Made by a program: the position numbers and the translations under genes. Below the pieces are notes generated by a model, which saw only the letters and a list, made by a program, of their open reading frames with translations, ran no database searches and had not been told where the DNA came from. From contig JAILZY010000041.1 of assembly GCA_023512255.1 (NCBI GenBank), positions 1-30,912 on the forward strand: a stretch of 30,912 nt of DNA. The letters run 5' to 3'. Every line of letters begins with the position of its first letter. Position 1 is the stretch's first letter. Source of the stretch: a bacterium. GTDB lineage: Bacteria; SZUA-182; DTGQ01. Positions 1-30,912 of this stretch are shown piece by piece.

Positions 1-23
1 CCATAAACCCTCAAAGGAGCTTA

Positions 24-70
24 GCTCTTATTAGGGTTATGTCTCTCAATGGTAGCTAATAAATAAGAGC
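24..70. other. Inverted repeat upstream of the phosphate genes
   Basis: GCTCTTATT at 24-32 is the exact reverse complement of AATAAGAGC at 62-70, giving a 9-bp stem with a 29-nt loop just ahead of the DUF47 gene. It could be a leader hairpin or the terminator of a gene lying before the window. No gene is recognisable in bases 1-113. Confidence 0.35.
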
Positions 71-113
71 GAAAATTATAACCACAAGTTAAAGAATAAG
101 GATATCTATACTG

Positions 114-761
114 ATGCCCCTATTTTTTTCCAAAAAACATTATCTTCTGGAAATGATCGATTTTTATCTGGCCAAAGCATCGGCCTGCATGGATACCTTC
201 CTGAGCGCCTTTTTGGCTTATTTGCAAGATGAAAATTGCGAGACCCTACAGCCATTTGTTGATCAGATCAACCAGACAGAAGCCGAGGCTGATGATCTTC
301 GCCGAAAGATAGAGCTTACCCTATATGAAAAGGCCCTGATACCAGAATCCCGCGGGGATATCCTAAGGATTCTTGAGTCCGTGGACAAGATTCCCAACAA
401 GGCTCAGTCAGTGATCCTACAGATTGATACCGAATACCTGCACATTCCTGCCTGCTTCAAGGAAGATTTTCAGCAACTAGCCAAAGTCAATTTTCAAACC
501 TTTGGCCAGGTGGCCGGGGCTGTCCGCTCACTCTTTGATAATCTCAAGGAGGTCAGAAAATTCACTGCCGAGATAGGGATTAAAGAAAGGGCCTCAGATG
601 CAATCGAGCGGCGGCTGATTCGAAAAATTTTTTCAAGCTCAGCTCCGATGGGGGAAAAGATTCTCCTAAAGGAGCTGGTTATCGAGATGGGAAATATTTC
701 GGACCGGGCTGAGGATGCAGCCGACCGATTGAATATCATTGCCGCCAAGAGACTTATATGA
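114..761 (+). CDS. DUF47 / PhoU-like phosphate transport regulator
   Basis: A 215-aa protein of the DUF47 family (TIGR00153-type), helical-bundle relatives of PhoU that accompany PiT phosphate permeases and are thought to modulate them from the cytoplasm. The protein is almost entirely predicted helix, with many acidic residues in the expected helices (for example EAEADDLRRKIE near residues 56-67) and a C-terminal helix ISDRAEDAADRLNIIAAKR typical of the family. There is no signal peptide or membrane segment. Length fits the family. An AAGGA site lies about 13 nt before the ATG, somewhat far. It is followed after 60 bp by the PiT gene on the same strand, so the two are probably one operon. 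Function is assigned from family and neighbour; the regulatory mechanism is inference. Confidence 0.88.
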   Translation: MPLFFSKKHYLLEMIDFYLAKASACMDTFLSAFLAYLQDENCETLQPFVDQINQTEAEADDLRRKIELTLYEKALIPESRGDILRILESVDKIPNKAQSVILQIDTEYLHIPACFKEDFQQLAKVNFQTFGQVAGAVRSLFDNLKEVRKFTAEIGIKERASDAIERRLIRKIFSSSAPMGEKILLKELVIEMGNISDRAEDAADRLNIIAAKRLI

Positions 762-821
762 CCAAAATAGACTTATACTTAACCGGCGCCAATCAATCCT
801 GGCAAGGCCTCACGAAATTCG

Positions 822-1751
822 ATGATTAAACTTGTAGCTGGAATTCTCTTAGGCTGGGCTCTTGGGGTAAATGATGCCGCCAAGACGGTCGGAGCCGCAG
901 TCTCAAGCCATATGATCTCCTATCGGGCTGCGGCCTTACTTTCCGCTGTCTGTATTCTCCTTGGAGCCTTAATAGGAGGCGAAGCAGGAATGAGGACTCT
1001 CGGCAGCTTAACGGGTCAAACGGGCAATAGTGCTTTTGTGGCCTGCCTGTCCGCAGCCATGACTGTAGGCATTTTAACCCTTTTGCACCTTCCAGTATCC
1101 GCCTCACAGGCTCTGGTAGGAGGAGTTTTGGGAATCGGTATGCTCTGCGGTCAGATGGATTGGGGAGTGCTGGGAAAGGTGCTAATCTGCTGGCTCCTGA
1201 CTCCAGTTGGCGGTCTGTTCATTGGGGGTATTGCTTACCTAATCCTGAGTCGGCTATTGTTTATAATGAATCTTCACTTTCTCAAATACGATCAGCTCAT
1301 GCGTTGGGCGCTTTTTCTGATCTGCGGCTATAGTGCCTACTCTCTTGGGGCTAATAATGTGGCCAATGCCACAGGATTATTCCTCAAGGCTGGCCTGCTG
1401 ACTCTCTCCCAAGCTACCCTGATCGGAGGGTTGAGCATCGCTCTTGGCTCTCTAACCTTCAGTCGAGGAGTGATGCACACTCTTTTTAGCCGGATAATCC
1501 TGATGGATTCTTTTTCCGCCCTGGTCCTGCTCCTGTCAGTGGCTTTGACTCTCCACATCTTTGCCCTGATTGGGGTGCCGGTTTCCATATCCCAGGCAGC
1601 TATCGGAGCTGTCCTTGGAATAGGCTTGATGAAAAACTTTAGGCTCCTTAGCCTAAGCAGCCTCTTCCAGATTGTGCTGGGTTGGCTGATGAGCCCTACC
1701 CTGGCCTTTATCTTTTCCATCATCCTGGCTAAAAGTTGCTGCCTGGGATGA
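822..1751 (+). CDS. PiT family inorganic phosphate permease
   Basis: A 309-aa integral membrane protein of the PiT (PF01384) family, which imports phosphate with H+ or Na+. The internal duplication typical of the family is visible. The first half carries GVNDAAKTVGAAVSS near residue 16 and LPVSASQALVGGVLGIG near 90. The second half carries GANNVANATG near 176 and VPVSISQAAIGAVLGIG near 252. About ten hydrophobic spans are apparent. The first repeat has NDAAKT where many homologues have NDxAN, a modest variation. No strong Shine-Dalgarno is seen; a weak purine stretch precedes the ATG. It follows the DUF47 gene and probably shares its transcript. Bacterial PiT proteins of 300-350 aa are common, so the length is normal. 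Confidence 0.92.
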   Translation: MIKLVAGILLGWALGVNDAAKTVGAAVSSHMISYRAAALLSAVCILLGALIGGEAGMRTLGSLTGQTGNSAFVACLSAAMTVGILTLLHLPVSASQALVGGVLGIGMLCGQMDWGVLGKVLICWLLTPVGGLFIGGIAYLILSRLLFIMNLHFLKYDQLMRWALFLICGYSAYSLGANNVANATGLFLKAGLLTLSQATLIGGLSIALGSLTFSRGVMHTLFSRIILMDSFSALVLLLSVALTLHIFALIGVPVSISQAAIGAVLGIGLMKNFRLLSLSSLFQIVLGWLMSPTLAFIFSIILAKSCCLG

Positions 1752-1984
1752 GATTGATGTGAGATATACTCGTTCAAGTTAGGTTTTGATTGGCATGAAT
1801 ATTGATAATCACGTCAATAAACATATTTTTATGGTAAACTGAACATAATATCGAAATAAACTATAAATTTTCGCCAAAATAGCTAATCAAAAATCATGCC
1901 TGGAAAAACCAAACTTGAAGCACTATAAGATTGATGTGAGATTGAGATAAGATTTATGTGAGATAAGGTGAGATAAGGAAAGAA

Positions 1985-3643
1985 TTAGCCGCGATGGAAA
2001 GGGATTAGCAAAGAGGGCTCTTCCTGGAATTGGAAAGTAGGGGCAGCAATAACACTGGCCATGAACCAAAACAGGAGGACATTGGGACAAATTCCACCCT
2101 CCCAGGCAGAAAAGACAAGCCAGGTGGATAGCCAGAATGACAGGGCTGGGTTTATGAATTTCCGATAGCTTCGAAGATAGTGATACAGACCGATGCTTTC
2201 TCTAGCCAGATCCTCTGCCTCCCAGGATGAGGCAGCAAGGAGAGCTACGGGCAAAAAGCAGCAGGAGTCAAAGGGAAAGGCCGGGGAGAATTCATTGAGA
2301 AAGGAGAGAACAATATTCTGAAAAGGGTGTCCACTGGCAGGAAAGAAAGCCGGATCAACTAGTGATTCCTCCTGTTTGGCCAAAGCATGGCTGAAGGCTT
2401 CGGCTAGCTCGGTGAAGCGCTCAACACACCCTTGAGGGTTTTGCCGCCCTTGCAGGCAAAGGAGTAAAGAGGCCAACCTGCGATCTCGCTCTGAAAGGAG
2501 GTAATTTCTTCTCTCCAAAATTCGGCTGATTGGCTGAATCTGCCGCAGCGACCAGGAGTTGTCAGCCAAAACCATCGTGAGCAGAGCATCCCAAGCCGGA
2601 TCTGACCTGGATAAGCAAAAGTGCTCGTTTTTCTTCAACCGGGCCACATCCCGTACGCAGGAGCAGATCTTTTCCTCTGAGCAGCCAGCCAGGGTCAGGG
2701 CCAGAGCCAAAGCCAAAGTCTCAGGTTTTTTTGCCAGCCCCAAGTTTTGCAGCAAATCAGCCGTCTTCAACATGCTGACTGCGGCTGATTCTGTGGCTTG
2801 ATTAAACTTTAGAATCATAGCCAGCCAAACAGAAAATTGCTCCCGCACTAACGATGCCTGCTGCTCATCGATCCATTCCCAGGCAAAGCTCCAGCCGATT
2901 ATGGAATCGAGTTTTGGCTTTTCCTGAAAAAATATGCTGACTATATCCTCCAGGCTATCTGAGGGGAGGGGAGAGAGAATCAAGGCTACCAACCAAAGGG
3001 AGGGAAAGGCTGAGGCAGAGTGGCCAAGAGAGAGCGAATAGAAAACCTCAATCACCTGCCTCATCCGGCTCAAAAGTTCCTCTGTCGAGGGGAACTTAGG
3101 CAGAACGATTTCCCAAACCCGCATCAGGCGCACTAGAGATCGGCTCGACGAAGATGATGAAGATGAGGGTTGAGAAGAAGCGGGATTAATCACATACTCT
3201 ATCCTAACCGGCTGATGGCAGCCAGGGCAGTGAAAATCATAGTGAAAGATTTTCTTCTCCTCCTTTTTCTTTGAGTCTCTCGATTCTAAATGTTCCTTCT
3301 CCCGAGGGGAGGCGCTACAGTCGAAAAGTGCTCGGTAGAACGATCCTATACCTGGTCCAGAAGTGGTGGAGCGGCGATTTTTGATCAGATCGGCAAGGGT
3401 TAAGGTAACTTCCTGCTTGCAGATCGCACATGTGTAGCGAGAAAATGATCGGCCCGCCTCATCTTGGTTCTCGATCGGCTCAAATTCCGTTCGGCTAAGC
3501 CGCTTTTGCGGTTGCAGGCTTACAATGTCCATACCTTTCTTGTCGGTACGGGGTATCAATAAATTCTGAAAAATTATTTCCCTAATTGTCCAGAAACTAT
3601 GTTTTTTGCATTTTTCCTCCGAGCCCTTGATTTTACTGGACAC
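1985..3643 (-). CDS. Unrecognised zinc-ribbon protein; start inside a miniature element
   Basis: A 552-aa protein I do not recognise. After a poorly conserved-looking N-terminus there is a putative zinc ribbon: TCAICKQEV near residue 70 and HCPGCHQPV near residue 139, two CxxC pairs about 68 residues apart. A Ser-rich low-complexity linker (about 158-168) follows, then a long helical Leu-rich middle and a hydrophobic C-terminus (about 490-535) that might span the membrane. The listed start is GTG at 3643. AGGAGG lies 9 nt upstream, and both the GTG and this ribosome site lie inside a 125-bp miniature element (3641-3765). An ATG at 3532 (MDIVSLQPQ) is an alternative and leaves the CxxC pairs intact, but its AAAGG is only 1-2 nt from the ATG. 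No neighbour suggests a function. The gene stands alone between two plus-strand groups. Confidence 0.7.
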   Translation of the reverse strand: MSSKIKGSEEKCKKHSFWTIREIIFQNLLIPRTDKKGMDIVSLQPQKRLSRTEFEPIENQDEAGRSFSRYTCAICKQEVTLTLADLIKNRRSTTSGPGIGSFYRALFDCSASPREKEHLESRDSKKKEEKKIFHYDFHCPGCHQPVRIEYVINPASSQPSSSSSSSSRSLVRLMRVWEIVLPKFPSTEELLSRMRQVIEVFYSLSLGHSASAFPSLWLVALILSPLPSDSLEDIVSIFFQEKPKLDSIIGWSFAWEWIDEQQASLVREQFSVWLAMILKFNQATESAAVSMLKTADLLQNLGLAKKPETLALALALTLAGCSEEKICSCVRDVARLKKNEHFCLSRSDPAWDALLTMVLADNSWSLRQIQPISRILERRNYLLSERDRRLASLLLCLQGRQNPQGCVERFTELAEAFSHALAKQEESLVDPAFFPASGHPFQNIVLSFLNEFSPAFPFDSCCFLPVALLAASSWEAEDLARESIGLYHYLRSYRKFINPALSFWLSTWLVFSAWEGGICPNVLLFWFMASVIAAPTFQFQEEPSLLIPFHRG

Positions 3644-3765
3644 TCATGGCTACCTCCTCATGAGGAGCCGGAATCCGAGGAATTTTTACCCCTCGATTCC
3701 CGCTTTTGGCGAGAAGTGACGGAATGGTGATTTAGCTGACTTTTCACTGAAAATGGCCGTGAGCG
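3641..3765 (-). mobile_element. Miniature inverted-repeat element, family 1, copy A
   Basis: This 125-bp element has imperfect terminal inverted repeats: CACTCATGGC at 3641-3650 and GCCGTGAGCG at 3756-3765 (consensus CGCTCATGGC). It is flanked by TTACTGGA (3633-3640) and TTACCGGA (3766-3773), an 8-bp target duplication with one difference. Its whole length matches, in the opposite orientation, the copy at 8417-8540. Inside are two further stems, around CTCCTCATGAGGAG and GAATCCGAGG/CCTCGATTC. It has no transposase and must have been moved in trans. Its left end supplies the start region of the minus-strand gene. Confidence 0.85.
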
Positions 3766-3969
3766 TTACCGGATTTGCTATTAGAGGTGATTTTCAGGGA
3801 TTTCAAGGTGTTAAGAAATTTCTGCAAACATGAAGCAAAAAGTGAGTATGTGAAAAAAATATTGTCAAGTAGCCAATTTCAGCTTGACAAAGAAACCTTT
3901 TTCAAGGATATTTTCGGTGTGGTTTTTGAAGAATTCAAAAGCCCTGTCCTATCCTATACTCAAGAGTAA

Positions 3970-4019
3970 AGAAAGAGATGATGCCTAAAAGAAAAAACTA
4001 TGCTTAAAAGAAAAAAACT
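3970..4019 (+). repeat. Tandem duplication around a start codon
   Basis: The phrase ATGCYTAAAAGAAAAAA occurs twice in tandem (about 3981 and 4000), the second copy being the proposed start of the next gene. The first copy reads into a stop after 8 codons. The duplication makes the start of the 4000 gene uncertain. Confidence 0.5.
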
Positions 4020-4704
4020 ACCCAAACTAAGCAAGCAATATTTTCTGTGGCCAAAAGAGCTGATTTTTCAAGCTGCTGCCAGAATGAGCAGAGGGCTCCT
4101 CATCCTGGCTATCCTCCCCATCTGCCTGGGTGGCAGTGGCGGCGCAGGAGGCTGCCTTTGCCAGCCTGCGCCACCGCGGCAGGCTGGCAGCGGCTATTTA
4201 GGCAAAGCTAAAACAGCTATCCTTGCCGTACAATTAGCCCAATTTCCATCTGACTGGAAGATATATACCAATGACCACTACGGCTATCAGATTCACTATC
4301 CAGGCACCTGGCATGTGCATGAGGAAAATCAAAACACCCCAGGCATCCCCATCCGGCACATTCTCCAGCATACTGACTTTAGTCCGGCCAAAGATTACGA
4401 TCAGCCACAGAGCCGCTCCTTTTTCTGCAGCCTCATCGTCTGGGACAATCCCCGCAAGCTAGCCATCAGAGACTGGCTGATGAGAGAAAACCCTAATCAT
4501 CCGGCACTTCTTGCCGGCAGAGCCATAACCATAGCCAACCAGCAGGCCATCTGGCATGAGCCCTCGGGCAATGCCTCTTATGTCAATGTCTGGCTGACCA
4601 ATGGGAGCTTTACCTATCAGCTCTTCTCCTGTGAGCCATCCGGGGAGCAAAAATATAGGGATATTTTTGATCTTATGCTCAAGAGTCTACGATTTAAGCC
4701 ATAA
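4000..4704 (+). CDS. Exported PsbP-like domain protein
   Basis: A 234-aa protein. Residues about 85-232 resemble the PsbP/DUF1795-type fold, beginning with the recognisable phrase YGYQIHYPGTWHV near residue 92 and closing with an amphipathic helix (FDLMLKSLRF). Proteins of this type are usually exported and bind other proteins or membranes; no substrate can be named. The N-terminus has basic residues, then a hydrophobic run (LLILAILPICLGG, about 33-45) that would act as a signal or anchor, followed by a Gly-rich stretch and a Cys (GGCLC) that does not match a good lipobox. An internal ATG at 4084 (MSRGLLILAIL) would give a more conventional signal peptide and is a credible alternative start. 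The 3' end lies just before the SpoIID-domain gene, so the two are probably co-transcribed. Confidence 0.6.
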   Translation: MLKRKKLPKLSKQYFLWPKELIFQAAARMSRGLLILAILPICLGGSGGAGGCLCQPAPPRQAGSGYLGKAKTAILAVQLAQFPSDWKIYTNDHYGYQIHYPGTWHVHEENQNTPGIPIRHILQHTDFSPAKDYDQPQSRSFFCSLIVWDNPRKLAIRDWLMRENPNHPALLAGRAITIANQQAIWHEPSGNASYVNVWLTNGSFTYQLFSCEPSGEQKYRDIFDLMLKSLRFKP

Positions 4705-4729
4705 AAAGGTGAAAAAGAGACCACTCTCT

Positions 4730-6205
4730 ATGGAGATTTCGGGTGATTCTCAAAGAGTATCGACCTTGCCGCTCAAGCTGGCAGTCAAGCCGCTTAGAGT
4801 AGGCCCGTGTTGCCTTTTGTGGTCTGATCTTAAGCCCTCTTTGATCACCGCTACCCTAACCATTTCAATCATCATCTCAATCGTCATCCTGCCGCCTATC
4901 TTATCTAGCCAACTAATAGGCAGCTTCATCGCCCTAGCCTCTGAATCCAGCTTTCAGGGCAGGGTAGTTGACCTGTGCTCACAGGAGCCGATTGCCGCGG
5001 CGGTAGTGAGTATCAAATCTCTTGGCTGCTCAACCGTTACCGATTCTGAAGGAAGATATCGACTGAGTGCTCCGCCAAACACTCACCCTGGTGGAAGCAG
5101 ATATTATGAGGTCAGCGTTCAGGCCACAGGCTATACCGAGATGTCAGAGACATTTCAGCGAGTCTTTGAGGGTAAGCTGACTCGGCTTGACTTTGAGATG
5201 GTGCTCAAAAATCCTACTCCCTGGCAGCGAAAAATTATCGATTCAAAGCTTATGCTCGGCGGACAACAATCGGGGGCGCGGGTTGAAAAGCTAGATGCCT
5301 GGTCAAGGCTGCATGGATTTGTCCTGCCCACCAGAGATAGAGCTTCCCTTCCGGCTACGATCAGGGTTCTGATGCCGGATGGTCGGGTCGAGATCATGGA
5401 TCTAGAGGAATATCTAAAAGGGGTTCTCCCCAGGGAGATGGCCACAGGATGGCCGGAAGAGGCCCTGAAGGCTCAGGCTGTAGCTGCCCGCTGCTATGCA
5501 GTCACACAGATTCGCCATGCCGCTCAGGGAGCGGATGTCTGCACTACGACCCACTGCCAATCCTGGTCATCAAGGCATTATGCTGATACGGATCAGGCAG
5601 TGATTGATACCCGCCGAGTGGTCGCGACCTATGCCAGGAGCATTATTGAAGCCTACTACTTTGCTCACTGTGATGGGCACACTCGCAATGTTGAGGATGT
5701 GTGGATTAGCTTTTTGCCTTATTGCCGCAGCGTCTGGTGCGGCTGCGGCTATTCTTTCCTCTACGGTCATGGGGTTGGCATGTGTCAGCGAGGCGCTCAG
5801 GCTATGGCCAGTCAGGGTATTGATTACCGAAGGATTCTCACCTATTACTATCAGGGAGTTACGGTTGAGGAACTTCCACCTGAGACGGCCTCAAACAGAT
5901 TCAGTGCCGGTGAGTGCGTAGAGGTCATGTCTGATTACGGTCTTGAGTTGCGGACCGGGCCCGGAGAAGAATATCGTCTGATAACCACCCTGCTTTCAGG
6001 GAGCAAGGGAGAAGTGCTGGACCAGACTAATAACGGACAGGCCAGCGGTGGATCTTACTGGTGGTATCTTAAGTTTGGGAACAGCACCGGCTGGGGCAAA
6101 GAAAGCGGGTTGAAGCCTTGCGAGTCGCCTTCTTTCGGTATCACTGTTGGCGAAGAAGGCAAGTGGCAGCTTGGCTGCTTCATCCAGACCCTAAGGTCAA
6201 GATAG
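4730..6205 (+). CDS. SpoIID/LytB-domain protein with N-terminal regulatory-like and C-terminal SH3-like domains
   Basis: A 491-aa exported protein. Residues about 38-57 form a membrane or signal segment. Residues about 75-157 look like a carboxypeptidase-regulatory/CNA-B-type beta sandwich (FQGRVVDLCSQEP and VTDSEGRYRLS). Residues about 209-380 are a SpoIID/LytB domain, with MDLEEYLKGVLPREM, EALKAQAVAARCYA and the closing GHGVGMCQRGAQAMA. Residues about 391-462 are SH3-like (LELRTGPGEEYRLITTL). SpoIID proteins are lytic transglycosylases acting on denuded glycan strands; family members outside spore formers are often envelope proteins. The frame is open back to 4601, but that would overlap the preceding gene by about 100 bp, so ATG 4730 is preferred despite a distant AAAGGTGA site. 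The catalytic role is family-based, and the exact glycan target is unknown. Confidence 0.85.
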   Translation: MEISGDSQRVSTLPLKLAVKPLRVGPCCLLWSDLKPSLITATLTISIIISIVILPPILSSQLIGSFIALASESSFQGRVVDLCSQEPIAAAVVSIKSLGCSTVTDSEGRYRLSAPPNTHPGGSRYYEVSVQATGYTEMSETFQRVFEGKLTRLDFEMVLKNPTPWQRKIIDSKLMLGGQQSGARVEKLDAWSRLHGFVLPTRDRASLPATIRVLMPDGRVEIMDLEEYLKGVLPREMATGWPEEALKAQAVAARCYAVTQIRHAAQGADVCTTTHCQSWSSRHYADTDQAVIDTRRVVATYARSIIEAYYFAHCDGHTRNVEDVWISFLPYCRSVWCGCGYSFLYGHGVGMCQRGAQAMASQGIDYRRILTYYYQGVTVEELPPETASNRFSAGECVEVMSDYGLELRTGPGEEYRLITTLLSGSKGEVLDQTNNGQASGGSYWWYLKFGNSTGWGKESGLKPCESPSFGITVGEEGKWQLGCFIQTLRSR

Positions 6206-6234
6206 CTCATTAGGCCACATTTTTTCCAGCCTAA

Positions 6235-6349
6235 GTGGTCTTTTCGCTAACAAAGTGCACAAGCTGGGCGGGCATAAGGTCCGCACCTACAATTGATAGC
6301 GTAATTGATCCGCCGCGCACTTGTGTTACGCACTTAGCGAGGAAACCAC
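6235..6349 (-). mobile_element. Miniature inverted-repeat element, family 2, copy 1
   Basis: A 115-bp element from GTGGTCTTTTCGCTAAC to TTAGCGAGGAAACCAC. It is flanked by TAA on the left (6232-6234) and CAA on the right (6350-6352). Its reverse complement matches the copies at 21663-21780 and 26191-26326 along the whole length, including GGCGGATCAATTACGC. No coding capacity. Confidence 0.8.
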
Positions 6350-6352
6350 CAA

Positions 6353-6469
6353 GTGGTCTTTTCGCTAACAAAGTGCACAAGCTGGGCGGACCTTTGGGCC
6401 GCCCCTAGACGTAGGTGTGGGTTTTAAACCCAACCTTACCTTGTGTTACGCACTTGGCGAGGAAACCAC
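6353..6469 (-). mobile_element. Miniature inverted-repeat element, family 2, copy 2 (variant interior)
   Basis: A 117-bp element directly abutting copy 1 in the same orientation, with the same two ends and a perfect flanking CAA/CAA (6350-6352, 6470-6472). Its interior differs from the other copies: it holds two hairpin-forming stretches, GGGCGGACCTTTGGGCCGCCC-like and GTGGGTTTTAAACCCAAC. It lies between the SpoIID-domain gene and the Cys-rich gene. Confidence 0.8.
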
Positions 6470-6588
6470 CAAGTTTACCATCCTGCCATATTTTAATTAT
6501 TCTTACCGATTATAATTTAAGTTAATACTTTTTTTACAGATTATAAGCCTGATTGATAGGCAATAACAACTAAGAAGGAGAATTAATT

Positions 6589-7113
6589 ATGAAGGATAGT
6601 AAAACGTGGATGATTGCTGGCTGGATACTTCTGGTCGTGATCGGTGTTTTCCTGGGAGTCAACACCCTGACCCCAGTAAAGGCCGCTAATGGCACAGATG
6701 GCTATCCTCAGCAGATTGAGAAGATGATTGATGCTCATCCTTACCGACAGACAGTGGAACCATACAAGGATGAGCTGATCGTGGCCATTCATGAAACGTG
6801 CAAATGCAGCCGGACCTGTGTTACCTGTGCTGATGCCTGTGTTGGAGAAAAGGATCCGACGCTCACGGTCTGCATTCGGCTGAGTACAGATTGTGCAGAT
6901 GTCTGTAACACAACCACAAGGCTACTCTCCCGGCTGACCGAAACTCCGATGGAGGTCATGCGCAGCCAGCTCCAGACCTGCATAGTGGCCTGCCAGAGTT
7001 GTGGTCAGGAATGCCAGAAACATGCTGAAAAACACGGCTATTGCCGCATATGTGCCGATAGCTGTCTGCGGTGCGCACAGGCCTGCAGTGAGCTTTTGGC
7101 CGCGATGCGATGA
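6589..7113 (+). CDS. Exported Cys-rich four-helix-bundle copper-storage-like protein (Csp/DUF326-type)
   Basis: A 174-aa protein with a clear signal peptide or anchor (hydrophobic residues about 8-27, likely cleavage after VKA at 32). The mature part contains 17 cysteines at helical spacing: C71, C73, C77, C80, C84, C95, C102, C106, C131, C135, C138, C142, C152, C155, C159, C162 and C166. Repeated CxxC and CxxxC spacing along predicted helices is the hallmark of the Csp/DUF326 bundle, which binds many Cu(I) ions inside a four-helix core. Bacterial Csp1 proteins are exported by Tat; here no twin-arginine is present, so Sec export is likelier. The start is firm: AAGGAG lies 8 nt before the ATG. 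A strong hairpin follows at 7195. Copper binding is inferred from the family; no copper regulator or pump is adjacent, although a P-type ATPase lies at 19014. Confidence 0.82.
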   Translation: MKDSKTWMIAGWILLVVIGVFLGVNTLTPVKAANGTDGYPQQIEKMIDAHPYRQTVEPYKDELIVAIHETCKCSRTCVTCADACVGEKDPTLTVCIRLSTDCADVCNTTTRLLSRLTETPMEVMRSQLQTCIVACQSCGQECQKHAEKHGYCRICADSCLRCAQACSELLAAMR

Positions 7114-7194
7114 TTTTATGCAATGATTTAACGCAATGTAATGATTCAATTAATCAATCAATAAATGATGCAATAATGATTAAGCTCCCTTTGT

Positions 7195-7222
7195 GAGGCC
7201 CGCAACCCAGTTTGCGGGCCTC
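7195..7222 (+). terminator. Strong hairpin terminator after the copper-storage-like gene
   Basis: GAGGCCCGCAA pairs with TTGCGGGCCTC around a short loop, an 11-bp GC-rich stem 80 bp after the stop of the 6589 gene. The T-run behind it is short (CTCTTAC). Confidence 0.75.
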
Positions 7223-7336
7223 TTACAAATTCCGATAAGCAAAATTAACTACAAGTAAAACTCATTACCGAACACATTTTTTAAGAATAGGGCTAGCTGC
7301 AACGCTGGTCAGTAAAAAGTGTCCAGTAGGCGAATT

Positions 7337-7556
7337 CCCTACCCCCTGTTTCCAGATAGGGGGCCTTTTAAGGTGCCCTTGCCCTTTGGGTGGCTATCGA
7401 AGGCTTTGCGTCTTGTAGCTATTAGAGAAGGCTTTATGTTTCCTCCCCTACCCCCCTTGTCTCCAGATAGGGGGCCTTTGTAAGTGGCCCTTGTCCTTTG
7501 AGGTGGCTATCGAAAGTTTTGCGTCTTGTTAGCTATAGAGAAGAGCTTTATGTTCC
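7337..7556. repeat. Two tandem copies of a ~109-bp unit containing terminator-like hairpins
   Basis: Copies at about 7337-7445 and 7446-7556 share, in order, CCCCCT...CCAGATAGGGGGCCTTT, a GGTGGCTATCGA block, TTTGCGTCTTGT, an AGCTAT block and GCTTTATGTT. Each begins with a CCCCCT/AGGGGG stem followed by T residues in plus direction, so each copy looks like a terminator plus spacer. The copies have diverged by substitutions and small indels. No ORF is present. Confidence 0.8.
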
Positions 7557-7566
7557 CTCCCTCTTC

Positions 7567-7693
7567 TGGTCAGGTAAGGGAAGCCCTTGCCTAAGCCAGG
7601 CAAACAACATAAGCAAGGCAAACGATCAGATATCTGGCCCTTATGTTGGTCAGGTAAGGGGCACAAGATGATCAGGTAAGGGGCACAAGATCG
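7567..7693. repeat. Short direct repeats overlapping the 3' end of the flavoredoxin-like gene
   Basis: The phrase GGTCAGGTAAGGG or ATCAGGTAAGGGGCACAAGAT occurs at about 7568, 7648 and 7671. The last copy contains the stop codon and encodes the final residues (LVPLT) of the minus-strand flavoredoxin-like gene, so the repeat has grown from, or into, the coding end. AAGCCCTTGCCTAAGCCAGGCAA and the following AAGCAAGGCAAACG add further small inverted repeats. Confidence 0.6.
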
Positions 7694-8220
7694 CCTGAAG
7701 ACAGAAAGTAGCTTCCCCCAAGATGATGGAGTGTTTTTGCCTCTTTCATCTCGGCTCTCAGGTAGCCATCAAATTTATCCTCATCAACCGAGGCTGCCAC
7801 TACCCCACCGATGAAGAGTTTATGGTCCCCTACGGTATGTCTGCCATAGAGTTGACACTCAATATGTCCTATGCATTCTTCGATCAGCGATGGTTTAACC
7901 ATCCTAGCCTTCAAGGGGGTCAAACCTGTCTGGTCAAATTTATTTACTTCCCGGCCTGAATAGGCTCCGCAGAATTTTACCTTGTCAAGGAGACTGACCG
8001 GCGGCACATTGATGACAAACTCCTCTCCTTGGTCAATTAGTTCGGCTGAAAGTGAATTCTGGTTCACGGAAATGGCCACCAGAGCGGGAGAGATGCTGAC
8101 CGGCGTCTGCCAGGCAACAGGTATGATATTGGCCTTGTCCCGGTAAAGTGAGGTTACCAGAACGAGTGGACCGTGATTAATCAGTCGATTTGCCAGTTCA
8201 ATAGGAATTTCTTTTTTCAT
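7672..8220 (-). CDS. Flavin reductase-like / flavoredoxin family protein
   Basis: A 182-aa protein of the FMN-binding split-barrel type (flavin reductase-like domain, flavoredoxin branch). The conserved block VAWQTPVSISPALVAISV (about residues 36-53), FVINVPPVSLLDKV (about 68-81), GAYSGREVNKF and HKLFIGGVVAA are all in family order. Such proteins bind FMN and reduce it with NAD(P)H or shuttle electrons; the donor is unknown here. The start at 8220 is fixed by GAGGAGG 6 nt upstream. An in-frame ATG at 8235 overlaps that ribosome site and is rejected. The stop codon lies within a short tandem repeat. No operon partner is evident: the upstream neighbour is a miniature element and the downstream side is non-coding repeats. 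Confidence 0.88.
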   Translation of the reverse strand: MKKEIPIELANRLINHGPLVLVTSLYRDKANIIPVAWQTPVSISPALVAISVNQNSLSAELIDQGEEFVINVPPVSLLDKVKFCGAYSGREVNKFDQTGLTPLKARMVKPSLIEECIGHIECQLYGRHTVGDHKLFIGGVVAASVDEDKFDGYLRAEMKEAKTLHHLGGSYFLSSGDLVPLT

Positions 8221-8350
8221 CTGATACCTCCTCAAATAAAGCAGAATGGAGTTTGATGCTGTGGGAACTGCTCTAATCCTTAATTAATGCTCCAACATTT
8301 CTGTCTTTATATCGGTTATTCAGATGAAAAACAGCTACAACTCACCTTAC

Positions 8351-8400
8351 TTATACCTAGACCTTCCCCTCCCAGTTTATACCTAGACCTTCCCCTTCCA
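8351..8400. repeat. Two tandem copies of a 26-bp repeat
   Basis: TTATACCTAGACCTTCCCC appears at 8351 and again 26 bp later, nearly identical. It lies upstream of the flavoredoxin-like gene (minus strand), within a possible promoter region. Function unknown. Confidence 0.7.
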
Positions 8401-8408
8401 GCCAAATA

Positions 8409-8548
8409 ATCAAGTACGCTCATGGCCATTTTCGGTGAAAAGTCAGCTAAATCACCATTCCGTCACTTCTCGCCAAAAGCGGGAATCGAGGAGTAAAAAT
8501 TACTCGGATTCTGGCTTCTCACGAATGGTAGCCATGAGCGATCAAGTA
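8409..8548 (+). mobile_element. Miniature inverted-repeat element, family 1, copy B, with perfect 8-bp target duplication
   Basis: The element itself is 8417-8540 (124 bp), from CGCTCATGGC to GCCATGAGCG, a perfect 10-bp terminal inverted repeat. It is flanked on both sides by ATCAAGTA (8409-8416 and 8541-8548). The body matches the element at 3641-3765 in reverse orientation. It lies 32 bp past the stop codon of the acyltransferase gene. There is no transposase; the 8-bp duplication points to a DDE-type transposase acting in trans (family not identified). Confidence 0.92.
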
Positions 8549-8572
8549 ATGGTCCAAGTAATGAGGATAGTA

Positions 8573-9187
8573 TCAGTCCATACTAATATTCGGATGATTG
8601 TCCGTACAGAAAAATTCGTATAGGGGATGTTTGCTTGACCTTAAAAATTCTATGGTCCTTGGAATATCACATTTAAAGGTGTGGTGCTCTGCGTTTCCCA
8701 ATCGCCGATGGTGATATACTCCTGATGGGCCAAGGTCTTCCAGGAGAAACAGTCGCTGATAGTCGCGGGCAGCCGAGGGGGTCATTGAAATCAGCAAGGT
8801 ATTAATCTGATTGGCCTGGCAATAGCGGAAAACCGCCTTCCAGAGTAAATATTTTATTAATTTTGATTTCAGGTGCTTTGAAAACGAGAAGCGGGTTACC
8901 TCTGCACACTGCTTTTCATGTTCGGTAAGTAGGGAGTCAACCTCAATAAATTCATCTAGCTCTATTTTCCCATGCCTTCGATCGAGAATTCTCATCGTTC
9001 CCACTGGCTCGTTAAACCCGTCTTCAGCGAGCAGCAGGGTAGCATTTGAGGCAAAATCATATTCATCAATAACTTCCTCCTTTTTATTTACATATTTTTT
9101 ATATCCCTCCCAGCGAATATCAAAAACCCGCCTCAGACCTTCTTCCGTTTTTGCCTTACGAACAAAGATATCCATTTGGCTCGCCAT
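8573..9187 (-). CDS. FeeM-like N-acyltransferase (autoinducer-synthase/GNAT fold)
   Basis: A 204-aa protein resembling the FeeM/PEP-CTERM-associated acyltransferase group, relatives of acyl-homoserine lactone synthases that transfer an acyl chain from acyl-ACP to an amino acid or other amine. Visible family features are VFDIRWEGYKKYV near residue 20, an acidic YDFASNATLLLAED block near 42-55, PVGTMRILDRR near 60-70, the EVTRFSFSK strand-helix near 100-108, and a long helix ending in the ISMTPSAARDYQRLFL block. The start at 9187 is set by AAGAGGTG 6-8 nt upstream; a TTG at 9217 is rejected. There is no LuxR-type or PEP-CTERM gene beside it, so product and pathway cannot be inferred. A hairpin ending in a T-rich run (9241-9271) lies upstream. 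Acyl specificity is unknown. Confidence 0.75.
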   Translation of the reverse strand: MASQMDIFVRKAKTEEGLRRVFDIRWEGYKKYVNKKEEVIDEYDFASNATLLLAEDGFNEPVGTMRILDRRHGKIELDEFIEVDSLLTEHEKQCAEVTRFSFSKHLKSKLIKYLLWKAVFRYCQANQINTLLISMTPSAARDYQRLFLLEDLGPSGVYHHRRLGNAEHHTFKCDIPRTIEFLRSSKHPLYEFFCTDNHPNISMD

Positions 9188-9639
9188 GCTATTCACCTCT
9201 TGATGTAGTTTTAGCAAGGTTTATAAGGGAAAACACCTGTCGCGGTTCATAAAGGTTGAACCGCGTCTTTTCGCAAGATCATGATTTGGGTTCCATTTTG
9301 TTCCTGTATCCAAAGAATATTATCAACTTTGATGCCAATTCTCGATTGGCCGAAGGCGAAATTTTTTATCGAATATTACAGAAATAATTAAGTATTTATA
9401 CCTTATACTATAAAAAGATAATCTTTATAGGTGGCTATTGTATGAAAAATGATCATACGGCTTATGCTTAATGAGCATATATCGCATGAATATTTTTTTT
9501 CTTCATGTTGAGTCAATACATCAAGCAGGCTTTTTTAATCTGCCTCGACGGCCTGGCACCTCTGATATTCTTGGCGCCAGGGTCATCGAGGTGTAAGTCG
9601 AAAATTCTAGGGTGATAGCCGGCACGATAAAAGCCAGCC
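9188..9639. other. Intergenic AT-rich stretch with hairpins
   Basis: No gene is seen. The stretch holds CGCGGTTCA/TGAACCGCG (9241-9265, followed by TCTTTTC), GCCAAT/ATTGGC (about 9332-9349), a very AT-rich section (9360-9510) that probably includes the acyltransferase promoter, and a long imperfect stem at about 9542-9592 pairing CCTCGA...CCTGGC with GCCAGG...TCGAGG. The last lies just beyond the 3' end of the minus-strand 9640 gene and may be its transcript end. Confidence 0.5.
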
Positions 9640-9975
9640 TCAATTGTCGCTCATAGTGTGTACCCGCCACCAGGTCAGACGGTTTCTCTGCTTTGTTGCC
9701 CAGTAAGCGATATCGTCCTTGAGCTTTTCAGCAGCTTGTGTATCCATCGGCAAATTATCAATCATGTTCTGAATAAGTTCCGGAAGAGGAACGATCTCCT
9801 CGGGCATAACGACCGGCTCGGATGAAAACATATCCATGAATAAGGAAGCCCTGCCATTCCCTGACTGCGCTGGGCTAACACGATTGCCAGCAAAGGAAAA
9901 ACTCACGAAAACCGGATAACTCACCACAATCCAGACTCCCAAAAGTATCAGGATGGATTTGAATTTTTTGTCCAT
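9640..9975 (-). CDS. Small exported hypothetical protein
   Basis: A 111-aa protein I do not recognise. It starts with a signal peptide or anchor: basic MDKKFK, then a hydrophobic stretch (about 8-29) and a plausible cleavage site after SFA. The mature part is acidic in its first half (EPVVMPEEIVPLPELIQNMIDNLP) and ends in a basic, Trp-rich tail (WATKQRNRLTWWRVHTM). There are no cysteines. The start is supported by GAAGGTGAG about 6-8 nt before the ATG. It stands alone, with repeats upstream and an imperfect hairpin downstream. Confidence 0.6.
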   Translation of the reverse strand: MDKKFKSILILLGVWIVVSYPVFVSFSFAGNRVSPAQSGNGRASLFMDMFSSEPVVMPEEIVPLPELIQNMIDNLPMDTQAAEKLKDDIAYWATKQRNRLTWWRVHTMSDN

Positions 9976-10067
9976 ACTATCTCACCTTCCCTCTCGTTAT
10001 TCTCAATAAATTATAATTCTTATAAGTAAAAGTAAACCTTCACCTCCCTGGCCCAAATGTTCCCTCA

Positions 10068-10234
10068 TCGCCCCTCCCTCGATGGCGAGGGTGATGTAGC
10101 GAGCACTCCTGGTCGTCTCGACCTTACCGTCTCGACCTTGCCGGCGGCCCCTCCCTCGATGACGAGGGTAAGATCCCAGGCTTGGTCATCCTCAGGCTCC
10201 TTGACCTCGCCCCTCCCTCGATGGCGAGGGTGAT
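10068..10234. repeat. Three spaced copies of a palindromic CCCTCCCTCGATGGCGAGGG repeat
   Basis: Nearly identical copies start at about 10068, 10145 and 10207. Each contains CCTCG-ATGG-CGAGG (or ATGA), a 5-bp stem with a 4-nt loop. The gaps between copies are unequal and not spacer-like. A further small direct repeat, GTCTCGACCTT, occurs twice between copies 1 and 2. No cas genes are nearby, so this is read as a hairpin repeat cluster upstream of the 9640 gene. Confidence 0.75.
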
Positions 10235-10602
10235 ATTTTTGCTCACCCCCACTACAGCCTCGCCCATCAACTCACCCATCAAGGAGAAAGAAGAGTCGAT
10301 CCGTATAGCCTTGAGTTTCGGCGGCACAAGCCTTTCCCATCAAGGGAGTATTATAAGAATCTCCAATAAAAAGTATAAGGAGCCTCACCTAAAAGATAGG
10401 GAACATTCTGCCCCTGACAATATTTATTTCGGATGGAGTATGTAAAAGCTATGAAGTAGCAGAAACTAGAAATAGCAGAAACTGCGAATTAACAGAGAAA
10501 AAGAAGATGAGGTGATAAAATTAAGGTGGGAAAAGAAACCAAAACGCAGCCTAAATTTAGGGGAGTAGTTGCCAAGCTCTACTAAATATAAGGAGTTGAG
10601 TT

Positions 10603-10710
10603 ATGGTATTTATTCAGCACAATAGCGGGGAAAACCTCTCCTGCTCTGAAATTTCATACCTGACTCCTGCCCCCCTTTTTTACTCTTCTCGGCCAATGAT
10701 GATGTTCTGA
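10603..10710 (+). CDS. Possible 35-aa small protein
   Basis: An ORF of 35 codons plus stop, beginning MVFIQHNSGENLSC and ending PMMMF. Its main support is a good ribosome site, AAGGAG, 7 nt before the ATG. It has no membrane segment and no similarity I recognise. It converges with the 38-aa ORF at 10747-10863, leaving 36 bp between their stops. It could be a chance ORF in a non-coding region. Confidence 0.3.
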   Translation: MVFIQHNSGENLSCSEISYLTPAPLFYSSRPMMMF

Positions 10711-10746
10711 TGTTCTAACACTTGAGCACTAATTATCATGTTTCAT

Positions 10747-10863
10747 TTATAAACTTTTCTTGTTCTGATTTAGCAAAGGCTTATCACTTTGGACGACTTT
10801 TTCGATCAGATCTGACCCAAGAGGCATCATAAAAAGATAAAATAATAACATAAAGATCGTCAT
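10747..10863 (-). CDS. Possible 38-aa small membrane protein
   Basis: An ORF of 38 codons preceded by a near-ideal ribosome site (AAAGGAGGTG, 6-7 nt before ATG). The first 14 residues, MTIFMLLFYLFMMP, are strongly hydrophobic, enough for a short membrane-inserting helix. A charged tail follows (DLIEKVVQSDKPLLNQNKK). This is the composition of small membrane-associated accessory proteins, but I recognise no family. The quality of the ribosome site is the main reason to list it. Confidence 0.5.
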   Translation of the reverse strand: MTIFMLLFYLFMMPLGSDLIEKVVQSDKPLLNQNKKSL

Positions 10864-11027
10864 TGAATTCACCTCCTTTTTATCATTAAGTTTTTGGAAT
10901 ATATTTTTTGCAACTTCTATGCCAAAGTCACCAAAGTTAACGATTTGATCTAATATTATTTGTCTTTCAAATAGTTATCATATTAACCCTCATTTTTCAT
11001 CGCGCTGACTATCAAATAGGTGAAAGG

Positions 11028-11073
11028 ATATTTATTGCAAAATTGCTAAAATTGGCGATTTTGCAATAAATAT
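11028..11073. other. Long near-perfect AT-rich hairpin
   Basis: ATATTTATTGCAAAATTGC (11028-11046) pairs with GCGATTTTGCAATAAATAT (11055-11073), a 19-bp stem with a single wobble and an 8-nt loop. It has no following T-run and no adjacent gene, so it is unlike an ordinary terminator. Confidence 0.7.
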
Positions 11074-11356
11074 GGTTTCCCCCTCATATAAAGTATGAGC
11101 CTATCCATAGCAGTTATGATTAATTATTTAGTCAAAAGCCTTTATTTATCAAATAATTTCCTGATCGAAATCTTCGGTACTTCCTAAACCATCATGATTT
11201 TTCCGAATTCTATCTCTCTGACCAAGGAGCCCGCCCCTTCCCCCGGATTGAAAATCAGTTTCCGGCAACTTAGGCAGGGCATAAAATTCATGACAACTCT
11301 AACACCTAAGGGGTCTGATCGGCAGCAGCGGCATAAAAGTTGCCTATAAGTAAAGT

Positions 11357-11432
11357 GATTCTGCTAAAAAGAAGTCGATCAGGAAGGCTTTGCTCTTTTG
11401 GAGAGAGAGGCAAAAGCCCGATGAGCAGAATC
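11357..11432 (+). ncRNA. Nested hairpin, possible structured RNA element
   Basis: GATTCTGCT (11357-11365) pairs with AGCAGAATC (11424-11432). Inside it, GGCTTTGC (11386-11393) pairs with GCAAAAGCC (11410-11418) with one bulge. The stems are nested as in a folded RNA. No riboswitch class is recognised and the strand is a guess. Confidence 0.35.
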
Positions 11433-11596
11433 TAGCCCAAAAATTAAAGAGAGAGCAATAATAGGGATTGAGCAGGTTAAATAACTACAGGTCATCAAAT
11501 TACAGGGAGGGAAAAGCAATAGTCGCCGTATATTTCTAAAAGTTTCTATCAGAATATCTTGCAGGCTCCAGCCGCAAACCAGCGGTCATTTCCGTA

Positions 11597-11884
11597 TCCA
11601 AGAAAGTAGTGTGTGTACTTGATGAGGGGCTCTTCTGTTTATAGGGCGATTGAATCCTATCCCGCCCCGGCAAATTCAAAATAGGATAAAAAGTCGCCTA
11701 AGGGAGAGTAAGGAGTGTTGTCTTCACACGGGCAGTTAGCCCCGATCAGGGCAGGCTTATATCAGCTAGCAGGCTTATATCAGCTACCCTGATACTGTGC
11801 TTTCACACGGACAGCGAAGCCCATCGTACTTTGTACTGGTGCCAGAGGGCCAATAACCGGACCTCTACACACACACTTATTGGA
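11597..11884 (+). ncRNA. Candidate multi-stem structured RNA
   Basis: Five helices can be read. The outermost is TCCAA (11597-11601) with TTGGA (11880-11884). A closing helix GTGTGTGTA (11609-11617) pairs with TACACACAC (11866-11874). TAGGGCGA (11642-11649) pairs with TCGCCTA (11694-11700), and ATCCTAT (11654-11660) with ATAGGAT (11681-11687) inside it. ATCAGGG (11745-11751) pairs with CCCTGAT (11787-11793), enclosing two tandem copies of GCAGGCTTATATCAGCTA. TTGAAT/ATTCAA offers an alternative or pseudoknot pairing. The phrase TTCACACGGRCAG occurs twice (11723, 11811). No known RNA family is recognised. The strand is assumed from the plus-strand gene downstream, and the repeat-rich closing helix may be chance. 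Confidence 0.4.
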
Positions 11885-12455
11885 CAGGAGCAAAGCGATA
11901 ACTTCAGAATTAATGTTGACCCAAAAGTACTCTCTTATTCGCTAATGCGTCATCTTTTTTCAAAGCGGTGATAGAAAGCAGAGCGAAGCAATGAGAGCCG
12001 GGCTCGAGGTATTTTTTACGGATTGACCGCACAGAGATCCCTTCAAGATAGCACAATTTAGTACACAACTTACTAATACATAAATTAATATATTTTTTAA
12101 AAATTGAATTTTGCTTAAACTCGATTTTTAAAAAAGTAGCTCTTAAGAGTAGGTTGACTCCTAAAAACAGCTCTTTCAGGTTTAAAATACTTCCATACTC
12201 TCTCTCTCCGCCCTGAAGAATGAGTAAATATACTCATCTGTCTGGCCAGGCTAGAGGGAGGTGTAGCCTTATGTCAGCCTGAGGGAGCGGCAAGGTTTTA
12301 GGAAGGGAGGTGAAATATTTAATAAAAAGATAGTAACAAAGATCTTTTAAGGTTATCGCTAGGGGTTTTATTTTTCATCGTTCATTTAATTTATCGATGC
12401 CTGAAAAACATATTTTTTAGAGTTTCGTAAAAATAGTACGGAGGAAGTTTTTATC

Positions 12456-13193
12456 ATGATAAATGTAAAGAAATTCGCCTATGCCCTTTTGGTCAGTTTC
12501 GCCGCCTTGCTTATTGCTTATACACCAGCTGCTCAGGCTCAAAACTGGATGGCCCTGCCCCCTTACAACACCCTGTGGCCGTTGTGGTCGCCTACCTTGT
12601 CTCCTGTTAATCCTGCCACTGGATTGCCAACCCCAGTTGTATCCTCGCTGACTCCAAGCACGGTTTTGCCGGTCCAACCTGGCCTGACCTGGGACCCTGC
12701 GGCAGCTAATCCCTGGCTGCTTTACAATACCCCGCTAGGTATGGCTTATTATGATCCGGTCAGCGGAGTAAATCTGTGGCCGCCATCATATCTGTTGGAT
12801 GCAGCCGGCCTTCCTCTGCCCCTCGCTCTGCCTGTGGGCTATGGGTCTCTACCCCCAACCTCTTCTTCCTGGCTGGCCAGCACTACGCCAGTAGCTAATG
12901 CAGCTATTTTAGCTTATTTGATGACCGTGCCATTCATTGGCCCCACCTTTGCGCCCACAGTACCTGTAGTTGCTCCGACCTTTGCACCTACTTTTGCTCC
13001 TACAGTGGCGCCCACTGCTACCCCGACCTTTGTTCCACCAGTGGCACCTACTTTTGCTCCGCTGGCTACGACCATGATCATCGGACCGACCTTCACTCCT
13101 ACTTTTGCGCCTACTTTTGCTCCAACCACTGCTCCGCTGGCTACGACTATGATCATCGGACCAACCTTTGCACCAACCGCACCTGTAATTTAA
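12456..13193 (+). CDS. Exported Pro-rich PTFAP-repeat protein
   Basis: A 245-aa protein with a classic signal peptide (MINVKKFAYALLVSFAALL, likely cleaved after AQA at residue 28). The mature region to about 160 is rich in Pro, Leu and Trp. From residue 162 to the end it is made of short repeats of the form PTFAP, APTV or APTA, including a longer module, APLATTMIIGPTF, present twice (residues 201-213 and 226-238). There are no cysteines and few charged residues. Such composition suggests an extended cell-surface or matrix protein; no known domain is recognised. The start is firm: GGAGGAA lies 7-8 nt before the ATG. It is preceded by the long non-coding region and followed by a bidirectional terminator at 13253-13297. 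The repeat tract is prone to length change. Confidence 0.78.
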   Translation: MINVKKFAYALLVSFAALLIAYTPAAQAQNWMALPPYNTLWPLWSPTLSPVNPATGLPTPVVSSLTPSTVLPVQPGLTWDPAAANPWLLYNTPLGMAYYDPVSGVNLWPPSYLLDAAGLPLPLALPVGYGSLPPTSSSWLASTTPVANAAILAYLMTVPFIGPTFAPTVPVVAPTFAPTFAPTVAPTATPTFVPPVAPTFAPLATTMIIGPTFTPTFAPTFAPTTAPLATTMIIGPTFAPTAPVI

Positions 13194-13252
13194 AAGTGAA
13201 GGAAGACTATTATAGTCCTCCTCATCTACCGCGAGGGAAATTGCTAACCTGA

Positions 13253-13297
13253 AAAAGCCATGAGGGCAGACTCTTTTCGTCTACCCTCATGGCTTTT
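13253..13297. terminator. Bidirectional terminator between convergent genes
   Basis: AAAAGCCATGAGGG...AGAC pairs with GTCT...CCCTCATGGCTTTT, a stem of about 18 bp with A-run before and T-run after, so it works on both strands. It separates the plus-strand Pro-rich gene from the minus-strand hydrogenase operon. Confidence 0.9.
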
Positions 13298-13330
13298 GTT
13301 GACTCTTCTGTCTAATTTTGGCTGCCGAAG

Positions 13331-13792
13331 CTAACAGGAAAGCTCCTGAACAACCTGCCGAATCACCTCATCCATTTTTTCCTTCAGACAGGGAGAAAGC
13401 TCATCCCCTGGATCCACTTTCTGTGGTTCTACGGCCACGATCTTAATTTCTGGAATAGGCAAATTCAGCATCTTCCCCAGGTTGATTAAATTGAGGATAT
13501 CGCCCTCATGAGTGCTTATTGGCTGACAGTTTTTCTTCTGGGTCTGAAGCTGATCTGGAGAGAATACCATCACCGTGCCAGGCTCTTGGCCCATAAAGGC
13601 AGAGTCGATAATCACGATTTTTTCTGTTTCATAATTAAAATGTCTGAACAGCCGCAGACCGTCGGTAGAAATATCTTCCGCTTCAAAATCCTGATCTAGC
13701 TCCCGCAGGCAGATTTGCTCAATAACTTTTGGCCCCACACCGTCATCCTGCATCAGATAGTTACCGATACCGATCGCGATTTTCTTACCCAT
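13331..13792 (-). CDS. [NiFe] hydrogenase maturation protease (HybD/HycI family, M52)
   Basis: A 153-aa endopeptidase that removes the C-terminal tail of the hydrogenase large subunit after nickel insertion. The N-terminal GIGNYLMQDDGVG (residues 8-20) holds the nickel-sensing acidic residue (D16). D63 in VIIDSAFMG and H95 in STHEGD fit the other two metal-binding positions of HybD-type proteases. Length is typical. AGGAG lies about 9 nt before the ATG. It is the last gene of the hydrogenase operon, about 140 bp after the large subunit whose tail (after H431) it should cut. Its presence implies hypABCDEF genes elsewhere, as none is in this window. Confidence 0.93.
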   Translation of the reverse strand: MGKKIAIGIGNYLMQDDGVGPKVIEQICLRELDQDFEAEDISTDGLRLFRHFNYETEKIVIIDSAFMGQEPGTVMVFSPDQLQTQKKNCQPISTHEGDILNLINLGKMLNLPIPEIKIVAVEPQKVDPGDELSPCLKEKMDEVIRQVVQELSC

Positions 13793-13930
13793 ATCTGTCT
13801 TCTCCTCATCTCTCCTCTAAAATAATGCTGTTGTTCACTTACCACTCACTCACTCCTTACCCTCATCATTTTCCTTGCAGTGCGGCAGACAGTTAGATGT
13901 TGTCGCCACAAAGATCGGCATTTTCTCCAG

Positions 13931-15250
13931 CTACTTCACAAAAGTTACGTTCAGGTAATGGGTCGAGCAGGAAATGCAGGGATCATAAGCCCGAACAAGC
14001 ATCTCAAGATACAGTTCCATCTCTGCCTGACTCTTGTTAGCTTGCAGCATCTCCGGCACCAGCTTATCCATATCACCCTGAATATTAGCGTGGTTCTGGT
14101 TAGTCGGAATGATGCAATTGGCCGAGATGCAAATGCCCGTATCATCATATTCATAGTCATGGAAAAGGATACCCCTTGGGACATCCACAGCACCCACGCC
14201 CCGGCCAGCTTTTGGCTGAATGAGCGGAGGCTCCTCAGCCTCAAGGCCGCTATACAGCAGGCTATCGATAAGCTCAAGCCCGCAATAGGCAGAATGGACA
14301 GCCTCAATGAACTGAGCTACGGTGTTCATGTAGGGATTGTAGCAGGGGACAGAAAATCCAATCTCCTTGGCCACCTTCCGAGCCTGGGGGTGCAATTGCT
14401 GAAAATTGAGATTTATCCTGGCCAGGGCTCCAACCATATAAGAGTCCATCTGATGCCGGGTATATTTGGCCGTTGAGAGCGGGCTGACCCATTCATTAGT
14501 TACCGAGCGATAATCTTCGACCTCGATTAAGGTTTTTTGGCCATCAGGCATAAGGCATCCGATCTGACCGTCATAAAGACCATATTCTACTGTGTCCACC
14601 AGGCCTATATACTCTGTTTTTCGCTCAAATTGCGGAATTCGATCGGCCACTGATTGCAGGGTCTCGGCAGTTGCTTCTAGCTCGGGGAGGATATTTAAAA
14701 TGCTCTGCTTCAACTCGACAAGCTCAACCTCCGTAATCAGGGTAGAAAATCCTCCTGGCACAATCCTTACCGGATGCGTGGATCTGCCAGCTATGAGACT
14801 GGACCAGCGGCTTCCTAAACCTTTCATGGCCAGAGCCCGCTTGACTACTTCTGGATGGGACTCGGCTAAGGGCATAACTGACGGAACGCCCAGAAGGTCT
14901 GGGGCGACGAGAAAATAGACATGGAGGATATGAGAGTCGAAATTTTCTCCATGCTTTAGCAGCCGCCTAAGTTTTTCGGTCTGCTCTGAGACGCTGATGC
15001 CGAGTGCAGCCTCTGTAGCTTTGATCGAAGCCAATTGATGGCCAACCGAACAGATGCCGCAGATGCGGGAGGTAATCCGGGCGATCTCTGAAAAGTGTCG
15101 GCCACGGACCATGGATTCAAAGAAGCGGGGAGCTTCCGGCACCTGCCACTCGCATCGCTCAAGTTTGCCGTTAGTGGCATTGACGACAATGTTTCCATGT
15201 CCCTCGACTCGGGTAACATGTTGTAAATTAATATTGATTTTCTGTGCCAT
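13931..15250 (-). CDS. hydA: Group 3-type [NiFe] hydrogenase large (alpha) subunit, HydA-like
   Basis: A 439-aa catalytic subunit carrying the NiFe(CN)2CO centre. The first nickel-binding motif is RICGICSVGH (C64, C67, H71) and the second is DPCISCSTH (C425, C428, H431). The eight residues after H431 (YLNVTFVK) are the expected cleavable tail. Length and order match the alpha subunit of cytoplasmic NAD(P)-linked hydrogenases (group 3b, sulfhydrogenase type), which interconvert H2 and NADPH and may reduce sulfur compounds. GGAGGAA, formed by the last codons of the delta gene, precedes the ATG. A five-base spacer separates it from that gene, so they are co-translated. Symbol by analogy with Pyrococcus hydA. 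Confidence 0.95.
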   Translation of the reverse strand: MAQKININLQHVTRVEGHGNIVVNATNGKLERCEWQVPEAPRFFESMVRGRHFSEIARITSRICGICSVGHQLASIKATEAALGISVSEQTEKLRRLLKHGENFDSHILHVYFLVAPDLLGVPSVMPLAESHPEVVKRALAMKGLGSRWSSLIAGRSTHPVRIVPGGFSTLITEVELVELKQSILNILPELEATAETLQSVADRIPQFERKTEYIGLVDTVEYGLYDGQIGCLMPDGQKTLIEVEDYRSVTNEWVSPLSTAKYTRHQMDSYMVGALARINLNFQQLHPQARKVAKEIGFSVPCYNPYMNTVAQFIEAVHSAYCGLELIDSLLYSGLEAEEPPLIQPKAGRGVGAVDVPRGILFHDYEYDDTGICISANCIIPTNQNHANIQGDMDKLVPEMLQANKSQAEMELYLEMLVRAYDPCISCSTHYLNVTFVK

Positions 15251-15255
15251 AAAAA

Positions 15256-16002
15256 CTATTCCTCCACCAGATTGGCAGTAAACATCCGTGCCTTGGCCAT
15301 AGCGTAGGCGGGCTGCATACCTGTTTTGATCAACAGCTCAACGAGAGAGTCGAGATTGGGATTATCTACAAAGCCTCGGCAGGCCTCACAGGGGATGCCA
15401 TTGCTTGGACACAGAGCGCCGCAGCCTGCTCTGGCCACTACCCCAAGGCAGGTATCCTGAAGCTCATAGCGGCAGATATTTTCCTTCTTTTTACACTCCA
15501 TGCAGACTGGATAGTTCGGTATGGTCGGCGCCTTGCCATGAAGCAGGTCTGAGACCAGTCGAACAAATTCCTGCCGGTTGACCGGACAGCCCGGAATAGC
15601 CAGATCGACCGGAATGGCCGCTGAAATAGGCAGGGCTTTCTGGGTTTCAAGGTGAGGCATGGTGGCATCTGCACCGTAAACCTCCACTTTGTATTTATAA
15701 TCGGGCTTGTGATTCTTTAAGGCATTGATTCCACCCGTGGCCGCACAGGAGCCATAAGCAACTACCAGATTGGCCCGCTGACGGATTTTCTGAAGGCGCT
15801 CTCGGTCCTTCTCCCTCGAAAAGCTACCCTCAATAAAGGCAATGTCCAGGGGCTCAGAGCAGGTTTCCTTCATGATCTCTCGAAATTCCACCACCTCCAC
15901 CACCTGAAGCAGCTTTAACAAATCCTGATCGAAATTGGCAATTTCCACCTGGCACCCTTCACAACTGGTGAAGTCAAAAAAGGCGACCTTTGGTATCTTC
16001 AT
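15256..16002 (-). CDS. hydD: [NiFe] hydrogenase small (delta) subunit, HydD-like
   Basis: A 248-aa small subunit relaying electrons from the NiFe site. The N-terminal CEGCQ (C14, C17) begins the proximal [4Fe-4S] site, with AYGSCAATGG and PGCPVN completing it. The C-terminal half adds cysteines in CMECKKKENICR, CLGVVARAGCGALCP and CEACRG for two more clusters, as in the delta subunit of group 3 enzymes. There is no Tat signal, so the enzyme is cytoplasmic. The start ATG directly follows the TAA of the gamma gene, and its ribosome site GGAGG lies in the last codons of that gene, indicating translational coupling. Confidence 0.94.
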   Translation of the reverse strand: MKIPKVAFFDFTSCEGCQVEIANFDQDLLKLLQVVEVVEFREIMKETCSEPLDIAFIEGSFSREKDRERLQKIRQRANLVVAYGSCAATGGINALKNHKPDYKYKVEVYGADATMPHLETQKALPISAAIPVDLAIPGCPVNRQEFVRLVSDLLHGKAPTIPNYPVCMECKKKENICRYELQDTCLGVVARAGCGALCPSNGIPCEACRGFVDNPNLDSLVELLIKTGMQPAYAMAKARMFTANLVEE

Positions 16003-16893
16003 TTAGAACGCCTCCTCAAGATTTTTAATCCTGGCATAGTTGAAAACCGGGCCATCGGTGCAGACATAAAGACCATTGATCTGGCAATGGCCACATTTTC
16101 CCACCCCGCATTTCATCCTCCGCTCTAGATCTACATAGATATGGGCATCAGGGATACCCAGCTTTTTCAGCTCCTTGATAACAAATTTATACATAATTGG
16201 CGGACCACAGATAATTACCCGGCATCCCTTGCTAATACTGGTCTTAGCAAATAGGGTGGTGATAACCCCTACATTTCCCTTCCACTCAGGGCTCCCCTGA
16301 TCCACAGTCTCGTGGTATTCGATCCAGTCGATCTCCTCTCTCCACCGAGCCAGATCGTTCGGGAAAAGCTGGTCTTTCGGTGTGCGGGCGCCGAAAAAAA
16401 GCGTAAAGTGACCAAACTCTTCTCGCCGATCCTCAATATACTCAATCATGCTCCTGGTCGGGCATAAACCAATCCCACCGGCCACAATCAGTACATCATG
16501 TCCCTTGAATTCATCCACAGGAAAGCCTTTCCCCAGCGGGCCGCGAATGTACATAGTATCCCCTATCTCCAGATTCCATAGAGCAGTGGATACCCGACCG
16601 GCTTTTCTAATCAGTAGGTCAAAATACCCTTCCCTGGTAGGTGAAGAGGCAATCCCAAGCGGTATCTCGCCATAGCCGAACAGTGAGGCTTCGACAATCT
16701 GGCCGGGTTGATGCCCCATCGAGGAGCCATCCGAGAAGGCGAGCCGAAAGTATTTTTCCGTCCTGCCCATAGGCTGAGCCTGAAGAACCCTGGCTGGCTT
16801 GGGCAAAAATATATTTTCCTCTTCCCGCTCAGCCCCTTCGGTAGTGATTAATTTCTCTTCCCGATCATCAGCATAAGAATAAGGATGATTCAT
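16003..16893 (-). CDS. hydG: Hydrogenase gamma subunit: FAD/NAD(P)-binding, FNR-like
   Basis: A 296-aa ferredoxin-NADP reductase-type protein. The flavin-binding beta barrel is residues about 25-115 (YFRLAFSDG, IASSPTREGYFDLLIRK). The nucleotide-binding domain starts at GPLGKGFP and DVLIVAGGIGLCPTRSMI. A C-terminal [2Fe-2S] motif has C262, C267, C270 and C278 (CGVGKCGHC...C). It exchanges electrons between NAD(P)H and the Fe-S chain. The frame is open to 16971, but that would overlap the beta gene by about 75 bp. The ATG at 16893 lies 1 nt past the beta stop, with GGAGG about 6 nt upstream, and is preferred. Symbol by analogy with Pyrococcus hydG, not the HydG maturase of [FeFe] enzymes. Confidence 0.93.
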   Translation of the reverse strand: MNHPYSYADDREEKLITTEGAEREEENIFLPKPARVLQAQPMGRTEKYFRLAFSDGSSMGHQPGQIVEASLFGYGEIPLGIASSPTREGYFDLLIRKAGRVSTALWNLEIGDTMYIRGPLGKGFPVDEFKGHDVLIVAGGIGLCPTRSMIEYIEDRREEFGHFTLFFGARTPKDQLFPNDLARWREEIDWIEYHETVDQGSPEWKGNVGVITTLFAKTSISKGCRVIICGPPIMYKFVIKELKKLGIPDAHIYVDLERRMKCGVGKCGHCQINGLYVCTDGPVFNYARIKNLEEAF

Positions 16894-16894
16894 A

Positions 16895-17920
16895 CTATCC
16901 CTCCATAATTTTATTGAGCACAGGTACCGGATTGGCCAGATCTGCCGGGCAAGCTGAAGCGCAGCGACCACATCCTACACAGGCAGGTCCCCCCAATTTC
17001 GAATTCAGATAAACGGCCTTACGCATGATTCGATGTCGATAACGGGATGAGCGATCCTGCCGGAAATTCTCTGTGCCTCCCTGGACGGTAACCTTGGCGA
17101 AATCCTCGGTCAGACAGCCATCCCAGGTACGAAAACGGATACCTGATTCCTGATCGAGATTCCACATATCCTGGACATCAAAACAGTAGCAGGTTGGACA
17201 GACCAAATTACAGGCACCGCAAGAGAAGCAGCGGCTAGCCATCTCTTCCCAGATCGGATGATAAAAGGAAAGAGCTACCTTTTCAGACACCTCCTCCGGT
17301 AGGTTAAACAGCTTCTGAGAGCAGCGATCGGATTGCCCATAGAGGATTTTCCTTCTCTTCTGCGCCTGATCAGGCGTAACCTGGGTAAAATGGCCATAGG
17401 CAAGCAAAGCTTCCCCTTTGTCTGTGGCTACCTCAACCACAAATCCCTCTTCCCCGATATCGGTCAGGAACAGATCATATCCCTTAGTAACAATGCTGGC
17501 TCCCATACTTTCAAAAAAGGCGGTTTTAAAAACCTGATGTACATTGATTCCAACGATGGTGGCTGCCTGACGGTTAGCCAGGTAATTCCAGTCCTTTTTC
17601 CCATCGCTAAAGAGATAATCCAGCATGGAAATGGCCTTGATGTCATAGGGATGAACGCCAAAAATGATCCTTGGCTTTGGCTCTATGCATCCTGTAAAGC
17701 CCTCGGGAGAGAACCTGATTAGGTCCTGTTGCGGCTGAAAAAAATACTTTTTAGGAGGCAGAATCGTGGTATCATAATCTAGCCGCAATTCAGCAGGGCT
17801 TTCAAGCTTGTCAAATACAAACCGATTTTTTTTGGCTTTAGGACCCACGACTTCCTGCCAAGCGATTAGACGGCTAACAAATGGCTCAAGTTCCTCTTTT
17901 TGAAGAAAAAGTAGTCGCAT
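16895..17920 (-). CDS. hydB: Hydrogenase beta subunit: 4Fe-4S electron-transfer protein, HydB-like
   Basis: A 341-aa protein of the sulfhydrogenase beta / anaerobic sulfite reductase A family. The N-terminal two-thirds has the usual featureless fold, with the recognisable block PRIIFGVHPYDIKAI near residue 83. The C-terminus holds two 4Fe-4S motifs: CFSCGACNLVCP from residue 231 and CVGCGRCASACP from residue 314. It passes electrons between the gamma flavoprotein and the hydrogenase dimer. It is the first gene of the operon, and AAGGG precedes the ATG. The order beta-gamma-delta-alpha equals hydBGDA of Pyrococcus. It might contribute to sulfur reduction, which cannot be decided from sequence. 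Confidence 0.93.
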   Translation of the reverse strand: MRLLFLQKEELEPFVSRLIAWQEVVGPKAKKNRFVFDKLESPAELRLDYDTTILPPKKYFFQPQQDLIRFSPEGFTGCIEPKPRIIFGVHPYDIKAISMLDYLFSDGKKDWNYLANRQAATIVGINVHQVFKTAFFESMGASIVTKGYDLFLTDIGEEGFVVEVATDKGEALLAYGHFTQVTPDQAQKRRKILYGQSDRCSQKLFNLPEEVSEKVALSFYHPIWEEMASRCFSCGACNLVCPTCYCFDVQDMWNLDQESGIRFRTWDGCLTEDFAKVTVQGGTENFRQDRSSRYRHRIMRKAVYLNSKLGGPACVGCGRCASACPADLANPVPVLNKIMEG

Positions 17921-18446
17921 ATTTCCCTTATCTCCCTTAAGAAAATGTGTGAGCGGTGATGATAGGCTCTGACTTGGGCATTTTTACTTCTCATACCCCT
18001 GTGTTGATGAATATTAAGATTATTCACAAGATTAATCCCCTCCTCCTTCTGATGATGCCCTCGACTCGCTTCTCTTTTTATCTCTTCATCTAGCGCTGCC
18101 GCTTCAGCAGTGGCCATCTAGTTTTATATATCGCTCTGCCTGAATAATCCTTGCCCTGAGCAGCGGAATGGATAATCCGCTTATCCATACACCGGGTGTG
18201 AAGAGGGGATTTTTCTTTGGTATTCTCAACATCAAGAGGGATTGATACATTTTGTTAATTTGAAGAAGCGATCAAGGGCGGTCGATAGATAATTTTAGGG
18301 GGAAATCAATCGCCCTTGCCCTTGGCACATCAATTTATCAATTTTTGCCCTTCTAAAAAAACTTGTCTACTAATCTAGATCAAACTGCTCTAAATGTCAA
18401 CATAAAATATGTAAAAAATACATAAAATTAACTCTATATTTGAGTA
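17921..18446. other. Intergenic region upstream of the hydrogenase operon
   Basis: No gene of its own is seen. It should hold the hydrogenase operon promoter on the minus strand. An AAGGGCG/CGCCCTT pairing (about 18274-18322) and an AT-rich stretch (18350-18446) are the only notable features. I could not identify a -24/-12 or -35/-10 pair with confidence. Confidence 0.4.
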
Positions 18447-18579
18447 TATAAAGGGGAAAACCCTTTTGAAAAAGGGTTTTCCCCTTTATACCCTTTTCCT
18501 AAAACTTTAATAGCTATGTTATTAAAGTTTTAGGAGGATGGTTTGGAAGGAACCCTTTTTCAAAAGGGTTCCTTCCAAA
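18447..18579. repeat. Three consecutive long palindromes
   Basis: 18447-18490 is a 21-bp stem around a 2-nt centre (TATAAAGGGGAAAACCCTTTT arm). 18498-18534 is a 15-bp stem (CCTAAAACTTTAATA) with a 7-nt loop. 18542-18579 is an 18-bp stem built around GGAAGGAACCCTTTT with a 2-nt centre. The core of the third, AACCCTTTTTCAAAAGGGTT, is the exact reverse complement of the core of the first, so the outer two can also pair with each other. They lie between the divergent hydrogenase operon and the 18657 gene. Confidence 0.85.
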
Positions 18580-18656
18580 AACAAAAGAAGAGATTTGCTT
18601 ATAAGTTAAAAATAGCCTATAATATTACTGAACACTTGAGCTAAGGTAGCCGATGT

Positions 18657-18941
18657 ATGCGTCCATATGATGATTTTGGCAACAGCTCTCATTTTCACCA
18701 AAAAGGTGAGGAGAACCTAGCTAAGAGGGTTATCCCCTTTGAGAGAAAGGAGAAAAAGGCCTCCCCATCCAAGCCGAATCAGGCCTTAGAGGCTAAAATC
18801 ATAGCTTTTCCAATCCGCTCCGCAAAGAATAACCAAAATCGTTTATCCCCTCTTTTTCGGCTAAGAACGCTTAGGTCAAGCAAACTGATTGGGCTAATTA
18901 TTCTCATCCTGATCCTGGCCCTATTGACAATGGTGTGGTAA
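18657..18941 (+). CDS. Small tail-anchored hypothetical protein
   Basis: A 94-aa protein I do not recognise. Residues 1-75 are polar and strongly basic, with two similar short phrases, KRVIPFER (23-30) and KIIAFPIR (47-54). Residues 76-93 (KLIGLIILILILALLTMVW) form one membrane helix at the very C-terminus, so the soluble part would face the cytoplasm. An AAGG lies about 11 nt before the ATG, weak support. It ends 72 bp before the P-type ATPase on the same strand, so co-transcription and a role as an ATPase accessory are possible but not shown. Confidence 0.55.
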   Translation: MRPYDDFGNSSHFHQKGEENLAKRVIPFERKEKKASPSKPNQALEAKIIAFPIRSAKNNQNRLSPLFRLRTLRSSKLIGLIILILILALLTMVW

Positions 18942-19013
18942 AAATTCTTTCATTACATCATTGCCGCGTCAGTCTCATCCCAAATTTCGCCCAAAGGGGG
19001 CGATAATTTAATT

Positions 19014-21602
19014 ATGAACCAAGCCAGCATGAAAAAATCAGCCGCTCAGAATCAGCTAAATCATTTTCAGGGGTTATCGGATCAGGAGGCATCCGAGAGG
19101 CTCCGAGTCGAAGGGTACAATGAGCTTCCCACCCGAGGAAGTCGTACGCTATCCTCGATTAGCCTGGAGATCATAAGAGAGCCTATGTTTCTGCTACTAG
19201 TCAGCAGCGGGTTGATCTATCTGATGCTAGGAGATGCTGGTGAGGCCTCGATGCTTCTTGGATTTGTGGTCGTCATCATGGCGACCACGATTTTCCAAGA
19301 GCGAAAGACGGAGCGGGCCCTTGAGGCTCTGCGGAAGATGTCTGCCCCAAGAGCCCTAGTCATTCGTGGGGGGAAGAAAAAGCGTATCTCTGGTAGAGAG
19401 GTTGTTCGGGGTGATATTCTGCTTTTGTCCGAAGGGGATCGGGTGCCGGCGGATGGAGTGCTTCTTTCGGCCAATGAGCTTGCTGTAGATGAGTCGCTGT
19501 TGACCGGAGAATCAGTGCCGGTAAGAAAAGCGGCTAGGGCAGAGGCGGAGCCGGAGCCGAAGATGCAAGGCCCGGGTGGTGATGATTTGCCCTTTGTCTA
19601 TGCGGGAACCCTGGTTGTGCAGGGGCAGGGGGTGGCTGAAGTCCAGCTGGTCGGCGAGCAGACGGAAATGGGCAGGATCGGCAAGTGTCTGGAGCAGCTT
19701 GATCCGGGAAAAACCTGGCTGCAAAAGCAAACCAAGGGGCTAGTCAGGGATCTAGCTTGTTTGGGAATCATCATTTGTGCTCTAGTGGTGATCATCTTTG
19801 GTTTGACCAGGGAGGGATGGCTTAATGGGATTCTAGCCGGGCTGACTCTAGCTATGGCTATTTTACCTGAGGAGATCCCAGTTATTTTGACTGTTTTTCT
19901 AGCTCTTGGAGCCTGGAGGATTTCAAAGCAGCATGTTTTAACTCGCCGGGTTTCGGCCATCGAGAGCCTCGGCTCAGCTACGGTGCTATGCGTAGACAAA
20001 ACCGGCACCCTTACTCAGAATATAATGAAAGTCAAAACCTTGTATGCGGATCAAGAATTTTATCCCATCTCTTTCCATGACCCCAGAGATTCACTGCCGG
20101 AAAAATTTCATACCCTCATCGAATACAGTGTCTTGGCCAGTGAGATCAAACCCTTCGACCCTATGGAAAAAGCCTTGCATCAGCTCAGGGCGTATTATCT
20201 GAGCGGTACAGAGCATATCCATCCAAATTGGATATTGGCTCATGAGTATCCTTTGTCTGCGGAGCTTTTGGCCATGTCTCATGTCTGGAAATCTACTGAC
20301 TCAAGCCGCTATGTGATCGCGGCCAAGGGAGCCCTGGAGGCTATCTCAAGCCTATGTCATCTCAGCCAAGAAGAAAATCAAAGGCTTACCGAGCAGGCCG
20401 AATTTATGGCCAATGAGGGACTTCGGGTCGTGGCTGTAGCCAGAGCCATATTTGACAGCAAAAGGATGCCAGAGAGTCAACATGATTTTGATTTTCAATT
20501 CTTGGGGATGATCGGCCTGGCTGATCCACCAAGGCCAGCCGCGGCCGCGGCTATCAAGGACTGCCACCAAGCTGGTATCCGGGTGGTGATGATCACTGGC
20601 GACTATCCAGCCACAGCCAGGGCCATAGCCCGACAGATCGGTCTGACCGAGTCGGATCAGTGTCTCACCGGACCTGAGCTTTCGGCCATGAGTGAGCAGG
20701 AGTCAAGGGAAAGGGTGACGCAGGTTGATATCTTTGCCCGCATGGTGCCTGAGCAGAAGGTGCGTCTGGTTCAGGCGCTCAAAGCTAGCGGCCAGATTGT
20801 AGCCATGACCGGCGATGGAGTCAATGACGCACCAGCCCTCAAGGCGGCTGATATCGGTGTGGCTATGGGCGGGCGAGGAACGGATGTGGCCAGAGAGGTG
20901 GCTTCGCTGGTCATTCTAGATGATGACTTTTCGTCAATCGTTCAGGCTGTGCGGCTGGGGCGCCGGATCCTGGACAACATCAAAAAGGCTATCGCCTATA
21001 CCCTAGCCATTCACATCCCGATTATCGGCCTATCACTGCTTCCTTTGCTAGTTGGCTGGCCCCTGATTTTCTCACCCGTTCATATTGTTTTTCTTGAGCT
21101 GATCATTGATCCGGCCTGCTCAGTGGCCTTTGAAGCCGAGCCAGAAGAGGAGGATGTGATGAGACGGCCTCCGCGGAATCCCAAAGAGCCTCTGTTTGGC
21201 CGCAAGCTCATGCTGCTCAGTATTTTTCAAGGGATATTGGCCCTTGGGTTGCTGGCAGCAATTTATGGCCGAGCCATCTTTCTCGGCCAGAGCGTCGAGC
21301 GGGCTCGCACATTGACCTTTACTACCCTAATTTTGATCAATCTGGCCCTGATACTGACTAACCGCTCCTGGGGTGGCTCGCTCATCGAATCCTGTTGCCG
21401 AAAAAATAAAGCCCTGTGGATAATCTTAGTTTCTGCTCCTCTTCTACTCGGCCTGGTCCTTTGGATTCCCTGGATGAGACAGCTGTTTCGGTTCTCCCCC
21501 TTGGGCTTGCCGGACCTGCTTCGATGTCTTGGTGGTGGTCTGTGCAGTCTTATCCTGCTAGAAGGGTTAAAACTGCTATTTTTGCCGCTGAGCTCAAGCT
21601 GA
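19014..21602 (+). CDS. P-type cation-transporting ATPase (P2-like)
   Basis: An 862-aa membrane pump. An N-terminal cation-ATPase region (GLSDQEASERLRVEGYNELP, about 20-40) precedes the first membrane pair. The actuator domain has TGES at 164-167. Membrane helix 4 has PEEIP at 285-289 in place of the PEGLP of Ca2+ pumps. The phosphorylation site is D328 in DKTGTLTQ, and the hinge is GDGVNDAPALKAADIGVAMG from 600. Six membrane helices follow, and the one equivalent to TM6 reads ELIIDPACSVAFEAEPEE. Overall layout is that of P2A/P2-type Ca2+/Na+ pumps, but the altered TM4 and TM6 motifs leave the ion undefined. It lacks CPC and heavy-metal N-terminal domains, arguing against copper or zinc. A GGGGG site lies 13 nt before the ATG. 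Confidence 0.92.
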   Translation: MNQASMKKSAAQNQLNHFQGLSDQEASERLRVEGYNELPTRGSRTLSSISLEIIREPMFLLLVSSGLIYLMLGDAGEASMLLGFVVVIMATTIFQERKTERALEALRKMSAPRALVIRGGKKKRISGREVVRGDILLLSEGDRVPADGVLLSANELAVDESLLTGESVPVRKAARAEAEPEPKMQGPGGDDLPFVYAGTLVVQGQGVAEVQLVGEQTEMGRIGKCLEQLDPGKTWLQKQTKGLVRDLACLGIIICALVVIIFGLTREGWLNGILAGLTLAMAILPEEIPVILTVFLALGAWRISKQHVLTRRVSAIESLGSATVLCVDKTGTLTQNIMKVKTLYADQEFYPISFHDPRDSLPEKFHTLIEYSVLASEIKPFDPMEKALHQLRAYYLSGTEHIHPNWILAHEYPLSAELLAMSHVWKSTDSSRYVIAAKGALEAISSLCHLSQEENQRLTEQAEFMANEGLRVVAVARAIFDSKRMPESQHDFDFQFLGMIGLADPPRPAAAAAIKDCHQAGIRVVMITGDYPATARAIARQIGLTESDQCLTGPELSAMSEQESRERVTQVDIFARMVPEQKVRLVQALKASGQIVAMTGDGVNDAPALKAADIGVAMGGRGTDVAREVASLVILDDDFSSIVQAVRLGRRILDNIKKAIAYTLAIHIPIIGLSLLPLLVGWPLIFSPVHIVFLELIIDPACSVAFEAEPEEEDVMRRPPRNPKEPLFGRKLMLLSIFQGILALGLLAAIYGRAIFLGQSVERARTLTFTTLILINLALILTNRSWGGSLIESCCRKNKALWIILVSAPLLLGLVLWIPWMRQLFRFSPLGLPDLLRCLGGGLCSLILLEGLKLLFLPLSSS

Positions 21603-21662
21603 TCTCAAAGCATGGAGTCATTATCAATCTCATTTTAATCTCATTTTCAGGCAGACCACTGA

Positions 21663-21780
21663 GTGCTTCTTTCACTAAATGCGTAACAAAAGTGCGCAGC
21701 GGATCAATTACACAATCAATTGTAGGTGCAGACCTTGTGTCCGCCCCCCAGCTTGCGCACTTTGTTAGCGAAAAGACCAC
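21663..21780 (+). mobile_element. Miniature inverted-repeat element, family 2, copy 3
   Basis: A 118-bp element from GTGCTTCTTTCACTAAATGCG to TTAGCGAAAAGACCAC with a perfect TGA/TGA flank (21660-21662 and 21781-21783). It matches copy 4 directly and copy 1 in reverse along its whole length. The left end has diverged more than the right. It sits between the convergent ATPase and Slp genes. Confidence 0.82.
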
Positions 21781-21809
21781 TGAGAGGCCGATTAGATAAG
21801 GATGTGGAT

Positions 21810-22358
21810 TTAGAAAGGATATGGATATGGGTATAGATACTGGTGTCTAATCTGCTCATTTTCCCAAAGATAAATCTCTCTGGCCACAAGGGATGGATAG
21901 GCATAAGTTCCTCCTATGGCCATTTCCTGAACTAGACTGCGGCGGCCAGCCTGAAGCAGTCTCCGGCCCTCCACAATGCCTGCTACGGTGATCTTTGTCC
22001 CATTTTGAAAAAGCCAAGGATCGAGGAAGTCCCCTTCAGCTTCATACAAAACCAGAAACCGGCCACCTGAAGGCTTGGTTTCATCTGGCTCATCAGACCG
22101 CCCCAGCGGCCTTTGCAATACTTCGATCAAAGCTACCTCTCCAAAATTCTGAACATTGATGATCTCCCCACCCCAGATGACCAAGGCTCCTTGATATCGT
22201 TCAGGATTTTTTGCTATCCACTGAAAGGGAATATCATTGACTGCCATATCTCTGGCCTCCTTACTGACGGTATGAGCACAGCTCATGATTATGATACTCA
22301 ATCCAGCAGCCAGAGCAAAAAGAGGAGCCTGCAGAAATAACCTTGTCTTTATTAACAA
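21810..22358 (-). CDS. Slp-family outer-membrane lipoprotein
   Basis: A 182-aa lipoprotein resembling Slp (starvation-inducible outer-membrane lipoprotein). A signal peptide with a lipobox-like IIMSC places the lipidated Cys at residue 27. The mature part has family phrases such as YQGALVIWGGEIINVQNF (about 55-72), IEVLQRPLGRSDEPDE, GRFLVLYEAEGDFLDP and KITVAGIVEG, and ends in the aromatic PYPYPF. It starts with TTG, firmly set by AAGGAGG 7 nt upstream. The function of Slp proteins is poorly known; E. coli Slp is linked to stationary phase and acid stress. It supports an outer membrane in this organism. It is convergent with the ATPase gene across a miniature element. Confidence 0.85.
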   Translation of the reverse strand: MLIKTRLFLQAPLFALAAGLSIIIMSCAHTVSKEARDMAVNDIPFQWIAKNPERYQGALVIWGGEIINVQNFGEVALIEVLQRPLGRSDEPDETKPSGGRFLVLYEAEGDFLDPWLFQNGTKITVAGIVEGRRLLQAGRRSLVQEMAIGGTYAYPSLVAREIYLWENEQIRHQYLYPYPYPF

Positions 22359-22654
22359 AAGAGCCCTCCTTAAAAAATTTCAATTTATCTTAGCTGAAGT
22401 TAGGGGCTGCTGCCCTTCAGGTTCTTACAGCCCTACTGATCGGTTTTGAGGTGGGAAAGTTACTATCATTCAAAGTTACTATCATTCACTCACTGATATG
22501 GTCATCACAATGTGTCATTGATATAGTAACAATTTGAGTTCCCGATCAATCTGCTCGTTCCGATCAAGATCAATATGTTCCTCTTTCTTGTCATGCTTAT
22601 CTCCTAACAAAAACCGATTGATATCAGGGCAGAAAATGAATCGGGAGAAATATC

Positions 22655-23887
22655 ATGCATCTAGCAGAACAATATCGCCAAAGCAGACAGGGTGAAAATT
22701 TACAAACCACTTCCAAAAGTGAGGGGCATCCTCCGCAGACTATCCCCCCTGCTTGGAAGAGCAAGAGGCTACTTCCCCTCGATGCCCTCCGGGGACTGAT
22801 TATCGTGCTCATGGCTTTGGATCATACCAGCTATTATCTGGCTGGAATCCACCCAGAGGAATTTTGGGGCCTCCCTCTGCCGCAGTATTCGACTGCCTTG
22901 GCCTTTCTGACCAGATGGCTTACCCACCTAGCTGCCCCAGGCTTTTTCTTTTTAATGGGCACAGCTATGATCCTATTTGCCGACTCCCGTCAGGCCTTGG
23001 GATGGTCTAAGGGGAAGATTATCCGTTTCTTTGCCCTGCGGGGTGCGCTGCTGATTTTAATCCAGGGCCTAGTAGTCAATCCTGCTTGGCTGCTTGCAAG
23101 CCCTACGCTGGTAGTCAAACTGCCTGGAGGAGATGGCGAAGCCTTCTGGCTCTATCATGCTGGAGTGCTCTATGGGCTTGGGGCAACGATGATTGTGGCT
23201 GCCTTTGGTCTAAACCTTGACTCAAAGGTTTTAGCCGCAGTCAGTGGAGCAACTATCCTGGCCGTACAGCTCCTTATGCCATCGCCCGAAAAGGTGGCTA
23301 TACCCTATTCGCCCCTGGCTCGACTTCTGCTGATCCCTGGGCAGACAGGCAGATTACAGGTCTACTATCCTCTTTTGCCCTGGCTTGGATTGGTTGGTAT
23401 GGGGATAATCTTTGGTCAGCAGCTTTTGCGGGATAGAAAGCGTGCCTATCAGTATGCCTTGATCTTTGGCCTGGCTTTTCTGCTACTCTTTGTGGCTATG
23501 CGCTATTTTACCAGGATTGGGGATTTTCATCCTGTGGATAAATCAAGCTGGATGGGCTTTTTGAACGTAACTAAATATCCCCCAAGCCTGGTGTTTATTC
23601 TGCTCACTATCGGCCTAAATCTGATCCTGCTCTATGGGCTGGCTAAAGCAGGTGATCGGCTGGCAACCTGGGGAGCCCCGCTGCTGACCTTCGGGAGAGT
23701 AGCCCTATTCTTTTATGTCGTGCACCTATATCTTTATGGCTTCATCGGTCTAGCCATACCAGATATAAGCCTGGCTATGGTCTATCCCTGGTGTCTGGTT
23801 GGTCTTATGCTGCTCTACCCTTTATGTATCTGGTATGGAAATTTTAAGCAGCAAACCTCGCCACAGTCTTTGTGGCGGCTTTTTTAA
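22655..23887 (+). CDS. DUF1624 / HGSNAT-like membrane acyltransferase
   Basis: A 410-aa multi-spanning protein of the heparan-alpha-glucosaminide N-acetyltransferase catalytic-domain/DUF1624 group. The signature LDALRGLIIVLMALDH starts near residue 42, with the catalytic-type DH typical of the family. About ten hydrophobic spans follow, with PGFFFLMGTAMILF near 98-111 and VALFFYVVHLYLYGF near 350. Such enzymes move acyl groups from cytoplasmic acyl-CoA across the membrane to a sugar; the acceptor here is unknown. GGGAG lies about 8 nt before the ATG. It may modify surface glycans made by the cluster that starts at 24988. Confidence 0.85.
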   Translation: MHLAEQYRQSRQGENLQTTSKSEGHPPQTIPPAWKSKRLLPLDALRGLIIVLMALDHTSYYLAGIHPEEFWGLPLPQYSTALAFLTRWLTHLAAPGFFFLMGTAMILFADSRQALGWSKGKIIRFFALRGALLILIQGLVVNPAWLLASPTLVVKLPGGDGEAFWLYHAGVLYGLGATMIVAAFGLNLDSKVLAAVSGATILAVQLLMPSPEKVAIPYSPLARLLLIPGQTGRLQVYYPLLPWLGLVGMGIIFGQQLLRDRKRAYQYALIFGLAFLLLFVAMRYFTRIGDFHPVDKSSWMGFLNVTKYPPSLVFILLTIGLNLILLYGLAKAGDRLATWGAPLLTFGRVALFFYVVHLYLYGFIGLAIPDISLAMVYPWCLVGLMLLYPLCIWYGNFKQQTSPQSLWRLF

Positions 23888-23973
23888 CCTGAATCCAGAG
23901 CAAACACCTGAAAAGCTTTATATTCCAAAATGTTAACTCACACATTTTGTGAAAGTTATGGCATAAGATTTAA

Positions 23974-24110
23974 CCGCTGGCCAGCGGATATCACTAACCT
24001 GGCTCCTATGGAGCCAAAGCTCCTTCCCAGAGCAAGGGAAGGGTGCGGCCAAGACGACTATACCTTAAGTAGAGCATGCCAGCCAAACCTCATTCCCAGA
24101 GCAGGGGTTA
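23974..24110. terminator. Cluster of four short hairpins between convergent genes
   Basis: CCGCTGGCCAGCGG (23974-23987), GGCTCC/GGAGCC (24001-24015), CCTTCCC/GGGAAGG (about 24022-24042) and AACC...CCC/GGG...GGTT (about 24086-24110) follow one another. The last two share TTCCCAGAGCA. They separate the plus-strand acyltransferase from the minus-strand response regulator and may end both transcripts, although T-runs are poor. Confidence 0.45.
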
Positions 24111-24148
24111 GGATTTATGGCTATCTTGTGGCCACTTCCCAACTTGCT

Positions 24149-24508
24149 TTAAAAGAGAGCATCAATTTTGACTTTCAAATTTTCAAAATCAAGCGGTTTG
24201 GTAAGGTAGTGTATTACCCCATATTCTTTGGCCCTCTGGTAATAGTGCTGATTAGGGGAGCCGGTCATAACAATATTTTTTATCTCAGGGTGCATATTTC
24301 TTACAATTCCTACCAATTCCAGACCATCCATATAAGGCATATCAATATCAGTAATAATCATATCCGGTTTCTGGTGCTTGATTACCTCCAGGGCGGCAAT
24401 TCCATTATCTGCGGTCGCGATGTCATAGCCTGCATCCTCAAGGAGATTCTGTAAGAGGAAAGAGATATTCTGCTCATCATCAACAATAAGAATTCGCTTG
24501 CTCGCCAT
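24149..24508 (-). CDS. Single-domain response regulator (receiver only)
   Basis: A 119-aa CheY-like receiver. The acidic pocket is D10 and D11 (ILIVDDEQN). The phospho-acceptor is D54 in MIITDIDMP, the switch Thr is in NIVMTGSP, and the conserved Lys is in YLTKPLDFEN. No output domain is present, so it acts by protein contact or in a phosphorelay. The start at 24508 is supported by GGGGGAG about 5-8 nt upstream; a longer frame to 24694 adds 62 residues unlike any receiver and is rejected. No histidine kinase lies nearby, so its partner is encoded elsewhere. Confidence 0.92.
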   Translation of the reverse strand: MASKRILIVDDEQNISFLLQNLLEDAGYDIATADNGIAALEVIKHQKPDMIITDIDMPYMDGLELVGIVRNMHPEIKNIVMTGSPNQHYYQRAKEYGVIHYLTKPLDFENLKVKIDALF

Positions 24509-24987
24509 CTGGCTCCCCCTTTTTGCCCAATGATTTTCTGATAAAATTTGAGCCTTCGCTTGATTTACAGGGTATTGAGCTACTGTTTGAATTCTGACTT
24601 CTTTTTGAAAGCAAATGAGATGCCAGAGACAGGGGAAAGGGGTGAAAGACAGAGGCGGCATTCGCCTATTGGGTCGGTTGTCTGCAAAGCCCACCTGGGT
24701 TAGATTATGTAATCAGGGCCAAGCGCCCCCGTGTCCTTAAGTTCTTTAACTTTTTCACCTAGTGTTCAGATGGTTAGCAAAAGGGGGAAAATCTGCTCTA
24801 AAATCAGACATCGTTTGTTTTTTTTGAGTTTACCTATCCAGATAGACATTTAGTTTATGTGGTTTTTCTCTTGCTTTTTCCTGCCCATTTTGAGAACATA
24901 ATTACCTTGAAAAATCAGCTTAGAGTCTGTCCGCAAACTCGGAAAAAATTTTTTGGAAAGATCAGGGGAGAGATCAAAAATAGCACC
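24509..24987. other. Intergenic region before the glycosyltransferase cluster
   Basis: No gene is assigned. It should carry divergent promoters for the response regulator and the glycosyltransferase. An upstream GTG at 24859 is in frame with the next gene, so part of this stretch could be coding. Nothing else recognisable. Confidence 0.4.
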
Positions 24988-26139
24988 ATGTTCCTACTTT
25001 TCCTGGTTGGGGGATTTTCCTTCGGATTTTGTCTGCTCATCTATGGAATCTACATTCTGGCCGTAATCTGGGGGAAAAAGTATCTTCCTCCTGATGAGCT
25101 GCAAGGGTATATTCCTATCTCTGTGCTTATTCCGGCCCGAAACGAAGAGAGGGTTATAGAGAGAAAGATAAAAAATTTGGCTGAAGTTGACTACCCCAGG
25201 GAATTGCTCCAGGTAGTAATTATTGACGATGCCTCGACCGATCAAACCAGAAAAATTGCTCAGGATGCCTTGGCTCGATACCAGCTTCACGGCACCGTGA
25301 TCACAAATGACACCCGAAAGGGTACCAATTATAACTACAACGAGGGCATGAAGCATGCACTCCATGAGATTGTCATAACCACTGATGCTGACGTAATATT
25401 AGAAGATCAGGCCTTAAAGAGAATCGTGGCTGTCCTTCAGAATGATGAGCGGATCGGTGCCGCCTGCGGGGAGCTTGTGCCGCTCATTGACGCCAGTTCC
25501 CTCTCTACCGGAGTCGAGAAGCCATATCGGCAGATTTTCGGCAAAATCTGCTCCTGGGAAAGCGCCCTGCACAGCACCTTTTGCTTTAACGGCCCCCTGA
25601 TAGCCCTAAGAAAACAGGCCTATAGCCCTATGGATCCCCACCGGGGAGCAAGCGATGCCAATATGGCTCTTTCTGCTATCCGCAACGGCTACCAGGCTAA
25701 ATACATCTCTTCGGCTAAGTTCTTCGAATGGATTCCAACCAGCCTCTCTCAGCAAAGGAGGCAGAAGGTTCGCCGAGCAGCCCGGCTGCTAGAGTCAACC
25801 TGGGCAGCCAGACATATGCTGCTGAGCCGCAAGTTGGGGAAATTTGGCTCTATTGTTTTGCCGCTTCGGATGGCCATGTTTTTTCTGGTGCCTTCTCTGT
25901 GCGGGATATCGATCCTGTGCTTGGGGTTTTTGGGGTTTTTCTGGCTATCCACTTCTGCTGGGATGGTGTGGGGAGTACTCTACCTGCTATCTCTAGCAGG
26001 AGCGGCCGCCCTTGGTGCCATTTGGAACAACTTTTTGACCTCTTTCCTCTGGCATCAATATTATCTGCTTGCCGGGCTGGTTAGCATGGTCAAACCAATG
26101 TACATCTGGGAGTCAGTGGATAGAGCGGCTTTGCCCTGA
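24988..26139 (+). CDS. Membrane-bound family 2 glycosyltransferase (processive type)
   Basis: A 383-aa GT2 enzyme. One membrane helix comes first (FLLFLVGGFSFGFCLLIYG), then the GT-A catalytic domain, with SVLIPARNEE, VVIIDDASTDQT, the metal-binding TTDADV, and the acceptor-site SQQRRQKVRR, equivalent to the QxxRW motif. Two or three C-terminal membrane helices follow (about residues 290-370). This layout fits enzymes making polysaccharide or adding sugars to a membrane lipid. The frame is open to a GTG at 24859 that has no ribosome site. ATG 24988 is preferred because it opens directly into the first membrane helix, though GGGGAG is about 14 nt away. It is the first of four glycosyltransferase genes on this strand. 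Confidence 0.88.
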   Translation: MFLLFLVGGFSFGFCLLIYGIYILAVIWGKKYLPPDELQGYIPISVLIPARNEERVIERKIKNLAEVDYPRELLQVVIIDDASTDQTRKIAQDALARYQLHGTVITNDTRKGTNYNYNEGMKHALHEIVITTDADVILEDQALKRIVAVLQNDERIGAACGELVPLIDASSLSTGVEKPYRQIFGKICSWESALHSTFCFNGPLIALRKQAYSPMDPHRGASDANMALSAIRNGYQAKYISSAKFFEWIPTSLSQQRRQKVRRAARLLESTWAARHMLLSRKLGKFGSIVLPLRMAMFFLVPSLCGISILCLGFLGFFWLSTSAGMVWGVLYLLSLAGAAALGAIWNNFLTSFLWHQYYLLAGLVSMVKPMYIWESVDRAALP

Positions 26140-26190
26140 AAGCATTCGCTGGTGAATAGGGGCTGTGGTCTCAGGGGGGCTTTTGCTTAA

Positions 26191-26326
26191 GTGGTTTTCT
26201 CGCTAAGTGCGTAACACAAGTGTGCAGCGGATCAATTACGCTTCAATTATAGGGTGCGGATAAGCTAATTGTAGGGGTGGCCCTTAGGTCCGCCCAAATT
26301 GCGCACTTTGTTAGCGAAAAGACCGC
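26191..26326 (+). mobile_element. Miniature inverted-repeat element, family 2, copy 4
   Basis: A 136-bp element from GTGGTTTTCTCGCTAAGTGCG to TTAGCGAAAAGACCGC with perfect TAA/TAA flanks (26188-26190 and 26327-26329). It has the same orientation and homologous interior as copy 3. It lies between two glycosyltransferase genes and may separate their transcription. Confidence 0.85.
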
Positions 26327-26386
26327 TAAGCATATTGAAAGATATAAAGATATCAATAAGATAAAGATATGCATAAAAGAAATAAG

Positions 26387-26423
26387 AATATCATGAGGCA
26401 TGATATTGCGAATATCATGATAT
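26387..26423. repeat. AATATCATG hairpin and repeat ahead of the GT9 gene
   Basis: AATATCATG (26387-26395) pairs with CATGATATT (26399-26407) around AGG, and the phrase recurs at 26411-26423. It lies 10-45 nt before the proposed GT9 start and could affect its translation. Confidence 0.6.
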
Positions 26424-26432
26424 AAGAACATC

Positions 26433-27545
26433 ATGGAGCATGATCCAAATAAAAGGAGCGGGGAAAAAATCCTGATTATTTCCTTATCCGGCATCGGAGA
26501 CCTGATCCTGTTTACTCCAGCCCTGCCCCGACTGCGTAAAAAGTTTCCCGAGGGGGAAATTTCTCTTCTGGTGAAAAAAAAGGAGGCGGCCCAAGTGGTG
26601 AAAGGACATCCCTGCCTTGATAAGGTGATCGTGCATGACCCGCAGAGGGCTAGCCTTGGGGAAAATTTAAGGTTCTATCTCAACTTGCGAAAGCAAAGGT
26701 ATGACTTGAGCCTGAGCGTATTTCCAGCTATGACCGCGCTCAATAACCTGTCCACCCTGGCCATCGGCGCAAGAGAGCGATGGGTTTACTGCACAGGCCG
26801 CCCTTGGCGCTCCCTTGATTTTCTAAACAACAGGCGGATTCCCTACAGGCATGGGAAACACCGAATTGAGTACAATCTAGCTATGGTCAAAGCCATAGTT
26901 GGGGAAGATGAGCCGTATCCAGCAGAGGATCCTCGTGAGCAGGTATATATTTATTATAGACAAGAGCCTGAGCAAAGAGCGCGGTCTGATCAAACCCTGC
27001 ACTCGCTTGGGTTAGATTCCAGCCAGCCCCTGGTCGGCATTCATGCTGGCTCAGGCGATGATCAGCCGTTCAAGCGATGGGACGAAGAGAAATTCGCCCT
27101 CCTGGCAGATAGAATTCAGACAGAATTCCCTTTTCAGGTTGTCCTGCTTGGCGGCCCGGAAGAAGAGGGGCTAAGCCAGAGGATTGCCCGGCAGATGAAA
27201 ACTCGGCCACCGGCCATTGCCGCCGGAAGGTGCGATCTTGAGCAGACCCTAGGGCTGATTAGCCGCTGCGGTCTTCTGATCAGCAATGATTCAGGAGTCA
27301 TGAACATGGCCTTTGCCCTGCGCACCAGGATTCTGGCTATTTTCGGCCCGACTGACGATACCTGCACCCGTCCGCTAGGCAATGGGGATGCCTACATTTT
27401 AAAGGAGTTGCCCTGCAAGCCGAAATGCCGAATCCGCTATCTATATTCTAAAAAATGCAGCCTGAACTACCGCTGCCTCAAAGAGCTTTCAGTGGATGAG
27501 GTCTGGGAGACTGCTCGCAAGATGCTAGAATCTCTTAAGCGATAA
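26433..27545 (+). CDS. Family 9 glycosyltransferase (heptosyltransferase-like)
   Basis: A 370-aa GT9 enzyme of the ADP-heptose:LPS heptosyltransferase fold. The N-terminal domain opens with KILIISLSGIGDLILFTPAL (about 12-31). The C-terminal nucleotide-sugar domain has GIHAGSGDDQPFKRW, VVLLGGPEEEGL and SNDSGVMNMAFAL with FGPTDDTCTRP, the usual donor-site phrases. It would add a heptose or similar sugar to a lipid core at the inner face of the membrane, supporting a Gram-negative envelope. The start is odd: ATG 26433 has no ribosome site, while a good AAGGAG sits inside codons 7-8 where no start codon follows. The first 11 residues may not be native. A Cys-rich tail (CKPKCRIRYLYSKKCSLNYRC) is seen in several GT9 proteins. 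Confidence 0.9.
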   Translation: MEHDPNKRSGEKILIISLSGIGDLILFTPALPRLRKKFPEGEISLLVKKKEAAQVVKGHPCLDKVIVHDPQRASLGENLRFYLNLRKQRYDLSLSVFPAMTALNNLSTLAIGARERWVYCTGRPWRSLDFLNNRRIPYRHGKHRIEYNLAMVKAIVGEDEPYPAEDPREQVYIYYRQEPEQRARSDQTLHSLGLDSSQPLVGIHAGSGDDQPFKRWDEEKFALLADRIQTEFPFQVVLLGGPEEEGLSQRIARQMKTRPPAIAAGRCDLEQTLGLISRCGLLISNDSGVMNMAFALRTRILAIFGPTDDTCTRPLGNGDAYILKELPCKPKCRIRYLYSKKCSLNYRCLKELSVDEVWETARKMLESLKR

Positions 27546-27697
27546 GCAGACAGCTCCAACAGGGCCATCCTAAGCTGACAGCTAAAACAGCGCTGTCCAT
27601 ATAAGGTGGAAGAATGAAATGAAGCCCCAATAACGAAGCCACAAGGGCCATAGCGGTGTGTGGAAATTAACTAAGTCAGTACAAGGACTTAATCTAT

Positions 27698-28645
27698 ATG
27701 AGTTCAGCTATGAATAAAAATTTTCAGACAGATCGCCCTCGGATCGCAGTAACCATCCCTTGCTTCAATGAGCAGGCTTCTATCGGCAAGGTAATCAGAG
27801 ATTTTAAAAAGGCCCTCCCCGAAGCCGAAATCATCGTCTTTGACAACGATTCTACCGATGAGACCGCAAAGGTTGCCAAAGAGAGTGGCGCTTTGGTGAT
27901 CCGAGAGCGAAGGAGAGGAAAAGGGAATGTGGTCCGGGCAATCTTTGATAAGATCGAAGCTGATTATTATCTTCTGGTTGATGGCGATGACACTTATCCG
28001 GCTGAGGAGGCCAGAAAAATGATAGCTCTAATCCAGGATGAGCAAGCAGACATGGTTGTCGGCACGCGGCTTGACCACTACAGCAGGGAGTCGTCAGAGT
28101 TCCTCCACAGCTTCGGCAACCGACTGTTGCTCAAGATTTTGAACTTCTGCTTTCACACTAACCTCTCTGACATCCTGTCTGGCTATCGAGTGTTTACCAG
28201 GGAGTTTGTAAAAAGCGTTCCACTTTTTTCGACCGGCTTTGAAATTGAAACCGAGCTGACTATCCAGGCCCTGATGCGAGGCTTCCGTATTCTGGAGGTG
28301 CCGATAACATACCGGGCTAGGCCAGAGGGGGGAAAGTCCAAGATTAGGCCATTTAAGGATGGATACCGAATCCTGATGACTATTCTCATCTTTACCAGGG
28401 ACCTGCGGCCGATGCTTTTCTTCCCCATCCTAAGTGCAATGCTCATCATCGGCGCGCTCATCCCTGGATTTCGGGTCATCCGTGAATACCTTCAGACTGG
28501 TCTCATCCGCTATCTTCCTTCAGCCATTTTGGCTACCGGCATGGTCATTCTAGGTATTCTTTTCTTTATCGCCGGCTTTATTATTGATACCTTAAACCGC
28601 CGGTTTAATGAGATTAACTTTGTGTTAAAGAGGATGCAAAAGTAG
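27698..28645 (+). CDS. Dolichyl-phosphate-sugar synthase-like GT2 glycosyltransferase
   Basis: A 315-aa GT2 enzyme of the DPM1/GtrB kind, which makes polyprenyl-phosphate sugars. The N-terminal catalytic domain has VTIPCFNEQASIGKV, IIVFDNDSTDETAKVA, RGKGNVVRAIF and the metal-binding LLVDGDDTYPA. The FRILEVPITYRARPEGGKSK block is characteristic. Two C-terminal membrane helices (about 235-256 and 274-297) anchor it. AAGGA lies about 10 nt before the ATG. The next gene starts 3 nt after its stop, a multi-spanning GT39-like transferase, so this enzyme probably supplies the lipid-linked sugar that the next one transfers. Confidence 0.92.
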   Translation: MSSAMNKNFQTDRPRIAVTIPCFNEQASIGKVIRDFKKALPEAEIIVFDNDSTDETAKVAKESGALVIRERRRGKGNVVRAIFDKIEADYYLLVDGDDTYPAEEARKMIALIQDEQADMVVGTRLDHYSRESSEFLHSFGNRLLLKILNFCFHTNLSDILSGYRVFTREFVKSVPLFSTGFEIETELTIQALMRGFRILEVPITYRARPEGGKSKIRPFKDGYRILMTILIFTRDLRPMLFFPILSAMLIIGALIPGFRVIREYLQTGLIRYLPSAILATGMVILGILFFIAGFIIDTLNRRFNEINFVLKRMQK

Positions 28646-28648
28646 ACT

Positions 28649-30388
28649 ATGCTGTCAAATGTGTATGGACAAAAAACAGAGCCAAAGCCAGATCATCTAT
28701 GGCCAGCAGTAATTTTGGCCGCTATTGTTCTCCTTGGGCTTACCTTGCGCCTTTGGGGTATTCAATTCGGATTGCCAGACTATTTCTACGTCGATGCCAC
28801 CAAAACCGTATATCCAGCCAAGAGGATTGCCCACAGTTTTCTGACGGGAAAACCGAGCCTTGATCCAGGATTCTACCAGTATCCAACCTTCTACATAAAC
28901 CTGCTGGCCCTAGAATATACCCTCTATGGCCTGATTCAGGGCGAGCGGATAAAATCAGACCGCCATCTTGCCAGCTTAAGCGAGGCAGTTGATATACTCT
29001 ACCAGGACCAGAGCCGTGAGTACATCTTTTTCCTCCTGGCCCGGCTGACCAGCGCCGCGGCCGCCACCCTGACCATTCTGCTCTTATACCTGGCAGCCGA
29101 AGCCGCCTATCAGGATCGCCGGATATCCCTTCTGAGTGCCTTTTTCTTAGCTGTTACTTACCTTCATGTAAAGGATGCGAAATACCCAATGACCGATGCC
29201 ACTATGGCTGCTATGGCCACCTGGGCCTGGCTCTATATCTTGAAAATCATTCACCACCAGGCTGCAGATGGGGAAGAAGTGAAAAGTCTCAAGGGAAGGA
29301 TGAAAGACTACCTCCTGGCCGGGCTATTCATCGGGCTTGGGACCTCCACCAAGTACCTACCCCTGTTTTTGGTTCTCCCCCTTGGGATGGCTTTTCTAAT
29401 CAATTTCTTTAATCTTAATCTAAGAGAGCAGCGTGGACAGCTTGTCCGATACTTTGCTTTCGGGCTTATCTTTATCCTGTTGGGATTTATCCTTGGCACA
29501 CCAAGCTTTCTGTATCAGCATAGCCGATTCATCGAGCGGGCTGCTGGAGAACAGAAAGGACAGTACAGTATAGGAGGCAAACCGGGTGATGTTCAGCAAG
29601 GGTATTTTGACTATCTTTTTTGCCAAAATCCGACCTACAATGAACCCTTGGCCCAAAACTCCCTCATGGGCTCGATGGGAATTCCGCTCCTTGTGCTGAC
29701 CTTGGCGGGAATTTTCTTCACTTTGCAGCGAGGGGTAGTCCAAAAGCTCAAGCCTGGAAATGTAGATCTAATTTTGAGCCTCTCATGCCTGATTTTTTAT
29801 GCTCTCCTGGCCAAGCCGGGGCAGCTTCGGACCGTGCGGCACTTTTACTGGTTTTTGCCTATCTATGCCCTTTTGGCCAGCCGGGTGCTGGTTTCGGCCA
29901 GTGAGAAAATCCTGCCTTCCAAAAAACACCTGCTTATTCCGCTTCTGGGCATCCTAGCCGCAAGCCCAACTCTGTGGCGTACCGTGCGCTTTGATTATCT
30001 TTTATCCCATACGGATAACCGGTTTTTCGCCCAAAAGTGGATTGATGAAAACCTGCCGACAGGAAGCAGAATCCTGATGCCAAACCTCTACCATCCCAAA
30101 ATCTCAACAGAGAAATTCCAGATTTTCTTCTACAACCGGAATACAATCAATGAAGGGGTTCTAAGCTATGAGGCTCTTGTGGCCAACGGGATAAATTACT
30201 TTATCACCTCAAGCTACTTTGATGATCGCTACTTCACCCAGGAGGCGCTGAAGGAATTTCCAGCCATTGTCAGCCATTACCAGGAATTTTACCGCTCTTT
30301 AAGAGAGCGGGGAAAATTAGTCAAGGAATTTGAAGCCAATCTTACCAACCGGCCAGGCCCGACAATCAGGGTATTTAAGATCATCTGA
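28649..30388 (+). CDS. Multi-spanning GT39/PMT-like (GT-C) glycosyltransferase
   Basis: A 579-aa GT-C membrane protein with about ten to twelve hydrophobic spans and an extended C-terminal soluble part. The first extracytoplasmic loop has GLPDYFYVDATKTVYPAKR (about 38-56), where related ArnT/PMT enzymes carry the catalytic acidic pair; here the aspartate is D48 and the second acid is not obvious. YQYPTFYINLLAL and SFLYQHSRFIER are other typical phrases. These enzymes transfer sugars from polyprenyl-phosphate donors to lipids or proteins outside the cytoplasm. It is coupled by a 3-nt gap to the upstream GT2 gene. The acceptor is unknown. Confidence 0.87.
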   Translation: MLSNVYGQKTEPKPDHLWPAVILAAIVLLGLTLRLWGIQFGLPDYFYVDATKTVYPAKRIAHSFLTGKPSLDPGFYQYPTFYINLLALEYTLYGLIQGERIKSDRHLASLSEAVDILYQDQSREYIFFLLARLTSAAAATLTILLLYLAAEAAYQDRRISLLSAFFLAVTYLHVKDAKYPMTDATMAAMATWAWLYILKIIHHQAADGEEVKSLKGRMKDYLLAGLFIGLGTSTKYLPLFLVLPLGMAFLINFFNLNLREQRGQLVRYFAFGLIFILLGFILGTPSFLYQHSRFIERAAGEQKGQYSIGGKPGDVQQGYFDYLFCQNPTYNEPLAQNSLMGSMGIPLLVLTLAGIFFTLQRGVVQKLKPGNVDLILSLSCLIFYALLAKPGQLRTVRHFYWFLPIYALLASRVLVSASEKILPSKKHLLIPLLGILAASPTLWRTVRFDYLLSHTDNRFFAQKWIDENLPTGSRILMPNLYHPKISTEKFQIFFYNRNTINEGVLSYEALVANGINYFITSSYFDDRYFTQEALKEFPAIVSHYQEFYRSLRERGKLVKEFEANLTNRPGPTIRVFKII

Positions 30389-30435
30389 GAGTTTATTTCT
30401 TGTATTCAATATCACCTGAGAGTTTATTTTCTTTC
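30380..30435. repeat. Short direct repeat at the 3' end of the GT39-like gene
   Basis: ATCATCTGAGAGTTTATTTCTT (from 30380, spanning the stop codon) recurs as a near copy with ATCACC at about 30410, about 30 bp later. It is a recent small duplication. Confidence 0.6.
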
Positions 30436-30484
30436 ACAACTCATGCAGGAGAAAAACGGTTTAGCAGAAAGGTCCATAGATTAA

Positions 30485-30588
30485 ATGGTTCTTTCGCTAA
30501 GTAAATATACATTAGCGATAACCTCTTCGAGGCCAAAACTTTAAGATTAGCCTTTAATTAGTGATTCCGTACTTAGCGAAAGAACCAC
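30485..30588. mobile_element. Miniature inverted-repeat element, family 2-related, copy 5
   Basis: A 104-bp element with a perfect 18-bp terminal inverted repeat, TGGTTCTTTCGCTAAGTA against TACTTAGCGAAAGAACCA. It is flanked by TAA (30482-30484) and TAC (30589-30591), an imperfect 3-bp duplication. The ends match family 2 but the interior does not, so it is probably a separate subfamily moved by the same enzyme. Confidence 0.75.
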
Positions 30589-30665
30589 TACACATTGAGG
30601 AGAAGATAAGGGAGAAATAAGGGAAAGATAAAAAGATACGGAAAGAAGAAATGCAAAACCCACTC

Positions 30666-30705
30666 AGCATTGTGCCAGGCAAAATAGATCGCCTGGCACA
30701 ATGCT
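30666..30705. terminator. Perfect 15-bp hairpin, likely shared terminator
   Basis: AGCATTGTGCCAGGC pairs exactly with GCCTGGCACAATGCT around a 10-nt loop. It lies between the plus-strand GT39-like gene and the minus-strand Pro-rich gene end at 30766. T-rich tracts lie on both sides but not directly adjacent. Confidence 0.7.
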
Positions 30706-30765
30706 ATCTTGAAGTGCGCTTTTCTTTTATAGAAGAGCGTTTTATAAATCAAAAGAAAGATTAAG

Positions 30766-30912
30766 TTATGGGGTAAGGGGGCCCAGGCCGAGGATGAGAG
30801 CCGGAGTCAGCAGCGACTGGAGCGGAGGTGGAGGATTCAGCAAGGCGGCAAATATCGGATAGCTAGCCAGCGTTCCCCCTTGCAGAATCTCATAGGCTAC
30901 GGCATAGGCCGG
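30766..30912 (-). CDS. Pro/Leu-rich protein, C-terminal 48 residues only (runs off the window)
   Basis: The minus strand is open from the window edge to TAA at 30768-30766, encoding 48 residues that include NPPPPLQSLLTPALILG and end in PLTP. The composition, rich in Pro, Leu, Ala and Gly with almost no charge, recalls the exported protein at 12456, though no clear alignment is visible. The N-terminus lies beyond the window. A strong hairpin follows at 30666-30705. Function unknown. Confidence 0.5.
   Translation of the reverse strand, partial: PAYAVAYEILQGGTLASYPIFAALLNPPPPLQSLLTPALILGLGPLTP

What the first reader, a model, noticed from the sequence alone, without database searches (positions are those of the whole stretch)
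8409..8548. A 124-bp miniature element with perfect ends and a perfect 8-bp target duplication
CGCTCATGGC/GCCATGAGCG ends and ATCAAGTA on both sides define the insertion exactly. The copy at 3641-3765 matches along the whole length in the opposite orientation and has its own 8-bp duplication with one difference (TTACTGGA/TTACCGGA). Two independent insertions with readable duplications establish a mobile, non-autonomous family. The internal stems suggest an RNA or DNA fold beyond the ends. I do not recognise the family.
Basis: seen in the sequence. Interest (0 to 1): 0.7.

Follow-up and report, generated by a model that had tools for sequence, protein, structure and literature searches.

The report
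Species-specific IS1595-type miniature transposon (MITE)
The 124-bp element is a genuine but ordinary miniature jumping-DNA family: about 14 copies in this one bacterial genome, almost all with 8-bp target duplications, most likely moved by an IS1595-type transposase.

Summary
The element at 8417-8540 has perfect 10-bp ends and a perfect ATCAAGTA duplication, and the copy at 3641-3765 is a second insertion. The genome holds 13 near-full copies (85-100% identical to the window copy) plus one diverged copy. Thirteen of these 14 have an 8-bp duplication matching at 6-8 of 8 positions; cross-paired flanks reach 6 in only 2 of 182 pairs. The 3641 copy sits inside an older interspersed repeat. Paralogous copies of that repeat lack the element and hold the target once (mostly as TTACTGGA), which shows insertion directly.

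The family is absent from a same-genus genome, from 58 further genomes, and (by one exact core pattern) from GTDB r220. No intact partner was found.

The best mobiliser is an IS1595-family transposase. A sister miniature family with CGCTC ends and 8-bp duplications (at least 105 copies) shares its termini with a broken IS1595 in this genome. A truncated IS1595 in the same-genus genome ends in a sequence close to this element's right end. The fold shows no covariation and needs no RNA function.

Verdict: a new family of a known kind, low to moderate interest.

The parts
8409..8416 (.). left 8-bp target duplication ATCAAGTA
8417..8540 (+). family A MITE, 124 bp, ends CGCTCATGGC/GCCATGAGCG; no transposase gene
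8541..8548 (.). right 8-bp target duplication ATCAAGTA
3633..3640 (.). target duplication TTACTGGA, the form held once in most paralogous empty sites read
3641..3765 (-). second family A copy, inserted inside an older interspersed repeat
3766..3773 (.). target duplication TTACCGGA (one change)
1..71 (+). truncated copy of sister family B (CGCTCTTATATATCAGACACCAT...TAAGAGCG), cut by the contig end

Best explanation
[quoted passage not shown] A DDE transposase acting in trans binds its imperfect terminal inverted repeats (about 30 bp, CGCTCATGGC outermost) and inserts it by a staggered cut of 8 bp, preferring A/T at both ends of the target. Shown here: copies, ends, duplications, target bias, paralogous empty sites, and absence of the family in the same-genus genome. 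Inferred: the transposase belongs to the IS1595 family (zinc ribbon plus ISXO2-like DDE domain), from a subgroup in this bacterial family whose elements end in CGCTC rather than GG. The mobiliser is probably extinct in this genome or missing from the assembly.
For: 13 of 14 copies carry duplications matching at 6 or more of 8 positions. The joined flanks of the 3641 copy align across the junction to paralogs that hold the target once. Sister family B has 105 left ends in this genome and none in eight relatives, CGCTC ends, and 24 of 30 duplications matching at 7-8 of 8. Family B shares its termini (21 of 22 outer bases on the left; a weaker match on the right) with the only IS1595 transposase found in the genome, at C83, whose two halves match the IS1595 zinc ribbon (E=4.3e-7) and DDE (E=5.1e-21) models. 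In the same-genus genome an IS1595 transposase (E=1.1e-31) is followed by a terminus, 74 bp after the stop, reading CGCTCATGCCTAGATACCGTGAGGAGCC: close to the family A right end and beginning at its first base. A same-family genome has an IS1595 remnant with CGCTCATG at its 3' side. Other IS1595 elements recovered here have 8-bp duplications, some with GGCTCTG or GGCTATG ends; the literature gives 8 bp for the family (PMC8101967, PMC12561309).
Against: No intact IS1595 with both family A termini was found. The C83 copy has an internal stop and no clear duplication; the same-genus copy lacks its left end. The right-end match is moderate (1 of 150 shuffles of the 4-kb locus scores as high), and the left end of family A shows no match there (97 of 150 shuffles equal or exceed). 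CGCTC departs from the GG start described for the related Merlin elements.
Confidence: 0.78

Rival explanations
1. It is a MITE, but mobilised by a transposase of another family with 8-bp duplications (for example ISL3, IS66, IS256 or ISAs1).
For: Several families make 8-bp duplications (general knowledge). The genome also holds DDE_Tnp_1 transposases. IS66 and IS256 models were not searched.
Against: No ISL3 match in this genome. The C29 DDE_Tnp_1 element, IS4-like by NCBIfam, is bounded by different repeats (TCTCACTACCGGACA). IS1595 remnants in this bacterial family have CGCTC termini.
Confidence: 0.17
2. It is a structured RNA or regulatory palindrome kept for function, such as a terminator or attenuator, and only secondarily mobile.
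For: Strong single-strand fold, z about -6 for the 8417 copy on either strand; 12 of 14 joined sites lie in no ORF of 100 aa or more.
Against: No Rfam match at gathering score, no covariation, no terminator-like site, no element at the syntenic site in the same-genus genome. A palindromic MITE folds this way anyway.
Confidence: 0.04
3. It is an ancestral intergenic repeat and the flanking duplications are coincidental.
For: None found.
Against: 13 of 14 duplications against 2 of 182 cross-pairs; paralogous empty sites; absence in relatives.
Confidence: 0.01

Closest known systems
IS1595 family insertion sequences
   Same: 8-bp A/T-rich duplications; terminal inverted repeats; transposases with Zn_ribbon_IS1595 and DDE_Tnp_IS1595 domains adjoining CGCTC termini in this genus and family
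   Different: The element is 124 bp and has no transposase gene; termini start CGCTC rather than GGCT; no intact partner found
Prokaryotic MITEs in general (for example MITEAba12, Nezha)
   Same: short, non-coding, inverted termini, target duplications, multicopy, mostly intergenic
   Different: Sequence not recognised as any described family; ISfinder was not available to check
Merlin transposons of eukaryotes
   Same: related DDE domain and 8-9-bp duplications (PMC8101967)
   Different: Merlin ends in GG and lacks the zinc ribbon

Membership tests
MITE | short, non-coding, multicopy | tested here: met
   116-125 bp, 13 near-full copies plus one diverged
MITE | terminal inverted repeats | tested here: met
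   10-bp perfect ends at 8417-8540, imperfect inverted similarity over 30 bp
MITE | target-site duplication of fixed length | tested here: met
   8 bp in 13 of 14
MITE | pre-insertion site without the element | tested here: met
   paralogous repeats hold the target once; the exact orthologous empty site is not recoverable because the intergenic region diverged
IS1595-derived MITE | 8-bp target duplication | tested here: met
IS1595-derived MITE | both ends shared with an IS1595 element | tested here: inconclusive
   a same-genus IS1595 resembles the right end; its left end is lost. For sister family B both ends match the C83 element
IS1595-derived MITE | intact IS1595 transposase available in the genome | tested here: not met
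   the only match has an internal TAG; the assembly is 172 contigs, 96.6% complete, so a multicopy IS could be missing
IS1595-derived MITE | transposition in trans by an IS1595 transposase | not testable with these tools
   needs an experiment
ISL3-derived MITE | ISL3 transposase in the genome | tested here: not met
   PF01610: no match
structured RNA family | covariation supporting the fold | tested here: not met
   1 of 35 pairs with a two-sided change, covariation term +0.38

The most novel reading that the evidence does not exclude
A subgroup of IS1595 elements with CGCTC termini, in place of the usual GG start, gave rise to at least two separate MITE families that expanded within one species while the transposase itself decayed.
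Probability: 0.5. Interest if true: 0.35.

Novelty: new member of a known kind. Interest (0 to 1): 0.22.

Why it matters
It adds a well-delimited MITE family with paralogous empty sites and ties it, with a much larger sister family, to the IS1595 group. In the open-access papers I searched, including a 2024 review of prokaryotic MITEs that does not mention IS1595 (PMC10969869), I saw no description of such a link, though the search was narrow. It also shows short repeats reshaping one uncultured genome, with family B copies sitting at several contig ends.

Tried and rejected
ISL3 as source: no match in the genome. C29 DDE_Tnp_1 element as partner: own, different terminal repeats. C86 17-bp exact end match as an autonomous element: no left end and no transposase there. 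Single TIR-like hits at C3:12119, C42:4330 and C69:50906: no paired end with a duplication. Viral-contig hit L034: lacks the rest of the element and looks like coding sequence. Generic terminal-repeat search around IS1595 loci of relatives with strict rules: uninformative. Rfam on the element: only a sub-threshold snoRNA match, taken as chance. Literature search for the end sequence: unrelated papers by title.

Full report
Observation. The window is one whole contig (C23) of a 3.83-Mb, 172-contig genome. At 8417-8540 lies a 124-bp sequence with 10-bp perfect inverted ends and ATCAAGTA on both sides. The copy at 3641-3765 is inverted, 92% identical and flanked by TTACTGGA/TTACCGGA. The coordinates and the claim are correct.

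Family. A genome search gave 13 near-full copies; an end-pattern search gave one more diverged copy at C134:31709-31831. Shorter or weaker matches (L014-L017) look like decayed relatives. Thirteen of 14 carry an 8-bp duplication matching at 6-8 positions, with A or T at nearly all outer target positions; control cross-pairs average 2.7 and reach 6 in 2 of 182. The exception, C35:76271, has no match at its flanks. Mean divergence from consensus is 4.6% for the 13 near-full copies.

Insertion. The flanks of the 3641 copy, joined with one target copy, align across the junction to several interspersed paralogs in the same genome. Of six printed, four hold TTACTGGA once and two hold it with one change (TTAATGGA in L016, TTACTAGA in L025); the C86 paralog also holds TTACTGGA once. 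At the 8417 site the same-genus genome G001 keeps the two neighbouring genes in the same order but has no matching element; the intergenic region has diverged too far to show the exact junction.

Distribution. There was no match in 59 other genomes, nearest held relatives first, including one of the same genus. An exact 22-base core pattern found nothing in GTDB r220 contigs, though that pattern would miss diverged copies. The one viral-contig hit lacks the rest of the element.

Sister family B. A scan for CGCTCATG-like ends (up to two mismatches) with matching 8-bp flanks gave 23 pairs against 0-15 for permuted words, and 17 against 0-2 at the stricter cut; the counts include known family A copies and some overlapping loci. 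It exposed a second family of about 113 bp, CGCTCTTATATATCAGACACCAT...TAAGAGCG. Its left end occurs 105 times in this genome and not at all in eight relatives. Of 30 copies read, 24 have duplications matching at 7-8 positions; mean divergence is 2.4%.

Mobiliser. The one IS1595 transposase found in this genome, at C83, reads in two halves split by a stop; they match the IS1595 zinc ribbon and DDE models. It is bounded by CGCTCTCATATATCAGACACCA and, on the other side, CGCTCTCAATTTATTAGACGCCAT, close to the two ends of family B. No duplication is readable around it. In G001 a truncated IS1595 transposase, 42% identical over the matched part to the C83 one, is followed by CGCTCATGCCTAGATACCGTGAGGAGCC, similar to the family A right end from its first base; 1 of 150 shuffles of the 4-kb locus scores as high, and 0 of 2000 shuffles of the 60-base end itself. 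The left end of family A has no match at that locus. G003 has an IS1595 remnant with CGCTCATG at its 3' side. So the IS1595 link is strong for family B and moderate for family A.

Function of the fold. The 8417 copy folds strongly on both strands, but the consensus fold of 14 copies has essentially no covariation and no Rfam family reaches its gathering score in the window. The palindromic layout explains the fold.

Placement. Twelve of 14 joined sites lie in no ORF of 100 aa or more; for the 3641 copy and L005 a mechanical ORF spans the site, which I did not test as a gene.

Conclusion. This is a real, species-limited MITE family; IS1595 mobilisation is the best-supported mechanism, at about 0.78. 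It is a new member of a known kind.

Noticed in passing
window 1-71; 105 places genome-wide: Family B, a much larger MITE family (about 113 bp, 8-bp duplications); several copies lie at contig ends, so it probably breaks the assembly.
   Followed up: yes
window 6231-6474, 21653-21784, 26190-26330, 30482-30588: A third repeat family with inverted ends like AGTGGTYTTTTCGCTAA; two copies are in tandem at 6231-6474. Target duplication unclear, possibly TA in some copies.
   Followed up: partly
window about 3600-3640 and 3774-3860; L022, L016, L049, L057, L035, L025: An older interspersed repeat of about 90 bp or more into which the 3641 copy inserted; its nature was not studied.
   Followed up: partly
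window 12963-13169: Tandem repeats of 12-75 bp inside the ORF 12456-13193, which has no Pfam match.
   Followed up: no
L040:701-2001 (C29): A 1.3-kb IS4-like element with ends TCTCACTACCGGACA.
   Followed up: partly
L002:114-237 (C78): A family A copy whose left flank is a family B copy and whose right flank matches the AGTGGT repeat family: adjoining or nested repeats.
   Followed up: partly
L133: The contig of relative G002 appears to be DAOURK010000046.1 (same length, 30,188 bases), labelled Pseudomonadota MAG CSMAG_150; the label was not checked.
   Followed up: no
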